Positions 1 to 64,000 of a stretch of DNA of 64,000 nt are shown piece by piece. Under the pieces are notes generated by a model. That model did no database searches and was not told the DNA's origin. It saw only the letters and a list, made by a program, of their open reading frames with translations. Source of the DNA: Nocardioides marmorisolisilvae (lineage in GTDB: Bacteria > Actinomycetota > Actinomycetes > Propionibacteriales > Nocardioidaceae); the NCBI RefSeq assembly GCF_031656915.1, contig NZ_CP134227.1, positions 3,348,001-3,412,000 of the forward strand, given 5' to 3'. Each line of letters begins with the position of its first letter. Positions within the stretch are counted from its first letter, which is position 1. A program made the position numbers and the translations under genes.

Positions 1-2
1 GG

Positions 3-695
3 TCCGCCGGTGCGGTCTACTGCATCTCGCGTCGCACGCTCGGCGACCTCGTCGATCGGCACCCCGCGGCTCGGGCACGCGCAGTGGAGGCCCGCTACGG
101 TGCCGACCACGTGGATCGCTGGCCGCCGGCCGCACCGTCCGAGGGGGCTGCGCCCTACGCGCTCGCCTTCGGCCAGTTCGCGAACAAGAACGTCGATGCC
201 GTGCTCGACGCCTGGGCAGAGTTCTGTTGCACCGAGGCCACTTGGCGGCTGCGTCTGGTGGGCATGGGCCGTGCCGACCGCCAGGCCGCCACAGAACGGG
301 TAGCCCGGCTCGGCATCGAAGATCGGGTCGAGCTGATGTCGTGGCTGGACGACGAGCAGTTCGTGGCCTGCTTCGCAGGCGCAGGCCTCGTGGTCTTCCC
401 CTCCGACTTCGAGGGGTTCGGGCTGCCCGCAGTGGAGGCGCTCAGGCTGCGCATCCCCCTCGTCGTCTCCGACGATCCCGCCCTCGCCGAGGTGACGGGC
501 GGCCACGCGGAGACGGCTCGCCGCATCACGCCGCCGGATCTCGCTGAATCGATGCGCCGTGCGATAAAGCGCACGCCGGCGGAGCTTGACGCCGGCCGTG
601 CCTACACCGAGCAGTTCACCTGGCGCAGCATGGCCTCAGCGATCAGGAGTTCGCTGGTGTCGGCCGGCGCGGGCAGTGGAGCGCAAGGCCGATGA
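3..695 (+). CDS. Glycosyltransferase family 4 (GT-B fold), 3' part only
   Basis: The gene enters from the left edge already open, so only the C-terminal half of a GT-B glycosyltransferase is present. The donor-binding segment with SDFEGFGLPAVEAL (about 407-450) is the usual EX7E-type nucleotide-sugar site of GT4 enzymes, which move a sugar from an NDP- or GDP-donor onto a lipid-linked glycan on the cytoplasmic side of the membrane. The first 80 nt stay in frame (reading SAGAVYCISRR), so the ATG at 84 is not the true start. The stop overlaps the next ATG as ATGA (692-695), so the two genes are probably co-translated. The exact donor cannot be told. Confidence 0.85.
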   Translation, partial: SAGAVYCISRRTLGDLVDRHPAARARAVEARYGADHVDRWPPAAPSEGAAPYALAFGQFANKNVDAVLDAWAEFCCTEATWRLRLVGMGRADRQAATERVARLGIEDRVELMSWLDDEQFVACFAGAGLVVFPSDFEGFGLPAVEALRLRIPLVVSDDPALAEVTGGHAETARRITPPDLAESMRRAIKRTPAELDAGRAYTEQFTWRSMASAIRSSLVSAGAGSGAQGR

Positions 696-1588
696 GCCGC
701 AGTCTCGCCGACGTCGCGGGTCTGGTCCGCCGGCACGCCATCTGGATGGTCCGGGACCGATTCCCGCACCGCAAGGTGACCCGCGAGGTGCACGGGGTGC
801 GGATGGTGCTTCCCTGGTCACACCGGCTGCCGGATTACAGCGGACCCGGCTCGGTCTACGGCCAGAACCTCGTCGAGCTCGCCGCCGCCCTCGGTGGGGG
901 TGAAGCACCTCTCACGGTCCTCGACGTGGGCGCGAACGTCGGTGACTCGGCCCTGCAGGTACTCCATGCCGTCGACGCCCGGATCCTCTGCGTCGAGGGC
1001 GATCCGGACTACCTGGAATTCCTGCACCTCAACACCGACGCGGATCCACGGGTCAGCATCGTGGAGGCCCTGCTGGCGACCGACGACCGTGGCGGCTCGC
1101 TCTCGGCGGTCCGAGGAGGAGGCACCACCCGCTTCGAGGCGAGCGCCGGCGGGGACGGTTTCACCACGGTGACCGTCGACCGACTGCGGGCCGAGCACCC
1201 GGATTTCCAACGGCTCCGACTAGCCAAGTCTGATACCGACGGCTACGACGTGGCGCTGGTTCCGCTGATCGCCGAGGCCTGGCGGGAGCAGCCCCCGGTG
1301 CTGTTCTTCGAGTACGACCACCAGCTCTCTCGGCTGGCCGGGCACGATCCGCTGGCGGTGTGGGACAAGCTGGCCACATTGGGCTATCTGGACGTTGCTG
1401 TCTGGGACGGCGGGGGCCGTGCCCTCGGCCGGACAACGATCGATGCGGCACCCGCGCAGGCCGGGTCGCTCGAAGGACGGGGCGGTGGCCGGGCCCGCAA
1501 GTACTGGGATGTCGCGGTGGCCCACGCCGATGATGCGCAGGGCCGTGAGGTGCTCCGACAGCTGGTTCCCGGGAGCCTGGCGCTGTAG
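692..1588 (+). CDS. FkbM-family SAM-dependent methyltransferase
   Basis: A 298-residue protein with the class I methyltransferase motif VLDVGANVGDSAL near residue 78 and a later KSDTDGYD motif, as in the FkbM family. These enzymes O-methylate sugars or polyketides; beside a glycosyltransferase the likely substrate is a sugar hydroxyl of the growing polysaccharide. The ATG overlaps the upstream stop by 4 nt. It ends 5 nt before the convergent dehydratase gene. It is the first of three FkbM proteins in the window; they are not close copies of each other. The family is well supported, the substrate is not known. Confidence 0.85.
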   Translation: MSRSLADVAGLVRRHAIWMVRDRFPHRKVTREVHGVRMVLPWSHRLPDYSGPGSVYGQNLVELAAALGGGEAPLTVLDVGANVGDSALQVLHAVDARILCVEGDPDYLEFLHLNTDADPRVSIVEALLATDDRGGSLSAVRGGGTTRFEASAGGDGFTTVTVDRLRAEHPDFQRLRLAKSDTDGYDVALVPLIAEAWREQPPVLFFEYDHQLSRLAGHDPLAVWDKLATLGYLDVAVWDGGGRALGRTTIDAAPAQAGSLEGRGGGRARKYWDVAVAHADDAQGREVLRQLVPGSLAL

Positions 1589-1593
1589 TCCAT

Positions 1594-2589
1594 TCAGCGC
1601 AGGAGGTATGCCGGGTCGTCCTCGACTCCGCGGCGCAGCCGCTCCTGGTCGACGTGCACCATCTGCGCGACGAGCTCCACGAAGCTGGTGGTGGCGGTCC
1701 ATCCGATCGCCTGGCGAGCCGGCTCCGGATCCGCGACGATCAGTGCTGCGTCGCGGGGCCGCATCAGCGACTCGTCGTGCTGAACGTGGGCCCAGGGCTC
1801 CTCGACCCCAGCGGCGTCGAAGGCCACGTCGACGAGTTCGGTTACCGAGTGCGCGACCCCGGTGCCGATGGGCAGGTCGATGGGAGCGTCGGTCCGCAGC
1901 ATCGCGCGCATCGCCACCACGTAGTCGCGTGCATGTCCCCAGTCGCGCCTCACCGCAAGGTTGCCCAGGGTGAGCGGATCGGGCCTGCCGGCAGCGATCC
2001 GTGCTGCCGCCCGTGTGACCTTGCGGGTGAGGAAGCGTCCGTCGCGCAGCGGACTCTCATGGTTGTGCAGCGTCGCAAAGCAGGCGTGCAGGTCGTGCCG
2101 CTCCCGATACTCGACGACAGAGACCTCGGCCAGCGCCTTCGCTTGAGCGTACGGGCTCTCCGAGGCGGAGCCGTGAACTTCCGCGGACGAGGCCTGGAAG
2201 AAGCGGATGTCGGCGCCGGTGCGGTCCCGCAGCGCGAGCACGTCGTCGAGGAGACCTGCTACGGCGGTGGCGTTGACATCCAGGGTGAGCGCCGGCTCGG
2301 CCCAGCTCAGTGCCACCGAGCTGAGCGCGGCGAGGTTGTAGACCTCGTCGGGCCGGTGCGCCTCGAGGAGTCGGCGCATGCCGGTCCGGTCGCGGACGTC
2401 GCAGGAGACCACCGCGACACGGGGGAGGTACGCCGTCACTCGGCGGCCCGCTGGTCCTCGAATTGCTGGTGACGACGCGGTGCCCACGACCGTGCAGCCC
2501 TCATCCTGCAGCAGCCGGGTGAGATAGATGCCGTCCTGCCCGGTGATGCCCGTGATCAGTGCGGTGCGGTGGCTCCCGGGCGATCTCAC
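1594..2589 (-). CDS. GDP-mannose 4,6-dehydratase paralog (SDR family)
   Basis: A 331-residue extended SDR that starts at GTG 2589, in a GTGA overlap with the stop of gmd. An upstream ATG at 2700 would lie inside gmd and is rejected. It keeps the GMD signature ITGITGQDG (about 12-20), the catalytic SSAEVHG (134-140) and YAQAK (147-151), and the NHESP segment. It is nonetheless clearly diverged from its neighbour, with a shortened middle and many changes around the substrate loop. It could be a second GDP-mannose dehydratase, a GDP-4-keto-6-deoxymannose reductase or epimerase, or act on another GDP-sugar. The operon with gmd points to the same nucleotide-sugar pathway. Confidence 0.8.
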
Positions 2590-3587
2590 AGGGGCAGGTT
2601 CGGCGAGACGCCCCGGTCGCGGACCAGCCGGCCGACCGCCTCCAGGTCGGCGTCCACCATCAACCGCGCCAGCTCGTCGGTGGTGGTGCGCGCAGTCCAA
2701 CCGAGACGTTCGTGAGCTCGGGACGGATCTCCGATCAGCGCGTCCACCTCGGTGGGTCGCTCGTACTGCTTGTCGTGGCGGACGTGATCCTCCCAGTTCA
2801 GACCGGCATGGGCGAAGGCTGTTTCGCAGAACTGTCGGATGGTCGTGCCCGTCCCGGTTGCGAGCACGAAGTCCTCGGGCTCGTCACGCTGCAGCATCTG
2901 CCACATCCCCTCGACGTACTCCTTGGCGTAACCCCAGTCGCGGACCGCCGCGAGATTGCCGAGGTGGAGGTGATCGGTGACCCCGTGCTTGATCGCGGCC
3001 ACTCCGAGACTGATCTTGCGGGTCACGAAGCTCTCGCCGCGTCGTGGCGACTCGTGGTTGAAGAGGATCCCAGAGACGGCGAACAGGTCGTAGGCCTCCC
3101 GGTAGTTGACGGTGACCCAGTGCGAGTAGAGCTTCGCGGCGCCGTACGGCGAGCGGGGGCGGAACGCCGAGATCTCGGACTGGGGTGGTGGGGTCGACCC
3201 GAACATCTCCGAGGTCGACGCCTGGTAGAAGCGGCAGCCCAAGCCCGAGGCCCGGATCGCCTCGAGCAGCCGGAGGGTGCCGACCGCATCGGCTGATGCG
3301 GTGTACTCCGGCATCTCGAAGGAGACCTTCACGTGGCTCTGCGCTCCGAGGTTGTAGACCTCGTGCGGTGCGATGCTGTGGATCAGGTTGACCAAGCTGA
3401 CGCCGTCGGTGAGGTCGCCGTAGTGCAGGTGCAACCGGTCCTCGGCGTGCAGGTGGTCGATCCGGCTACGGTTCAGGGTCGAGGCTCGACGGACCAGGCC
3501 GTGGACCTCGTAGCCCTTGCCCAGCAGCAGCTCGGCCAGGTAGGAACCGTCCTGGCCGGTGATGCCGGTGATGAAGGCGCGTCTCAT
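2586..3587 (-). CDS. gmd: GDP-mannose 4,6-dehydratase
   Basis: A 333-residue enzyme that turns GDP-D-mannose into GDP-4-keto-6-deoxy-D-mannose, the entry step to GDP-fucose, GDP-rhamnose and related sugars. The ATG at 3587 gives the standard N-terminus [20 protein letters not shown]; the open frame further upstream is non-coding. Visible motifs are the NADP loop TGITGQDG (7-14), STSEMFG (124-130), YGAAK (148-152), [15 protein letters not shown] and a normal family length. It leads a two-gene operon with its paralog and is divergent from the epimerase at 3756. Confidence 0.95.
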
Positions 3588-3755
3588 GGCGCCGGAGCGT
3601 AGCTCACGGGTGGCGAGACCGAGCGGGGCGGAATCGAGCTGAAATGTCCGATACTGGCGCGTAACTAAATTCGGGCCGATGTCGTTTGTGGGGAAGGCAG
3701 CAAGGAAATGTCGGCGCGGGGGACGATCGCGGGCGGGTTTAGGGGAAGATGAGTC

Positions 3756-4733
3756 ATGGGCAGCGTTGACGTCCTCGTCGCCGGAGGCGGCGGGTTCATC
3801 GGGGGGCATCTGGTCGGCGACCTGCTTGGGCAGGGGCTGAGCGTGCGTTCGGTGGACGTGAAGCCGACCTCGGAGTGGTATCAGGTTCATGCGGGCGCGG
3901 AGAACGTGGTCGCGGATCTGTCGCTGCTGGACAACGCGGTGGCCCAGACCGATGGTGCGCGGCAGGTCTACATGTTGGCTGCCGACATGGGTGGCATGGG
4001 CTTCATCGAGAACAACAAGGCGCTGTGCATGTTGACGGTGCTGACCAGCACCCACATGCTGCAGGCCGCGCGGTTGGCCGGTGTGGAGCGGTACTTCTAC
4101 TCGTCCTCGGCGTGCGTGTACGCCGCGGACAAGCAGACCGACACCGACATCACCGCGCTGAAGGAGGCCGACGCGTACCCGGCGATGCCGGAGGATGGGT
4201 ACGGCTGGGAGAAGCTGTTCACCGAGCGGATGTGTCGGCACTTCGAGGAGGACTTCGGGCTGACCACCCGGGTGGCGCGCTACCACAACGTCTACGGGCC
4301 GCACGGCACCTGGGAGGGCGGTCGGGAGAAGGCGCCGGCTGCGGTGTGCCGCAAGATCGCGACTGCGGAGATCACCGGTGAGCACCACCTCGACATCTGG
4401 GGCGATGGCGAGCAGACCCGCAGCTTCATGTACATCGACGACTGCCTGAAGGGATCGCAGATGATCCTCCATGGCGAGAGCAGTGCTCCGGTCAATCTCG
4501 GCTCTGATGAGTTGGTTTCGATCAACCAGCTCTACTCCATCGTCGAGGAGATCGCCGGGATCAAGTGCACCCGCAGCTACCAGTTGGATGCGCCCCAGGG
4601 GGTGCGGGGCCGCAACAGCGACAACACCCAGATCCTGGAGACCTACGGCTGGGCTCCGCCGATCACCTTGGCCGACGGCCTGGCCAAGACCTACGCCTGG
4701 GTCTACGACCAGGTGAAGCGATCACTCGGCTGA
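3756..4733 (+). CDS. GDP-mannose 3,5-epimerase-like SDR
   Basis: A 325-residue extended SDR with [10 protein letters not shown] at the N-terminus, [12 protein letters not shown] (about 76-87), SSSACVY (116-122) and YGWEK (149-153). The ADMGGMGF segment and the general layout are those of GDP-mannose 3,5-epimerase, which makes GDP-L-galactose or GDP-L-gulose from GDP-mannose. An AGGGGA ribosome site precedes the ATG. Next to gmd it probably draws on the same GDP-mannose pool. Epimerases of this type are also annotated simply as NAD-dependent epimerase/dehydratase, so the exact product is inferred. Confidence 0.85.
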
Positions 4734-4744
4734 GGTGCGGCGTC

Positions 4745-5944
4745 ATGAAGGTGTTGGTCCACGACTTCTCGGGGCACCCGTTCCAGGCCCAGCTGAGCCG
4801 GGAGCTGGCCCGTCGCGGGCACGACGTCGTGCACTCCTACTGCGCTGCCTACGTCGGAGGCAAGGGCAAGCTCGAGGCGCGGCCTGACGAGCGGGTTGTC
4901 TTCGAGCCCATCTCGGTCGGGCGCAGGATCCGCAAGACGAGCTTCGCGCGACGCCTCGTCACCGAGATCCAGATCGGGTTCGATCTGGCCCGGCAGGCCC
5001 GGCGTGTGAAGCCGGACGTGGTGATGGTGTCGACGACGCCGGTGCCCAGCATGGTGGTGCTGGCCGCAGTGCTGTGGCTCCGCCGCACCCCCTGGGTGTT
5101 GTGGCACCAGGACATCCAGGCAGTCGCGATCAAGAGCTTCGCCGGGGCGGCCCTGTCCCGCATGTTCCTCGTGGCCGGCCAGCTGATCGGGTACGGCGAG
5201 CGCTGGGGGTCCCGTCGCGCGGCAGCGATCGTGGTGATCGTCGAGTCGTTCCTCGAGGTTCATCGAGCGTGGGGCACTGCCGAGAAGGCTACGGTGATTC
5301 CCAACTGGGCGCCGCTCGACGAGATCTACCCTGTCGAGCGCAAGAACGACTGGGCGGTCGAGCACGGGCTCGACGAGACGAAGACGTTGACCTACTCAGG
5401 CACGCTGGGGCTGAAGCACAACCCGGCGTTGTTGGTGCAGTTGGCCCGACACGTGATCGACCAGGGCACGCCGGTCCGCCTGGTCGTGGTCAACGAAGGC
5501 CCTGCCGTCGAGGTCGTGCGGGCCGAGGCTGACCGACTCGACGTGCCATTGACCCTGCTGCCGTTCCAGCCGTACGGACGGTTGCCGGAAGTACTCGGCA
5601 GCGGTGACGTGCTCGTGGTGCTGCTGGAGCGCACCGCCGGTGAGTTCTCGGTGCCCTCAAAGACACTGTCCTACCTCTGCGCCGGCCGTCCGGTGCTGGG
5701 TCTGATGCCCCCGGAGAACCTCGCCTCGGTCCTCGTTGACCGCGCCGGCGGATGCGTGCTGCCACCGGCTGAGGAGTCGCTGCCCGCAGCGGCCCGCTGG
5801 GTCACGGCGGTGCTCGCAGACGACCAGGAGCGGGCGCTGCTCGGTGAGCAGGCGCGCCAGCTCGCCGAGCAGGAGTTCCGGCTGGCGTCCTGCGCCGACC
5901 GGTTCGAGAGCATTCTCCGCGAAGCAGCCTCGGGCGGCGCGTGA
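4745..5944 (+). CDS. Glycosyltransferase family 4, WcaI-like
   Basis: A 399-residue GT-B glycosyltransferase. The start is the ATG at 4745 (MKVLVHDFSGHPFQAQLSRE), 11 nt after the epimerase gene; earlier in-frame starts lie inside that gene. It has the N-terminal acceptor domain with a GHPFQ loop, IPNWAPL (about residue 185) at the domain linker and a C-terminal donor domain ending near VPSKTLSYLCAGRPVLG. The layout resembles WcaI, a transferase of the colanic acid pathway, so a GDP-deoxysugar donor fits the neighbours. The donor is inferred. Confidence 0.85.
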   Translation: MKVLVHDFSGHPFQAQLSRELARRGHDVVHSYCAAYVGGKGKLEARPDERVVFEPISVGRRIRKTSFARRLVTEIQIGFDLARQARRVKPDVVMVSTTPVPSMVVLAAVLWLRRTPWVLWHQDIQAVAIKSFAGAALSRMFLVAGQLIGYGERWGSRRAAAIVVIVESFLEVHRAWGTAEKATVIPNWAPLDEIYPVERKNDWAVEHGLDETKTLTYSGTLGLKHNPALLVQLARHVIDQGTPVRLVVVNEGPAVEVVRAEADRLDVPLTLLPFQPYGRLPEVLGSGDVLVVLLERTAGEFSVPSKTLSYLCAGRPVLGLMPPENLASVLVDRAGGCVLPPAEESLPAAARWVTAVLADDQERALLGEQARQLAEQEFRLASCADRFESILREAASGGA

Positions 5945-7020
5945 CCACCCTCTCCGGCGGCGCCGGCGCGTCGACGACCGGCGACCTGGTCACCCTGCAG
6001 TGCGACGTCTGCTGTCCGCCGCGGTTGGCCACCTCCACGCTGGCCGGTCACCATGAGTCCGGGTGGACCCTGCGCGCCGACGGCTCCGCCCTCGATGTCT
6101 GCCCGATGTGCGTGCGCAGGCTGGCGCCGCAGAAGTGGACGCCGCGAGCCTCCCAGCCGAAGCTGGCACACGATGCTGGCGGCGCAAGGCCCAACTTCTT
6201 TGTCATCGGAGCCGCGAAGGCCGCCACCACGACGCTGCACGGGCTGGTCGGCCGACACCCCGACGTCGCCATGGCGACCGGCAAGGAGCTGTTGTTCTTC
6301 CAGGATCCCGACCGGGCGAGTTGGCGCGGGCACTACCGCGCCATGTTCGACCCCACGGCGCTGGTGCGGGGGGAGTCCTCGACGGCGTACACGCGGGCGC
6401 CGTTCGTGCCGGATGTGGCGGCGAACATCGCTGAGAGCGTCCCCGAAGCGCGTCTTGTCTACCTGGTCCGCGACCCGATCGACCGCGCGGTCTCCTCCTA
6501 CGTCGAGGAGCGGATGCACTCCAACGACCTCCGCGGATTCGACGAGGCTTTCGCCGACGTCGACCCCGCCCACAACCCCTACGTCGCAGGCAGTTGCTAC
6601 GCGCACCAGCTGGCTGCCTACCTCGAGCACTTCTCCCGAGATCAGATGCTGGTCCTCGACATGGCCGAGCTGGCGACCAGGCCCGAGCAGACCCTGCGGC
6701 GCGTGTGGGCGTTCGCCGGAGTCGACCCCGATGTCGAGGTGGTCGGTCTCGACGAGCGGCTCAACACGCGCGAGGAGAAGCGGGAGTACTCCGCCGCGGG
6801 CACGACGCTGCGGCGTTCGCCGCTCGTCCGGCTTCTGTACGCGCTCCCCGACGGGCCCCGCGAGCGACTTCTTGCACCGGTGCGGCGGCGGTTGTCGCAG
6901 CCGATCCCGCGTCCGGAGGTCCTCCCGGAGTTGCGAGCCCGGCTCGAGGCGGTCTTCGCGCCCGATGTCGCCGAGCTGCGCCGGATCAGCGACCTGGAGC
7001 TGGCTGGCTGGAGCGTGTGA
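5941..7020 (+). CDS. PAPS-dependent sulfotransferase with N-terminal CxxC pairs
   Basis: A 359-residue protein starting at GTG 5941 in a GTGA overlap with the glycosyltransferase. The sulfotransferase core begins near residue 82: NFFVIGAAKAATTTLH is the 5'-phosphosulfate loop and YLVRDPIDRAVSSY (about residue 178) the 3'-phosphate binding strand. It would move sulfate from PAPS to a hydroxyl, most likely on a sugar given the operon. Before the core lies a segment with C21-x2-C24 and C54-x2-C57, which looks like a small zinc ribbon. PAPS could be supplied by the CysDN and CysC genes in this window. Confidence 0.85.
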   Translation: MTTLSGGAGASTTGDLVTLQCDVCCPPRLATSTLAGHHESGWTLRADGSALDVCPMCVRRLAPQKWTPRASQPKLAHDAGGARPNFFVIGAAKAATTTLHGLVGRHPDVAMATGKELLFFQDPDRASWRGHYRAMFDPTALVRGESSTAYTRAPFVPDVAANIAESVPEARLVYLVRDPIDRAVSSYVEERMHSNDLRGFDEAFADVDPAHNPYVAGSCYAHQLAAYLEHFSRDQMLVLDMAELATRPEQTLRRVWAFAGVDPDVEVVGLDERLNTREEKREYSAAGTTLRRSPLVRLLYALPDGPRERLLAPVRRRLSQPIPRPEVLPELRARLEAVFAPDVAELRRISDLELAGWSV

Positions 7021-7025
7021 ATCGT

Positions 7026-8057
7026 TCAGCCGCGCTGGAACAAGAAGAAGTGGTGGTCGGTTCCGATCAGCCGTCGCAGCTCCGGTTCCTCGTGGACCGG
7101 CCGGAAGTCGACGAGCTGGTAGCCCGCGGCCTCGATGCTCGGCCGGAAGTCGCGGCGCACGCCGTCGGCCTCGGTGGTGAGCAGCTCCGTCGGGTGGTTC
7201 GGCACCACCAGCAGCCACTCCACGGACTTCTTGGCGACCAGCTCGAGCCACCACTCAACTGCCTCGAGCGGGCACTCGGTGAAGCTGTGCACGTTCACGG
7301 CGATGTCGTAGCTGTCGTGCATGTCCTCGAGTCGGTCGAGCCGCACTGCACGCGCGTCGTGCAGATCCCGGAACCGTAGGTAGTAGTCGGAGAGGAACGT
7401 CGAGTGCGGCACGCCGTCCATGCAGTCGTAGGTGACCGTTCCCGGGAACGCCTCCGCCATCCGATGCGCGAGCCGGCCGTAGCCCGCGCCGATGTCGAGG
7501 ACCGAGAAGTGACCGCGCTCGGACAGCCCGAGCCGACTGTCGAGATAGTTGATCTCGTCGATGCTGTCGAGAAGGTCGCGGCTGACCCGCTGGCCGCCCA
7601 GGTCGAAGGTCCACACCCCGAAGAGCCCGTCCTCCGTGAGGCGGTCGAGCAGGCCGAGGTGGTCGGCGCGACGGGTCTGCAGCAGGTTGATGTACATCCG
7701 CGCCTCGGTGCCGCCGCGCAAGGCGCGGTACTGCCAGACGTAGGCGTTGTCGCCGCGGAACCAGGGCAGCGAGACCTGGTCGTCGACGAAGGAGTCCTCC
7801 CACAGCGTAGGCGCTGCTGCCGCCGCCTCGAGACCGGCGTACGCCGAGCGCAGCTCCCGGAGCAGTGGGTTGTCGGGGCGGAGGTATTCCGCGGCTCCCG
7901 GGGGCAACGGGACGGTGTCGTCGTAGCTGGTCAGTGTGTGCCGGCGACTCTCCTCGTCGAGGCGCTGGACATCCCAGCCGTGCTCGTTGAGGAACCGGCG
8001 CGCCCGCATCGCCTGCTGGTGAGCGAGGTTGCGCGCACGGGTCATCCGGTGGGACAT
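7026..8057 (-). CDS. Putative sugar O-methyltransferase
   Basis: A 343-residue protein with the SAM motif FSVLDIGAGYGRLAHRM near residue 188 and an upstream aromatic-rich N-domain (WRYRAL-like VWQYRALRGG), as in the 'putative sugar O-methyltransferase' family found in polysaccharide loci. A GGAGGAG ribosome site lies just before the ATG at 8057. It is convergent with the sulfotransferase gene, with a gap of 5 nt. The likely role is methylation of a polysaccharide sugar in the cytoplasm; the substrate is unknown. Confidence 0.8.
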   Translation of the reverse strand: MSHRMTRARNLAHQQAMRARRFLNEHGWDVQRLDEESRRHTLTSYDDTVPLPPGAAEYLRPDNPLLRELRSAYAGLEAAAAAPTLWEDSFVDDQVSLPWFRGDNAYVWQYRALRGGTEARMYINLLQTRRADHLGLLDRLTEDGLFGVWTFDLGGQRVSRDLLDSIDEINYLDSRLGLSERGHFSVLDIGAGYGRLAHRMAEAFPGTVTYDCMDGVPHSTFLSDYYLRFRDLHDARAVRLDRLEDMHDSYDIAVNVHSFTECPLEAVEWWLELVAKKSVEWLLVVPNHPTELLTTEADGVRRDFRPSIEAAGYQLVDFRPVHEEPELRRLIGTDHHFFLFQRG

Positions 8058-8120
8058 CGGGACTCTCCTCCGTCGGAGTTTGTCGAGCAGAGTGCGCCGC
8101 AGCGAAAGCGCTGAGACGGG

Positions 8121-8687
8121 CTAAGCCTCGCAGACCACCATCCGGTAGGCACCGTGGACGGTGCGACGCACCGCCGTCTTGCCGTCCACGGTGATCGTGC
8201 AGGTGACCGAGCCTCCCTTGGGGGCGACCACGCCGCCGACGATCACGTGCACCCCGGGAGCCTGGATGCGGGCGCTCTTGACATACGGGTCGGGCGGGAA
8301 CTGCTTGGCGTATCTGGTGCCGTTGAGATCCTTGTAGCCCACCCAGCCCAGTGACCCGTTCCCGGACACGGTGCTGAGGTAGGTGTGCATGCCCGGCCCG
8401 TACTGGAACGACGTGCCCTGCGGGGCCGCTGCCTCCAGTGCCTTCAAGGTGGCGGCCCTTCCGGTGGCCACCGCTGAGTCCGCCGTCGCGGGGTCGCCAC
8501 TGCGGTGGTGACGGCGGTGGTGCCGAGTGTGATGAGGCGTGCTGGCGGACTGTGTGCTGGTGGACGGATCGGTCTGCGGCTGGTCGGCCCGGTGGTGCAG
8601 CCGGACCACCACGAAGGCGATCAGGACCGCGGCCGCGCACAGTCCGATGATCCACCTACGCAGCTTTCGTCGTGTCGATCGGCGCAT
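8121..8687 (-). CDS. MmpS-like membrane-anchored exported protein
   Basis: A 188-residue protein with a basic N-terminus, one transmembrane helix (about residues 12-29) and a His- and Ser/Thr-rich linker (about 35-65) before a globular C-terminal half. The C-terminal part has a pair of Cys (VTCTITVDG and VVCEA) and the shape of the MmpS-type transport accessory fold. It would be anchored in the membrane with the domain outside. No MmpL partner is in the window. The function is not known; the family match is moderate. Confidence 0.55.
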   Translation of the reverse strand: MRRSTRRKLRRWIIGLCAAAVLIAFVVVRLHHRADQPQTDPSTSTQSASTPHHTRHHRRHHRSGDPATADSAVATGRAATLKALEAAAPQGTSFQYGPGMHTYLSTVSGNGSLGWVGYKDLNGTRYAKQFPPDPYVKSARIQAPGVHVIVGGVVAPKGGSVTCTITVDGKTAVRRTVHGAYRMVVCEA

Positions 8688-8794
8688 GCTCCGCCCTATC
8701 CTCGCTACCCCGGCGCGGCGGATTGCCGCTCGAACCCCATAACGACCCAGGCTGCCGGCCCGTTACGACTGGGAGGATGGATCGAGTGATCTCG

Positions 8795-8800
8795 TATTAT
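8795..8800 (+). promoter_or_regulatory. Candidate -10 box upstream of the sulfur leader peptide
   Basis: TATTAT is the best -10-like hexamer in the 369-nt gap 8688-9056. A transcript starting about 7 nt later would begin roughly 30 nt before the leader peptide ATG at 8837. No convincing -35 is visible 17 nt upstream. Confidence 0.3.
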
Positions 8801-8836
8801 GGACACGCGGACCACATGGCGAGATAGGGAGTGGGT

Positions 8837-8944
8837 ATGCGGCCGCTCTCGACCTACTCTTGCTCCATGTCCTCGACCATGCTGACCAAGCGCCGCGCAG
8901 TGGACCACTGCCGCGTGCGCTCGGCGCTGTGTCGAATGTCCTGA
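8837..8944 (+). CDS. Putative cis-acting leader peptide of a sulfur operon (35 aa)
   Basis: A small ORF absent from ordinary gene calls. The ATG at 8837 has a good GGGAG site 5 nt upstream; internal ATGs at 8867 and 8879 are alternatives giving 25 or 21 residues. The C-terminal part reads LTKRRAVDHCRVRSALCRMS, matching the short basic, Cys-containing 'putative leader peptide' family seen in front of sulfur-metabolism genes in many actinobacteria. Its stop at 8944 is immediately followed by a 10-bp stem and then the DUF4395-rhodanese-DUF1416 operon. I infer translation-coupled attenuation in response to cysteine; the sequence shows only the peptide and the stem. Confidence 0.7.
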   Translation: MRPLSTYSCSMSSTMLTKRRAVDHCRVRSALCRMS

Positions 8945-8945
8945 C

Positions 8946-9016
8946 CGGACGCCAGGAGCCGCACTGCGCGGCACCCGTTACGCACGTGTGTTGAACGCGG
9001 TGCGCACTGGCGTCCG
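8946..9016 (+). promoter_or_regulatory. Stem-loop after the leader peptide, possible attenuator
   Basis: CGGACGCCAG (8946-8955) pairs perfectly with CTGGCGTCCG (9007-9016). Inside the 51-nt loop is a smaller hairpin GCCGC/GCGGC (8958-8972). The outer stem begins 2 nt after the leader stop codon, so a ribosome at the end of the leader would mask its 5' arm. That arrangement suits attenuation or control of the DUF4395 start, but there is no U-tract. Confidence 0.5.
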
Positions 9017-9056
9017 ACGCCGATGCCCGATCCGTTTTCCGACGTCAGGACAACCC

Positions 9057-9545
9057 GTGAGCCGATTCGACGCGCCTGCACCACTCGATGCCCGAGGGCC
9101 GCAGTTCAACGCGACGCTGACCAGCGCGGTGCTGGCAGTGGCGCTGCTGACGGCGACCACGCCGGTCGGGGTGGTGCTGCTTGCCATCCAGGCCGCACTG
9201 TTCGCCACCGGGGTCGTCCTCGGCGTCCAGCGGACCCCGGCGGCGTACCTGTTCCGCACGATCGTGCGGCCGCGCCTGGGACCACCGACCCGCTTGGAGG
9301 ACCCGCGCCCGCCGCGGTTCGCCCAGGGCATCGGCTTGGTGTTCGCACTCGTCGGGCTGGTCGGATTTCTCGCCGGACCGACGTGGCTCGGGTACGCCGC
9401 CACTGGGATGGCACTCGTCGCCGCCGTGCTCAACGCCAGCGTCCAGGTCTGCCTGGGCTGCAAGGTCTACGGCGTATGCCACCTGCCCCAGAACAACTAC
9501 GACAACAAACAGACCCTCAACAACAAGAAGGAAGCACTCGTATGA
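9057..9545 (+). CDS. DUF4395 membrane protein
   Basis: A 162-residue protein from GTG 9057, preceded by CAGGA 9 nt upstream; a longer frame from 8988 would run through the attenuator stem and is rejected. It has an N-terminal FNATLTSAV segment, about four hydrophobic helices and a C-terminal CLGCKVYGVC cluster, the signature of DUF4395 proteins. These usually sit beside rhodaneses or thioredoxin-like proteins, so a role in membrane sulfur or thiol chemistry is likely, but the biochemical function is unknown. The stop overlaps the rhodanese ATG (ATGA at 9542). Confidence 0.8.
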   Translation: MSRFDAPAPLDARGPQFNATLTSAVLAVALLTATTPVGVVLLAIQAALFATGVVLGVQRTPAAYLFRTIVRPRLGPPTRLEDPRPPRFAQGIGLVFALVGLVGFLAGPTWLGYAATGMALVAAVLNASVQVCLGCKVYGVCHLPQNNYDNKQTLNNKKEALV

Positions 9546-10390
9546 GCCGCGAAAACTCTCTGGTCACCGCCGAGTGGGTGCAGGAGCACCTCTCCGACCC
9601 GAAGGTGGTGCTCGTCGAGGTCGACGAGGACACGACCGCCTACGACAAGGGCCACATCCAGGGCGCCATCAAGCTCGACTGGACCACCGACCTGCAGGAC
9701 CAGGTCCGTCGTGACTTCGTCAACCGCGAGCAGTTCTCGGCGCTGCTCTCCGAGCGCGGCGTCAGCAACGACGACACCGTGGTGCTGTACGGCGGCAACA
9801 ACAACTGGTTCGCCGCCTACGCCTACTGGTACTTCAAGCTCTACGGTCACGACGACGTGAAGCTGCTCGACGGCGGCCGCAAGAAGTGGGAGCTCGACAG
9901 CCGTGAGCTGACCGACGAGGTGCCCACTCGCGAGAAGACCAGCTACACCGCCAAGGAGCAGGACCGCTCGATCCGGGCGTTCCGCGACGAGGTCGTCGAC
10001 GCGATCGGCACCAAGAACCTGGTCGACGTGCGCAGCCCTGACGAGTACGCCGGCCGGCTGCTCGCCCCGGCCCACCTGCCCCAGGAGCAGGCCCAGCGCG
10101 GTGGCCACATCCCGACCGCGGCCAACGTGCCGTGGAGCAAGGCCGCCAACGACGACGGCACCTTCCGCTCCGATGACGAGCTGAAGCAGATCTACACCGA
10201 GGCCGGTGTGGACTGGGACAAGGACACCATCGCCTACTGCCGGATCGGCGAGCGCTCCAGCCACACCTGGTTCGTGCTCAAGGAGATCCTCGGCGGCGAG
10301 AACGTCAAGAACTACGACGGCTCGTGGACCGAGTGGGGTTCGCTGGTCGGCGTGCCGGTCGTTCTGGGTGACGAGGCTGGTGAGGCCTGA
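9542..10390 (+). CDS. Two-domain rhodanese, thiosulfate sulfurtransferase (CysA2/SseA type)
   Basis: A 282-residue tandem rhodanese: an inactive N-terminal domain (about 1-135) and a C-terminal domain carrying the active-site loop YCRIGERSSHTW with the catalytic Cys near residue 234. The CRIGER loop is that of the actinobacterial CysA2/CysA3 and SseA sulfurtransferases, which move sulfane sulfur from thiosulfate or 3-mercaptopyruvate to thiol or cyanide acceptors. It is coupled to DUF4395 upstream (4-nt overlap) and DUF1416 downstream (1-nt overlap). The operon is probably controlled by the upstream leader peptide. Confidence 0.92.
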   Translation: MSRENSLVTAEWVQEHLSDPKVVLVEVDEDTTAYDKGHIQGAIKLDWTTDLQDQVRRDFVNREQFSALLSERGVSNDDTVVLYGGNNNWFAAYAYWYFKLYGHDDVKLLDGGRKKWELDSRELTDEVPTREKTSYTAKEQDRSIRAFRDEVVDAIGTKNLVDVRSPDEYAGRLLAPAHLPQEQAQRGGHIPTAANVPWSKAANDDGTFRSDDELKQIYTEAGVDWDKDTIAYCRIGERSSHTWFVLKEILGGENVKNYDGSWTEWGSLVGVPVVLGDEAGEA

Positions 10391-10701
10391 TGTGCGGCGC
10401 GACTGAGGGCGGGCTGTCGCTGGACGGCGTCAACGTCGCCAAGGAGGCCATCATCCAGGGGCAGGTGACCCGCGCCGGTCAGCCCGAGGGCTCGGCGTAC
10501 GTCCGGCTGCTGGACCGCACCGGCGAGTTCACCGCCGAGGTGCCGACCTCGGCGACTGGTCACTTCCGGTTCTTCGCCGGCCCCGGTGACTGGACGCTGC
10601 GCACCCTGGCTCCCAAGGCCGAGCCGGTGGACCGCACGGTGACTGCGGCGACCGGCGTGGTTGCCGAGGTGGCCGTCGCGATCGGATCGAAGCGGACCTG
10701 A
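10390..10701 (+). CDS. DUF1416 (SseC-like) protein
   Basis: A 103-residue protein starting MCGAT and forming one beta-sandwich domain of the transthyretin/carboxypeptidase-regulatory type (GQVTRAGQPEGSAYVRLLD ... FRFFAGPGDWTLR). DUF1416 proteins are the steady partner of CysA2-type rhodaneses (SseC in mycobacteria). The N-terminal Cys2 may carry or accept sulfur, but that is inference. The stop of the rhodanese and this ATG overlap by one base (TGATG). A strong terminator follows 3 nt after the stop. Confidence 0.9.
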   Translation: MCGATEGGLSLDGVNVAKEAIIQGQVTRAGQPEGSAYVRLLDRTGEFTAEVPTSATGHFRFFAGPGDWTLRTLAPKAEPVDRTVTAATGVVAEVAVAIGSKRT

Positions 10702-10704
10702 GTT

Positions 10705-10736
10705 CCGCCCCGTGGCGCCCCGGTGCCACGGGGCGG
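10705..10736 (+). terminator. Hairpin terminator of the rhodanese operon
   Basis: CCGCCCCGTGGC (10705-10716) and GCCACGGGGCGG (10725-10736) form a perfect 12-bp GC-rich stem with an 8-nt loop, starting 3 nt after the DUF1416 stop. There is no T-tract, as is common in high-GC actinobacteria. Confidence 0.75.
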
Positions 10737-10759
10737 GGTCGTCTCCCGGCCGATCTGGG

Positions 10760-10765
10760 TAGGCT
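10760..10765 (+). promoter_or_regulatory. Leaderless-type -10 box (TAGGCT) for the 10774 gene
   Basis: TAGGCT lies 8 nt before the ATG at 10774 and 23 nt after the upstream terminator stem, with no ribosome site between, so transcription probably starts at or next to the ATG. Confidence 0.5.
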
Positions 10766-10773
10766 CGCTGATC

Positions 10774-11646
10774 ATGTCCGGAACAGGTGACCCGGGCGCA
10801 CCGCCTCCGGAGGTGCCCGAGGAGTTCGCAGACGCCTACCGTGCTGCGTACGAGCAGGCGATGGGCCCGGAGCGCACGCCACCGGCGGGCAGCCACCGCG
10901 CCGACGTCGAGGACGTTCCCGCGCCGGCTATGCGGGTCCGCGCGGACGTGTTGCGAGAGCGGTTCCTGGCGCTGCGCGAGCATCGCTGGCTCCGTCCGCT
11001 GCTGGCGGTCCTGGTCGCCGTGCTGCTGGTGCTGGTCGCGTACGTCGTCGGCCGGGCGCTGTCCGGCGGCCACTCCGCCGCCGGTCCCACCGGCAAGCAG
11101 GGCCACTCGAAGACCCACACCAAGGGGCACACCTCCGGGGCGACGTCATCCACGTCGGCGAAGGCCTGGCACGGCGCCGTGCGCCCGGTCACAGCGAAGG
11201 CCGCTCAGGCCACCTGTACGGCGAAGCCCGGCGTCGACTCGGGTGGGCACCAGGTCCGCTACGCCGTCGCCAACGTCCTGGACAGTGACCCGGCGACGGC
11301 CTGGCGGTGCGACGGGCCGGCTACGGGCCAGGTGCTCACCTTCACCTTGCCGTCGCCGACGGCCGTCGGTGAGGTGGGCCTGATCCCCGGCTACGCCAAG
11401 ACCGACCCGGTCAGCCACGCCGACCGCTACGCCCAGAACAATCGGATCACCGAGGTGCGTTGGACCATCGGCGACACCACTGTCGTGCAGAGGATGGCCG
11501 GTGGCGCCCATGACCGGTCCCTGCGCACCATCCGGGTGCCACGCACGAGCACCTCGTCGATCAGCCTTGAGATCCTGCGCGTGCACAAGGGTCCGCGGGA
11601 CACCACCGCGATCAGCACCGTGCAGATCGCCGCCGCGGGCTCCTGA
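10774..11646 (+). CDS. Membrane-anchored protein with NADase-type/discoidin-like glycan-binding domain
   Basis: A 290-residue protein with an acidic, Pro-rich cytoplasmic N-terminus (1-65), one transmembrane helix (about 74-94), a Ser/Thr/His-rich linker and an extracellular domain (about 130-290). The domain reads YAVANVLDSDPATAWRCDG ... VGEVGLIPGY, typical of the coagulation-factor-5/8-like fold called the NADase-type glycan-binding domain. It may bind a surface glycan. ATG 10774 is preferred over the TTG-like frame opening at 10723, which overlaps the terminator. The ligand is unknown. Confidence 0.65.
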   Translation: MSGTGDPGAPPPEVPEEFADAYRAAYEQAMGPERTPPAGSHRADVEDVPAPAMRVRADVLRERFLALREHRWLRPLLAVLVAVLLVLVAYVVGRALSGGHSAAGPTGKQGHSKTHTKGHTSGATSSTSAKAWHGAVRPVTAKAAQATCTAKPGVDSGGHQVRYAVANVLDSDPATAWRCDGPATGQVLTFTLPSPTAVGEVGLIPGYAKTDPVSHADRYAQNNRITEVRWTIGDTTVVQRMAGGAHDRSLRTIRVPRTSTSSISLEILRVHKGPRDTTAISTVQIAAAGS

Positions 11647-11655
11647 GGCGTCGGC

Positions 11656-11661
11656 TAGGGT
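11656..11661 (+). promoter_or_regulatory. Leaderless-type -10 box (TAGGGT) for the UDP-xylose synthase gene
   Basis: TAGGGT stands 6 nt before the GTG at 11668, with only 21 nt between this start and the upstream stop. No ribosome site is seen in between. Confidence 0.45.
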
Positions 11662-11667
11662 CTGCCC

Positions 11668-12606
11668 GTGAGGATCGTGGTCACCGGCGGCGCCGGGTTC
11701 CTGGGCTCGCACCTGTGCACCCGGTTGGTCGACGTGGGTCACGAGGTGCTGGCGCTGGACAACTTCCTGACCGGTGTCCCCGGCAACGTCGAGCATCTCC
11801 GGGGCAAGGAGTCCTTCGGCCTGCTGGAGGTCGACGTCATCGACGGCATCGACGTTCCTGGGCCGGTGGACGTGGTGCTGCACTTCGCCTCGCCCGCCTC
11901 GCCCGTGGACTACCTCGAGCACCCGATCGAGACGATGAAGGTCGGCTCGCTCGGCACCCTGCACGCCCTCGACCTGGCGCGTGACCGTGACGCCAGGTTC
12001 GTGGTCGCGTCCACCTCGGAGACCTATGGCGACCCGCAGGTCCACCCACAGCCCGAGAGCTACTGGGGTCACGTGAACCCGGTCGGCCCGCGCAGTGTCT
12101 ACGACGAGGCGAAGCGGTTCGGCGAGGCGCTGACCATGGCCTACCGGACCACCTACGGAGCCAACACCGGCATCGTCCGGATCTTCAACACCTTCGGTCC
12201 CCGGATGCGCCCCAACGACGGCCGGGCGATCCCGAACTTCGTCCGACAGGCGCTGGCCGGGGAGCCGATCACGGTCGCCGGGGACGGACTCCAGACCCGG
12301 TCGATCTGCTACGTCGATGACCTGGTCGAGGGCATCTGGCGCTTCGCCCGCTCCGACCATTCCGGCCCGATGAACATCGGCAATCCGAGCGAGATCTCCA
12401 TGCTCGACCTGGCCGAGTGGATCCGCGATCTGGCTGGCTCTTCGTCCCAGATCGTGTTCATCGACCGCCCGGTCGACGATCCCGGCGTACGTCGTCCCGA
12501 CATCGCTCTGGCCGGTCGTGAACTGGGCTGGGAACCGGTCGTCCCCGTCGAGCAGGGACTGCTGCGGACCATCGAGTGGTTCCGCAGCCGCCCCGAGCTC
12601 CTCTGA
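11668..12606 (+). CDS. UDP-glucuronate decarboxylase (UDP-xylose synthase)
   Basis: A 312-residue extended SDR from GTG 11668. It has [11 protein letters not shown] (6-16), [48 protein letters not shown] and [14 protein letters not shown], all diagnostic of UXS enzymes that convert UDP-glucuronate to UDP-xylose with bound NAD. The catalytic Y-x3-K is YDEAK. UDP-glucuronate would come from the Ugd encoded at 16989, so both steps from UDP-glucose to UDP-xylose are in one block. Confidence 0.9.
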
Positions 12607-12629
12607 GCGTCACCGGACCGGTCGATTCC

Positions 12630-13634
12630 GTGGCGTCGTACTCCTGCCCGCCCGTGGCCCTGATCTGCTACAACCGCCCTGACCTGGTCCGGCGGGTCGT
12701 CAGTGCCGTCCGCGAGGCGGCACCTGAGGAGCTGTTCGTTGTGGCCGATGGGCCGCGCGTCGGTGACGCCGAGGACGCGCGCCGGTGCGCGCAGGTGCGG
12801 GCCGCGCTCGAGGATGAGATCGACTGGCCTTGCACGGTTCGGCGCCGCTATGCCGAGAAGAACAGCGGCGTCGAGCAGACGGTGGAGCTCGGCCTCGACT
12901 GGGTCTTCGAGCAGGTCGACCGGGCGGTCGTGCTCGAGGACGACTGCGTGCCCGACCCGACCTTCTTCCGGTTCTGCGCCGAGCTGCTCGACCGTCATGC
13001 CGACGACGAGCGGGTGATGATGGTCTCGGGTCAGATGTTCGTCATCGACCCATCCCGCTTCGCGGGGGCCAGCTATGCGTTCACGACCTTCTCGATCACC
13101 TGGGGCTGGGCGACGTGGAGCCGGGCGTGGCAGCGTCACCGCGGGCTCTTCCCCCGCGACTACGAGACTGTCTTCCCAGGTGCGGACAGTGTCGACGCGG
13201 CGTGGCGAGTCGAGCCGGCCCGCCCCACCGGCAACAGCCTGGTCACCCGTGCCGGCGGGCGCTACTTCGCCGAGGTCGCCGCGGCCAAGGAGCACGAGTT
13301 CGGCTGGGACAGCCAGTGGTTCCTCACCCAGGTCGCCTTGGACGCGCTCGCGATCACGCCGGCGATCAACCTGGTGCACAACGCAGGCTTCGGGGAGGAC
13401 GCGACCCACACGGTCTCCACCCGGACGTTGCCACCGGCTGAGAAGATGCGCTTCCCCCTGCGCCATCCGGTCGAGGGCGCCCGCAATGTCGACGCCCAGC
13501 ATGATCTGGAGGTCGGCATCGTCCGCAGCAATGGGCGCCTTGCGCGGAGGCTGCGCCGGCTCACGCCGCAGGGCCGGCTGCGCACGGTCGGCCGGGTGCT
13601 GGCCGACCGGCTGGTGCGGTCGCGCCGGGCCTGA
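12630..13634 (+). CDS. GT-A glycosyltransferase (family 2 / GNT-I-like)
   Basis: A 334-residue protein that begins PPVALICYNRPDLVRRVV, the first strand of a GT-A fold, has the metal-binding ED-D motif in VLEDDCVPDPTFF (about residue 100) and the segment ITWGWATWSRAW (about 150). This combination is found in glycosyltransferases of capsule and O-antigen loci. The start is uncertain: GTG 12630 leaves a 23-nt gap after the upstream gene, while the frame opens at 12576. Donor and acceptor are unknown. It is convergent with the GT61 gene. Confidence 0.75.
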   Translation: MASYSCPPVALICYNRPDLVRRVVSAVREAAPEELFVVADGPRVGDAEDARRCAQVRAALEDEIDWPCTVRRRYAEKNSGVEQTVELGLDWVFEQVDRAVVLEDDCVPDPTFFRFCAELLDRHADDERVMMVSGQMFVIDPSRFAGASYAFTTFSITWGWATWSRAWQRHRGLFPRDYETVFPGADSVDAAWRVEPARPTGNSLVTRAGGRYFAEVAAAKEHEFGWDSQWFLTQVALDALAITPAINLVHNAGFGEDATHTVSTRTLPPAEKMRFPLRHPVEGARNVDAQHDLEVGIVRSNGRLARRLRRLTPQGRLRTVGRVLADRLVRSRRA

Positions 13635-13648
13635 GGCTCGCTGCTCGA

Positions 13649-14851
13649 TCAGGCGAGGAGGTCGTCCACGGCGGCTTCGAAGTCACGTGGATCGAGCCGG
13701 ATATCCGCGAGCACTCCGTTCATCGGTGACCGCGGGCGAGGCGCCCTCCCGGAACCCACGAGGTAGCGGTAGCGGACATCGGGGATGTTGTCGGCCATCG
13801 TCCAGTAGCACGGGTTGACGTAGTTGGGCGCGAACAGCTCCAGCAGCCGTAGGCCCGGGTTGGCGAAGGCCAGGTTGGTCAACGCTGCGCCGTGCGGCGC
13901 GACGATCGCCTCGGCAGCGGCGAACACGTCGATCTGCTCCTGGACCGACAGGGTGCCGGGGTCGATGGTCGTGAAGCCGTGGTGCTCGAGCACCTTCATG
14001 TGGCGGTCCTCGTCGACGAGTCGTCGGGTGTTCCGCTTCGTCCCGCGGGAGAGGTAGAGGCGTCGTGGCAGGTCCGGGCCACCCCGGTCGGGCAGTCGGC
14101 GCTTGAGCCAGGACTGCGTCCATGACGGCGCCATCAGATCAGGGTTGGACAGCGAGGGGACCAGCAGCCGTCGGGCCCGGACCGCGCGGTGCTTGCCCGG
14201 CTCGACGACCGGCAGCGTGTCGATGCCGAGCATGCCGAGTAGTTCGCGTTGATAGCGGCTGCCGGTGCTGACGTAGCAGGCGTCGGGACGCACGTCGGGC
14301 AAGCACTCCTCGAGCACGCCCCAGCGGGGGAGCGTGTCGGTCACGAAGTGGAAGTAGTTCGCCGACGTCCCGCTGGTCGTCAGGCTCAGGAGGGTCCCGT
14401 CGAAGTCCTCCGGCTCGGGAAGCCGGGGTCGCAGGTAGAGCGGATGCTCCCTCCATCCGTCGATCCCGAAGTAGGCGCTGGTCTCGAAGTCGAGCACGCC
14501 GCCGGGAGTCAGGGTCGCAGCGTAGAGCCCGACGACCGTGCCTTGGCCGATGTCGAGGGTGAACCGGCGTGGCACGTCGTACGACGAGCGCCACCGGAAG
14601 ATCCAGTGGTCGGCCGGCTGTCCCACAGGGATCGGCCGGCGCAGCGCCTCTCCGGGGCCACCGAGATGCAGCCGGACGACGTCTGGCTCGCGCGCGGCGG
14701 TGTCCTCCGCACGCTCGGTGGCCAGCCGGGGCAGCGAACGGGCCCCATCGGGGATGTGGCGGGTCGCGGCGCCGACGCCGCGGGTGGCGAGCCGGTGGCC
14801 GCGCTTGACCAGCGGCCAGGCAGGCTGCAGGGCCGGGGGCAGTCGTGACAT
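13649..14851 (-). CDS. Glycosyltransferase family 61 (DUF563) protein
   Basis: A 400-residue protein starting at ATG 14851 (MSRLPPALQPAW). The C-terminal half has the GT61 hallmarks: NYFHFVTDTLPRW (about residue 170), RRLYLSRG, and FAAAEAIVAPHGAALTNLAFA with ELFAPNY. GT61 enzymes transfer xylose or related sugars in plants and occur in bacterial capsule loci; a UDP-xylose donor would fit the UXS gene nearby (inference). It lies 4 nt downstream of the FkbM gene in a five-gene minus-strand operon that starts with the Wzc-type kinase at 19747. Confidence 0.8.
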   Translation of the reverse strand: MSRLPPALQPAWPLVKRGHRLATRGVGAATRHIPDGARSLPRLATERAEDTAAREPDVVRLHLGGPGEALRRPIPVGQPADHWIFRWRSSYDVPRRFTLDIGQGTVVGLYAATLTPGGVLDFETSAYFGIDGWREHPLYLRPRLPEPEDFDGTLLSLTTSGTSANYFHFVTDTLPRWGVLEECLPDVRPDACYVSTGSRYQRELLGMLGIDTLPVVEPGKHRAVRARRLLVPSLSNPDLMAPSWTQSWLKRRLPDRGGPDLPRRLYLSRGTKRNTRRLVDEDRHMKVLEHHGFTTIDPGTLSVQEQIDVFAAAEAIVAPHGAALTNLAFANPGLRLLELFAPNYVNPCYWTMADNIPDVRYRYLVGSGRAPRPRSPMNGVLADIRLDPRDFEAAVDDLLA

Positions 14852-14855
14852 CGGC

Positions 14856-15662
14856 TCAGGCTCCTCGGGCGACGAGCCAGGCCGTTCCCTGACGGGGCGA
14901 GGCCGCATCGCGTCGTACCAGGTCGAAGCCGGCCCGGTCGAAGTGTCCGGCGAGCTCGTCCCAGTCGTGACCGGGGACGTCGTGGTACTCCAGCACGATC
15001 CGGCGTACGCCGGCCCACAGGCCCGGGTCACTGCCCAGGACCATGTCGTACTCCGCGCCCTCGGTGTCGATCTTGACCAGGTCCGGCGTGCGTCCGCAGG
15101 CAGTGAACGCGTCAGCCAGACTGACGCAGCGGACCGCCACAGTCGTCGCGGTCGCGGCGGTCTCTGCCGTCACCCGGTTGAGGCTGCTGCCGGCACTGTT
15201 GTCCTCGAGGTGGATCGTGCCGGCGACGCTGCCCACCGCCTCGGCGTGAGCGGTCACCCGGCCGTCGAGGCCGTTGGCGGCCACGTTTCGCGCCAGCCAG
15301 GATGCCGTCGTCGGCGAGGCCTCGTAGGCGTGCACCACGGCATGCGGCAGCCGCGAGGCGACCGCGACGCTGAAGCAGCCGATGTGCCCGCCGATGTCGA
15401 GAATGGTCGCATCGGCAGGGAGCCCCGCCAGCAGCTCGTCGAGCCGGTAGGCGTCGTCCGCGAACAACTCGAAGACCGGCACCCGCGCCCCGGGCCGATT
15501 GGGGCAGTCGATCGTGGGGCCGTTCGGGACCCGGAAGCGGACCTCGGGGCGTGAGCGCGGGCGGAGCAGCTCGCCGAGAAGCCGTGGGCCGTCATCGAAG
15601 CAGCGCAGCGCTTGGACGGCCCTGCGCGTGTTGTGGGTCAGACGGTCGAGTGGGTGGTCCAA
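14856..15662 (-). CDS. FkbM-family methyltransferase
   Basis: A 268-residue methyltransferase with TILDIGGHIGCFSVAVA near residue 90 and DLVKIDTEGAEYDMVLG near 205, both typical of FkbM. No ATG or GTG occurs before the conserved domain; TTG 15662, preceded by AAAGG, is the best start and overlaps the end of the polymerase gene by 25 nt. It would methylate a sugar hydroxyl of the product made by this operon. The start is less certain than the identity. Confidence 0.8.
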   Translation of the reverse strand: MDHPLDRLTHNTRRAVQALRCFDDGPRLLGELLRPRSRPEVRFRVPNGPTIDCPNRPGARVPVFELFADDAYRLDELLAGLPADATILDIGGHIGCFSVAVASRLPHAVVHAYEASPTTASWLARNVAANGLDGRVTAHAEAVGSVAGTIHLEDNSAGSSLNRVTAETAATATTVAVRCVSLADAFTACGRTPDLVKIDTEGAEYDMVLGSDPGLWAGVRRIVLEYHDVPGHDWDELAGHFDRAGFDLVRRDAASPRQGTAWLVARGA

Positions 15663-16984
15663 CTCTGGGCCTTTCGTGGTGTGGTCCCGAGTGTGGCGGG
15701 CCGTGGGGCCCCGGATGTCTCCCGCGAGGACTGGCCGTTCGCCGCAACGAGCAGGGGCAGGGCGAGCACCGCCCAGATCCACCGCTCCGAGATCGTGGGG
15801 CTGAACATGCTGACGACCAGGTAGCCGAGCGCGCAGTAGCCGAGCCGGCGCAGTGGTCCGGTTCCGAACAGGGGCGCGAGGGTGGTGCCGATGACGAGCA
15901 GGTAGCCGAGCAGGCCGATCAGCCCGGCCGCGGCCATGAACTCCAAGAACACGTTGTGGTAGAAGAACGTGTAGGTGCCCCCGAAGCCGTTGCCGACGAT
16001 CGGGTGTTGCAAGAAGGCGTGCCAGCCTTGGGAGAGCAGGGCACTGCGCTGATCGATGGAGCCGGCGGCTCCGGACGTGCTCTGGTCGGGGTGCAGGAGG
16101 CGGTTCGGCGCCGAGTTGGGGCCCAGCGCGCTCAACAGGGCCGAGGCAGCCACCAGCATGACCGCCGCGCCGACGGCGTACAGGTAGACGACCTTCGCGG
16201 ACTTCTCGATGATCGGCACCGCGAGCATCACGATCACCAGCGCGAGCAGAGCGGCGCGGCTGCCGCTGAGCACGACGCCGGCTCCGTTGAGCGCGAGCCC
16301 CGCCCAGATCACCCAGCGACGCTCCTGGCGCACCTCGGCGTGCAAGAACAACAACAGCGTGACCGCGAAGACGGCCAGCATGCCGAATGCATTGGGGTGG
16401 GTCGTCAGGCCTTCGAGCCGGTTGGTGGCCGCTTCGCCGAGGGCGATCCCGGCGATCATGCTGATGCCCTGCCCGATGACGTACGCCGTGACGAGCCGGA
16501 CCAGGATCCGCTTGGGCGGATTCCACCACATCATCATCACCGGCAGTCCGGCGATGGTGACGACCATCGAGAGCATCCGGAGCATCCCCGTGGTCGGGTA
16601 GTCCGAGGCAGGTGTCGAGGCCAGTCCCGCACAGATCAGGATGGTCAGGCCGAGGGCCCAGATGCCGGGGATCCGCAGTCGGCAGCGCAACAGCCTCGGC
16701 AGCAGCAGCGCGAAGCCTGCCGCGAAGAGTACGTCGGAGACGGTGATGATCGTCGGCTTGAAGATCCCGCTGAACATCGGGTTGGTGAGCATCGCGACGG
16801 TGATCACCCCGGTGCCCAGGTCATCGGTGTCGAACCGCGCGGCGAGCACCGCACCCGCGATCAGCACCACGGCCGCACCGACGGCCAGGCCGCTCTCAAG
16901 AGGGCCCAGGCTGGCCAGCGCGACCAGCGCCACCAGCACGAGCACGAGCACAGCCGACAGGCTGCCGGCGGCCAGTCGGCTCAT
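15638..16984 (-). CDS. O-antigen ligase / polymerase (Wzy-WaaL family) membrane protein
   Basis: A 448-residue polytopic protein with roughly a dozen hydrophobic helices. The large periplasmic-type loop sits between GSRAALLALVIVMLAV and the helix starting NGFGGTYTFFYHNVFLEF, the short motif typical of the O-antigen ligase superfamily. In this operon it is the candidate Wzy polymerase joining lipid-linked repeat units outside the membrane. ATG 16984 (MSRLAAGSL) is 4 nt after the Ugd stop. The frame opens further upstream inside ugd, which is not used. Confidence 0.85.
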   Translation of the reverse strand: MSRLAAGSLSAVLVLVLVALVALASLGPLESGLAVGAAVVLIAGAVLAARFDTDDLGTGVITVAMLTNPMFSGIFKPTIITVSDVLFAAGFALLLPRLLRCRLRIPGIWALGLTILICAGLASTPASDYPTTGMLRMLSMVVTIAGLPVMMMWWNPPKRILVRLVTAYVIGQGISMIAGIALGEAATNRLEGLTTHPNAFGMLAVFAVTLLLFLHAEVRQERRWVIWAGLALNGAGVVLSGSRAALLALVIVMLAVPIIEKSAKVVYLYAVGAAVMLVAASALLSALGPNSAPNRLLHPDQSTSGAAGSIDQRSALLSQGWHAFLQHPIVGNGFGGTYTFFYHNVFLEFMAAAGLIGLLGYLLVIGTTLAPLFGTGPLRRLGYCALGYLVVSMFSPTISERWIWAVLALPLLVAANGQSSRETSGAPRPATLGTTPRKAQSWTTHSTV

Positions 16985-16988
16985 CGGG

Positions 16989-18341
16989 TCAGCCTTCCAC
17001 CGCTCGACCGAGGCAGCGGTACTCCCAGCCTGCCTTGCGCCAAGCCGCGCCGTCGAGACAGTTGCGCGCGTCAAGGATCCGGCGCGAGGCAACGAACTCG
17101 CCGAAGCGGCTCGGCTCGAGCTCACGGAACTCGGCCCACTCGGTCAGCAGCAGGACGGCCTCGGCATCCTCGGCCGCCTCCTGCGGGCTGGCCACGTAGC
17201 TCAGCGCAGGACTCTGCTTGCGGGCGCTCTCGATCGCGCGCGGATCGGTGACCCGCACGTCGGCCCCGAGCAGGTGGAGCGACTCCGCGACCGCCAGTGC
17301 GGGAGAGTCCCGGATGTCGTCGCTGTCCGGCTTGAAGGCTGCGCCCAGGACCGCGATCCGCCGGCCCACCAGTGCGTCGCCGAGCCACTCACGGACCATC
17401 CGGACAACTTTGTCCCGGCGCCGCAGGTTGATCGCGTCGACTTCCCGGAGAAACAGCAGCGGCTGGTCGGCGCCGAGCTCCATCGCGCGGTGCATGAAGG
17501 CGCGGATGTCCTTGGGCAGGCAGCCACCGCCGAAGCCGAGCCCGGCGTTGAGGAACTTGCGTCCGATGCGGTCGTCGTGTCCCAGCGCGTCGGCAAGCTT
17601 GACCACGTCGGCACCTGCGACCTCGCACAGGTCGGCCATCGCGTTGATGAAGGAGATCTTGGTGGCCAGGAACGCGTTCGCGGCGACCTTGACAAGCTCC
17701 GCGGTGGCGAAGTCGACCTCGATCAGCGGGCAGTCGGCGGTGATCGGCGCGTAGAGCTCACGCAGCACGGCGAGCGCTCGATCGGCCGCGGCTCCGGGCG
17801 CCGATCCGACCACGACCCGGTCGGGGCGCATGGTGTCGTCGATCGCGTGGCCCTCACGGAGGAACTCCGGGTTCCACAGCAAGGTGGCCTCGGGGCACGC
17901 GGCAGTGAGGCGCTCGGCGAGCTCGGGGGCGGTGCCGACGGGGACGGTGGACTTGCCGGCGACGACGTCACCCGGCTTGATGACGGTCAGCAGCCGCTCG
18001 AAGGCCGCCTCGAGATAGGTCAGGTCCGCCGCGGGATGTCCCGCGGTCTGGGGGGTGCCCACGCAGATGAAGTGGATGGTCGCGTCGGCCGCGGCGGCGA
18101 TGTCGGCGGTGAAGCTCAGCCGCCCGGAGGCAAGTGTCTCGGCCAGCATCTCATCGAGGCCAGGTTCGAAGAACGGCGCCTTCCCGTTCGCCAGCCCCAT
18201 CAGGCGCTCGGGGTCGGTCTCGACCCCGATCACCAGGTTACCGAGCTTGGCCAGCGCCGCCGCGTGGACCGCCCCGAGGTAGCCGCACCCGATGACCGAG
18301 ACGACGGCTTGCTCGGCCGGAGGCGCTGCGGGGCCGGTCAC
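16989..18341 (-). CDS. ugd: UDP-glucose 6-dehydrogenase
   Basis: A 450-residue nucleotide-sugar dehydrogenase. It has the NAD-binding VIGCGYLGAVHAA at 15-27, the catalytic Cys in GFGGGCLPKD (about residue 276), KSTVPVGT, and the C-terminal GAAFKPDSDDIRDSPA segment. It oxidises UDP-glucose to UDP-glucuronate in two NAD steps. It starts at GTG 18341, 2 nt after the kinase stop. The GYLG rather than GYVG loop and FGGGCLPKD fit UDP-glucose dehydrogenases of actinobacteria; a UDP-ManNAc dehydrogenase is less likely. Confidence 0.9.
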   Translation of the reverse strand: MTGPAAPPAEQAVVSVIGCGYLGAVHAAALAKLGNLVIGVETDPERLMGLANGKAPFFEPGLDEMLAETLASGRLSFTADIAAAADATIHFICVGTPQTAGHPAADLTYLEAAFERLLTVIKPGDVVAGKSTVPVGTAPELAERLTAACPEATLLWNPEFLREGHAIDDTMRPDRVVVGSAPGAAADRALAVLRELYAPITADCPLIEVDFATAELVKVAANAFLATKISFINAMADLCEVAGADVVKLADALGHDDRIGRKFLNAGLGFGGGCLPKDIRAFMHRAMELGADQPLLFLREVDAINLRRRDKVVRMVREWLGDALVGRRIAVLGAAFKPDSDDIRDSPALAVAESLHLLGADVRVTDPRAIESARKQSPALSYVASPQEAAEDAEAVLLLTEWAEFRELEPSRFGEFVASRRILDARNCLDGAAWRKAGWEYRCLGRAVEG

Positions 18342-18343
18342 GG

Positions 18344-19747
18344 TCAGGACCTCGTCTCTACGGTCTTGGCGAGCTTCTCTGCGGCGACGTCGTACCCATA
18401 CCCGTAGCCGTAGCCGTAGCCGCCGTAGTAATCCGCGCCACGGCGTCGCGGCGACATGTTGACGACGACGCCGAACAGCTTCGCGCCGACCTGGTCGAGC
18501 CGACCGGTCGCGTGTCGGAGTTGATCGCGGGTGGTCTTGCCATGCCGGACCAGCATGATCGCGCCGTCGGCGCCGGTGGCCAGGATCGCGGCGTCCGCGA
18601 CCGGCAGCAGCGGCGGCGCGTCGATGACGACAGTGTCGAACTCGGCCTTCAGCCGGGCGAGCAGATCGCTGGTCGCCCGCGACTGGAGGATCTCGGTCGG
18701 GTTCGGCGGGATCGGGCCGCTGGCCAGGAAGTAGAGCCCGCTGGGCTGGTGCCGCTGGATGCTGGAGTGCAGGTCACTGCGGCCCACCAGGACGGTGGTG
18801 ACGCCGACCGCGGACTCCAGGCCGAGCATGCCGGCAACCCGGGGGCGGCGCAGGTCGGCGTCGACGAGCAAGACCTTGCTCCCCGCCTGGGCGAGCGCGA
18901 TCGCCAGGTTGACAGCAGTCGACGTCTTGCCCTCGCTGGGTACCGAGCTGGTGATCACGAACGAGCGCGGGTTGGCGTCGGGATCGAGGAACTGCAGGTT
19001 GGTGCGCAGAAGCCGGAAGGTCTCCGCGCGCGGCGCGTGGGTTGCGGTCTCGGTGAGCAGGGGGGACTTGGGCACCGACGGGTCGTAGGCGATGTGCGCC
19101 ATCACCGGGGCATCGGTGACCGCGGCGAGGTCCTCGGGGGTGCCGATCGTATTGTCCAGGAAGTCACGAAGCACCGCGAGCGCGCAGCCCAACAGCAGGC
19201 CGATCAGGAAGGCGACACCGAGGTTGAGCCCGGTCTTGGGCGAGATCGGCGTCCCGTCGAACTGGGCCTTGTCAGTGATCGTCGCCTTCACCGGGGTGGT
19301 GGTCTTGCCGGCAGGGGTCTCGATGTCGGCGAGGTACTGGGTCAGCTCCTCGGCCTCGGCCTGTGCGATCTGCTGAGCGGTTCGCGCGTTGGGGTCCTTG
19401 ACCTCGAGGGTGATGATCACCGTGTTGGTGGTGACGCTTGCGCTGATCTTCTGTGCCAGCTCGGCCGGGGTCATATTGAGGTTGAGCCGGTCAATGACCT
19501 TCTGCATCACCTCGCCGCTCGTGGCCAGGTCGGCGTAGGACTGAACTCGCTGGGTGGAGAAGACACTGGCGAAGTAGGCCTCCGACGAGTTGCTCACGTC
19601 GGTCGAGATGAAGACCTTGGCGGTCGAGTGGTAGATCGGCGTCGCCGTGAACGAGATCGCCGCGGCCGTGATGAGCGCCAATGCGACCATCGAGACCACG
19701 GTCTTCCACCGACGACGAGCCAGCCTGAGTATTTCCTTGAAGTCCAC
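18344..19747 (-). CDS. Polysaccharide co-polymerase / tyrosine autokinase (Wzz-Wzc type), copy 1
   Basis: A 467-residue fusion of a Wzz chain-length domain, with transmembrane helices at about 18-36 and 174-192, and a cytoplasmic BY-kinase. The kinase has Walker A SSVPSEGKTSTA (267-278), Walker A' VLLVDADLRRP (292-302) and Walker B DTVVIDAPPL (371-380). The C-terminal tail DYYGGYGYGYGYGYD holds the tyrosines that are autophosphorylated in this family. It would control chain length and export of the polymer made by the co-transcribed genes. GTG 19747 follows AAAGG. It is the shortest of three paralogs in the window. Confidence 0.92.
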   Translation of the reverse strand: MDFKEILRLARRRWKTVVSMVALALITAAAISFTATPIYHSTAKVFISTDVSNSSEAYFASVFSTQRVQSYADLATSGEVMQKVIDRLNLNMTPAELAQKISASVTTNTVIITLEVKDPNARTAQQIAQAEAEELTQYLADIETPAGKTTTPVKATITDKAQFDGTPISPKTGLNLGVAFLIGLLLGCALAVLRDFLDNTIGTPEDLAAVTDAPVMAHIAYDPSVPKSPLLTETATHAPRAETFRLLRTNLQFLDPDANPRSFVITSSVPSEGKTSTAVNLAIALAQAGSKVLLVDADLRRPRVAGMLGLESAVGVTTVLVGRSDLHSSIQRHQPSGLYFLASGPIPPNPTEILQSRATSDLLARLKAEFDTVVIDAPPLLPVADAAILATGADGAIMLVRHGKTTRDQLRHATGRLDQVGAKLFGVVVNMSPRRRGADYYGGYGYGYGYGYDVAAEKLAKTVETRS

Positions 19748-19810
19748 GCCGAGCCTTTGGGGTTGGAGATCCAGATGTGACTGTCGTCAGATCCTCGGTG
19801 AGTCTAGATT

Positions 19811-20275
19811 CTAACGACCGGTGTGGCCATGCGTTCCGAGTCCCGGGCGTGGGGTTTCCAGGATGACGGTCACCGGCCCGTCGTTGATCAGAGACAGGGC
19901 CATCTCGGCACCGAACCGGCCACGCTGGACCCGCGTGCCGAGGGCCGCCAGCTCGGCGCAGAACTCCTCGTAGACCGGCTCCGCGACCGGTCCCGGCGCC
20001 GCGGCATGCCAGGTGGGCCGTCGGCCCTTGCGGGCGTCGCCGTACAACGTGAACTGGCTGACTACCAGCACCGGTGCGCCGAGATCGGCCACCGAACCCT
20101 CGTCACGCATGATCCGCAGCTCACGCACCTTCCGCGCCATCCAGCGGACCTCCTCGGCCCCGTCGTCGTGCGTCACCCCCAGGAGTACGACGAGCCCCGG
20201 CTCATCGATCGACCCGACGACCGAGCCATCGACCGTCACCGACGCGGAGGTGACCCGCTGGAGCACTGCACGCAT
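19811..20275 (-). CDS. dtd: D-aminoacyl-tRNA deacylase
   Basis: A 154-residue Dtd enzyme that removes D-amino acids mischarged on tRNA. It starts [17 protein letters not shown] and has the two active-site motifs SQFTLYGD and [10 protein letters not shown] (the Gly-cisPro motif). Length and motifs are normal. The ATG at 20275 is only 19 nt from the divergent BKACE start. It is a housekeeping gene that interrupts the polysaccharide blocks. Confidence 0.95.
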
Positions 20276-20280
20276 GGGCG

Positions 20281-20286
20281 TAGGTT
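20281..20286 (+). promoter_or_regulatory. Leaderless-type -10 box (TAGGTT) for the BKACE gene
   Basis: TAGGTT is 8 nt before the ATG at 20295, in a 19-nt divergent gap with no room for a normal leader. The promoter must overlap the 5' end of dtd. Confidence 0.5.
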
Positions 20287-20294
20287 CTCACCCC

Positions 20295-21116
20295 ATGGGA
20301 GACCTGCTCATCACCGTCGCCCCGACCGGGGCGGAGACCACCAAGGCGGACTGCCCGCAGCTGCCCACCACCCCCGAGGAGCTGGTGGAGACCGCCAGGC
20401 GCTGCGAGGCCGCCGGCGCGGCGATGATCCACGTGCACATCCGCGACGCCGAGCACCGGCCCACCCTGGACCCGGCCAGGTTGAAGGACACGGTGGCTGC
20501 GCTGCGCGAGAGCACCGGCCTGGTCCTTCAGCTCTCCACCGGCGGCTCGGTACACGACCCGCTCGACCAGCGACTCAAGGTGCTCGACGCCGCCCCCGAC
20601 TCCTGCAGCCTGACGATGGGCACCACCAACTTCGGCGACGACGTGTTCTCCAACCCGTGGCCGTTCATCTGCGAGCTCTACCAGCTCAGCCAGGAGCGCG
20701 AGGTGGTCCCGGAGTTCGAGCTCTTCGACCTCGGCCACGTGGCCGCGCTGCACCGGCTGCTGGACAAGTACGGCGCCCCGTACGGCGGCAAGGTGCACTG
20801 TGACCTGGTGATGGGTGTGCCCGGCGGGATGCCCGGCACCGCCGACGCGCTGGTGGCTGCCGTCGCGGCGCTGCCCTCGTCAGTCACCTCCTGGTCGGCC
20901 ACCGGCATCGGCCGCTCGACGCTGCCGGTCGGGCTGGCGTCATTGAGCAAGGGCGGGCACCTGCGGGTGGGCATGGAGGACGTGCTCACCCTGAGCAGGG
21001 GGGTCCCCGTCGAGCACAACGAGCAACTGGTCTCCCGAGCGGTGGAGCTCGGGCGGCTGGCCCAGCGGGAGCCGATGACCCCCGTCGAGGCCCGCGGCCT
21101 GCTCGGTCTGGCCTGA
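20295..21116 (+). CDS. Beta-keto acid cleavage enzyme family (BKACE, DUF849)
   Basis: A 273-residue TIM-barrel protein starting at ATG 20295 (MGDLLITVAPTGAETTKAD). The IHVHIRD segment carries the metal-binding His pair, and the later ELFDLGHVAALHRLL and VMGVPGGMPG are typical of the 3-keto-5-aminohexanoate cleavage family. These enzymes condense a beta-keto acid with acetyl-CoA to give acetoacetate and a new CoA ester. The specific substrate of this member cannot be told. It has no obvious link to the sugar genes. Confidence 0.88.
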   Translation: MGDLLITVAPTGAETTKADCPQLPTTPEELVETARRCEAAGAAMIHVHIRDAEHRPTLDPARLKDTVAALRESTGLVLQLSTGGSVHDPLDQRLKVLDAAPDSCSLTMGTTNFGDDVFSNPWPFICELYQLSQEREVVPEFELFDLGHVAALHRLLDKYGAPYGGKVHCDLVMGVPGGMPGTADALVAAVAALPSSVTSWSATGIGRSTLPVGLASLSKGGHLRVGMEDVLTLSRGVPVEHNEQLVSRAVELGRLAQREPMTPVEARGLLGLA

Positions 21117-21177
21117 TCCGCTGATCCTGCTCGGGTGCTCTGTTACCTTTCAGCAGCCCACGGAGGAGAATGCCGCC

Positions 21178-22032
21178 ATGTCCGCTAGCCCTGCCCTGGC
21201 CTCTGCGAGGCGCACCGCCAAGGACGTGCTCCGGCCGTTGCGCAACCGAGTGGCCGGGCTGCTCTACGACCGCTCCACCCGCTACACGCTGCGGCTCGAC
21301 GGTCGCCGCACCGTCTTCTCGACCGAGGATCCCGCCGCGCACCGCTGGTTCTATCCGCGCTACGCCTTCAACCGGCTGCACGAGAAGCCGGTCACCCGGC
21401 TGCTGGTCGACGACCTCCGGACGGCCTCCTGCTTCGCGGACGTGGGCGCCAACCTCGGCTACTACTCCTGTCTGGCCACTCAGTTCATGGCTGCCGGCGA
21501 GATCCACGCCTTCGAGATGGACCGCGACAACTTCGCGCTGCTGGAGGGAAATCTCGCCCTCAACCACGCGGTCGCGACGCCGTACGCGAACAACGTCGCG
21601 GTCAGCGACCACGCGGGCTCGGTGCGCTACTCACGCCGTCCGGACCTCAACCACCCAGCGCTGAGTCTCTACAACCCGTGGCCCGGCGAGGGGGAGGTCG
21701 AGGTGGAGGTCCCCGCGATCACGCTGGACGACTACTTCGCTGACCGGCCGAAGCCGGACGTGCTCAAGATGGACATCGAGGGCGCCGAGGTCGACGCGCT
21801 GCGCGGGATGACCACGCTGCTGCCCGACCTGCGCCGGCTCTACCTGGAGGTGCACCCGGAGAACCTCGCCCTGGCCGGCCAGTCGCCGTCCGACGCGCTC
21901 GCTCTGCTGGCGCCGCACTTCCGGATCTTCGTGATCTCGGGCCACCGCGCTCAGGGTGCCGGCCATCTCACCGAGATCGACCCGACAGCGCCCCTGGGCG
22001 GCAACTCGATGCTGCTGGCCACCCGCGACTGA
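21178..22032 (+). CDS. FkbM-family methyltransferase
   Basis: A 284-residue methyltransferase with CFADVGANLGYYSCLATQF near residue 82 and DVLKMDIEGAEVDALRG near 197. A clear GGAGGAG ribosome site precedes the ATG at 21178. Unlike the other two FkbM genes it stands alone, between the BKACE gene and the convergent DsrE gene. It may still act on a surface sugar or lipid, but nothing in the context fixes the substrate. Confidence 0.85.
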   Translation: MSASPALASARRTAKDVLRPLRNRVAGLLYDRSTRYTLRLDGRRTVFSTEDPAAHRWFYPRYAFNRLHEKPVTRLLVDDLRTASCFADVGANLGYYSCLATQFMAAGEIHAFEMDRDNFALLEGNLALNHAVATPYANNVAVSDHAGSVRYSRRPDLNHPALSLYNPWPGEGEVEVEVPAITLDDYFADRPKPDVLKMDIEGAEVDALRGMTTLLPDLRRLYLEVHPENLALAGQSPSDALALLAPHFRIFVISGHRAQGAGHLTEIDPTAPLGGNSMLLATRD

Positions 22033-22041
22033 GCCGCGGCC

Positions 22042-22401
22042 TCAGTAGACCAGCGCCTGGGCGTCGTCGGCGAGCACCTCCTCGGCGAACACCGCCGCTC
22101 CGGCGATCCGCACCCCGGGCAGTACGTCGGCCTCGCCGATCTCCCGTCGGGCCGCGCACTGGCCGCAGACGGTCAGCCGCCCGTGCTCGATCACCACGTC
22201 GCGCAACTGGTCCAGCGGGGTGGCCAGTCGCAGGTCGAACTCCTCGGCGCGGCCGGGCACGCCGTACCAAGCGGCTTCGCCGGTCAGCCACAAAGACACC
22301 TCGGCGCCGGCGGCCGCTGCTGACGCGGCGACGGTGAAGGCCTGGTTGCACCGCTCGGCGTCCTCGGCCCCGCAGGTGCACTTGATCACCAGATTGCGCA
22401 T
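22042..22401 (-). CDS. DsrE-family sulfur-relay-like protein
   Basis: A 119-residue protein of the DsrE/DsrF-like fold. It begins MRNLVIKCTCGAEDAERCNQAF, has a GAEVSLWLTGEAAWYG strand-loop and a C-terminal Cys pair in LTVCGQCAARREI. DsrE proteins carry persulfide sulfur on such Cys residues or act as sulfur-relay partners; many actinobacterial members are uncharacterised. It is divergent by 23 nt from a small membrane protein gene. Confidence 0.8.
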   Translation of the reverse strand: MRNLVIKCTCGAEDAERCNQAFTVAASAAAAGAEVSLWLTGEAAWYGVPGRAEEFDLRLATPLDQLRDVVIEHGRLTVCGQCAARREIGEADVLPGVRIAGAAVFAEEVLADDAQALVY

Positions 22402-22411
22402 GCCCGGAGCC

Positions 22412-22417
22412 TATGCT
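22412..22417 (+). promoter_or_regulatory. Leaderless-type -10 box (TATGCT) for the 22425 operon
   Basis: TATGCT lies 7 nt before the ATG at 22425 in the 23-nt divergent gap. No ribosome site is present. Confidence 0.55.
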
Positions 22418-22424
22418 GAACGGC

Positions 22425-22550
22425 ATGGAAGCGTTCTTCGTCCTCGCCCTCGCCGCCGTGCTGCTCGGGGTCGCCGCGCTGGCGGTGGCCGGCCTGGTGC
22501 TGGTGCTCAGCCTGCGCGGCCGCAGCGGCCGTGACGGCCAGGAAGCCTGA
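22425..22550 (+). CDS. Small single-helix membrane protein (41 aa)
   Basis: A 41-residue ORF reading MEAFFVLALAAVLLGVAALA, then further hydrophobic residues to about 30 and a basic tail ending RGRSGRDGQEA. It is one membrane helix with the tail probably inside. It ends 3 nt before the nitrobindin-like gene and so leads a compact operon with nitrobindin and the Fur-family regulator. The leaderless promoter just upstream supports it as a real gene. The function is unknown. Confidence 0.6.
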   Translation: MEAFFVLALAAVLLGVAALAVAGLVLVLSLRGRSGRDGQEA

Positions 22551-22553
22551 CCC

Positions 22554-23054
22554 GTGCCGTTCGAGATCCCGGAGAACATCCACCCGAACTGCGCCCGGTT
22601 GGCCTGGCTGATCGGGACCTGGGCCGGCAACGGCCACGGCGAGTACGACGGCATCGAGCCCTTCCAGTTCGGCCAGGAGCTGATCTTCCAGCAGGACGGT
22701 CGACCGTTCATCCACTACCTCGCGCGGGCCTGGATCGTCGACGCGGAGGGCAACCACGTCCGCGAGGCGGCCCAGGAGACCGGGTTCATCAGGCCCCAGG
22801 AGGACGGCCACCTCGAGGTGGTGCTGGCCCACAACACCGGCATCGTCGAGGTGTGGGACGGCGAGATCCACCCCGACCAGCCCCGCTTCGAGATCGTCAC
22901 CGACGCCGTCGTACGCACCGCCACCGCTCGGGAGTACGTCGGTGGCAAGCGGCTCTACGGCTACGTCGACGGCGACCTGCTCTACGCCTTCGACATGGCT
23001 GCGGAGGGCAAGGAGCTGCAGCCGCACACCCACGCCCAGCTCAAGCGCCAATGA
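22554..23054 (+). CDS. Nitrobindin-like heme-binding beta-barrel (FABP family, DUF1794)
   Basis: A 166-residue protein starting at GTG 22554. It has LIGTWAGNGHGEY (about residues 18-30), the GxWxGxG motif at the barrel entrance, and a C-terminal KELQPHTHAQLKR segment with the His expected to bind heme iron. Actinobacterial nitrobindins isomerise peroxynitrite to nitrate. It overlaps the Fur-family gene by 4 nt (ATGA), so NO or peroxynitrite handling and metal-linked control may be tied (inference). Confidence 0.88.
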   Translation: MPFEIPENIHPNCARLAWLIGTWAGNGHGEYDGIEPFQFGQELIFQQDGRPFIHYLARAWIVDAEGNHVREAAQETGFIRPQEDGHLEVVLAHNTGIVEVWDGEIHPDQPRFEIVTDAVVRTATAREYVGGKRLYGYVDGDLLYAFDMAAEGKELQPHTHAQLKRQ

Positions 23055-23632
23055 CCCCCCACCCGGCCCCTGAGCCCCCGCCCCCTGGTCAGTCGACCCC
23101 TGAGCCTGTCGAAGGGCCCCCGACCCCTGAGCCTGTCGAAGGGCCCCCGACCCCTGAGCCACCGGTCCCTGAGCCCCCGACCCCTGAGCCTGTCGAAGGG
23201 CCCCCGACCCCTGAGCCTGTCGAAGGGTGGCAGCAGCGGCTGCGCGATTCCGGCCACCGCCTCACCCCCCAGCGCGAGCTGGTCCTGGCCGCGGTGGAGA
23301 AGCTGCGGCACGCCACCCCCGACCAGGTGTACGCCGAGGTCCGCGAGCACTCCGAGTCGATCAACCTGTCCACCGTCTACCGCACCCTGGAGCTGCTCGA
23401 CGAGCTCGGGCTGATCCGGCACGCCCACCTGTCCGACCGCGCCCCGACCTACCACTCGGCGACCGGTCACGAGCATGCCCACCTGATCTGCCGGAACTGC
23501 CGCACCGTGGTCAGCGTCTCCCGGGAGCGCGCCGCCGAGGCCCTGGACCCGTTGGCGCGCGAGCACGGCTTCACTCCCGACTACGGCCATCTGACCGTGT
23601 TCGGCCTGTGCTCGAAGTGTCGCGAGGCCTGA
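23051..23632 (+). CDS. Fur-family metalloregulator with repeat-derived N-terminal extension
   Basis: A 193-residue protein. The Fur domain starts near residue 60: LRDSGHRLTPQRELVLAAVE, the wing helix STVYRTLELLDELGLI, and metal sites with H-E-H-A-H-L-ICRNC and a C-terminal CSKC (four-Cys structural zinc site). It binds DNA as a metal-loaded dimer; whether it senses iron, zinc or something else is not clear. Residues about 14-59 are a low-complexity run of TPEPVEG units made by in-frame DNA repeats. ATG 23051 overlaps the nitrobindin stop; no alternative start exists between the repeat and the Fur domain that would suit the domain boundary well. Confidence 0.88.
   Translation: MTPHPAPEPPPPGQSTPEPVEGPPTPEPVEGPPTPEPPVPEPPTPEPVEGPPTPEPVEGWQQRLRDSGHRLTPQRELVLAAVEKLRHATPDQVYAEVREHSESINLSTVYRTLELLDELGLIRHAHLSDRAPTYHSATGHEHAHLICRNCRTVVSVSRERAAEALDPLAREHGFTPDYGHLTVFGLCSKCREA
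23091..23227 (+). repeat. CCTGAGCCTGTCGAAGGG repeat cluster inside the Fur-family gene
   Basis: Four full copies of the core CCCCTGAGCCTGTCGAAGGG end at 23116, 23143, 23200 and 23227, with partial units between them. The period is about 27 nt, a multiple of three, so the units stay in frame and encode TPEPVEG-type peptides. Confidence 0.9.
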
Positions 23633-23637
23633 GCCTG

Positions 23638-23702
23638 TCGACCCCTGAGCCTGTCGAAGGGTGCCGCGCTGTGGTGCCATCCGGTGACACCAGAGAGCGG
23701 CA
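23638..23702 (+). repeat. 65-nt direct repeat, left copy, flanking a DUF559 gene
   Basis: Matches 24800-24864 at 64 of 65 positions. It holds one CCTGAGCCTGTCGAAGGG core followed by a near-palindrome with arms GCTGTGGTG and CACCACAGA-like sequence. The left copy begins 6 nt after the Fur-family stop and ends 7 nt before the DUF559 stop codon. Confidence 0.85.
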
Positions 23703-23709
23703 CTAGCGT

Positions 23710-24657
23710 TCAGCCGAGGGGGCAGCCCGGGCCGCAAGGGCGGGCGTCGACCGGGATGCCTGCACGACGCATCACCGCCACGAGCCGGGCCGCGGTGCGG
23801 CAGGGCCGACCGAACACCTGGCCCCAGGTGAGCCGGATGGTGACCCGCCCGTCGGCAGCACCGTCGAGATCGCGGTCGAAGTCCCGGTCGCGCGCGGTGG
23901 CGCTGTCGTGGAAGAACCGGCCGTCGAGCTCGACGATCACCCGGTGGTACTCGACGTCGCGGTAGATCACGCCGAGGCGCCCACGGTCAGGTCGCTGCCG
24001 CCGCCCGCAGGGCAACCCGTGGGGGCGCTCGACCCCGGTGAGATAGCTGTGCTCGAGCGCGGAGCAGGCACCGCCGGCAATGTCGGCGAGGACCGCGGCG
24101 ATCCAGGCCCGCCGGGGTAGTCGCCGTCGGTCTTCGAGTGCCGCCAGCAGTCGCGCCGCGGAGGTACGACGCGTCTGCACCGCCCCGGCGAGGATCGCGA
24201 CTGCGTCGAGGTCCGAGCCCGCACCGGCGGCCTCGTCGAGGACCGCCTCCTCATAACGGACGCGCGGTGGGCTCGTGTGCCAGTGGGCCTTGGTGGCGAG
24301 GTCGGTCAGGTGATGCACGCGTACGCCGGGAGGCGCGACCAGGCCCGTCCGGTGTCGATCGACGCCGACATGGATCACCCGCTCGGTGTCGTCACCGAAG
24401 TGGATCGCCGATACCCCGCACAGCGCGGCCGGCCACGCCCAGAGCACCGCTGCCCAGGCTCGTTGCAGCCAGGTCAACGGGCCGGTGTGCTCGACGTACA
24501 CGCCCCGGTGCACCCGCACCCACTCGCGCCGCCGCAGCAGGCGCCGTATGTCGTGGGCAGCCAGTCCCGCAGCCCGGGCCTGGGCGCGCGAGATGACGCC
24601 GGACTGGGCGTCGAGATGTGCTCTGACCACGCGGGCGGGCTCGGAGCTGGGATGCAT
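23710..24657 (-). CDS. DUF559 protein with AbiEi-like N-terminal domain
   Basis: A 315-residue protein from ATG 24657 (MHPSSEPARVV). The N-terminus has a short winged-helix-like segment (GVISRAQARAAGLAAHDIRRLL) followed by WVRVHRGVYV, as in proteins named type IV toxin-antitoxin AbiEi-like. The C-terminus is a DUF559 domain of the Vsr-like endonuclease fold, with VIVELDGRFFHDS and an acidic DRDFDRD run. No AbiEii toxin gene is adjacent, so a toxin-antitoxin role is not supported. It lies between 65-nt direct repeats. The function is unknown. Confidence 0.75.
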   Translation of the reverse strand: MHPSSEPARVVRAHLDAQSGVISRAQARAAGLAAHDIRRLLRRREWVRVHRGVYVEHTGPLTWLQRAWAAVLWAWPAALCGVSAIHFGDDTERVIHVGVDRHRTGLVAPPGVRVHHLTDLATKAHWHTSPPRVRYEEAVLDEAAGAGSDLDAVAILAGAVQTRRTSAARLLAALEDRRRLPRRAWIAAVLADIAGGACSALEHSYLTGVERPHGLPCGRRQRPDRGRLGVIYRDVEYHRVIVELDGRFFHDSATARDRDFDRDLDGAADGRVTIRLTWGQVFGRPCRTAARLVAVMRRAGIPVDARPCGPGCPLG

Positions 24658-24750
24658 CGGGTCAGGCTGCTCCCTGCACGGGCCTGAGCGCGACCGACCG
24701 CCGTGACCCTGTGGAGCGCGCCGTGAGAGGGCCGGTTGTGGATACAACGG

Positions 24751-24823
24751 TCGACCCCTGAGCCTGTCGACCCCTGAGCCTGTCGACCCCTGAGCCGGGT
24801 CGACCCCTGAGCCTGTCGAAGGG
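24751..24823 (+). repeat. CCTGAGCCTGTCGA repeat cluster upstream of the DUF559 gene
   Basis: Three truncated units of CGACCCCTGAGCCTGT or CGACCCCTGAGCCGGG followed by one full core ending in CGAAGGG at 24823. The cluster runs into the right copy of the 65-nt direct repeat. Confidence 0.85.
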
Positions 24824-24864
24824 TGCCGCGCTGTGGTGCCATCCGGTGACACCACAGAGCGGCA
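24800..24864 (+). repeat. 65-nt direct repeat, right copy
   Basis: The partner of 23638-23702, differing at one base. In this copy the inner hairpin is more nearly perfect (GCTGTGGTG pairing with CACCACAG), so it may be the less decayed one. Confidence 0.85.
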
Positions 24865-24940
24865 AAGCGGCAAAGATGAGCGAGAAATCTTCCGGCGCGG
24901 CGAGGATTAGACGCTTTGCGGCGGGGGAACACTGGATGGC

Positions 24941-25108
24941 ATGTGGATCCTCGCTGTGGCCCTCCTCGCGTGGCTGGCGTTCTCGCCGGCGCTCGCGGTG
25001 GCGGTGGGTCGCTGCATCGCCAAGGGCGAAGAGCTTGAGCCGAGGCACACTGCCCAACGAGCTGTCCGGGCGCGGGCGGGCGCGGGCCAGGTTCACGCCG
25101 CAGGCTGA
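24941..25108 (+). CDS. Small membrane protein (55 aa)
   Basis: A 55-residue ORF starting MWILAVALLAWLAFSPALAV, one hydrophobic helix followed by VGRCIAKGEE and a basic Arg/Ala-rich tail. A hexamer AACACT sits 7 nt before the ATG, in the pattern seen for other leaderless genes here. It has no recognisable family. The clear helix with polar tail supports coding. Confidence 0.45.
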   Translation: MWILAVALLAWLAFSPALAVAVGRCIAKGEELEPRHTAQRAVRARAGAGQVHAAG

Positions 25109-25156
25109 GCTCTCAAGAGATTCGTCACCACGCCCACCGGACTTGGTGCGGCTGGC

Positions 25157-25162
25157 GATACT
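25157..25162 (+). promoter_or_regulatory. Leaderless-type -10 box (GATACT) before a 10-codon ORF
   Basis: GATACT is 7 nt before the ATG at 25170. It fits the -10 to start spacing of other genes in this window and would drive the mini-ORF and the membrane protein gene coupled to it. Confidence 0.4.
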
Positions 25163-25169
25163 TGCGGTC

Positions 25170-25202
25170 ATGGACGCACACCGCCCCGGCGGCTCGGCAT
25201 GA
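25170..25202 (+). CDS. Possible 10-aa upstream ORF coupled to the 25199 gene
   Basis: ATG 25170 opens a 10-codon ORF (MDAHRPGGSA) whose TGA overlaps the next ATG as ATGA at 25199. It may be a leaderless upstream ORF that delivers ribosomes to the downstream membrane protein gene. The ORF is very short and could be chance. Confidence 0.3.
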   Translation: MDAHRPGGSA

Positions 25203-25501
25203 TCGCCGGGCTCACGTTGGTCGCCCTGGTCCTGCTCGCCGCGACGCCGGCCAGAGCCGGGCGGCGCGGGGCCCTTTGGCTGGCGGCGGTCTCGGTCCTC
25301 TGGCTGCTCGTCAACGGACCCATGGAGGGCGCTGTGCTGTGGGCACCGTTCGCCACTCACGGCCTCACCGCCGGGGACCTCGCCGGTCTCGCCGGCCTGG
25401 CCCTCGCCGCCGCCCGCTGGCGGCGCTCCGTCCCCGAGAACCCGGCCTCCGACACGTCGGCCCCTGAGACGAAGGTCCCTGAGCCTGTCGAAGGGCCCTG
25501 A
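25199..25501 (+). CDS. Small membrane protein ending in repeat-derived tail (100 aa)
   Basis: A 100-residue protein with two to three hydrophobic helices (MIAGLTLVALVLLAATPARA; LWLAAVSVLWLLV; GDLAGLAGLALAAA). The last part, KVPEPVEGP, is encoded by the CCTGAGCCTGTCGAAGGG repeat, which also supplies the stop codon, so the original C-terminus may have been replaced. No family is recognised. Confidence 0.5.
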   Translation: MIAGLTLVALVLLAATPARAGRRGALWLAAVSVLWLLVNGPMEGAVLWAPFATHGLTAGDLAGLAGLALAAARWRRSVPENPASDTSAPETKVPEPVEGP

Positions 25502-25660
25502 GACGAAGGTCCCTGAGCCTGTCGAAGGGCCCTGAGCCGCGGTCCCTGAGGCTGTCGGCCCCTGAGCTTGTCGAAGGGCCCTGAGCCGCGGTCCCTGAGG
25601 CTGTCGGCCCCTGAGCTTGTCGAAGGGCCCTGAGCCGCGGTCCCTGAGCCTGTCGAAGGG
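25471..25660 (+). repeat. Higher-order tandem array of the CCTGAGCCTGTCGAAGGG repeat
   Basis: Two copies of a unit of about 35 nt (CCCTGAGACGAAGGT plus the core) are followed by two copies of a unit of about 49 nt (GAGCCGCGGTCCCTGAGGCT plus GTCGG and a CTTGTCGAAGGG variant core) and a final partial unit. The whole array lies between the small membrane protein gene and ygfZ. The rest of the gap to 25771 shows nothing further. Confidence 0.85.
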
Positions 25661-25771
25661 CCGCGGCCCCACCGATGACGCGTTGCCCGCTCCCCGTCCC
25701 CACCAGCCCCCTCGGCAGCAGCGAGTGACCCGACGTCCCACGGGTTGGCCCAGCGCGGCACACTGGGCGGC

Positions 25772-26770
25772 ATGGACAGCCTGTCGCCCCTTCTCGCGCT
25801 GCCCGACGCGGTGTCCGGCAACGGCATCGACGCACCCGTCGCCGCGCATTACGGCTCGTTCAATGGCGAGCAGCGGATCCTGGAGTCCGGTGACGGCTTC
25901 GTCGACCTCTCCCATCGCGGGGTCATCCGGGTCAGTGGGCCGGACAGGCTGACCTGGCTGCACAGCCTGACCACGCAGCAGTTCGAAGGTCTTCGGCCGG
26001 GCGTGCCGGTGCAGGCCCTGGTGCTCTCCCCGCAGGGACACGTGGAGCACGAGATGCGCGGCGTCGACGACGGCGAGGCGTTCACCGCGCACGTCGAGCC
26101 GGGCCGGGCCGCCGCGCTGGTGGCGTTCCTGGACTCGATGCGCTTCATGATGCGGGTCGAGGTCGCCGACGTGACCGAGGAGATCGCGGTCGGCTGGCGG
26201 CCCACCGCCCCTCCGGTGGCCGAGGGGCGCGCGCCGGGGAACCGGCCGGGCAAGTACGACTTCGTGCCCCGCGACCAGCTTCGCGAGTACGCCGAGGCAG
26301 CGGCCCCGGCCTGTGGCCTGTGGGCGTTCGAGGCGCTGCGGATCGCCCGGGGGGAGCCACGGTTCGGCATCGACACAGACGAGCGCACGATCCCCAACGA
26401 GGTGGGCTGGGTCGCGGCCGACGCAAGCAGCGCGGTCCATCTGGATAAGGGCTGCTATCGCGGCCAGGAGACCGTTGCCCGAGTGCACAACCTGGGCCGG
26501 CCGCCGCGGCGGCTGACCCTGCTGCAGTTGGACGGCTCGGAGAACAGGCTGCCCGCCCAGGGCGCGCCGGTGGAGCTGCCCGAGGGGGGCAAGGTGGTCG
26601 GGGTCGTGGGCTCCTCCGCCCGTCACCACGAGCTCGGCCCGATCGCGCTGGCCCTGGTCAAGCGCAGCGTGCCGACCGACACCGATCTGCAGACCGACGG
26701 GCTGGTCGCCGCTCAGGAGGTCGTGGTCGACCCCGAGGTCGGTCTGCACGTGAGACCGCTGCGCGGCTGA
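25772..26770 (+). CDS. ygfZ: Folate-binding Fe-S cluster protein YgfZ
   Basis: A 332-residue protein of the GcvT-like fold. The diagnostic motif KGCYRGQETVARVHN sits near residue 225, with RIARGEPRFGID and NEVGW before it. YgfZ proteins use tetrahydrofolate to help assemble or repair certain Fe-S enzymes. ATG 25772 (MDSLSPLL) is taken, since the frame upstream runs into the repeat array. It reads in the same direction as the mannose-6-phosphate isomerase-like cupin gene 26 nt later. Confidence 0.92.
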   Translation: MDSLSPLLALPDAVSGNGIDAPVAAHYGSFNGEQRILESGDGFVDLSHRGVIRVSGPDRLTWLHSLTTQQFEGLRPGVPVQALVLSPQGHVEHEMRGVDDGEAFTAHVEPGRAAALVAFLDSMRFMMRVEVADVTEEIAVGWRPTAPPVAEGRAPGNRPGKYDFVPRDQLREYAEAAAPACGLWAFEALRIARGEPRFGIDTDERTIPNEVGWVAADASSAVHLDKGCYRGQETVARVHNLGRPPRRLTLLQLDGSENRLPAQGAPVELPEGGKVVGVVGSSARHHELGPIALALVKRSVPTDTDLQTDGLVAAQEVVVDPEVGLHVRPLRG

Positions 26771-26782
26771 CGACCGGTCGAC

Positions 26783-26788
26783 TACCGT
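26783..26788 (+). promoter_or_regulatory. Leaderless-type -10 box (TACCGT) for the cupin gene
   Basis: TACCGT lies 8 nt before the ATG at 26797, 12 nt after the ygfZ stop, with no ribosome site. Confidence 0.45.
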
Positions 26789-26796
26789 TGACTCCC

Positions 26797-27171
26797 ATGA
26801 CCGCCGCCGATGCCGACGCGTTCGCCGAGAGCCTGGAGTCCGAGACTCGGCCATGGGGGTCGTGGCACGTCGTCGACGTCGATGAGGGCTACAAGATCAA
26901 GCGCATCCATGTCACACCTGGAGCGCGGCTGTCGCTGCAGACCCACGAGCACCGCTCCGAGCACTGGGTGGTGGTCCGAGGCGCCGCGACCTGCACCGTG
27001 GACGGTGTGGTGCGGACGGCCCGGGCCGGTGAGTCGATCGACGTCCCGCAGGGCGCCCAGCACAGGCTGGCGAACGACGGTGACGAGGAGCTCGTGATCG
27101 TCGAGGTGCAGCTGGGCAGCTATACCGGCGAGGACGACATCTGCCGCATCGAGGACGACTACGGCCGATAG
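26797..27171 (+). CDS. Mannose-6-phosphate isomerase type II-like cupin
   Basis: A 124-residue single-domain cupin. RPWGSWHVVDVDEGYKIKRI, HVTPGARLSLQTHEHRSEHW (metal-binding His and Glu) and VVRGAATCTVDG match the C-terminal phosphomannose isomerase domain of ManC-type bifunctional enzymes. It would interconvert fructose-6-phosphate and mannose-6-phosphate, feeding the GDP-mannose pool used by Gmd and the GME-like enzyme. No GDP-mannose pyrophosphorylase is in the window. It is convergent with the Wzc-type kinase gene. Confidence 0.85.
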   Translation: MTAADADAFAESLESETRPWGSWHVVDVDEGYKIKRIHVTPGARLSLQTHEHRSEHWVVVRGAATCTVDGVVRTARAGESIDVPQGAQHRLANDGDEELVIVEVQLGSYTGEDDICRIEDDYGR

Positions 27172-27235
27172 GCCTCGGGCACGGCCGGGTCGGTGTTGTG
27201 CATGACCTCGCCGAGTTGGCCGGCTCCCTCAGCGG

Positions 27236-28711
27236 TCAGCTGTGTGCGGACTTCTTGGCGCGCTTGGCGCGCTTGGCCTCCTGCTTGGCCAGTTCCTTGG
27301 CCTCGCGCTTCTGCTTGCGGGTCGGCTTGATGTCCGCGGCGTCCGGTGCGTAGCCGTATCCGTATCCATAGCCGTATCCGTAGCCGTACTTCCCGCGGAT
27401 ACCGCGCTTGCGCGGGACCATGTTCATGATCACGCCCAGCGGAGCGGCGTCGACGCCGTGCAGCCGCTCGACGGCGCCGGTGACCTGGTCCTTGGTGGTC
27501 TTGCCGTGCCGGACCAGCAGCAGCGCGCCGTCGGCCTCGGCGGAGAGCAATGCGGCGTCGGTCACCGGCAGCAGCGGCGGAGCGTCGATGATGACGATGT
27601 CGTAGCGGCGGCGCAGGTCGATGAGCAGGTCGCGCATCGCGTTGCTCTGCAGCAGCTCGGCCGGGTTGGGCGGCACCGCGCCGGCGGTGATGACCTTGAG
27701 CCCGGAGGGCTGGTGCTCTTGCAGTGCCTCATAGATCTTGATCTCGCCGACGAGCAGGGTGGTCAGGCCGACCGCGCTCTCCAGGCCGAGGAGCTGGCCG
27801 ACCTGGGGACGCCGCAGATCGGCGTCGAGCAGCAGCACGCTCTTCTTCGCCTCGGCCAGCGCGATCGCGATGTTCACCGCCGTGGTCGACTTGCCCTCGT
27901 TGGGCACCGAGCTGGTCACCACCAGCGCCTTGCTGTCGGAGTCGACATCGAGGAACTGCAGGTTGGTGCGCAGCACGCGGAACGACTCGGCGCGTGGCGC
28001 ATGCGAGGCGAGCGAGCTGATCAGCGGCTGCTTGTGCACCTCGGGGTCGTGCGGCAACGACGCGAGCAGGGGGACGTCGTTGAACCCGTGCACCTCGTGG
28101 ATGTTCTTGACCGAGGTGTCCAGGATCTCCCGAAGCACGGCCAGGCCGAAGCCGAGCAGCAGGCCGAGCACCAGACCGAGTCCGACATTGCGGGTCGGCT
28201 TGGGCGAGACCGGAGAGGTCGACAGCGAAGGGGGATCGACGACGGAGACCTTCAGCAGCGGGTGCTTGCCGCCGGGCGGGGTCTCGAGGTCGCCCACCAT
28301 GGACTTCAGCTGGGTGACCACGGCACCGTTGATGCGCTGAGCCTGGGTCGCGCTCGGGTCGGTCACGGTGATGTTCAGCAGCACGGTGTTGGGCACTGCG
28401 CTGGCGCTGATCATCCCGGACAGTTCGCCGGCGCTCAGATGCAGACCGAGCTGGTCGACCACGCGCTGGGCCAGCTCGAGGCCGTTCATCATGTCGGCGT
28501 AGGACGCCACCCGCTGCTGGGAGAAGAGGCCGCCCTGATAGGCCTCCGCGGAGGTGTCCGGCGAGGTGGACACGAAGACCCGCGCGGTCGAGGCGTACTG
28601 CGGCGTCGTCGTCACGGTGAGCGCGACGGCCGCACCGACCGCGATGATCGCGGTCAGCGCGATCAGCAGCCACCGCCTCCGAGCGATGCGGAGGTAGTCA
28701 CGAAGTTCCAC
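27236..28711 (-). CDS. Polysaccharide co-polymerase / tyrosine autokinase (Wzz-Wzc type), copy 2
   Basis: A 491-residue Wzz-BY-kinase fusion, starting at GTG 28711 (MELRDYLRIARRRWLLIAL). It has two membrane helices, Walker A SSVPNEGKSTTA, Walker A' VLLLDADLRRPQV and Walker B DIVIIDAPPLLPVTDA. The C-terminus has GKYGYGYGYGYGYGYAPD, a tyrosine cluster, then a strongly basic KRAKRAKK end. It is closer to copy 3 than to copy 1 over the N-terminal 60 residues. It is divergent from a secreted protein and the DUF4012 gene, which may form one functional unit with it. Confidence 0.92.
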   Translation of the reverse strand: MELRDYLRIARRRWLLIALTAIIAVGAAVALTVTTTPQYASTARVFVSTSPDTSAEAYQGGLFSQQRVASYADMMNGLELAQRVVDQLGLHLSAGELSGMISASAVPNTVLLNITVTDPSATQAQRINGAVVTQLKSMVGDLETPPGGKHPLLKVSVVDPPSLSTSPVSPKPTRNVGLGLVLGLLLGFGLAVLREILDTSVKNIHEVHGFNDVPLLASLPHDPEVHKQPLISSLASHAPRAESFRVLRTNLQFLDVDSDSKALVVTSSVPNEGKSTTAVNIAIALAEAKKSVLLLDADLRRPQVGQLLGLESAVGLTTLLVGEIKIYEALQEHQPSGLKVITAGAVPPNPAELLQSNAMRDLLIDLRRRYDIVIIDAPPLLPVTDAALLSAEADGALLLVRHGKTTKDQVTGAVERLHGVDAAPLGVIMNMVPRKRGIRGKYGYGYGYGYGYGYAPDAADIKPTRKQKREAKELAKQEAKRAKRAKKSAHS

Positions 28712-28932
28712 GGAGGAGTCCCCTGCCGAGATCGGAGTCAGGCGGCCCGGGCGGGCCTCGGAAAGCCTAAGACATCAGACCCCGCCCATGGGCCCGATGC
28801 TGGAAACTGATCGGAGACCACCAGTTCCCCAGTCTTGTCAGTGTCGTGCCCGTCGGTGCAGTACGCTGACGTCGCTCGGTCCAGAACATCCGGATTGTCC
28901 AAGTTTGATTTTTGCCTGTTGGGGTGAGTTGC

Positions 28933-29373
28933 TTGATCAAGAAGTTTGCGCTGCTGCCGGTTGCCGCACTGATCCTCGCCGGCCTGGTGGCCGCGGGTCC
29001 GGCACAGGCCGCGACCGTCTCGCCCTACCCAGGCACCGTGCGCACCCACGTCAAGGTGCACGTCAATCATCACAAGAAGGTACGTCGCCACCACACTTCG
29101 GCAAAGCTGCGTCCCCGCGTCCACATCGCCGTGTCCGGGAACGCCGAGCCTCGCGGCCACGTGGTGGTCAAGGTCTTCCGCTACCGCGCGCACCGCACGC
29201 CGCACTGGAAGAACGTGCGGACCCAGGTCGCGCCCTACCGAGGCAGCACCCGACACGTGAGCCTCGGTCGGTTCCGCCCAGGCAAGTTCCGAGTCGTGGT
29301 GAAGTACCTCCCGAGGAACGGGTCGGTCTACAAGCACTCCAAGCACACGACGCGCGTGACGATCAGCAAGTAG
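28933..29373 (+). CDS. Small basic secreted protein
   Basis: A 146-residue protein with a signal peptide (IKKFALLPVAALILAGLVAA, cleavage after AQA), then a His-, Lys- and Arg-rich mature part of about 120 residues with beta-strand character (RPRVHIAVSGNAEPRGHVVVKVF). TTG 28933 is preceded by GGGG 8 nt upstream and gives a normal signal peptide; GTG 28924 is possible. The basic charge suggests contact with anionic surface polymers (inference). It is 44 nt upstream of the DUF4012 gene. Confidence 0.65.
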   Translation: MIKKFALLPVAALILAGLVAAGPAQAATVSPYPGTVRTHVKVHVNHHKKVRRHHTSAKLRPRVHIAVSGNAEPRGHVVVKVFRYRAHRTPHWKNVRTQVAPYRGSTRHVSLGRFRPGKFRVVVKYLPRNGSVYKHSKHTTRVTISK

Positions 29374-29417
29374 TCCGCACGGACCGCTGCCTTCACCGAT
29401 CCACGAAACTGACCTGA

Positions 29418-31169
29418 ATGAGCCGCCTCCTGCCTGCGCGTCGACGCAGGCTGGGGGCGGCTCTGGTCGTCGTGGTGCTGGCTGGACTTGGCTACTACGC
29501 CTGGCTCGGGCTGAGCGTCCGCGCCGAACTGCACAGTGCCGAGCATCAGGCCGGCACCCTGAAGTCGGCGCTGGCCGCCGGTGACCAGGCCCGGGCCAGC
29601 CGGAGCCTGGCCGACTTCAGCCGGTCAGTGAGCGCGTCGCGCGGGCACACCTCCTCGCTGGGCTGGCGACTGCTGGACCACCTGCCCTTCGTCGGTGATG
29701 ACACCAGGGCTGTGGCGACCGTGTCCGCAGTGGGGGCGGAGGTGGCCGATCAGGCGCTGGCGCCGATCGTGCACCGCGTGGACGGGGGCCTTGCTCAGCA
29801 GCTCGCGCCGCACCACGGCAGGCTCGACCTCACCGCGATGACCCGACTGCGACCCGTGCTCGACGAGGCGTCGAGGTCACTGGATCACGCCACCGCTCAG
29901 CTGGGTCGAGTGAACGTTGCGGGTCTCACTGGATGGGTGCGGGGACCCTTCGAGCAGCTCACCGGGCAACTGCGCACCGCCGACACCGGCGTCGGCGCCG
30001 CGGCCCGTGCCACCCGGATCGCTCCGGCGATGCTCGGCGCCGAGGGTCCGCGCAGCTACCTGATGCTCTTCGACAACAACGCCGAGATCCGGTCCACCGG
30101 CGGCATCCCCGGCGCCTGGGCGGTGCTGCATGCCGATCATGGGCGGCTGACCATGGGGCGACAAGGTTCAGCCGGGGAGTTCGGCGAGTTCACGCGCCCG
30201 GTGCTCCCACAGAGCAAGGCCGAACGTCGGCTCTACGGCGTGCAGGCGGCGACGTACTTCCAGGACGTCAACTTCACCCCGGACTTCCCGCGCACGGCCG
30301 CGCTTGCCCGGGCGATGTATGCGAAGAGGTACGGCGGTCACGTCGACGGCGTGCTCAGCATGGACGCGGTGACGCTCGGCTATCTGCTTCGCGCGACCGG
30401 ACCCGTGACCGTCCACGGCACCACCCTGACCTCGGGCAACGCCACCGGCCTGCTGCTCAACGGGGTCTACCGGCGGTTCCCGACGAACGCGGGCCAGGAC
30501 GCGTTCTTCCGGGCAGTGGCCAAGGCGGTCTTCGGCAAGGTCTCCGCCGGCGGCGCCGCGCCGGCCAAGCTGATCCCAGCGCTCGCTCAATCGGTCGCCG
30601 AGGGCCGCACCTACCTGCACTCCTTCGCGCCGAGCGTGCAGGCCGTGCTCGACCCGACCAGGATCGCCGGTCGGGTGGACGCCGCGTCCGATGTGCACCC
30701 GCGGGTGGGCATCTATCTGAGCGACGCGACCGGGTCGAAGATGTCCTACTTCCTTCGCACGCACACGTCGGTGCGCGCCACCTCCTGTCGGGGTGAGCAG
30801 CAGGTGATGGCCGGCCGAGCCGACTTCCACATGCTCACCCCCGCCCCGGGCAGCCTCACGAGGTACATCACCGGAGGTGGGCACTACGGCACGCCGTCTG
30901 GCCAGCAGCTGGTCCTCGCCCGTATCTACGGTCCGGCGGGCGGTGCGCTCAGCGACTTCCGGATCGGCGGGAAACGGATCGCCGCGGAGCAGACTGTCGA
31001 TCAGGGGCGTCCGGTGGCCACCCTGGTGGTGCAGCTGCACGGTGGTCAGACGGTGCGCGCAGACTGGACGATGCGCAGTGGTCCCGGCCAGCACCGGGCC
31101 GTCATCGTGACCCAGTCGCCGGGCATCGTCGCCGCCGCCGCGGTCCGGGAGTTCCCTCCCGCCTGTTGA
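29418..31169 (+). CDS. DUF4012 exported membrane-anchored protein, copy 1
   Basis: A 583-residue protein with one N-terminal helix (about 12-30), a helical region (30-200), and a DUF4012 domain with SYLMLFDNNAEIRSTGGIPGAW and HVDGVLSMDAVTLGYLLRATGPV. These proteins are anchored outside the cytoplasmic membrane and occur beside Wzc-type kinases in actinobacterial polysaccharide loci. The biochemical role is not known; the spacing of the conserved loops recalls LytR-CpsA-Psr glycan ligases, but I see no direct homology. It is convergent with kinase copy 3. Confidence 0.85.
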   Translation: MSRLLPARRRRLGAALVVVVLAGLGYYAWLGLSVRAELHSAEHQAGTLKSALAAGDQARASRSLADFSRSVSASRGHTSSLGWRLLDHLPFVGDDTRAVATVSAVGAEVADQALAPIVHRVDGGLAQQLAPHHGRLDLTAMTRLRPVLDEASRSLDHATAQLGRVNVAGLTGWVRGPFEQLTGQLRTADTGVGAAARATRIAPAMLGAEGPRSYLMLFDNNAEIRSTGGIPGAWAVLHADHGRLTMGRQGSAGEFGEFTRPVLPQSKAERRLYGVQAATYFQDVNFTPDFPRTAALARAMYAKRYGGHVDGVLSMDAVTLGYLLRATGPVTVHGTTLTSGNATGLLLNGVYRRFPTNAGQDAFFRAVAKAVFGKVSAGGAAPAKLIPALAQSVAEGRTYLHSFAPSVQAVLDPTRIAGRVDAASDVHPRVGIYLSDATGSKMSYFLRTHTSVRATSCRGEQQVMAGRADFHMLTPAPGSLTRYITGGGHYGTPSGQQLVLARIYGPAGGALSDFRIGGKRIAAEQTVDQGRPVATLVVQLHGGQTVRADWTMRSGPGQHRAVIVTQSPGIVAAAAVREFPPAC

Positions 31170-31186
31170 CCATCAGCAGCGCGACC

Positions 31187-33208
31187 TCAGCCGCCGGCCC
31201 TCCACCAGTAGCCCACGGTGTCCTCGCCCTCGGCCTCCTCGTCCTCCGACCCCTGAGCGTCCGGCCCCTGAGCATCCGACCCCTGAGCTTGTCGAAGGGC
31301 CTCGGACTCCGGTCCCTGAGCTTGTCGAAGGGTCTGAGCACGCCGAGCCTGACGCCGCCCCTTGCGGTCCCGCTTGCGTCGGCGGGCTGAGCCCGGATCG
31401 GTCGAACTCGTCGGCGCAGAGTCCTCGGATGTTGCCGGCGCTTCCGGACTTTCCTGGGTCTCGGCCGTTTCCTCGTCCGGCTCGGACCCATCGTCCGCAG
31501 CGTCCTCGTGCTCGAGCACGTCGAAGGAAGCACGCGCGTGCCGACGCGAAACCCTCGGACTATTGGCAGGCGAGGGGCTGTCCTCGCTCGCGGAGGCCCC
31601 TGAATCCTCGTCGGAGTCGGGCTCCTCCGAGCCCTCGTCGCGAACGTCGTCGCCGGCCGAGATATCGGCGTTGCTCTCCTCGTCGATCACGGAAGGCGGG
31701 AGACCAGACGCACCCTCTTCGGAGAGCGGGGCCCCGGTCAGCGAGTCCACCTCAGTGTGCTCACCCAGGTCGCCATCGGCGGTGGACTCCTCGACCGGTG
31801 TCGCTGCGGCCCGCCGTGCATGTCGACGTCGCGCCTTCGGCACCTCCTCCGGCGCGTAGCCGTAGCCATAGCCGTATCCGTAGCCCTCACCTCCGAGCCC
31901 ACGTTTGCGCGGCACCATGTTGAGGATCAGACCGAGCACGGCGGCGTCCACCTGTCCAAGCCGATCGATCGCGCCGGTGAGCTGTTCCTTGGTGGTCCGG
32001 CTGTGCCGCACCACGACCAGGGCGCCGTCAGCGAGCGACGACAGCAGCGCCGCATCGGTCACCGGCAGCAATGGCGTCGCGTCCATGATGACGATGTCGA
32101 AGCGGGCCCGCAGATTGGCGAGCAGGTCGTGCATCGCCTGGGTCTGCAGCAGTTCGGCGGGGTTGGGCGGGACTGCGCCGGAGGTGAGCACTCGCAGACC
32201 CGACTGGGAGTGCACCTGGAGCGCGTCGTCGAGATCGACGTCGCCGACGAGCAGGGTGGTCAGGCCGACCGCGTTCTCCAGACCGAGCATCGTCGCCACC
32301 TGCGGCCGGCGCAGGTCGCCGTCCACGAGCAGGACGCTCTTGCCGGCATTCGCGAGCGCGATGGCGATGTTGGTCGCGGTGGTCGACTTGCCCTCGCCAG
32401 GCACCGAGCTGGTGACCACGAAGACCTTGCTGGTCGAGTCGACGTCGAGGAACTGCAGGTTGGTGCGCAGCACCCGGAACGCCTCGGACCGGGCCGCGTG
32501 GGGGGGCAGTCCGCTGATCAGCGGGTGCTTGTGCACGTCGCTGTCCAGGGCGAGGCCGGCCAGCAGCGGCACGTCCTCCAGGCCGTGCAGCGCCCGCGGG
32601 TCCTTGACCGTGGTGTCGAGAACCTCCCGCAGTACGGCGATGCCGAAGCCGATCAGCAGCCCGAGCACCAGCGCCAGGCCGATGTTGCGGACTGGCTTGG
32701 GTGAGACCGGCGAGCTGGGCAGTCGCGGTGAGTCGACCACGGTGGCCTTGAGCAGGGGCGTCCTCTTGCCTGGGGGAGTCTCGATCTGGGCGACCATCTT
32801 CTGCAACTGATTGACGACGGCCTGGTTGATCAGCTGAGCCTGGGTCGGGCTCGGGTCCGTCACGGTGATGTCGAGCAGCACAGTGTTGGGCACCGCGTTC
32901 GCGCTGATCTTCGATGACAGCTGCGCCGGCGTCAGGTCGAGGTGAAGATCCTTGACCACCCGGCCTGCGAGCTTGAGCCCGTTCATCAGGTCGGCATACG
33001 ACGTCACCCGCTGCTGGGAGAACAAGTCACCCTGGTAAGCCTCGGCTGAAGTGCCCGGAGTCGTGGAGACGAACACGGTCGAGTCGGAGGCATACTGCGG
33101 CACCACCTGCGCCGTGTAGGCCGAGGCGAGGATCGCGAACACCGCGACGGTGCCGACGATCAGCGCCCAGCGGCGCCGGGCGATGCGCAGGTAGTCCCGA
33201 AGCTCCAT
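31187..33208 (-). CDS. Polysaccharide co-polymerase / tyrosine autokinase (Wzz-Wzc type), copy 3, with long acidic tail
   Basis: A 673-residue kinase, nearly 200 residues longer than its paralogs. The N-terminal 460 residues are standard: Wzz domain with two helices, Walker A SSVPGEGKSTTA, Walker A' VDGDLRRPQV (Gly for the usual Ala) and Walker B IVIMDATPLLP (Thr for Pro). The Tyr cluster GYGYGYGYGYAPE is followed by a 200-residue Asp/Glu/Ser-rich tail with RRHAR patches. It ends in LRQAQG units made by the CTTCGACAAGCTCAGGG-type repeat. It heads a minus-strand run with the DUF4012 and sortase-substrate genes. Confidence 0.9.
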   Translation of the reverse strand: MELRDYLRIARRRWALIVGTVAVFAILASAYTAQVVPQYASDSTVFVSTTPGTSAEAYQGDLFSQQRVTSYADLMNGLKLAGRVVKDLHLDLTPAQLSSKISANAVPNTVLLDITVTDPSPTQAQLINQAVVNQLQKMVAQIETPPGKRTPLLKATVVDSPRLPSSPVSPKPVRNIGLALVLGLLIGFGIAVLREVLDTTVKDPRALHGLEDVPLLAGLALDSDVHKHPLISGLPPHAARSEAFRVLRTNLQFLDVDSTSKVFVVTSSVPGEGKSTTATNIAIALANAGKSVLLVDGDLRRPQVATMLGLENAVGLTTLLVGDVDLDDALQVHSQSGLRVLTSGAVPPNPAELLQTQAMHDLLANLRARFDIVIMDATPLLPVTDAALLSSLADGALVVVRHSRTTKEQLTGAIDRLGQVDAAVLGLILNMVPRKRGLGGEGYGYGYGYGYAPEEVPKARRRHARRAAATPVEESTADGDLGEHTEVDSLTGAPLSEEGASGLPPSVIDEESNADISAGDDVRDEGSEEPDSDEDSGASASEDSPSPANSPRVSRRHARASFDVLEHEDAADDGSEPDEETAETQESPEAPATSEDSAPTSSTDPGSARRRKRDRKGRRQARRAQTLRQAQGPESEALRQAQGSDAQGPDAQGSEDEEAEGEDTVGYWWRAGG
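31250..31332 (-). repeat. CTTCGACAAGCTCAGGG repeats at the 3' end of kinase copy 3
   Basis: Two full cores (CCCTGAGCTTGTCGAAGG on the plus strand, ending near 31299 and 31332) and two partial units. On the coding strand they are read in a frame giving LRQAQG, different from the frame giving TPEPVEG in the Fur-family gene. Confidence 0.85.
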
Positions 33209-33302
33209 GCAGTCCTCTACTCCCCGTGCCGGCTAGTGTCGACGGCACCCAGCGTAGAGGGGCAGGAGTGCGGGCGACCCCTGAAGTCGTCAGATCGCGC
33301 CT

Positions 33303-35096
33303 TCATGAGCAGAGGCCGTCTATCGAGACTGGATCCTTGCCGGAGGTCAGACCCGGCGTCGTGGTCAGCTGCACCTGGTTGCTGGCTCCTGGGCCGAAGG
33401 AGACGCGTGCACGCAATCGCAGGGTCTGACCGGGGCGCAGCCGCACCGGCACCACCGCGACCTGGCGGTCACCGGCCGTACCGCCCGCGACGGTCTGCTG
33501 CTTGCCGTCCACGGTGATGCTCTGGATGATGCCGCTCGACGGGCCGAAGAAGCGGACGTTGAGCAGCATGTCCCGCAGCGGGCCGAACCTGCCGGGGCCG
33601 GTGACCGAGACCGGCAGCGGCTTGTGGACAGGAACCCGGGATCGCAGCGTGGTCGCCACGGTCGTGCGGACCTGGTCACCGTCGCAGCTGACGTTGGTCA
33701 GGTGGCTGTCGGTGCGCAGGTAGTACTCCAGCTTGGTCGCGGTCGCGTCATCGAGGAAGACGCCGATCTGCGGCGGACCGCTTGGATCGGTCAGCAGGCC
33801 GGCCACCGCCGTGCTGTCGATCGCCTTGGCAAGATCCGGGCGAGACGACCACGCGAGCACTCGGCGCTCATCCACGCCTCGGGCGAGCCCGCGCACCACG
33901 CCGAGCTGATCGCCCTGGCCGGCGACCACCGCGGTGAAGATCTTCCTCGCCGCCTCCGCGAAGAAGGCGTCCTGGGCCACCGGATCCGCTATGTCGAGAT
34001 AGGCCTGGTTGAGCAGGATCCGCGGGGCATTGGCGGCGGTCAGGGAGGTGCCGCCATCGACCTGCACCGGACCGGTGGCGCGCAGCAGGTAGGACAGCGT
34101 GACCGGGTCGAGGGCGAAGACGCCGTCGAACTTCTGGTGGGTGCGCTGGCCGACGATGCCGGCGGCCATCTGGGCGAAGCGCGGGAAGTTGGGGTTGAAG
34201 TTGGCGTCACGCAGCTGCTTGCCCAGGTCGGAGCCGTAGAGCTCAGCCTCCTGAACGGTGGGCGGCACGGGGGCGACGGCGGGCGGATGTCGGTCCAGGT
34301 CGGCGGCAGATCCCTGTCGACCTAGGCTGACGCGACCGTGGTCGGCATGCAGCACTGCCCAGGAGCCGGCCATCCCGCCTGTGGACCTGATCTCCGCGTT
34401 GTTCTGGAAGAGCAGCAGATAATCGCGCCGCCCGTCGGCGCCTGCCGCTGCGGGCAGGGCGGCGAACGTGCGGGCAACGGTGTCGAGGGTGGCCCGAGCG
34501 GTCGTCACCCGGTCACGCACCTGGGCGACGATGGTGCCCAGGGGCGAGGTCAGTGAGCTCGGGTCGAGCCTTTCCAGGCGGGCGGCGGGGCCGTCGACGA
34601 CGTCGGCGGCGCGCTGGATCGGCGGAGTGAGCTCCCGGATCCGGGCGAGTGGCAGTTGCCCGTGCCGTGGCTTCAGGGTGCCGTCGTCCACCTTGTTGGC
34701 GACGTCGATGAGGGTCGGCAGCGCGCGCTGGGCGATGGTGTCGAGGGCGGCTGCGGTGGTTTGCACCGCGGAGACGTCCCGGCCGAAGTACGGCGTCCAG
34801 GAGGCAACGTCCCAGAGCCAGCCTGCGGTGTTGCTGTGGGCTCGGGCGGTGTGAAGGCGGAGCCTGTCGGCTGTGCTGCGGGCGGTGGTGAGGTCACCCT
34901 GTGTGAGCTGGCTCTGCAACTGGTGGGCCTCGGTGCGGGCGGTCTCAAGATCGGAGCGGGCCCGCAGCGCCTCATAGGCGAAGACGGCGGCGAAGAGGAT
35001 GAGGACCAGGACGAGCAGGCCCAGGACGCGCCACACCCCCGGGCGGAGGAGCTTCGAGGCAGAGCGCTCGGGCCCCTCGCCCGGGGGTGTGGTCAA
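33303..35096 (-). CDS. DUF4012 exported membrane-anchored protein, copy 2
   Basis: A 597-residue paralog of the protein at 29418, with a helix at about 23-44, the loop DYLLLFQNNAEIRSTGGMAGSW and KFDGVFALDPVTLSYLLRATGPV. Only the core DUF4012 blocks are closely alike; the N-terminal helical region differs. TTG 35096 is supported by AGGA 5 nt upstream and gives MTTPPGEGPERS. It lies between the LPXTG protein gene and kinase copy 3, in one direction, so the DUF4012-kinase pairing occurs twice. Confidence 0.85.
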   Translation of the reverse strand: MTTPPGEGPERSASKLLRPGVWRVLGLLVLVLILFAAVFAYEALRARSDLETARTEAHQLQSQLTQGDLTTARSTADRLRLHTARAHSNTAGWLWDVASWTPYFGRDVSAVQTTAAALDTIAQRALPTLIDVANKVDDGTLKPRHGQLPLARIRELTPPIQRAADVVDGPAARLERLDPSSLTSPLGTIVAQVRDRVTTARATLDTVARTFAALPAAAGADGRRDYLLLFQNNAEIRSTGGMAGSWAVLHADHGRVSLGRQGSAADLDRHPPAVAPVPPTVQEAELYGSDLGKQLRDANFNPNFPRFAQMAAGIVGQRTHQKFDGVFALDPVTLSYLLRATGPVQVDGGTSLTAANAPRILLNQAYLDIADPVAQDAFFAEAARKIFTAVVAGQGDQLGVVRGLARGVDERRVLAWSSRPDLAKAIDSTAVAGLLTDPSGPPQIGVFLDDATATKLEYYLRTDSHLTNVSCDGDQVRTTVATTLRSRVPVHKPLPVSVTGPGRFGPLRDMLLNVRFFGPSSGIIQSITVDGKQQTVAGGTAGDRQVAVVPVRLRPGQTLRLRARVSFGPGASNQVQLTTTPGLTSGKDPVSIDGLCS

Positions 35097-35108
35097 CGCG
35101 ATCCTGGG

Positions 35109-35657
35109 TCAGGCGTGGGTGGTCCGACGGCGGGTGTAGAGCACCGTGCCGGCTCCGGCGACCAGGAGGGCGAGCCCGCCACCGAGGATGCCGAGGTTGG
35201 GGCCACCGGTGTTCGGCAGTCCGCCACCGCTGTTCGTGGCCGCGCCCTGACCGGACGGGTGCACCACGATCTTGACCGATCGGGTCACGACATCCTTGGG
35301 CACCATCACGGCGTTGCCGGCGTGGCCGGCGATCGCCCGACCGGCCACCGGGGTGCTCCCGGTGTCGCAGCTGATCGTCAGCGTGAAGACCGTGGTCTTG
35401 GTGACCGAAGGTGCCTGGAAGCTGCCGGAGAAGGACTTGCCGTTCCCGGTCTGCGTCTCACCGGCGAAGGTGGCGGTCCACTTGCAGCTCACCGCGGAGG
35501 TGGCACTGAAGTCGATGGTGGCCCCTGAGGTGACCGAGTGTGAGCTGACCGAGATGTGCAGCTGCAGTTCTGGGTAGGCCTGGGCCGATGGCGCCACCAA
35601 AAGCAGCGCGAAGGCCGAGACGAGGGCCGCCAGTAGCGGACCGAAAATTTTCTTCAT
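35109..35657 (-). CDS. LPXTG cell-wall anchored protein
   Basis: A 182-residue surface protein with a signal peptide (MKKIFGPLLAALVSAFALLL, cleavage near AQA), a beta-sandwich-like middle domain with two Cys, then LPNTGG, a hydrophobic helix (about 155-174) and a TRRRTTHA tail. This is a complete sortase signal, so it should be covalently attached to peptidoglycan. No sortase gene is in the window. It is 12 nt upstream of the DUF4012 gene. The ligand or role is not known. Confidence 0.85.
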   Translation of the reverse strand: MKKIFGPLLAALVSAFALLLVAPSAQAYPELQLHISVSSHSVTSGATIDFSATSAVSCKWTATFAGETQTGNGKSFSGSFQAPSVTKTTVFTLTISCDTGSTPVAGRAIAGHAGNAVMVPKDVVTRSVKIVVHPSGQGAATNSGGGLPNTGGPNLGILGGGLALLVAGAGTVLYTRRRTTHA

Positions 35658-35786
35658 GCGTACTCCCGATGGGTGGACGTGCGACTTCGGCAGCGTAGCG
35701 GGTTAGATCTGTCTTCGCGTCCGGTTTGCGAAAAAATCTCGCTCGCTGGGTTTGTCCGAAGTGTCTGGTGGGCGGAGGCCGGGGAT

Positions 35787-35821
35787 CGCTGGCAGGCTAG
35801 CCACTCCGCGTTCTGCCAGCG
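35787..35821. promoter_or_regulatory. Inverted repeat in the divergent gap 35658-35943
   Basis: CGCTGGCAG (35787-35795) and CTGCCAGCG (35813-35821) form a 9-bp stem with a 17-nt loop, between the divergent LPXTG and sugar-transferase genes. It may be an operator or a leader hairpin of the sugar-transferase transcript. The rest of this 286-nt gap shows only AAGGGA before the ATG at 35944. Confidence 0.4.
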
Positions 35822-35943
35822 ACTGGGGAAGGAAGTTCCTCGAAACCGCCCCGTGAGGTGCGGCAGATCGCTAACGTTGCCGAGTCCGGCGGCCGCTTTG
35901 CCTAGCTCCGGCCCTCGTCTGTCACAGCAAGGGATCCACTCGC

Positions 35944-37449
35944 ATGGCTTCTTTAGAGACCTCTGCAGCCCTGAGGTCTGTTGGGTCGATATCTGCCGAC
36001 GAACGGCCCATCTGCGCCGGACGTTGGCGAGAGCAGTACTCGACGCGCCTGTTTGCCCAGGACGCTATTGTGCTGGCCGTCGTCATGGTCGCGGCCCTGT
36101 ACGCGCGATTCGGATTCGACTCGTCGAAGACGACGCACGGGCCATTCTCGGTTTCCTACAGCGCCCTAGGCGTCACACTCGCCCTGGTGTGGATGGCCAC
36201 ACTCCAGGTATTCGGAAGCCGTGATGCCCGGATCGTCGGCGACGGCCCCTTGGAGTACCAGCGGGTTGCACTCTCGACGATGATGGTTTTTGGGTGCTTG
36301 GCGATCGTCTCAGTAATCTTCAAGATGGATATGTCGCGTGGATACCTCGCGATTGCCTTTCCAGGGGGCTTGGTCGCGCTGCTACTGGTGCGCAAGGGAA
36401 ACCGGATCTGGCTTCGGCGCCGCCGTGCGCGGGGTGATGCCCTGACCTCCGTGCTCATCATCGGGGGACCGGGCTCGGCACTGGAGATTGCGAACTGCTT
36501 TGCACGAACGCCGGCTGCAGGCATGCGCGCCGCGGGCTTGTGGGTGCCTGTCGGCGACATCGAGCTCGAGCAGGTCCCCTGGGCCACGGAGCGTGGACTC
36601 GCTGTGTTCGGTCCAACTGCCACGCTCACCGAAGCGCTCGCTGAGAGCAGTGCGACCATGGTGATCGTCACGGACTCCGAGCATGTCGGCCACCGCGGTT
36701 TGAAGGAGTTAGCGTGGACGCTCGCAGCCTCCGACGTCGACCTGATGGTGTCGCCGAACGTGGTCGACGTGACCAATGGCCGGCTCCAACTTACGGCGGT
36801 GGCCTCGATGCCGTTTCTCCACATCGATGAGCCGCAATACGAGGCCGCAGCGGCCTGGCCCAAACTGATCTTCGACAAGGTAGGCGCGGCGGTCCTGCTC
36901 GTCGCCGTAGCGCCGATCTTATTGGCGACTGCCCTGGCGATAAAGCTGGGTAGCAGGGGCCCAGTGTTCTACATGCAGGAGCGTGTTGGTCGCGACGGAG
37001 TCCCTTTCCGCATGATCAAATTCCGGTCTATGAACGTCGGCGCGGATGCCGAGTTGCGATCATTGCTTGCCGCGACGGGCCAGGCCGATCAACCTCTGGG
37101 CAAACTGCAGGAGGATCCGCGAGTCACGCGTGTCGGCCGATTTATTCGCCGGTACTCGATTGACGAACTGCCTCAACTCTTCAACGTCGTCAAGGGCGAC
37201 ATGAGCCTGGTGGGCCCGCGTCCGCAGCGCGACTTCGAGGTAGAGATGTATGACGACGTGGCCCATCGGCGCCTGCGCGTGCGGCCGGGCATGACGGGAC
37301 TGTGGCAGGTGTCTGGGCGCTCTGACCTTTCATGGGACGATGCGATCGGGCTCGACACTCATTATGTAGAGAACTGGTCAATGACCTCCGATGTCGTAAT
37401 CCTCCTGAAGACGCTCCGTGCCGTCATCGGCACCGATGGCGCCTACTGA
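35944..37449 (+). CDS. Polyprenyl-phosphate glycosylphosphotransferase (initiating sugar transferase), copy 1
   Basis: A 501-residue WbaP-type enzyme. The N-terminal half has four to five membrane helices and a CoA-binding-like domain (VLIIGGPGSALEI). The C-terminal sugar transferase domain has the re-entrant helix region AVLLVAVAPILLATAL, FYMQERVGRDGVPFRMIKFRSM, PRVTRVGRFIRRYSIDELPQ, DMSLVGPRPQ and RPGMTGLWQVSGRSDLSW. It puts the first sugar phosphate on undecaprenyl phosphate. It stands just before the lower-GC block and is a paralog of the enzyme at 57863. Confidence 0.92.
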   Translation: MASLETSAALRSVGSISADERPICAGRWREQYSTRLFAQDAIVLAVVMVAALYARFGFDSSKTTHGPFSVSYSALGVTLALVWMATLQVFGSRDARIVGDGPLEYQRVALSTMMVFGCLAIVSVIFKMDMSRGYLAIAFPGGLVALLLVRKGNRIWLRRRRARGDALTSVLIIGGPGSALEIANCFARTPAAGMRAAGLWVPVGDIELEQVPWATERGLAVFGPTATLTEALAESSATMVIVTDSEHVGHRGLKELAWTLAASDVDLMVSPNVVDVTNGRLQLTAVASMPFLHIDEPQYEAAAAWPKLIFDKVGAAVLLVAVAPILLATALAIKLGSRGPVFYMQERVGRDGVPFRMIKFRSMNVGADAELRSLLAATGQADQPLGKLQEDPRVTRVGRFIRRYSIDELPQLFNVVKGDMSLVGPRPQRDFEVEMYDDVAHRRLRVRPGMTGLWQVSGRSDLSWDDAIGLDTHYVENWSMTSDVVILLKTLRAVIGTDGAY

Positions 37450-37522
37450 GGTTGCCCCCCCCTGGTTCCATTTGTAGCGCGCAAATGACCTGCCACCTTG
37501 CTCTTTTCAGAAAGAATCATAA

Positions 37523-38440
37523 GTGTACGACGTTGATATTTTGATCGTTACCTATCGCGCAGCCGAGGCTGCTGAACGGTGCCTTAAGTCTGTTCTTAAT
37601 GCGACCCTACAATCCGACCTCAGCTATCGCGTGACGGTGCTCGACAACGCTAGCGGAGACGGCACGGCCGAGCGTCTAAACTCCGCATTCCCGACCGTCG
37701 AAGTTGTCGCCCGAAGAACGAATGGCGGCTTCGGTTTGGCGTGCAACGAGGGCGTAAACCGTACAAGTGGCGATTACATTCTCATGCTAAATCCAGACAC
37801 GGAGATTACGCCTGGAGTTATCGAACACATGGTCGAGGTCTTGAGGATTCACAGCGAGGTGGGTATCGCCGGTCCACGCCTCGTCCGATTGGATGGCTCA
37901 ATTGACCATGCGGCAAAGCGCAACTCACCGGGACCGCGTGCTGCACTGCGCTATATGGTCGGGAAGCAACTTGGAGCAGATTGGACCTCAGACTATTTGG
38001 CGCCCGACGTGGACGAATACGCGTTCGGTTACGTCGACGCAATCAATGGTGCATTCATGATAATGCGCCGCAAGGACCTTACGTCCGTCGGTCTCTTCGA
38101 CGAGCGCTATTGGATGTATGGGGAAGACCTTGACCTGTGCCGCCGTTTTCGCCGCAACGGTCTGAAAGTCGCATACGACGGCCGCGTTACCGCGGTTCAC
38201 CTAAAAGGAGCCTCATCCGGTCAGCACCGATCGATGAGGGTCAATTGGCACTTCCATCGGTCCATGTGGATATACTTTCGAGACGAGTCGCCGGCTCCGG
38301 GCCGATTCGTATCGGCGCTCGTAGCTGCAGGCATCTTGGCGCACTGGGCGTTTACGTCCTTGCGGGGGATCCTCGCACTCGCGAAATCACAAGCGATGCA
38401 GCATAACCTGACGATCAGCTCCGGGACCCACGGTGCGTAG
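37523..38440 (+). CDS. Glycosyltransferase family 2 (rhamnosyltransferase-like)
   Basis: A 305-residue GT-A enzyme from GTG 37523, preceded by AGAAAGAA. It has VDILIVTYRAAEAAERCL, the DNASGDGT loop, RRTNGGFGLACNEG, YILMLNPDTEI (the DxD-like metal site) and MYGEDLDLCRRFRRNG. This is the layout of bacterial rhamnosyltransferases, which fits the dTDP-rhamnose genes at 45-49 kb. It opens the lower-GC block. Its stop overlaps the next gene by 8 nt. Confidence 0.85.
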   Translation: MYDVDILIVTYRAAEAAERCLKSVLNATLQSDLSYRVTVLDNASGDGTAERLNSAFPTVEVVARRTNGGFGLACNEGVNRTSGDYILMLNPDTEITPGVIEHMVEVLRIHSEVGIAGPRLVRLDGSIDHAAKRNSPGPRAALRYMVGKQLGADWTSDYLAPDVDEYAFGYVDAINGAFMIMRRKDLTSVGLFDERYWMYGEDLDLCRRFRRNGLKVAYDGRVTAVHLKGASSGQHRSMRVNWHFHRSMWIYFRDESPAPGRFVSALVAAGILAHWAFTSLRGILALAKSQAMQHNLTISSGTHGA

Positions 38441-39332
38441 ACGCTTCGCTAATTCTAAGAACCCATTCCTGAGGAAGGGTGAGTCTGTTGCCACACGGAC
38501 CCTTAAGCGAGCCCTCCAAGCCGTTGCGCCGGGCACATTTCAACCCCTCCCCGCGATCCTAGTCAACTCGCTTCCTAAGAGCGGGACGCATCTACTTACC
38601 CAGGTCATCGAAGGTCTCCCGAGCGCGGGTGACTGGGGCGAATTCTTTGTGTCGACACCTTCCCTTACGATGCACGAGATTCCGCCGCGCAAAATGGGCC
38701 CAAGGTTGCGTCGCATTGCGCCCGGTGAAGTTGCGAAGGGCCATCTGTTCTGGGAACAGGAATATGCAGAATCGCTGGTCGGGATGAATGTCGTCACCTA
38801 TTTTGTCTATCGGGACCTTAGGGACGTGGTGGCGTCGGAGGCGTACTATCTCGCCGAAATGAACCGGTATCATAGAATGCATCGGGTGTACTCCGCCCTG
38901 TCGCTCGAGGATCGTTTAATGCTAAGTATATGCGGAAGCGATGACCTTACTCGCCAAGGTATCTTTTACCCTAGTATCAATGAGCGCTTTCGGCGCTATG
39001 CAGGATGGCTTGATTCGCCCAATACACTCGCGGTTCGGTATGAGGACCTTCAGGGTGATCGTTTGGAGACGACCATCGCGCGAGTCGTCGAGCACTACTT
39101 GCGAGCCTGCGACTCCACCACAAGGAGACAACTCGAAGGAGACCGACTCCACCGTAAGTGTCTGGATTCAATAGATCCCGCGCGATCGCACACATTTAGG
39201 TCAGGGAAGCGCGGAGGTTGGCGATCGGAGTTCAACGAGCGGCACGTTCGGGCCTTCAAAGCCGTGGCGGGCGACCTGCTAGTCGAGTTAGGCTACGAGT
39301 CCGACACAGAATGGGTGGTGGCTCCGGGGTGA
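38433..39332 (+). CDS. PAPS-dependent sulfotransferase
   Basis: A 299-residue sulfotransferase from GTG 38433. ILVNSLPKSGTHLLTQV (about 42-58) is the 5'-phosphosulfate loop and YFVYRDLRDVVAS the 3'-phosphate site with Arg and Ser. It is not similar to the enzyme at 5941 outside these motifs. Lying between a glycosyltransferase and a membrane protein in a flippase cluster, it likely sulfates a sugar of a lipid-linked unit. GTGA overlaps link it to the next gene. Confidence 0.85.
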   Translation: MRRRFANSKNPFLRKGESVATRTLKRALQAVAPGTFQPLPAILVNSLPKSGTHLLTQVIEGLPSAGDWGEFFVSTPSLTMHEIPPRKMGPRLRRIAPGEVAKGHLFWEQEYAESLVGMNVVTYFVYRDLRDVVASEAYYLAEMNRYHRMHRVYSALSLEDRLMLSICGSDDLTRQGIFYPSINERFRRYAGWLDSPNTLAVRYEDLQGDRLETTIARVVEHYLRACDSTTRRQLEGDRLHRKCLDSIDPARSHTFRSGKRGGWRSEFNERHVRAFKAVAGDLLVELGYESDTEWVVAPG

Positions 39333-40681
39333 CACTCGCAACCCGCACGGACAGTCGCCGCACTCCGGGCAGCGTTGCGCGCCGGGCGAACGCAACGGAG
39401 CCAATCGCCACTGATGCCGCTGCCAGCGGTAGGGGCCGGGCCCAAATCCCATTGCGCCTAGTCATGCTGGTGCTTTCGCTACTTTTTGTCGCAGTCGTAT
39501 TTCCGCCGGTGAATTGGCCAGATGAGCGTCGGAACCTGGGTCTGCTTCAGGCTGGCGGATATGGGGTGTTCTATGGTCGGTTCCTTGATGCGCTGAGATG
39601 GCTCGCAGGTGGGCTTACTGACGTCGGACCGTTCGACGCGAGTACGTCGCATGCATTTGTGTCGGAGAACTGGCAGCGCATCGACGGCGCACTAAGGTAC
39701 GCGACAGTCCCTGGCGATGCGTCGACGTCCTATTATGTTGCCAAGCTTGGCAACGTGATTCTTGTGGTCTGCGCGGTAGCGATCTTTTGGTACGCGCGGC
39801 GCCGCTGGGCTCGAAGCCCATCGTCAGCCCGTGAAGAGACAGCAGTATATGTACTTGCCCTATTGATGCCTTCAGTTTGTTACCAACTCGACCAGATTTC
39901 GACCGATATTGGGTTCATATTGATGTCGGCCGCTCTCTATTTTGTTCGATCGCGACGCGGGCGACTGATCTACGCCTTGGCAGCCGCCGCATGCGTTTTC
40001 GAAGACCGTTCTTATGTGATTCTCGCTGTAATTGCGTTAGGTTACGCTTTGCTCCCGCTTCTGATGAAGTGGCGACTGATTCGAGATAGACCTGCGGTCC
40101 GTTATGGTGCGCTTTGCGGCGCAGCCGTGGCCGGAACGCTCATCGGGACGGCTTTGGCCCACCAGATTCAATTCGGTGCGGGCATTGTGCCCCAGTATCT
40201 GGGCGAGGCTCCAGGGTTCACGGACCTGTCAACGCAGATCAGCTATACATGGGGCAAGAGCTTTAGTGCCATTCAAAACCCAGTAGTTCTGTATGCGGGG
40301 CTGGTGTATTTGCCGAGCGCTGCGGAGTTCTTTGTACGGACCGTTCCGCTGTACCTACTCGCCCTCCCAGTGTTTGTGCGTCTTATCCGAATCGCTGGAC
40401 GAGACAAATCGGAAACTGGGCAGCGCTTCTTCTACTTGTTGCTATCTGTGATCGCGACCTTCTTCGCAATTACTAATGCGACTCACGTGTTCCAACATGG
40501 GCGATATTATTTTGCTATCGCTCCTCTGCTCGTGATCGCGCTAAGTTCGATTATGCAAAATGTGCGTAGCGGATATGGGGCGGACAGGCGCGCTCTGACC
40601 AAGGTTGCCATCATATTTGTATCGCTGAACGTATTGCTCACGTCGTTGATTGCATTGCCTACGCTGTTTAACTCAATGTGA
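39329..40681 (+). CDS. Polytopic membrane protein, DUF2142/GT-C-like
   Basis: A 450-residue protein with about ten to eleven hydrophobic helices and a loop [20 protein letters not shown] after the first helix. An acidic WPDE loop in that place is typical of DUF2142 and other GT-C-type membrane glycosyltransferases. In this block it could be a Wzy polymerase or a lipid-linked glycosyltransferase. GTG 39329 forms a GTGA overlap with the sulfotransferase stop. The first 40 residues are polar and cytoplasmic. Confident as a membrane protein, not in its role. Confidence 0.7.
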
Positions 40682-41358
40682 GACGTCGGACCTTCACGCA
40701 TTGTCTACGGGCGGCGGTCAAAATCAAGTCTTTGGAGATGCTTCCGGAAATGAGACGCTATTCGCGACTTGCAGGTTGGTGCATTGCAGCTACGAAGCTT
40801 CGTGCTCGACCGCGTCATCGACGAGTTGCGCTGACAGCCGTCGTTCGCGGTTCAGTCACGATCGGGGACTATACCTATATCGGTGGCTACACTGAGATAC
40901 GGGGCACCTTGGACGATGTGCTCATCGGCCGATACTGCTCGATAGGACGCGGCGTGAAAATATTCTCGTCCGGGCAAGCGCATCGATTTGACGGGTTGTC
41001 GACCTTTCCGTTTTTCACCTTGTTCGAGTCGATCGATCGGCGTCATTACAACGTTCGCTCAGGGCCGACAGTAATCGGGCATGATGTCTGGATTGGTTCT
41101 AATGCAATTGTGATGGCAGGGGTGAGGGTCGGTAACGGGGCTGTCGTTGGGGCCGGTGCCGTTGTCACTCGCGATGTTCCGCCCTATGCCATTGTTGCCG
41201 GCAGCCCGGCTAGGGTCGTTCGGCTACGGTTTGGGGACGACGTCATTGCCAGAGTGCAGGCAACTGCCTGGTGGGAGCTTCCCCATGGCGTGTTAAGGGC
41301 GCGATATTCTAAACTAATTGAGTCCAATACCGCCGTGTCAGATGAGGCGATGTTGTGA
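40678..41358 (+). CDS. CatB-type hexapeptide O-acetyltransferase
   Basis: A 226-residue left-handed beta-helix acyltransferase. The hexapeptide repeats run from about residue 60 ([32 protein letters not shown]) to [32 protein letters not shown] and [14 protein letters not shown]. It would acetylate a sugar hydroxyl with acetyl-CoA. GTG 40678 overlaps the upstream stop as GTGA, and the next start at 41355 overlaps its own stop the same way. Confidence 0.88.
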
Positions 41359-42674
41359 AACGGGCAAGGACGCTGTTGGGCTGGGCGCCGATGATTGGAG
41401 CCAGGGGTTTTGGCGCTGCGACGACAGTTGGTCTAGCGGTCTTCGTCGCTCGTAGCTGGGGTGTCAGGTACTCGGGGTCCTTCTATTTCCTCCAGTCGTC
41501 GATTGCCGTTCTGGGGCTAATGTCGCGTCTTGGCGCTGAGCAGTATTTGACCGCATGGGTGACTCCTCGGGTGAGGTCTGGAACCCGCAAGACGGTGCCT
41601 GCGCTGGTATCGACCTACATTGTGGTCGGCTGCATTGGTCTCGTGTTTGGTGCGATTCTGATGTTGGGCGAACTGGTTAGTCCTGTTCTCGTCCATAGGC
41701 TCGTGGGCGAACTAGGCAGTCCGTTGTTGCTTGTTCTCGCGGTTTTGGGGTTTAACTCGATTTGGATTTCGAGCGCTTTTAGTCGAGCCGCGGGACGTGG
41801 GACTGTGGCTATCTTGCTTGAGAATGCGCTCCTTGCCATCTGGCTGACGATTGTTCTACTTCCTTGGGCGCTCCAGTCGAGAACGCCGCCACTCTGGGTC
41901 GTGGCAATTGCGATGTGCGCTATAGCACCGATGCTGGTTGTGCCGGTCCTGCTTCGCTTTAGACGAGAGGCTGGGAGGGGTGCAGCGGTATCTAGTCTGA
42001 GACACGCGGCGCGCGGGCTGATTGGTTATGGCGCAGTGACGGTGACGAACAGTATTATTGTTTGGGTTCCTGTACAGGTTTTGGGTTATTTCGGCAAATT
42101 GCCCGAGGTTGGTGTTTACAACGCTGCGTTCCGGGTAACGATGTTGATCGGCGCCTTCGGTGTGATCTTGAAAAGTGCGGTTATTGGCCAACGGATCGCC
42201 GCTGGCAATGATGATCATCGGGGCGACGATCGGTGGCCGCTTATTCGCCGCTCAGTAGCCTTGACCATACCATTTGTTCTGGTGTCGCTTGTGATCGCTT
42301 GGCAGGGCCGGCTGCTTTCCTCTGCTTTCGGCGGAGGCTTCGCGGAAATGAAGACGATTTTGCCTGTCATGCTGATTGCTCAAAGCATTAATGTTGGCGG
42401 GTTTCTGATCGAGACGACATTTGTGCTCCGCGGTGACCGACGTGCGCTGAATATGAATGCCGCGGTTACGTTTGCAGTGGCAGTTGTTGCGGCGCCGCTG
42501 TTGGTAGGGACATACGGCTTACATGGGGCTGCATGGAGCTTTGCGCTGACGACGGTACTTTCACGTGTTCACCTTGCGTTTCTGTACGTCATCCGGGGGC
42601 CGCAGCAAGGACGGGAAGGAATGGGCGAGAGGCGCTCTATCCGCGTAGTCAAGGATGCTGAACTTGGCGGCTAG
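41355..42674 (+). CDS. Wzx-like oligosaccharide flippase
   Basis: A 439-residue protein with about twelve hydrophobic helices and the MATE/Wzx-type start [22 protein letters not shown]. It resembles O-antigen translocases that flip undecaprenyl-linked repeat units across the membrane. It is the last gene of the coupled lower-GC block; its codon use (TTA, TTT, ATT, CTT) is clearly richer in A/T than the flanks. No Wzy partner is certain, but the protein at 39329 or the one at 15638 could serve. Confidence 0.85.
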
Positions 42675-43179
42675 GGTGACCAGCGCGATTCACTTATGGC
42701 TGAATGCGAGATGTGTGAGAGTTGGCCTGGTCTGCGCTTTGATCAGTAGGGTGGGCGTTTGTTCGCTCGTGTTGTCGAGGGGAGAAGTGACCTCGGGATT
42801 TGCTTTGTCGTAGTTTGGATTACTGATCCTAGCGAGCCGCACGCCCCTCGGAGGATGTGGCATGCGCTCTGATCTGAACGATCCAGTTCTCGCTTCAAGG
42901 CAGCGGTCGACAGCGGGGCGGTTGGGGTTGGGTTGCCTTTGATGGCGCATTGGCGTCCAACGTGGCCATGGGTGCGTGCACCGGCAATCGTCATGACCGT
43001 CGACGCCAGCCCACGGCTCGTTGGTCTGCCGTCGAACGACTGCCACATGATGCGCCCTCGCGAGCGCCACGGCGGAGTCGTTGAGTTGGCTTGTTATGTC
43101 GACGTCATCCGTCTGCAGTCTCGTGGACACATGGCTCGGCATGGACGTCGCGGCCACCTGCGGCACCGCTTCACGTCGT
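42675..43179. other. 505-nt gap with no convincing gene
   Basis: The gap lies between the flippase stop and the convergent cysN stop. ORFs on both strands (42690-43166 minus, 42933-43187 plus) show no domain, no good ribosome site and odd composition (Trp/His/Arg-rich). I see no repeat or hairpin that explains it. It may be decayed coding DNA at the edge of the lower-GC block. Confidence 0.5.
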
Positions 43180-44445
43180 TCAGTTGATCATGCCGGCGCC
43201 AACCGTAACCCCAGTCGCCTCGTCGATGAGGATGAAGGAACCGGTTGTTCGATTCTTGTTGTACGGGTCACACAGCAACGGCACCGTGGTGCGCAGCTGC
43301 ACCCGGCCGATCTCGTTCAGACCAAGCTCGCCGGCGCCCTGGTCGCGGTGCAGGGTGTTGACGTCCAGGCGATACTGCACGTCCTTGACCAGCGCCCGGC
43401 CCATCCGGGTGGTGTGCTTGATCGCCAGCTTCTGGCGCGGGCGCAGCGGCTCGTTGGTCATCCAGCAGACCATCGCGTCGATGTCCTGAGAGGGCTGAGG
43501 GGCGTTCTTCACCCGGGCGATCATGTCGCCGCGGGAGACGTCGACGTCGTCCTCAAGGCGCACGGTGACGCTCATCGGCGGATAGGCCTCGTCGAGCTCC
43601 TTGTCGAACAGGTCGATGCCGGCGATCTTGGTGGTCATGCCCGAGGGGAGCACGACCACCTCATCGCCCGGCTTGAGCACGCCTCCGGCGATCTGGCCGG
43701 CGTAGCCGCGGTAGTCGTGGAAGTCGTCGGACTTGGGACGGATCACGTACTGCACAGGGAAGCGGGTGTCCACCAGGTCGCGATCGGAGGCGACGTGGAC
43801 GTGCTCGAGGTGGTGCATCAGCGTAGGCCCGGAATACCACGACATGTTCTCCGAGCGAGTCACCACGTTGTCGCCCTGGAGCGCTGAGATCGGAATGATC
43901 GTCAGGTCCGGAATGGACAGCTTGGTGGCGAAGTTGGTGAACTCCTTGTAGATCGCGTTGTAGGTGGCCTGGTCGTAGTCGACCAGGTCCATCTTGTTGA
44001 TCGCCAGGACCAGGTGTGGGACCCGGAGCATGGAGAGCAGCACGGCGTGCCGACGGGACTGTTCGGTCAGGCCCTGCCGGGCGTCGACCAGGACCAGGCC
44101 CAGGTCGGCCGTGCTCGCCCCGGTGACCATGTTGCGGGTGTACTGCACATGGCCGGGGGTGTCGGCGATGATGAACTTGCGGGTCGGGGTGGCGAAGTAG
44201 CGGTAGGCGACATCGATGGTGATGCCCTGCTCGCGCTCGCTGCGCAGCCCGTCGGTGAGCAGCGCCAGGTCGGTGTAGTCGTAGCCCTTGGACACGCTGG
44301 TCGCCTCGACCGCCTCGAGCTGGTCCTCGAAGATCGACTTGGAGTCGAGCAGCAGTCGCCCGATCAGTGTCGACTTGCCGTCATCAACGCTGCCCGCGGT
44401 GGCGAACCGCAGCAGGTCCATCTGAGCCAGTTCCTCGGCGCCCAT
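43180..44445 (-). CDS. cysN: Sulfate adenylyltransferase subunit 1 (GTPase)
   Basis: A 421-residue EF-Tu-like GTPase. Motifs are ATAGSVDDGKSTLIGR (P-loop), EREQGITIDVAYRYF, DTPGHVQYTRNM and INKMDLVDY. It activates CysD, which makes adenosine 5'-phosphosulfate (APS) from sulfate and ATP. It stops after the GTPase and barrel domains and lacks the C-terminal APS kinase that many actinobacterial CysN proteins carry; CysC is encoded separately at 54051. Its ATG overlaps the cysD stop by one base. Confidence 0.95.
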   Translation of the reverse strand: MGAEELAQMDLLRFATAGSVDDGKSTLIGRLLLDSKSIFEDQLEAVEATSVSKGYDYTDLALLTDGLRSEREQGITIDVAYRYFATPTRKFIIADTPGHVQYTRNMVTGASTADLGLVLVDARQGLTEQSRRHAVLLSMLRVPHLVLAINKMDLVDYDQATYNAIYKEFTNFATKLSIPDLTIIPISALQGDNVVTRSENMSWYSGPTLMHHLEHVHVASDRDLVDTRFPVQYVIRPKSDDFHDYRGYAGQIAGGVLKPGDEVVVLPSGMTTKIAGIDLFDKELDEAYPPMSVTVRLEDDVDVSRGDMIARVKNAPQPSQDIDAMVCWMTNEPLRPRQKLAIKHTTRMGRALVKDVQYRLDVNTLHRDQGAGELGLNEIGRVQLRTTVPLLCDPYNKNRTTGSFILIDEATGVTVGAGMIN

Positions 44446-45359
44446 CAGAAGTAGCCTTCCTTCTTGCGGTCTTCCATCGCGGCTTCAGAGAACCGGTCGT
44501 CCCCTCGGGTCGCGCCGCGCTCGGTGACCCGGGCGATCGCGATCTCGTCGATGATCTTGTCGACCGTGTCGGCCTCGGACTCCACACACCCGGTCAGCGT
44601 CATGTCGCCCACCGTGCGGAACCGCACCGTGCGGGTCTCGATGCTCTCGCCGTCCTTGGGCTGGACTGCGTCGGAGGCCGACAGCAACATCCCATCGCGG
44701 GCGATCACCTGACGCTGGTGGGAGTAGTAGATCGCTGGGATGTCGATCTGCTCGCGACCGATGTAGTGCCAGATGTCCAGCTCGGTCCAGTTGCTCAGCG
44801 GGAAGATCCGCATGTGCTCCCCGGCGCGGATCTTGCCGTTGTAGAGGCTCCACAGCTCCGGGCGCTGCATCTTCGGGTCCCACTGGCCGAACTCGTCGCG
44901 GTGGGAGTAGACCCGCTCCTTGGCGCGCGCCTTCTCCTCGTCGCGTCGACCGCCACCGAAGGCGGCGGTGAATCCCTCGGTCTCGATGGCGTTGAGCAGG
45001 GTGCCGATCTGCAGCCGGTTGCGGCTGGTCTTGCCGTCGTCGACCACGATGCCGTCCTTGATCGCGTCGTCGACGCTCGCGATCACCAGGCGGACACCGA
45101 GCCGTTCGACCCACCGGTCGCGGGTCGTCAGCACCTCGGGGAAGTCGAAGCCGGTGTCGACCTGGAGAACCGGGAAGGGAATGCGCGCGGGGTAGAAGGC
45201 CTTCTCGGCCAACCGCAGCATCACGATGGAGTCCTTGCCGCCGGAGAACATCAGCACCGGCTTCTCGAACTCCGCCGCCACCTCGCGGAATATGTGGATC
45301 GACTCCGCCTCCAGCTGGTCGAGCTGACTCAGCTGGTAGTCGGCATGGGTCTCAGACAC
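44445..45359 (-). CDS. cysD: Sulfate adenylyltransferase subunit 2
   Basis: A 304-residue PP-loop ATPase, catalytic subunit of ATP sulfurylase. PVLMFSGGKDSIVMLRLAEKAF holds the PP-loop; FGGGRRDEEKARAKERVYS and FPLSNWTELDIWHYI are family signatures, and the C-terminus ends RKKEGYF as in other CysD proteins. GTG 45359 follows AAAGG. The 86-nt leader contains the palindrome GGCTG/CAGCC and a short ORF with no resemblance to the sulfur leader at 8837. Confidence 0.95.
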   Translation of the reverse strand: MSETHADYQLSQLDQLEAESIHIFREVAAEFEKPVLMFSGGKDSIVMLRLAEKAFYPARIPFPVLQVDTGFDFPEVLTTRDRWVERLGVRLVIASVDDAIKDGIVVDDGKTSRNRLQIGTLLNAIETEGFTAAFGGGRRDEEKARAKERVYSHRDEFGQWDPKMQRPELWSLYNGKIRAGEHMRIFPLSNWTELDIWHYIGREQIDIPAIYYSHQRQVIARDGMLLSASDAVQPKDGESIETRTVRFRTVGDMTLTGCVESEADTVDKIIDEIAIARVTERGATRGDDRFSEAAMEDRKKEGYF

Positions 45360-45445
45360 GCGTCAGCCTTTCGGGGGGAAACAGCCAGCCGACATCGTAC
45401 CGACAGCAAGGCCATCGGCTGACATCGCCAGCCTGAACGATGGGA

Positions 45446-46903
45446 TTACAGCGACCAGCTCTCCAGAGAGGCCACGTAGGTCTCCAGTCCGGACCAGTGG
45501 TCCTCAGACTTGAAGCCGGTGGCCTCGATCTTCGACAGATCCAGTGTGCTGTGCCGCGGACGGGGTGAGACGAGCTTGCCCTCGGCCCAGGCGTCGGTCG
45601 TCGTCGTGCTCACATCGTCGGGGGACCGGCCGCACAGCTCGAAGACTCGGCGGGCCAGGTCGGCCCAACTGGCCGGCTCACCCGAGCCGGTCACGTTGTA
45701 GGTGCCGAACGGCGCCGCCGAGTCCACCAGGTGCCGGGTGGCCGCAGCGAGGTCGGCGGTGAAGGTCAGCCGACCGATCTGGTCGTCGACCACGCTCGGT
45801 GAGACGCCGTCGAGGGCGAGCTGGCGCATCGTCCGCACGAAGTTCTTCCCGTCACCGACCACCCACGAGGTGCGCAGCAGGTAGTGCCGAGGCGCGTTCG
45901 CCACAGCGAGGTCGCCGGCCGCCTTGGACTGGCCGTAGACCCCCAGCGGGGACAGCGGCTCGTCCTCGGTGTGCAGCTGGGCGGTGCCGTCGAAGACGTA
46001 GTCGCTGGAGTAGTGCACCAGCGTCAGGTGGTGCTCGGTGGCGATCCGGGCCAGGGTCGCCGGTGCGGTCGCATTGGCGGCCCACGCCGTACGCCGGCCC
46101 TCGGGGGTCTCCGCGGCGTCCACCGCGGTGAATGCCGCCGCGTTGAGGATCAGCTGGTAGTCCGACCACGGCCAGGCGCCCACCTGCGCCGCATCGGTCA
46201 CGTCGAGCTCGTCGAGGTCGACGCCCTCGGCGTCGGGGTAGAGCGTGCTGAGCGCCCGGCCGAGCTGGCCGCGGTTGCCGATGATCAGGGTCTTGCGCGG
46301 CGGCACCGGCGCGACCTCGGCCAGGAGGGGGTTGTGCTGGTCCTTCTCGGAGATCTCCGCCTCGGCCAGCGGGATCGGCCACGGGATCGCCGCGGTGGGG
46401 TCGGCGAGGTTGAGCGCGGGGTAGGAGATGCCCGGACGCCAGTGGTCGTTGACCAGGTAGCTGTAGGCGGTGCCGTCCTCGAGCGCCTGGTAGGAGTTGC
46501 CCACCCCGCGGGGGACGAACACGGTCACCGACGGGTCGATCTCCACGTGGAAGGTGGCCCCGAAGGTCTCGCCCGCGCGCATGTCCACCCACGCCGCGAA
46601 CACCCGGCCGGTGAGCACCGAGACCAGCTTGTCCCACGGCTCGGTGTGGATGCCGCGGGTCGCGCCCCGGTGGGCGTTGAAGGAGACGTTGTTCTGCAGC
46701 GGCCCGAAATCGGGCATCCCCAGCGCGGTCATCTTCGCGCGTTGCCAGTTCTCCTTGAACCAGCCGCGGTTGTCCCGGTGCACCGGCACCCGGAGCACCA
46801 GCAGCCCCGGGATCGACGTTGTCTCCAGGGTGAGCCCCTCGATCGGCTCCGGGATGGCGGCCGCCCCGGGATCGGGCGTCTGTCCGTGCGGTGCGGGGGT
46901 CAT
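45446..46903 (-). CDS. Bifunctional dTDP-4-dehydrorhamnose 3,5-epimerase / reductase (RmlC-RmlD fusion)
   Basis: A 485-residue fusion. Residues 1-205 are a cupin-type RmlC domain (NRGWFKENWQRAKM, ATRGIHTEPWDKLVSVLTG with the catalytic His, VPRGVGNSYQALEDGTAYSY). Residues 210-485 are an RmlD reductase (IIGNRGQLGRALSTLYP, SSDYVFDGTAQ, VYGQSKAAGD with the YxxxK). It would carry out the last two steps to dTDP-L-rhamnose. Such fusions are known in actinobacteria. It is 10 nt downstream of rmlB in one minus-strand operon. Confidence 0.92.
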   Translation of the reverse strand: MTPAPHGQTPDPGAAAIPEPIEGLTLETTSIPGLLVLRVPVHRDNRGWFKENWQRAKMTALGMPDFGPLQNNVSFNAHRGATRGIHTEPWDKLVSVLTGRVFAAWVDMRAGETFGATFHVEIDPSVTVFVPRGVGNSYQALEDGTAYSYLVNDHWRPGISYPALNLADPTAAIPWPIPLAEAEISEKDQHNPLLAEVAPVPPRKTLIIGNRGQLGRALSTLYPDAEGVDLDELDVTDAAQVGAWPWSDYQLILNAAAFTAVDAAETPEGRRTAWAANATAPATLARIATEHHLTLVHYSSDYVFDGTAQLHTEDEPLSPLGVYGQSKAAGDLAVANAPRHYLLRTSWVVGDGKNFVRTMRQLALDGVSPSVVDDQIGRLTFTADLAAATRHLVDSAAPFGTYNVTGSGEPASWADLARRVFELCGRSPDDVSTTTTDAWAEGKLVSPRPRHSTLDLSKIEATGFKSEDHWSGLETYVASLESWSL

Positions 46904-46913
46904 CGGTGCTGCC

Positions 46914-48844
<1,931 letters not shown>

Positions 48845-48858
48845 AGCCCTGGTTGGGG

Positions 48859-49020
48859 CCCTTCGACAGGCTCAGGGGTCGGGGGGCTCAGGGGTCGGAC
48901 AGGCTCAGGGATCGACAGGCTCAGCCCTTCGACAGGCTCAGGGATCGGGGGCTCAGGGATCGGGGGGCCTTCGACAGGCTCAGGGACCGACAGGCTCAGC
49001 CCTTCGACAGGCTCAGGGAC
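48859..49020 (-). repeat. Dense CTTCGACAGGCTCAGGG array between rmlA and galE
   Basis: Four full cores (starting near 48861, 48928, 48968 and 49001) and several truncated units (GACAGGCTCAGGG or GGGGGCTCAGGG) fill 162 nt. The orientation is opposite to the arrays at 23-26 kb. The remaining 142 nt to the galE start hold only the -10-like box at 49150. Confidence 0.9.
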
Positions 49021-49149
49021 CGTGGGGGCGTGAGACCGCCGCACCCCGACTGCTTGAGGTGCGACGGCACCACGGGGCCGGTGCCCGTGCCCGATGTCCA
49101 CAAACGGGTGGTGTCCACGTGCTGAACGCCGGCCGTCGGGGGCCTCCGA

Positions 49150-49155
49150 TAGCCT
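49150..49155 (+). promoter_or_regulatory. Leaderless-type -10 box (TAGCCT) for the GalE-like gene
   Basis: TAGCCT lies 7 nt before the ATG at 49163, with no ribosome site. Confidence 0.55.
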
Positions 49156-49162
49156 CGCGGCC

Positions 49163-50170
49163 ATGAAGGTCTTGGTCACCGGAGGAGCCGGCTACATCGG
49201 GTCGACGACGGCGCTGGCGCTCGAGGAGGCCGGGCACACGCCGGTCATCCTCGACTCCCTGCTCACCGGTCCGCGCCAGTTCGTCGGGGACCGGATCTTC
49301 TACGAGGGCGACATCGCCGACCGCGCGCTGCTGAAGCGGATCGTGGCCGAGCACCCCGACCTGGACTGCACGATCCACATGGCCGCGCGGATCGTCGTAC
49401 CGGAGTCGGTGGCGCAGCCGGCGGAGTACTACCGCGACAACGTCGCCAAGTCCCTCGAGCTCTTCGACGAGCTGGTCGCGCTCGGCAAGCCGCGGGTGCT
49501 GTTCAGCTCCTCGGCGTCGATCTACGCGCTTCCCGAGTCCGGCTTCGAGGTCGACGAGCACGCTCGGCTCGACCCCGGCTCGCCGTACGCCCGCACCAAG
49601 ATGATGATGGAGATGGTGCTCCAGGACATCGCCGCCGCCACCGACCTGCGCGCGATCATCCTTCGCTACTTCAACCCGATCGGCTCCGACCCGGGGCTGC
49701 ACTCGGGCATCTACGTGCGCGAGCCCTCGCACGTGCTCGGCCAGCTGGTGCTCACCGCGCAGGGGCAGCGCGACACCTTCACCATCACCGGCACCGACCA
49801 CCCGACCCGCGACGGCACCGGCATCCGCGACTACATCCACGTCTGGGACCTGGCCAAGGCCCACGTCGCGGCGGTGGAGCGGTTCGACGAGGTGCTCGAC
49901 ACGGTGGACGCGCCCAGCGTGGTGATCAACGTCGGCACCGGCTCCGGCGTCACCGTGCGCGAGCTGGTCGCCGCCTTCGAGCGGGTATACGGCGCCGAGG
50001 TCCCGCTGTCGGAGGCTCCGCCCCGCCCCGGTGACGCGGTCGGCTCCTACGCGAACGTGGACCTCGCCCACAAGCTGCTCGGCTGGCGCGCCTCGGCGAG
50101 CCTCGATGAGGCGATCGACACCGCGCTGGCCTGGGGTCGCAAGCGCAAGGAGATCCTCGGCTACGAGTGA
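49163..50170 (+). CDS. galE: UDP-glucose 4-epimerase (GalE-like)
   Basis: A 335-residue extended SDR: VLVTGGAGYIGSTTALALEE, SSSASIYALPESG, SPYARTKMMMEM (YxxxK), RYFNPIGSDPG and GTGIRDYIHVWDLAKAH. It interconverts UDP-glucose and UDP-galactose, or the N-acetyl forms. ATG 49163 is chosen over an in-frame opening at 49094, since the -10-like box sits between the two. It stands next to the rhamnose genes and the DUF559 gene. Confidence 0.88.
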   Translation: MKVLVTGGAGYIGSTTALALEEAGHTPVILDSLLTGPRQFVGDRIFYEGDIADRALLKRIVAEHPDLDCTIHMAARIVVPESVAQPAEYYRDNVAKSLELFDELVALGKPRVLFSSSASIYALPESGFEVDEHARLDPGSPYARTKMMMEMVLQDIAAATDLRAIILRYFNPIGSDPGLHSGIYVREPSHVLGQLVLTAQGQRDTFTITGTDHPTRDGTGIRDYIHVWDLAKAHVAAVERFDEVLDTVDAPSVVINVGTGSGVTVRELVAAFERVYGAEVPLSEAPPRPGDAVGSYANVDLAHKLLGWRASASLDEAIDTALAWGRKRKEILGYE

Positions 50171-50200
50171 GGGCGCCGCGTCCTGGCAGTCCTCCTGTCC

Positions 50201-50257
50201 CGCTGTCTCCCTGCGAACCGCAGGAAGTTCCTGCTCAGAACCTGCATATGGCAGGGG
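50201..50257 (+). repeat. Hairpin repeat upstream of the second DUF559 gene
   Basis: The first 25 nt (from CGCTGTCTCC to 50225) are identical to 51478-51502, and TCAGAACCTGC recurs at the same distance. The 3' arm is partly decayed (CCTGCATATGGCAGGG). The rest of the 280-nt gap 50171-50450 shows no gene. Confidence 0.8.
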
Positions 50258-50450
50258 CGCCGCGGGTGTCGCTCCTGCGGTGAAGGCGGGCCGCGATCCA
50301 CCTGCGCACTGGCCGTGCCCGCCGGCCAGCGTCCGCGCCTCAAGCAACTCCTGTGGACAACCGATCCCACCTGTCCGTGGCCGCACCCAACCTGCTGGCA
50401 TGCACAAGTGGGCCCCGATCTGCCCACCGCCAACAGGCCTCGTATGCCCC

Positions 50451-51446
50451 GTGCCCGTCGACCCCACCGGCCAGGCCGGGCCGACTCGCGGGCGGGCGGC
50501 GGGACCGAAATGGCGGCGCACCTCCCACGGCCACTACGTCCCTGCCGCCACGCCGCGCACCGTGGAGCAGCGCATCCTCGAGGCGTCCGTGCGACTGCCG
50601 CCGGGCGGCGCGGTGACCGGGTGGGCAGCCTGCCGGATGCACGGCGTCGGCCTGGTCGACGGGCTCGCTCGCGACGGCGTCACCGAGCTGCCCGTGCTAC
50701 TGGCCCAGGGTGAGTGCGGCCGGCTCAGCCAGCAGCCCGGCATCAGGCTGGCCAACGAGCCGCTGGACCCGAGCGAGACGGTCCGGCTCCACGGCGTACC
50801 GGTCACGACGATCGAGCGCGCGATCTTCGACGCCGCCCGCGAGGCGCCCGACCTGCGGGAGGCGGTGGTGGCACTCGACATGGCGTTCGCGGCGAAACGC
50901 AGCTCGCTGCCGCGGATGGCGACGTACGTCGAGGGGCGGTCGGGCTGGCGCCGCGTAGTGGTGGTACGCCGAGCGCTGGTCCTCGCCGACGAGCACAGCC
51001 TCTCGCCGCAGGCGACCCGGCTGCGGCTGATCTGGATGCTGGACGCTCGGCTGCCGCGACCGCTCACCAACGTCGGGATCCTCGACCAGCACGGACGGCT
51101 GCAAGGCATCGCCGACCTGCTCGATGTCGAGGCGGGGCTGGCGGTGGAGTTCGACGGTGAGGATCACCGCAGCCGGGACCGGCACGCCCGGGACGTCCGG
51201 AAGGAGGCTGCGCTGCGGCGGCTCGGTCTGGAGGTCGCCCGGATCACCGGCACCGACCTCAGACGCACCGACGTGGTGATCGCCCGTCTGCACGAGGCCC
51301 GTGAGCGCGCGGCGTTCCGGTCGCCGGCGGAGCGTCGCTGGGTGCCCAGACCACCGCGCAGTCTCGAGGAGGAGCTGGCTCGGCGTGACCGACTCGAGGT
51401 CGAGCTTGCCGAGCTGCCCAGCATCGCGAAGCTACGGGGATGGTGA
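50451..51446 (+). CDS. DUF559 protein with AbiEi-like N-terminal domain
   Basis: A 331-residue protein. GTG 50451 gives VPVDPTGQAGPTRG..., a common start in related actinobacterial proteins; an ATG at 50400 would add 17 residues. The N-terminal half (GPKWRRTSHGHYVPA ... GAVTGWAACRMHG) is AbiEi-like, and the C-terminal half is a Vsr-like DUF559 domain with GLAVEFDGEDHRSRDRHARD and VARITGTDL. It sits between two copies of a hairpin repeat. No toxin partner is near. The function is unknown. Confidence 0.72.
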   Translation: MPVDPTGQAGPTRGRAAGPKWRRTSHGHYVPAATPRTVEQRILEASVRLPPGGAVTGWAACRMHGVGLVDGLARDGVTELPVLLAQGECGRLSQQPGIRLANEPLDPSETVRLHGVPVTTIERAIFDAAREAPDLREAVVALDMAFAAKRSSLPRMATYVEGRSGWRRVVVVRRALVLADEHSLSPQATRLRLIWMLDARLPRPLTNVGILDQHGRLQGIADLLDVEAGLAVEFDGEDHRSRDRHARDVRKEAALRRLGLEVARITGTDLRRTDVVIARLHEARERAAFRSPAERRWVPRPPRSLEEELARRDRLEVELAELPSIAKLRGW

Positions 51447-51477
51447 GACGGCTTCCCGGCAAGCCTGTCTGGGGCAT

Positions 51478-51538
51478 CGCTGTCTCCCTGCGAACCGCAG
51501 GATTCCTTCCATCAGAACCTGCCGTTCGCAGGGAGACG
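51478..51538 (+). repeat. Hairpin repeat downstream of the second DUF559 gene
   Basis: Arms at 51482-51501 and 51518-51537 pair at 19 of 20 positions with a 16-nt loop. The 5' arm begins GTCTCCCTGCGAACCG. It is the intact form of the element at 50201 and could also end transcription of the DUF559 gene, 31 nt upstream. Confidence 0.85.
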
Positions 51539-51621
51539 GGCCGTCGGTCGTGGAGCTCCCGACAGATCACCTCACCGGGCCGACCGCCACCGCGCATGAC
51601 ACCTCGTGCAAGGCTCGGGGC

Positions 51622-52311
51622 ATGCGGATCCTCCTCGACGAGACCTCCTCGACCACGGCGGGCGACGACGTCACCGACGACGACCTCGCCCGCCTCTACG
51701 CCGCCCCGCGCCGGGAGTGGCTGCGGATCAACTTCGTCTCCACGGTCGACGGCGCGGCCACCGGCAGCGACGGGCTCTCCGGCAGCATCAACAACGCCTC
51801 GGACAAGCGGATCTTCGACCTGCTGCGCACCCTCGCCGACGGGCTGGTGGTGGGGGCCGGGACGCTGCGCGCCGAGGGGTACGCCGTGCCGCGGCTGCCG
51901 CTGGTCGTGGTCAGCCGGCGGGCCGACGTACCCGAGACGCTGCGCGAAGCGCCACCCGGCCGGATCCTGGTGGCCACCTGGGCCGGCGCCCAGGGCATCG
52001 GCGAGGCCCGCGAGCTGCTGGGCGAGGAGCAGGTGCTGGTCACCGGCGACCACGACATGGACCTGACCCGGCTGCGGCCGATGCTGGCCGAGCGCGGCCT
52101 CCATCAGCTGCTCAGCGAGGGCGGCCCGCACCTGTTCCACTCCATGCTCGAGGCCGGCATCGTCGACGAGCTCGACCTCACCCTGGCGCCGCTGATGGTC
52201 GCCGGCGGCGGACCCCGGATCGTGGTCGGAGCCGGGATGGAGGTCCCCACCGTCCCCCAGGTCCTGCTCGAGGAGCACGGCTCGCTGATCGGCCGTTGGC
52301 TCGTCGGCTGA
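51622..52311 (+). CDS. RibD C-terminal / dihydrofolate-reductase-like reductase
   Basis: A 229-residue protein with FVSTVDGAATGSDGLSGSINNASDKRIFDLLRTLADGLVVG and LSEGGPHLFHSML, the signature of pyrimidine-reductase (RibD-C) proteins. These NADPH enzymes act in riboflavin synthesis or have unknown substrates when alone, as here. The ATG at 51622 gives a normal domain start; the frame is open much further upstream without family features. Confidence 0.85.
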   Translation: MRILLDETSSTTAGDDVTDDDLARLYAAPRREWLRINFVSTVDGAATGSDGLSGSINNASDKRIFDLLRTLADGLVVGAGTLRAEGYAVPRLPLVVVSRRADVPETLREAPPGRILVATWAGAQGIGEARELLGEEQVLVTGDHDMDLTRLRPMLAERGLHQLLSEGGPHLFHSMLEAGIVDELDLTLAPLMVAGGGPRIVVGAGMEVPTVPQVLLEEHGSLIGRWLVG

Positions 52312-52341
52312 GTGACCGGGGGCGCCCGGTCGCTCGGTCAC
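52312..52341 (+). terminator. Hairpin after the RibD-like gene
   Basis: ACCGGG/CCCGGT (52315-52330) forms a tight stem with a 4-nt loop, and GTGACCG/CGGTCAC (52312-52318, 52335-52341) is an alternative wider pairing. It starts right after the stop codon and lies between convergent genes. Confidence 0.55.
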
Positions 52342-52381
52342 CACGACGGTGCTCGACCGGCTGGTCGCGCTGCCTGAGAGA

Positions 52382-53050
52382 TCAGTCCAGCGGGGCGCGG
52401 CCGGTCGGATCCTGGGCGGTCGGGTCCTCGAGGAGGTCGCCACCGATCGGGTGGTTGTTCCACGCGGTGATCAGCCAGCTGTCGTCGGTGCGCTCCAGCT
52501 CGATGCAGCCGGTGTTGCGCATCGGTTCCAGCGCGACGTCGGCCCACTCGCCGGAGCCCTCGTCGGTGGCGCGCAGCCCGACCCAGGTGCGGATCGCGGC
52601 GCCATGGCTCACCACCAGCGCGGTCCCGGCGCCGGACCGGGCGATCGAGTCGATGGCGGCGTCGTACCGCGCCAGGAACTCGACCCCGGTCTCGCCGCCC
52701 GGCATCCGCTCCTCCGGCTGGCCGAACAGCCAGGTCGCGACGGTGTGCAGGTAGGTGTCGCGGGCGGCGTCGTCGGTGCGCATCTCCTGGTCACCGGCGC
52801 GGATCTCCCGCAGCCCGGGGAGTACGACGGGCGACAGGCCTAGCCGGTCGGCCAGCGGGGCTGCGGTCTGGGCCGTCCGCAGCAGGGTGGAGGTGAAGAT
52901 CGCGTCCACCCCGCGGTCGGCCAGCACGGTCGCCGCGGCGTCGGCCTGGGCATGCCCGAGGTCGGTCAGCGGCGCGCCCGGCTCGTCGGTGTCCAGCGCG
53001 CCGGACACGTTCGAGTGGGTCTGGCCGTGGCGGAGCAGCAGTAGTCTCAT
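52382..53050 (-). CDS. Histidine phosphatase family protein
   Basis: A 222-residue phosphoglycerate-mutase-like phosphatase. MRLLLLRHGQTHSNVSGA holds the RHG motif with the phospho-His, TSTLLRTAQTA the second Arg, and VVSHGAAIRTW the second His. The substrate is unknown. ATG 53050 overlaps the TSUP stop (ATGA), so it is the last gene of a cysC - TSUP - phosphatase operon. A role in dephosphorylating PAP or a sugar phosphate is possible but not shown. Confidence 0.88.
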   Translation of the reverse strand: MRLLLLRHGQTHSNVSGALDTDEPGAPLTDLGHAQADAAATVLADRGVDAIFTSTLLRTAQTAAPLADRLGLSPVVLPGLREIRAGDQEMRTDDAARDTYLHTVATWLFGQPEERMPGGETGVEFLARYDAAIDSIARSGAGTALVVSHGAAIRTWVGLRATDEGSGEWADVALEPMRNTGCIELERTDDSWLITAWNNHPIGGDLLEDPTAQDPTGRAPLD

Positions 53051-54051
53051 CGGTCCTCGGCAGCGTGCTCGTCGTGCCCGGGACGTGAGCCCCTCGAAGC
53101 GCCTCCCGCGCCACCGTGGCCGTTGCGCTCGGGCAGCCGCCACGCGGCGGCGTCGTTGTCGAACGCCGGGAGCCCACGGGTCTGCCGGATGTAGGCCCAC
53201 AGCAGCGGCCCGAGCAGCAGCATCGCGCCGCCGGCGATCGCGATCCAGGTGGGGGAGACACCGAGCATGTTCAGCCCGGTCAGGGTCAGCATGATCACGA
53301 TGCCGCGCCGGATCACCGACTGCGAGACCCAGCCGGCGATCCGCGCACCGAGGTAGGTGCCAGGCGTGCTGCCCACCACCAGTGGGATCAGCACCGCCCA
53401 CTGCACGCCGTCGACGATCACGTGGCTGATGGCCGCGGAGACGATCAGCGGCACCGCCTGGAGCAGGTCGGTGCCGACCAGCTTCACCGCGCTCAGCGTC
53501 GGGTAGAGCAGCAGCAGCGCCACCATGATCAGCGAGCCGGAGCCCACGGAGGTGACCCCGACGAGCAGGCCGCCGACGATGCCGACCAGCAGTGTCGGCA
53601 GCGGCTTCACCGCAGGGGTCTGGTCGGGCACCTCGTTGCCGCCGGTGACGTAGCGCAGCTGGATGTACATCCGGATCGAGTAGGTGACCGCGGTCAGCAG
53701 CAGCGCGCCGCCGATCGCCAGCTTGACGAAGTTCTCCTGCTCTTTGGTCGCGCCGATCGCCTTGACGATGAACGCGCCGGCGAAGGCGGTCGGCACCGAG
53801 CCGATCACCAGCCACATCACCAGCTTGGGGTTGGGCGAGCCACGCCGGAAGTGCACCGCGGCGCCCACCGGCTTGCTGATCGCCGAGGACACCAGGTCGT
53901 TGGTGACCGCGGCCATCGGGTTGATGCCGAGCACGATCAGCGCCGGCGTCATCAGCGCGCCGCCGCCCATCCCGGTCAGGCCGACCACGATGCCGATGCC
54001 GAAGCTCACGACCAGCACGCTCAGCGCGGCGGTGGTCAACAGATCATGCAT
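53047..54051 (-). CDS. TSUP (TauE/SafE) family membrane transporter
   Basis: A 334-residue permease with about eight helices. GLTGMGGGALMTPALI (about residue 25) and GVTSVGSGSLIMVALLL (about 170) are the two repeated TauE/SafE motifs. Members move sulfite, sulfoacetate, sulfate or other organosulfur anions. ATG 54051 overlaps the cysC stop by one base, so transport of a sulfur anion coupled to PAPS production is likely; direction and substrate are not known. The last 50 residues are a polar cytoplasmic tail. Confidence 0.88.
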   Translation of the reverse strand: MHDLLTTAALSVLVVSFGIGIVVGLTGMGGGALMTPALIVLGINPMAAVTNDLVSSAISKPVGAAVHFRRGSPNPKLVMWLVIGSVPTAFAGAFIVKAIGATKEQENFVKLAIGGALLLTAVTYSIRMYIQLRYVTGGNEVPDQTPAVKPLPTLLVGIVGGLLVGVTSVGSGSLIMVALLLLYPTLSAVKLVGTDLLQAVPLIVSAAISHVIVDGVQWAVLIPLVVGSTPGTYLGARIAGWVSQSVIRRGIVIMLTLTGLNMLGVSPTWIAIAGGAMLLLGPLLWAYIRQTRGLPAFDNDAAAWRLPERNGHGGAGGASRGSRPGHDEHAAEDR

Positions 54052-55241
54052 CAGGCGCTCCTGAATCGCTTGCCGAGCGGGTCGTCGTCGATGGTGAACG
54101 GCAGTGCCTTCACCACGTCGGTGAGCGCGTCGTCGATGCTGCGGCCGGTGGTGTCCACGACCACGGTCGCGTCCTCTGGAGTCTCGTAGGGGCTGGAGAT
54201 GCCGGTGAACTCCGGGATCTCGCCGGCGCGCGCCTTGGCGTAGAGCCCCTTGCGGTCGCGTCGCTCGCACTCCTCCAGCGGGGTGGCGACGTGCACCAGC
54301 ACGAACTCGCCGCCGGCGTCGGCCACCATCTGCCGTACCGCCTTGCGGGTCGCGTCGAACGGCGCGATCGGCGAGCAGATCGCGACCCCGCGATGCCGGG
54401 CGATCTCGGCCGCCACCCAGCCGATCCGACGGATGTTGGTCTCCCGGTCCTCCTTGGAGAAGGTCAGGCCGGCGCTGAGGTTGCGTCGTACGACGTCGCC
54501 GTCGAGGCTGGTGACCGTCCGGTGCCCGGCCTCGAGGAGCTGGTCGTGCAGCGCCCGGGCCAGGGTCGACTTGCCGCTGCCGGACAGCCCGGTGAAGAAC
54601 ACCACCACGCCCGGCTCAGTCGGCTGGTCCTGCTCGATCACCTCGGCGACCCGGGCCGGTCGGGCGCCCTTGCCGTGGACGTAGTCGGAGACCTCGTCGT
54701 CGCCGGCGTAGTTCGCGAGCACCGCGGCGCGCAGGTCGGGGTCGGTGTGCGCCAGGGGTACGGCGACCACGTCGGCCTGCTCGCGCAGCTCTGCCGCCGT
54801 GGCCAGGCACGCCCGGACCAGCCCGACCGGCGTCAGCCCGACCGGGGCACCGACCCCGCACAGCGCCACCAGCACCACCGGCCGGCCCTCGCGTCGGGCC
54901 TCCACGAGCATCAGGTCCTCGGTCGACGGCGCCCGGTCGACGGGCACGAACAGGGCGCCGGCGTACTGCTCGCGGACCTGCGCCGGGGTGAGGTGCAGCC
55001 GGCGGAACGGGCCGTAGGCAGGGTGGCTCAGCGCGCTCAGCGCACCGTCGGCCGCGCGGTGCGCCAGCGGCAGCCCCTCGGGGTCGACCAGCTCGACCTC
55101 TCCGGCCGGAGCGTCCAGGGCGACGACCCCGCCGGGCTCGTCGAAGCGGTCCCGCGGCGCCAGGGCGCCCGCGAGCAGCAGCTCGAGGTCGTCCAGCTCT
55201 CGGGGCGTGGGGCAGTGTTGCGGCACAGGCACGGGCGACAT
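54051..55241 (-). CDS. cysC: Adenylylsulfate kinase with degenerate ATP-sulfurylase-like N-terminal domain
   Basis: A 396-residue protein from ATG 55241. Residues about 205-396 are a complete APS kinase: FFTGLSGSGKSTLARALHDQL (P-loop 218-226), DGDVVRRNLSAGLTFSKEDR, ICSPIAPFDATRKAVRQM and GLYAKARAGEIPEFTGISSPYE. It phosphorylates APS to PAPS, the donor for sulfotransferases. Residues 1-200 look like the PUA-like and catalytic parts of ATP sulfurylase (ELVDPEGLPLAHRA, LMLVEARREGRPVVLVALCG), but I see no QLRNP or HxGH motif, so this part is probably not catalytic. Confidence 0.9.
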   Translation of the reverse strand: MSPVPVPQHCPTPRELDDLELLLAGALAPRDRFDEPGGVVALDAPAGEVELVDPEGLPLAHRAADGALSALSHPAYGPFRRLHLTPAQVREQYAGALFVPVDRAPSTEDLMLVEARREGRPVVLVALCGVGAPVGLTPVGLVRACLATAAELREQADVVAVPLAHTDPDLRAAVLANYAGDDEVSDYVHGKGARPARVAEVIEQDQPTEPGVVVFFTGLSGSGKSTLARALHDQLLEAGHRTVTSLDGDVVRRNLSAGLTFSKEDRETNIRRIGWVAAEIARHRGVAICSPIAPFDATRKAVRQMVADAGGEFVLVHVATPLEECERRDRKGLYAKARAGEIPEFTGISSPYETPEDATVVVDTTGRSIDDALTDVVKALPFTIDDDPLGKRFRSA

Positions 55242-55355
55242 CCTCCCAGACGCCCGCAGCCGCCGCGCTGGTAACGCGAGGTGAGCGGGACGTGCCTCGG
55301 ATCGCGCCGCTCTGGGGCGACAACCCCGCGGCGCATCGGTCGCCGCGACCGCCAC

Positions 55356-55361
55356 TACGCT
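55356..55361 (+). promoter_or_regulatory. Leaderless-type -10 box (TACGCT) for the asparaginase gene
   Basis: TACGCT lies 7 nt before the ATG at 55369 in the 127-nt divergent gap with cysC. No ribosome site is seen. Confidence 0.55.
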
Positions 55362-55368
55362 CGGCTCC

Positions 55369-56334
55369 ATGGGTCAGCCTGTCGTCGTCGCCGAGATCGT
55401 CCGCTCCGGTTTCACCGAAGGGCACCACTACGGGTCGATGGTGGCGCTCGGCCCGGACGGCAGCACGGCGTACGCCGTCGGCGAGGTGGGCGCGCAGATC
55501 CTGCCGCGCTCGTGCAACAAGCCGATCCAGGCGCTCGGCATGCTGTACGCCGGCTTGGCGCTCGAGCCGCAGCTGCTGGCGCTGGCCTGTGCGTCGCATT
55601 CGGGCGAGCCCTTCCACATCGAGGGGGTACGCCGGATCCTCGCCGGCGCCGGCCTGACCGAGGACGCCCTGCAGACCCCGCGGGACTATCCGCTCGACGA
55701 CGACGCCCGCGACGCCGTGATCCGCGCGGGCGACGGCCGGCAGTCGGTGCTGATGAACTGCTCGGGCAAGCACGCCGCCATGCTGGCGACCTGCGTCGCG
55801 AACGGCTGGCCCACCGAGACCTACCTCGACCCCGACCACCCGCTGCAGCAGCAGATCGCGCGCACCTTCGCCGAGCTCACCGGCGAGCCGGTCGGCACCG
55901 TGGCGGTCGACGGCTGCGGGGCGCCGTTGCTGTCCACCTCGCTGACCGGGCTGGCCCGGGCGTTCGCCCGCCTGGCCACCGCCACCGACGGGCCCGAGCG
56001 GCTGATCGCCGAGGCGATCCGGGCGCACCCGGAGTACGTCTCCGGCAGCACCCGCGACGAGCTCGCCCTGCTGCGCGCGATCCCCGGCGCGATCGGCAAG
56101 GCGGGCGCGGAGTCCTGCTACGTCGTCGCGCTGCCCGACGGTCGCGCGCTCGCGCTGAAGACCGACGACGGCGCGCCCCGGGCCCGGCCGGTGGTGATGG
56201 CCGGGCTGCTGCGGCGCCTGGGCTGGGACGAGGACGAGGGCGTCGACACCGCCGCCGTACGACGGACCGGCGAGGCGCCGCTGCTCGGCGGCGGGCGCCA
56301 GGTGGGCGAGATCCGCCCGGTCGTGACCGGTTGA
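55369..56334 (+). CDS. Asparaginase II-family (Rhizobium-type) L-asparaginase
   Basis: A 321-residue protein of the asparaginase II family. LPRSCNKPIQALGML, LACASHSGEPFHIEGV, LMNCSGKHAAMLATC and VDGCGAPLLSTSLTGLARA are characteristic, and GKAGAESCYVVAL follows. It would hydrolyse L-asparagine to aspartate and ammonia in the cytoplasm. It shows no functional link to the surrounding genes. Confidence 0.88.
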   Translation: MGQPVVVAEIVRSGFTEGHHYGSMVALGPDGSTAYAVGEVGAQILPRSCNKPIQALGMLYAGLALEPQLLALACASHSGEPFHIEGVRRILAGAGLTEDALQTPRDYPLDDDARDAVIRAGDGRQSVLMNCSGKHAAMLATCVANGWPTETYLDPDHPLQQQIARTFAELTGEPVGTVAVDGCGAPLLSTSLTGLARAFARLATATDGPERLIAEAIRAHPEYVSGSTRDELALLRAIPGAIGKAGAESCYVVALPDGRALALKTDDGAPRARPVVMAGLLRRLGWDEDEGVDTAAVRRTGEAPLLGGGRQVGEIRPVVTG

Positions 56335-56422
56335 TGCATGCAACGGCTAGCAGTCGTTGAGCCTTGAACAACCCAGAGAACCAAGGGGTCTGTGACTCGA
56401 CTCACCCGGCCACGATTTGATG

Positions 56423-56440
56423 TGCTAACAATTGTTAGCA
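56423..56440. promoter_or_regulatory. 18-bp perfect palindrome, probable operator of the XRE-hbhA operon
   Basis: TGCTAACAATTGTTAGCA is a perfect dyad, AT-rich in a GC-rich setting. It ends 11 nt before the GTG of the XRE regulator, exactly where a repressor could block the promoter or start. Binding by the regulator it precedes is inferred. Confidence 0.65.
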
Positions 56441-56451
56441 ACACTGGCCTC

Positions 56452-56877
56452 GTGGCCAAGTCCAAGTTCGGCAAGACCGTCGACTCGCTGGGGGAGTACC
56501 TCCATGACCAGCGGGTCGCCGCGCAGCTGTCCCTGCGTCAGCTCGCGGAGCAGACCGGGGTGTCGAACCCCTACCTGAGCCAGATCGAGCGCGGCCTGCG
56601 CCGCCCGTCGGCCGAGGTGCTGCAACAGATCGCCAAGGCGCTTCGGATCTCCGCCGAGCAGCTCTATGTGCAGGCCGGCATCCTCAACGCCGAGGACGAG
56701 CACGTCCGGTCCGTCGAGCTCGCGATCCTCGGCGACCCGGTGCTGACCGAGCGGCAGAAGCAGTCCCTGTTGGACGTCTACCAGTCCTTCAGGATCACGG
56801 CTGTCGCGGCCACGCTGCCCACCCCAGACTCCGAGCCCGTTGCTGACGGCTCCGAGACCGACACACAAGGAGATTGA
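56452..56877 (+). CDS. XRE-family transcriptional regulator (Rv0474 type)
   Basis: A 141-residue regulator from GTG 56452; an ATG-like opening at 56392 would translate through the palindrome. The N-terminal helix-turn-helix is LSLRQLAEQTGVSNPYLSQIERGLRRPSAEVLQQIAKAL (positions about 23-61 in this numbering), followed by a helical C-terminus. The order regulator - HbhA-like - DUF2516 matches Rv0474-Rv0475-Rv0476 of Mycobacterium tuberculosis. It probably represses its own operon through the adjacent palindrome. Confidence 0.88.
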   Translation: MAKSKFGKTVDSLGEYLHDQRVAAQLSLRQLAEQTGVSNPYLSQIERGLRRPSAEVLQQIAKALRISAEQLYVQAGILNAEDEHVRSVELAILGDPVLTERQKQSLLDVYQSFRITAVAATLPTPDSEPVADGSETDTQGD

Positions 56878-56879
56878 GA

Positions 56880-57485
56880 ATGGCCAAGACCCAGTTCAAC
56901 GTTGAGCAGATCAAGACCGAGGCCGTGAAGCCGTTCTTCGCGGTCGCCGGTGCCACCGAGCTCGCCGTCGACGTGGCGCGTGGCTACGCGACCGAGGCGC
57001 AGAAGACCTACCAGAAGCGCGTCGACGCCGTGCAGGCCCGCGTGTCCAAGGTCGAGTACCGCGACGCCAAGGCGCTCCAGGGCCAGGCCCGCGAGGTCGT
57101 CACCGCCCGCGTCGAGGAGCTCTCCAAGGAGGCCCGCGAGGCGCAGGCCCGCTTCGAGGCCCGCATCGCCGAGCTGCGCGACGAGGCCAAGGGCTTCCCG
57201 GCCCGCGTGCAGGCCCAGGTCGACGAGGCCGTCGCCGACCTGACCGAGACCTACGCCGACCTGGCCAAGCGGGGCGAGAAGTTCGTCGCCGCGCTGCGCA
57301 AGGACGGCGTCAAGGCCCTCACCGCGGTGAAGAAGGCGCCGTCGCGCTCCACCACCGTGCGCCGCGAGAAGGCCGTCTCGGCCGCCAAGAGCGCGCCGGC
57401 GAAGAAGGCCACCGCCAAGAAGGCTCCCGCCAAGAAGGCCCCGGCGAAGAGCACCGCGAAGAAGGCTGCTCCCAAGAGCGCCTGA
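56880..57485 (+). CDS. hbhA: Heparin-binding hemagglutinin-like (HbhA-family) protein
   Basis: A 201-residue protein, mostly coiled coil (about residues 30-130, rich in Ala, Glu, Arg), with a Lys/Ala/Pro tail (KKATAKKAPAKKAPAKSTAKKAA). This is the layout of mycobacterial HbhA, whose Lys tail binds sulfated glycans such as heparin. AAGGAG lies 7 nt before the ATG, and the gene is 2 nt after the regulator. In a non-pathogen it may bind an endogenous anionic polymer or the nucleoid; the tail also resembles histone H1-like proteins. Confidence 0.82.
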   Translation: MAKTQFNVEQIKTEAVKPFFAVAGATELAVDVARGYATEAQKTYQKRVDAVQARVSKVEYRDAKALQGQAREVVTARVEELSKEAREAQARFEARIAELRDEAKGFPARVQAQVDEAVADLTETYADLAKRGEKFVAALRKDGVKALTAVKKAPSRSTTVRREKAVSAAKSAPAKKATAKKAPAKKAPAKSTAKKAAPKSA

Positions 57486-57493
57486 CCTCGCCT

Positions 57494-57534
57494 CGACGAG
57501 GGCCTCGGGGACAGCTCCCCGGGGCCCTTCGTCG
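57494..57534 (+). terminator. Strong hairpin terminator after hbhA
   Basis: The arms 57494-57511 and 57516-57534 form an 18-bp stem with one G-U type pair and one bulged T, closed by the loop CAGC. It starts 9 nt after the stop codon. Confidence 0.75.
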
Positions 57535-57569
57535 TCCTCGGAGCGGCCCCAAACCGGGCGCCGAGCGGT

Positions 57570-57575
57570 TAGCCT
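57570..57575 (+). promoter_or_regulatory. Leaderless-type -10 box (TAGCCT) for the DUF2516 gene
   Basis: TAGCCT lies 6 nt before the GTG at 57582, downstream of the hbhA terminator, so DUF2516 and the sugar transferase likely have their own promoter. Confidence 0.55.
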
Positions 57576-57581
57576 AGGCCC

Positions 57582-57866
57582 GTGGCCGTCTTCGACTTCG
57601 AGTACTACACCGAGCTGGTGCTCTTCGTGCTGATGGCTGCCCTGGAGGTCTTCGCGTTCGTCGACGCGGTGCTGCGTCCTGCGGCCGGCTTCACGGCGGC
57701 CGGCAAGCTCAGCAAGCCGGCCTGGCTGCTGATCCTCGCTCTGGCGATGGTCACCTGCGTGGCCTTCCAGTCGCCGATGAGCATCCTCGGGCTGCTCGGC
57801 ATCGTTGCCGCCGGGGTCTATCTGGCCGACGTCCGCCCGGCGGTCGCGGCGATCACCCGACGGTGA
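57582..57866 (+). CDS. DUF2516 small membrane protein
   Basis: A 94-residue protein with three hydrophobic helices (LVLFVLMAALEVFAFVDAVL; KPAWLLILALAMVTCVAFQ; ILGLLGIVAAGVYLADVRP) and the short ending of DUF2516. It is the homolog of Rv0476, always near HbhA. The function is unknown. The stop overlaps the next start as GTGA (57863), so it is translationally coupled to the sugar transferase. Confidence 0.85.
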   Translation: MAVFDFEYYTELVLFVLMAALEVFAFVDAVLRPAAGFTAAGKLSKPAWLLILALAMVTCVAFQSPMSILGLLGIVAAGVYLADVRPAVAAITRR

Positions 57867-59335
57867 CCGCGTCGCGGCAGGTGGACGCGGTGGCGATCGA
57901 TGCGCCACCGATCACGAGCGGGCGCACCCACCTGCAGCGACGGCTCGACCAGGCGGTGACGCTGGTCTTCCTGGTCGACATCGTCGCCCTGGTTGCTGCC
58001 TCCCTGCTCGCCTGGCAGCTGCGCGCAGGCATCGACTCGCGCTGGAGCACCCCGTTCACCACCGGCCACCTCCAGCCGAGCGCTGGACCGTGGCTGGTCG
58101 CCCTGTGGGCACTGGTGCTGCTCGCCGGCGGCGCCTACGACCCTCGAGAGTTCGGCGCCAAGCTCGAGGAGTTCCGCTCCATCGTGCTCTGCTCGGTGAT
58201 CACCTTGGGACTGGTCGGCTTCATCGGCTTCCTCTCCCAGAGCCGGATGTCCCGCGGCTACGTGCTGCTGCTGTTCGCCATCGGGATCCCGCTGCTGCTG
58301 GTGGTCCGGTACGCCGACCGCAAGGTGATCCACGCCCTGCGCCAGCGCGGCCGGCTGATCCACCGGGTCATCGCGGTCGGCCACCCCGGGTCGGTCGCCG
58401 AGCTCGACGCGGTGCTCCGCCGCGAGCCCTGGACCGGCTACCGCGTCGTCGGGATGTGCGCGCCCGTCGGCGTCGACACCGGCGCGCTGACCCTGCTCGG
58501 CACTGTCGACGAGCTGCCGCGGATCGCGGTGGAGACCGAGGCGGACACGGTGCTGGTCGCCGGCGGGTCCTACTCGTCGGCCTCCGAGCTGCGGCGGCTC
58601 GGCTGGGCGCTCGAGGGGCTCGACCTGGACATGCTGGTGGTGCCGTCGCTGACCGACGTGGCCGGCCCGCGGGTGCACTTCTCCCACGTCGCCGGGCTGC
58701 CGCTGGTGCACGTCCAGGAGCCCCAGATCGACGAGGCGATGGGCCTGGTCAAGCGCACCTTCGACCTGGTGATCTCCGCCGGCCTGCTCGTCGTACTCGC
58801 CCTGCCGATGCTGGTGGTCGCGCTGGTGATCAAGGCCCAGGACGGCGGCCCGGTCTTCTATCGGCAGCATCGGGTCGGCGGCCAGCAGCGCGACTTCGGG
58901 ATGTTCAAGTTCCGCTCGATGGTGGTCGGCGCCGACCGCGTCCGCACCGAGCTCGACCACGCCAACGAGACCGACGGGCTGCTGTTCAAGATCCGTGAGG
59001 ACCCGCGGGTGACCAGATTCGGCCGGTTCATCCGGAAGTACTCCATCGACGAGATCCCGCAGTTGTTCAACGTGATCCGCGGCGAGATGAGCCTGGTCGG
59101 GCCGCGGCCGCCGCTGCCCGAGGAGGTCGCGCAGTATGACGGCGACGTGCATCGTCGGCTGCTGGTCCGTCCCGGGATGACCGGCCTGTGGCAGGTCTCC
59201 GGCCGCTCGGACCTGTCCTGGGAGGAGTCGGTCCGCCTCGACCTCTACTACGTCGACAACTGGTCGCTGACCTCCGATCTGGTGATCCTGCTGAAGACCG
59301 CCCGCGCCGTACTGCTGTCCTCCGGCGCCTACTAG
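57863..59335 (+). CDS. Polyprenyl-phosphate glycosylphosphotransferase (initiating sugar transferase), copy 2
   Basis: A 490-residue WbaP-type enzyme with N-terminal helices (about 30-130), a middle Rossmann-like domain (VIAVGHPGSVAELDAVL) and the C-terminal transferase domain: FYRQHRVGGQQRDFGMFKFRSM, PRVTRFGRFIRKYSIDEIPQ, EMSLVGPRPPLPEE and RPGMTGLWQVSGRSDLSW. It is a clear paralog of the enzyme at 35944 and is full length. Which sugar it loads on undecaprenyl phosphate is not known. Two such enzymes imply two polymers or two initiating sugars. Confidence 0.92.
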   Translation: MTASRQVDAVAIDAPPITSGRTHLQRRLDQAVTLVFLVDIVALVAASLLAWQLRAGIDSRWSTPFTTGHLQPSAGPWLVALWALVLLAGGAYDPREFGAKLEEFRSIVLCSVITLGLVGFIGFLSQSRMSRGYVLLLFAIGIPLLLVVRYADRKVIHALRQRGRLIHRVIAVGHPGSVAELDAVLRREPWTGYRVVGMCAPVGVDTGALTLLGTVDELPRIAVETEADTVLVAGGSYSSASELRRLGWALEGLDLDMLVVPSLTDVAGPRVHFSHVAGLPLVHVQEPQIDEAMGLVKRTFDLVISAGLLVVLALPMLVVALVIKAQDGGPVFYRQHRVGGQQRDFGMFKFRSMVVGADRVRTELDHANETDGLLFKIREDPRVTRFGRFIRKYSIDEIPQLFNVIRGEMSLVGPRPPLPEEVAQYDGDVHRRLLVRPGMTGLWQVSGRSDLSWEESVRLDLYYVDNWSLTSDLVILLKTARAVLLSSGAY

Positions 59336-59395
59336 CACCGAGCCGCGGCCCTGCCTGGGCCCTGTGGACATCCGCTGCGGGCCGGCCGCGATGGG

Positions 59396-59401
59396 TAGGC
59401 A
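59396..59401 (+). promoter_or_regulatory. Leaderless-type -10 box (TAGGCA) for the third DUF559 gene
   Basis: TAGGCA lies 6 nt before the ATG at 59408. The last base departs from the TANNNT pattern, so this is weaker than the others. Confidence 0.35.
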
Positions 59402-59407
59402 GCCGGG

Positions 59408-60283
59408 ATGGAGATCGACGAGTGCCTCTCGTGGCACGGCGGGTTCATGTCCTACCGCCTCCTGGTCGCCGAGTTCGGCCGTGGCGATGTGCGAGCCGCG
59501 CTGCGGCAGGGCCGGATCGTGCGGGTGGGCCGGGGCAGCTACGGCCTGCCCGGAGGCCCCGAGGCCCGCGCCGCGGCGCGCCGCCTCGCCGGCGTCCTCT
59601 CCCACACCAGCGCCGCGATCGAGCACGGATGGCCGGTCAAGGTGCTGCCCCGGCAGCCGCATGTGACCGTTCCCCGACACCGCACCGTCGCGGCCGGGAG
59701 GCGCCGGCAGGTCACGGTGCACTACGCAGACGTCCGGACCGACGGCCTGGTCACCACCCCGGCGCAGACGGTGGTGGACTGCGCCCGGGCACTGCCCTTC
59801 GATGAGGCGCTGTGCATCGCAGACTCCGCCCTGCGCTCGGGCATGGTCACCGCAGCGGAGCTCGAGGCCGCTGCTCTCGCGGCGCCGCGGACCGGCCGGA
59901 GCCGCGCGATCCGAGTCGTGACGGCCGCGGACGCACGAGCCGCCAATCCGTTCGAGTCGGTGATCCGCGCCATCTCACTGGAGTTCCCGCAGCTCAACTT
60001 GGAGCCGCAGGTGCAGATCGCCGGGCTGGGCCGCCCCGACCTCCACGATCGCCGGCTCGGCCTCGTCGTGGAGTGCGACTCGTTCCGATTCCACGCCTCG
60101 CGGGCGGCCCTGGTGCACGACATCGAGCGCTACAACGAGTGCGCGCAACGCTCGCTCTCGCTGCTCCGGTTCGCCTGGGAGCACTCGATGCTGCGCCAGG
60201 ACTACGTCCGCGAGCAGTTCAGCACCTGGCTGGTTGCGCACGGGCTGTCAGTTCAGCGGCCCGTGCGACCGACGCCCGCGTGA
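59408..60283 (+). CDS. DUF559-type endonuclease-like protein
   Basis: A 291-residue protein. The N-terminus (LLVAEFGRGDVRAALRQGRIVRVGRGSYGLPG) is AbiEi-like, and the C-terminus (DRRLGLVVECDSFRFHASRAALVHDIERYNEC ... LLRFAWEHSM) is DUF559 with the acidic and His residues of the Vsr fold. It is the third member of this family here. Unlike the other two it is not flanked by direct repeats. Its function is unknown and no partner gene is adjacent. Confidence 0.72.
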   Translation: MEIDECLSWHGGFMSYRLLVAEFGRGDVRAALRQGRIVRVGRGSYGLPGGPEARAAARRLAGVLSHTSAAIEHGWPVKVLPRQPHVTVPRHRTVAAGRRRQVTVHYADVRTDGLVTTPAQTVVDCARALPFDEALCIADSALRSGMVTAAELEAAALAAPRTGRSRAIRVVTAADARAANPFESVIRAISLEFPQLNLEPQVQIAGLGRPDLHDRRLGLVVECDSFRFHASRAALVHDIERYNECAQRSLSLLRFAWEHSMLRQDYVREQFSTWLVAHGLSVQRPVRPTPA

Positions 60284-60324
60284 GAGGACTGCGATCGGCC
60301 GGGTCGTGCGCGAACTGACAGCCC
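60242..60324. repeat. 13-bp inverted repeat at the junction of the DUF559 and typA genes
   Basis: GGGCTGTCAGTTC (60242-60254, in the last codons of the DUF559 gene) and GAACTGACAGCCC (60312-60324, before the typA stop) are perfect inverse copies, with 57 nt between. It may act as a two-way terminator. Confidence 0.6.
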
Positions 60325-60333
60325 TTGTGCCGC

Positions 60334-62226
<1,893 letters not shown>

Positions 62227-62309
62227 AGAATGCTTTCAAGGGTGAGGGCAGGTCTGAGCCGCCGTAGGGAGGGTGGGGGTTGTTGCGTCGAGGACGCAGC
62301 ACCCGAGTC

Positions 62310-62315
62310 TATCGT
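62310..62315 (+). promoter_or_regulatory. Leaderless-type -10 box (TATCGT) for the phosphatase gene
   Basis: TATCGT lies 7 nt before the GTG at 62323 in the divergent gap with typA. It supports GTG 62323 over the earlier in-frame opening at 62230. Confidence 0.55.
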
Positions 62316-62322
62316 GGATGAC

Positions 62323-62847
62323 GTGACCAGGTTCCGCGTGCTCTTCGTCTGCATCGGGAACGTGTGCCGTTCGCCGTTGGGCGAGCGACTGATGCAGCTG
62401 CGGCTGCCGGCCGAGGGCTTCGAGGTCGCCAGCGCCGGCGTGAACGCCCTCGAGGGCGCCCCGATGTCCCCGGAGTCCGCCGCCGAGCTGGCAGCCCGGG
62501 GCGGCCGGGCCGACGGGTTCGTGGCGCGGCGGCTCACCGAGCAGATGCTGCGCGATGCCGACCTGGTGCTGACCGCCACGCTCGAGATCCGGTCGCGGGT
62601 CCTCAGCGAGGTGCCCTCGGCGCTGCGCCGGACCTTCACCGTGCGCGAGTTCGCCGCCCTGCTCGAGGAGGTCGACGACCCCGACCTCAACGGGCTGGTC
62701 GCCGCGGCCGCAGCAGCCCGCTCGCGGGCCCGGCTGGAGGACTACGACGTCCCCGACCCCTGGCAGCGCGGGCTCGAGCTGCACGCCCGGGCGGCCACCC
62801 TGATGGACGAGGCCGTCAGCCGGATCGCCAAGGGACTGAGCCGGTGA
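62323..62847 (+). CDS. Low-molecular-weight protein tyrosine phosphatase (Wzb-like)
   Basis: A 174-residue LMW-PTP. VLFVCIGNVCRSPLGERL is the CX5R phosphate loop at the N-terminus and DVPDPWQRG near the end holds the general-acid Asp. The natural substrate of Wzb-type enzymes is the tyrosine tail of Wzc-type kinases, and three such kinases are encoded in this window. It is not linked to them by operon. The stop overlaps the amidase start as GTGA (62844). Confidence 0.88.
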   Translation: MTRFRVLFVCIGNVCRSPLGERLMQLRLPAEGFEVASAGVNALEGAPMSPESAAELAARGGRADGFVARRLTEQMLRDADLVLTATLEIRSRVLSEVPSALRRTFTVREFAALLEEVDDPDLNGLVAAAAAARSRARLEDYDVPDPWQRGLELHARAATLMDEAVSRIAKGLSR

Positions 62848-63668
62848 CCCGTCGACTCGCCCTCACCGCGGGCCCGTGGGCGCTCGCGCTCGCCGTGCTG
62901 GTCAGTCTGATTCCCGGGGTCGCGCATGCGCCGGGCACGCCGTACCGGCAGACGTCGTACAGCTCCAGCGGGGGCGCGCACCTGGCCGGCCGGCTGCCGC
63001 TGGCTGGCATCCGGATCGCGCTTGACCCGGGGCACCAGCTCGGCAACCACAACTTCCCCGCGGAGATCAACCGCATCGTCAAGGCGGGGCGCGACTACCG
63101 CAAGGCCTGCAACACCACCGGAACCGCCATCGACGGAGGGCTGCCCGAGGCCACCATCGTGTGGCGGATCGCCCGGCAGGCGCGCGCCCGGCTGGAGCAG
63201 CTCGGCGCGAAGGTGTTCCTCACCCGCGGCTCCAACAGCGAGCGCCGGTGGGGTCCCTGCGTGGACACGCGTGGCCGGTTCGGCAAGAGGGTCGACGCCC
63301 GGCTGATGGTGAGCATCCACGCCGACGGCGAGGTGAACCGCTCCTTCCACGGCTTCCACGTGATCCCGCCGTCGCGCGGGCACCTGGTCAAGCCGTCGAA
63401 CGTGCGCCCGTCGATGCGCCTGGCCAAGGCCGTCCGGCGCGGCTTCGACCGGCACCACATCGCCCGGTCGAACTACATCGGCGGCGGTACGGCGCTGAAC
63501 CCCCGCAACGACCTCGGCACCCTGAACATGGCCCGGGTGCCGGTCGCGATGGTCGAGATCGGCAACGTCCACAACCGCTCCGACGCTCATCAGATGAGCA
63601 CCGTCCGGGGCCGGCACCGCTACGCCATGGCCGTGGTGGCCGGGATCCGGGCGTTCCTGGGCCGATGA
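62844..63668 (+). CDS. N-acetylmuramoyl-L-alanine amidase (Amidase_3), secreted
   Basis: A 274-residue protein from GTG 62844, with a signal peptide (about residues 1-27, ending VAHA) and the zinc amidase domain: IRIALDPGHQLGNHNFPAEINR (first His and Glu ligands), LMVSIHADGEVN (second His) and VAMVEIGNVHNRSD (catalytic Glu). It cleaves the bond between N-acetylmuramate and L-alanine in peptidoglycan outside the cell. The coupling to the phosphatase is by a GTGA overlap. Confidence 0.9.
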   Translation: MTRRLALTAGPWALALAVLVSLIPGVAHAPGTPYRQTSYSSSGGAHLAGRLPLAGIRIALDPGHQLGNHNFPAEINRIVKAGRDYRKACNTTGTAIDGGLPEATIVWRIARQARARLEQLGAKVFLTRGSNSERRWGPCVDTRGRFGKRVDARLMVSIHADGEVNRSFHGFHVIPPSRGHLVKPSNVRPSMRLAKAVRRGFDRHHIARSNYIGGGTALNPRNDLGTLNMARVPVAMVEIGNVHNRSDAHQMSTVRGRHRYAMAVVAGIRAFLGR

Positions 63669-63868
63669 CTTTCCCAGGTTAAGAACCCAAAGTCGCCCTT
63701 CCCACAGGAGAGTTGGTGTGTGAAGAGGGACATTCCTGGGGGAAGTACGGCGGATCCGCGCCTCGCCGTACTCCCAGCGACTCGGCACCCGCAAACACGC
63801 CACTGATTCGGATCAGGCCGCGAGAATGTGACCCGATGCGTGACCGATGGGTTCTTAACCTGGGAAAG
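63669..63868. mobile_element. 200-bp unit with 21-bp perfect terminal inverted repeats, MITE-like
   Basis: The ends 63669-63689 and 63848-63868 are perfect inverted copies that share TTCCCAGGTTAAGAACCC. The 158-nt interior has a further hairpin, AGTACGGCG/CGCCGTACT (63744-63752, 63764-63772), and no ORF. It begins directly after the amidase stop codon and ends 5 nt before the stop of the convergent SDR gene. It could be a small non-autonomous transposon or a two-way terminator. No flanking target duplication is clear. Confidence 0.5.
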
Positions 63869-63873
63869 GTCGC

Positions 63874-64000
63874 TCAGCCGAAGATCGGGCCGCGGTGCAG
63901 CTTGTGCTGGGCGGCCTGGGCCACCGGGCGGATCACCAGCTCGTCGATGTTGACGTGGCGGGGCAGCGAGGCGACCCAGCGGATCGCCTCGGCGACGTCG
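63874..64000 (-). CDS. SDR-family oxidoreductase, 3' end only
   Basis: The last 41 codons of a minus-strand gene that leaves the right edge. The translation VAEAIRWVASLPRHVNIDEL, followed by VIRPVAQ, matches the C-terminal helix and strand of NADP-dependent short-chain dehydrogenases of the YdfG/serine dehydrogenase type. The active site lies outside the window, so the substrate cannot be inferred. Confidence 0.7.
   Translation of the reverse strand, partial: DVAEAIRWVASLPRHVNIDELVIRPVAQAAQHKLHRGPIFG

Follow-up and report, generated by a model that had tools for sequence, protein, structure and literature searches.

A 25-codon leader ORF precedes the DUF4395-rhodanese-DUF1416 operon in the window (the whole 64,000-nucleotide stretch of DNA that was analysed), and one of its two Cys codons is fixed as TGT in all 118 leaders compared, from 49 genera. 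The fixed UGU at one leader position is new here; the peptide family itself is known. We put the probability at roughly 0.7 that this leaderless leader is a cysteine-responsive attenuator of the operon, in which a ribosome stalled at UGU would free the ribosome-binding site. Judged by sequence comparison, the leader is real, widespread and of the cysteine type; its family includes a poly-Cys relative that has been studied, and the window carries a structured variant with two Cys.

All genes of the operon lie on the forward strand. The middle gene (9542..10390), for which we assume the name CysA2, encodes a two-domain, CysA2-like rhodanese with ATG at 9542 and the stop codon at 10388-10390; its best matches in a scan of named genomes were in the Nocardioidaceae, which makes this the probable family of the host. 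It stands between the genes of a DUF4395 protein with a GTG start (9057..9545) and a DUF1416 protein (10390..10701). The operon had been named in a preliminary description of this DNA and was confirmed by Pfam matches of the DUF4395 protein (PF14340, 1.4e-38), the rhodanese (PF00581, 7.6e-37) and the DUF1416 protein (PF07210, 8.8e-37).

The leader frame, also on the forward strand, is open over 35 codons from ATG 8837 to 8944 and ends LTKRRAVDHCRVRSALCRMS, with TGA at 8942-8944. GTG 8831 is in the same frame, GGGAG lies at 8827-8831, and an internal ATG at 8867 opens 25 codons (8867..8944, MSSTMLTKRRAVDHCRVRSALCRMS). ATG 8867 is the probable true start of a leader ORF that is supported by the sequence, the matches to NF042933 and NF042934 and its retention in relatives. 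A putative -10 box TACTCT (TANNNT; 8855..8860, forward strand) lies 6 nt before it. TANNNT was found 5–8 nt (mostly 7 nt) ahead of an in-frame start in 110 of the 118 leader loci, with 0.7% for a shifted-position control, and the spacing recurred in 74 of 75 leader loci selected by their rhodanese. A generic sigma-70 scan of 8700-9100 gave no promoter, so the promoter was assigned from comparison only. The spacing across loci points to ATG 8867, not 8837, as the start. On this spacing, the leader mRNA in the window is probably leaderless, with 25 codons from ATG 8867, an arrangement that is common in actinobacteria. The GGGAG site and ATG 8837 probably lie upstream of the transcript, as does the N-terminal extension of the 35-codon form (8837..8866, forward strand), although its frame is open. 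The preliminary description had given a 35-codon (or 25-codon) ORF with a good GGGAG site. Both frames and GGGAG are present, but a Shine-Dalgarno-led 35-codon start was rejected on the -10 spacing, which predicts a transcript start at or adjoining 8867, downstream of GGGAG.

The leaders share the core LTKRRAVDxCRVxxxLC. In the window, the peptide core LTKRRAVDHCRVR is encoded at 8882..8920 of the forward strand; its amino acids were constant and its codons variable in the tables of 118 and of 75 loci. The NCBIfam profiles NF042933 and NF042934 scored 38.8 bits (cut-off 45) and 23.7 bits (cut-off 27) against the 35-amino-acid form, and the NF042933 score in the genome search was 37.5 bits. As both scores were below the curated cut-offs, the leader of the window is a relative of these families and not a member. 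No other convincing leader was found in the window's own genome, where the next best candidates scored 17 bits with NF042934 (150 of 159 candidates scored) and 11.5 bits with NF042933. An Rfam search of 8600-9300 at E ≤1 gave no match.

With the DUF4395 protein as query, 41 relatives gave a match, and loci were built for 29 of them. The peptide search proposed earlier for the regions upstream of related DUF4395/rhodanese operons found the core conserved in 28 of these 29 loci, ahead of the CysA2-type rhodanese/DUF1416 operon. The exception was L028 (genome G028), with its leader (L122) beside the rhodanese, 17 kb from DUF4395 on the same contig. In this genome, the leader stayed with the rhodanese-DUF1416 unit, apart from DUF4395.

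At the level of the class, NF042933 matched at E ≤1e-3 in 267 of 394 sampled genomes (48 exceeding the cut-off) and in none of 14 control genomes. All 90 leader loci that were fetched had a rhodanese, DUF4395 or DUF1416 gene downstream in the same direction, the rhodanese in 89 of them. When loci were chosen by their rhodanese alone, a leader was found upstream in 75 of 80. A 76th leader (L328), missed by the pattern because of a Leu in place of the core Arg, was seen by eye, and four loci showed none. These counts bear out the earlier claim that an unannotated peptide of the actinobacterial Cys/Arg leader type precedes a sulfane-sulfur operon. One group's leader reads LTKRRAVDLCRVAGCCCCCCSC, and the named Mycobacterium and Mycolicibacterium loci have the same or nearly the same peptide. 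The poly-Cys mycobacterial forms of the Ms5788A leader have the LTKRRAVD core in common with the leader of the window.

The first set of 118 leaders comprised the window, 28 relatives and 89 class loci (49 genera, 21 families), the class loci being mostly the better-scoring among the 267 matching genomes. L091, one of 119 leaders, was kept outside the tables of 118 loci, and its codons were read separately. The rhodanese-selected set of 80 loci was taken from named genomes (Nocardioides, Micromonospora, Streptomyces, Nocardia, Actinomadura, Mycobacterium and others) with the window's rhodanese as query; judged by eye, it shared at least four loci with the first set (L277, L279, L286 and L323). 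In the core, the pattern for the 118 leaders demanded Arg, A or V, V or I, Asp and the first Cys, with R or K in front of the core. The patterns for the rhodanese-selected set and for the lower-scoring and related leaders demanded Arg (R, H or K for the lower-scoring and related ones), Asp and the second Cys. The invariance of the demanded residues is therefore partly imposed; no pattern demanded a codon.

The leader of the window holds two Cys in 25 residues, without a Cys run. The proposed control codon (TGT at 8930..8932, forward strand) encodes the Cys nine residues past the core Asp, at position 12 counted from the Arg before AVD. It was TGT in 118 of 118 leaders and also in L091. That a Cys codon falls near the leader stop had been stated before, and the comparison with relatives agreed: the stop followed three codons after UGU in 86 of the 118 leaders. 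The leader's other conserved Cys (position 5) was TGC in 111 of 118 leaders and in 67 of 73 of the rhodanese-selected set. Other well-conserved residues with synonymous codons used more than one codon among the 118 leaders. The rhodanese catalytic Cys of the same loci was TGC in 49 of 50 readable cases. Other Cys codons in the rhodanese open frame, which was read from stop to stop and is partly not coding, were TGC in 35 and TGT in 19 cases.

In the rhodanese-selected set, the control codon was TGT in 70 of 75 leaders, the rhodanese catalytic Cys was TGC in 80 of 80 and the rhodanese Cys codons were TGC in 82 of 82. The five non-TGT loci (L303, L321, L334, L338 and L343) are all Nocardia; they read LTRRRTVDLCRLGGCCCLCR and have TGT two codons earlier.

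The bases flanking the control codon varied among loci. A structural RNA reason for UGU is therefore unlikely, and the reading of UGU as part of an RNA element was set aside. In GC-rich genomes (eleven samples including the window, 66–75% GC), TGT made up 16–33% of Cys codons; these figures come from a crude ORF set in which TGT is probably overcounted. We read UGU as a slow or minor codon that was presumably chosen for the control position. Thirty lower-scoring leaders had TGT in 25 and TGC in 5 cases. In a low-GC, small-genome family (f29, with L239 added), the control Cys was TGT in 7 and TGC in 6 of 13 loci; hence, UGU is not absolutely needed. The TGC loci were L134, L140, L141, L148, L149 and L239. 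TGT accounted for 40–58% of Cys codons in ten samples of this family (46–52% GC). The UGU rule is thus relaxed in f29, where UGU is not a minor codon.

The peptide, the codon, the -10 spacing and the operon are conserved, and both helices described below occur in the genus/family set. To these, the proposed mechanism adds by inference stalling, cysteine sensing, release of the Shine-Dalgarno sequence and tunnel contacts. With ample Cys-tRNA, the ribosome would pass UGU 8930 and terminate. The segment 8937-8945 would then pair with the DUF4395 Shine-Dalgarno region at 9044-9052. The 10-bp stem would stack on this helix, and expression of the operon would be low. With scarce Cys-tRNA, the ribosome would stall with UGU in its A site and cover the anti-Shine-Dalgarno strand, so that the ribosome-binding site would be freed and the operon switched on. 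The control codon would act as a wobble-read, minor Cys codon of these GC-rich genomes. The RRAVDxCRV core would lie in the upper exit tunnel, 5–13 residues behind the A site, and would probably aid the stall.

The preliminary description had placed a perfect 10-bp stem after the leader, enclosing 51 nt and ending 40 nt before the DUF4395 start (GTG 9057). This stem was found in the sequence and in the helix test, with its 5' arm CGGACGCCAG at 8946..8955 and its 3' arm CTGGCGTCCG at 9007..9016 (both forward strand). Minimum free energy folds of 8837-9080 and of 8930-9070 both held, beside the stem, a second helix that had been missed before. In it, the predicted anti-Shine-Dalgarno strand UGUCCUGAC (8937..8945, forward strand), made of the last sense codons and the stop, pairs with GUCAGGACA (9044..9052, forward strand), which contains the DUF4395 Shine-Dalgarno sequence AGGA (9047-9050). 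The predicted probability of this pairing in the window was 1.00. In a translation attenuator, the Shine-Dalgarno sequence is paired in the unstalled fold, and this is what was predicted for the window.

The fold of 8837-9080 was more stable than shuffled sequences (z -3.66; none of 200 shuffles equally stable), as were those of 8930-9070 (z -2.72; 4 of 200) and 8930-9059 (z -4.3; 60 shuffles). A perfect 10-bp helix had a p-value of 0.01 against 100 shuffles. Fold tests across loci used 98 of the 118 loci: a start was assigned in 107, nine were dropped by eye as wrong or doubtful, and some of the remaining starts may be wrong. The start-score limit of -4.8 was chosen so that the weak start of the window itself (-4.9) would pass, and it excluded no additional locus. 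The stretch from UGU to the start was on average more structured than shuffles, with a mean z of -1.63 in the genus/family set (30 loci, of which L027 belongs to another family of the same order) and -1.18 in 68 class loci.

The leader end paired more strongly with its own Shine-Dalgarno region than with swapped partners (mean -13.48 versus -12.12 kcal/mol; own stronger in 66 of 98 loci, p 2.4e-5), where this and the following p-values for pairing and helices count related loci as independent. The class-wide part showed the same (46 of 68, p 0.0012). In the genus/family set taken by itself, own pairing was stronger in 16 of 30 loci (p 0.095, not significant), and a core segment used as control gave 43 of 98 (p 0.36). 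The predicted pairing of the Shine-Dalgarno sequence with the leader end exceeded 0.5 in 26 of 98 loci, and in 7 of 30 of the genus/family set. In this set, the strand around the stop formed longer helices with the downstream region than in shuffles (13 of 30 loci at p<0.05, Fisher 8e-9). The class-wide helix test gave no signal (4 of 68 at p<0.05, Fisher 0.94). The longest helix ended 6–26 nt before the start in 14 of the 30 genus/family loci, mostly joining the leader end with the Shine-Dalgarno region. It ended 37–52 nt before the start, the position of the 10-bp stem, in 12 loci and elsewhere in 4, and the arm sequences differed among loci. Hence, the expectation of a stem conserved in relatives held within the genus/family set, where it recurs with different sequences, but not class-wide.

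Ribosome stalling was modelled as a masked footprint at UGU. Predicted accessibility of the Shine-Dalgarno sequence increased by over 0.05 in 41 of the 98 loci and decreased in 18; its mean went from 0.31 to 0.39, versus 0.31 with an upstream control footprint. In the closest relative by DUF4395 (L003), accessibility rose from 0.01 to 0.60. In the window, the Shine-Dalgarno sequence stayed closed (0.00 to 0.01) because it re-paired with an early leader segment. This segment comprises the first leader codons (8868-8877), in which UGUCCU and GAC duplicate the anti-Shine-Dalgarno sequence. Release at the window locus is no more than plausible. With a footprint reaching 12–15 nt past UGU, the 10-bp stem was predicted to stay folded; 18 nt or more broke it. 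The earlier idea that ribosome stalling switches this stem directly was not supported: the stem is predicted to stay intact under a 12–15 nt footprint and its signal is absent outside the genus/family set. The helix between leader end and Shine-Dalgarno region is more telling than the 10-bp stem.

Constraint on the peptide itself bears on an alternative that we consider unlikely, namely, that the RRAVDxCRV nascent chain is a true arrest peptide. It would stall the ribosome at UGU in response not simply to Cys-tRNA charging but to a sulfur metabolite or to cysteine on the ribosome. L at -4 and R at -1, neither demanded by the pattern, were present in 75 of 75 rhodanese-selected loci despite three and five synonymous codons, which argues that amino acids, and not only bases, are under constraint. 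Known arrest peptides contact the exit tunnel about 5–13 residues back from the A site. By analogy, a ribosome with UGU in its A site would have the core 5–13 residues behind, which suggests a tunnel contact at the same distance. The fixed distance from core to UGU and the frequent stop three codons past UGU also fit an arrest peptide. The stall residue, however, is a Cys, and many sulfur genes lie downstream; plain codon sensing explains this already, and poly-Cys relatives exist. We also consider it unlikely that the leader acts on transcription, through Rho or RNA polymerase pausing, instead of on translation initiation. The weak Shine-Dalgarno pairing in many loci would suit this, and Rho was weakly proposed for mycobacterial cys leaders in a 2005 paper (PMC1262725). 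Yet no intrinsic terminator (a hairpin with a U run) was found in 8700-9100, and the Shine-Dalgarno sequence of the window is predicted to be wholly paired with the leader end.

One tRNA reads both Cys codons, and its ms2i6A37 modification is made with sulfur by MiaB. UGU might thus read the modification state of tRNA-Cys, and the leader might sense sulfur via decoding quality and not charging alone. We regard this as very unlikely. A codon-specific constraint despite a single tRNA would be in its favour, and among 30 genomes tested, MiaA was above cut-off in all 30 and MiaB matched in 30 (29 above cut-off). However, the f29 genomes with TGC have both enzymes too, so enzyme presence does not discriminate and failed as a separator of UGU and UGC lineages. 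That ORF and stem arose by chance and have no function has next to no probability. Short length is all that favours it, and conservation of the peptide, the codon, the -10 spacing and the position across the class refutes it as stated.

Cysteine-responsive leaderless short ORFs of Mycobacterium smegmatis are a precedent for the attenuator reading, according to PMC9094748 and PMC13236596, both of which cite Canestrari et al. 2020 for the polycysteine leaderless short ORFs of mycobacteria. Ms5788A (NF042933) resembles the leader of the window in its LTKRRAVD core, its place before a rhodanese/DUF1416 operon, its leaderless -10 spacing and UGU at the same position. The window leader differs in its two Cys codons without a run (38.8 of 45 bits), and the genus/family set differs in having helices that were not seen class-wide. 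The 2005 paper described Cys leaders of Mycobacterium, P. acnes and B. longum that are likewise short ORFs ahead of cys genes, their Cys codons close to the stop; its authors saw no conserved hairpin and suggested Rho, and its cysteine section is silent on codon choice (PMC1262725). The available text of an S. lividans reannotation gives eight leader peptides, none of them stated to be cysteine-dependent (PMC8079986).

The fixed UGU, its fixed spacing from the core and its spread before sulfur genes were stated in no publication found by a literature search, which left most subscription literature outside, including Canestrari et al. 2020, the main mycobacterial work. The core-like strings RRAVDL, RRHVDL, RLHVDL, HVDLLRV and RRHIDL matched only viral or viral-epitope papers; LTKRRAVD was less fully covered.

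Attenuators are usually described by their count of codons for the regulated amino acid. Classical ones such as that of the leu operon use rare control codons, and a minor codon at the control position is the likeness here. In contrast to these, the present leaders have one fixed codon, a conserved peptide core and, in 8700-9100 of the window, no intrinsic terminator that could be found. Their Cys count runs from one to eight, while position, codon spelling and amino-acid core are constant over much of a bacterial class. With these leaders, one can test directly whether the choice between synonymous codons is enough to set sensitivity, whether the nascent chain contributes and what share of Actinomycetes sulfur metabolism is run by copies of one leader. 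Moreover, their pattern is a means to annotate many missed regulatory ORFs.

Related leaders were found before other genes as well, with up to 14 NF042934 matches per genome (26 genomes). NF042934 is a cis_reg_atten family with the same D-x8-C geometry, and many of its leaders precede sulfur genes. Among 64 unique leaders with this geometry that were not known to precede a rhodanese, the control codon was TGT in 62 and TGC in 2. Outside the 64 were seven that did not fit the pattern (four with HMD, all with TGT at this place, and three with a stop there) and L235-L237, all with TGT. These leaders differ from that of the window (23.7 of 27 bits) in that many read HVDLxR instead of RAVDxCR, and the leaderless -10 spacing was found in only 19 of 64.

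A Pfam scan covered 63 of 116 candidate downstream ORFs; rhodanese loci, loci of low-scoring leaders and apparent wrong frames had been removed by hand, and some wrong frames may remain. It yielded sulfite reductase (13), luciferase-like monooxygenase (10), family 5 binding protein (6), dicarboxylate-type symporter (5), TauD (5), PALP (4), cysteine dioxygenase (3) and POR_N (3), and single matches included PAPS reductase, Cys/Met metabolism and TauE. We read the luciferase-like monooxygenases as SsuD type. Not all of the downstream genes are plainly sulfur genes.

A wider reading is tentative, with the odds somewhat against it. There would be one class-wide sensor, in which the conserved nascent chain in the tunnel sets the stall at the single fixed UGU, so that Actinomycetes would read their sulfur status from one synonymous codon. 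The D-x8-UGU module would have been copied before many sulfur genes, and the RNA switch rebuilt in each lineage.

Some related leaders deviate individually. In the NF042934-type leaders L206, L228 and L229 of genus g41 (probably Streptomyces), TAG, TGA and TGA replace UGU at about 248–257 of each oriented locus, so that termination comes directly after the core. Genome G115 carries three leaders of the RxVDLMRVAxQLC type (L137/L235, L236 and L237), two of them less than 1 kb apart.
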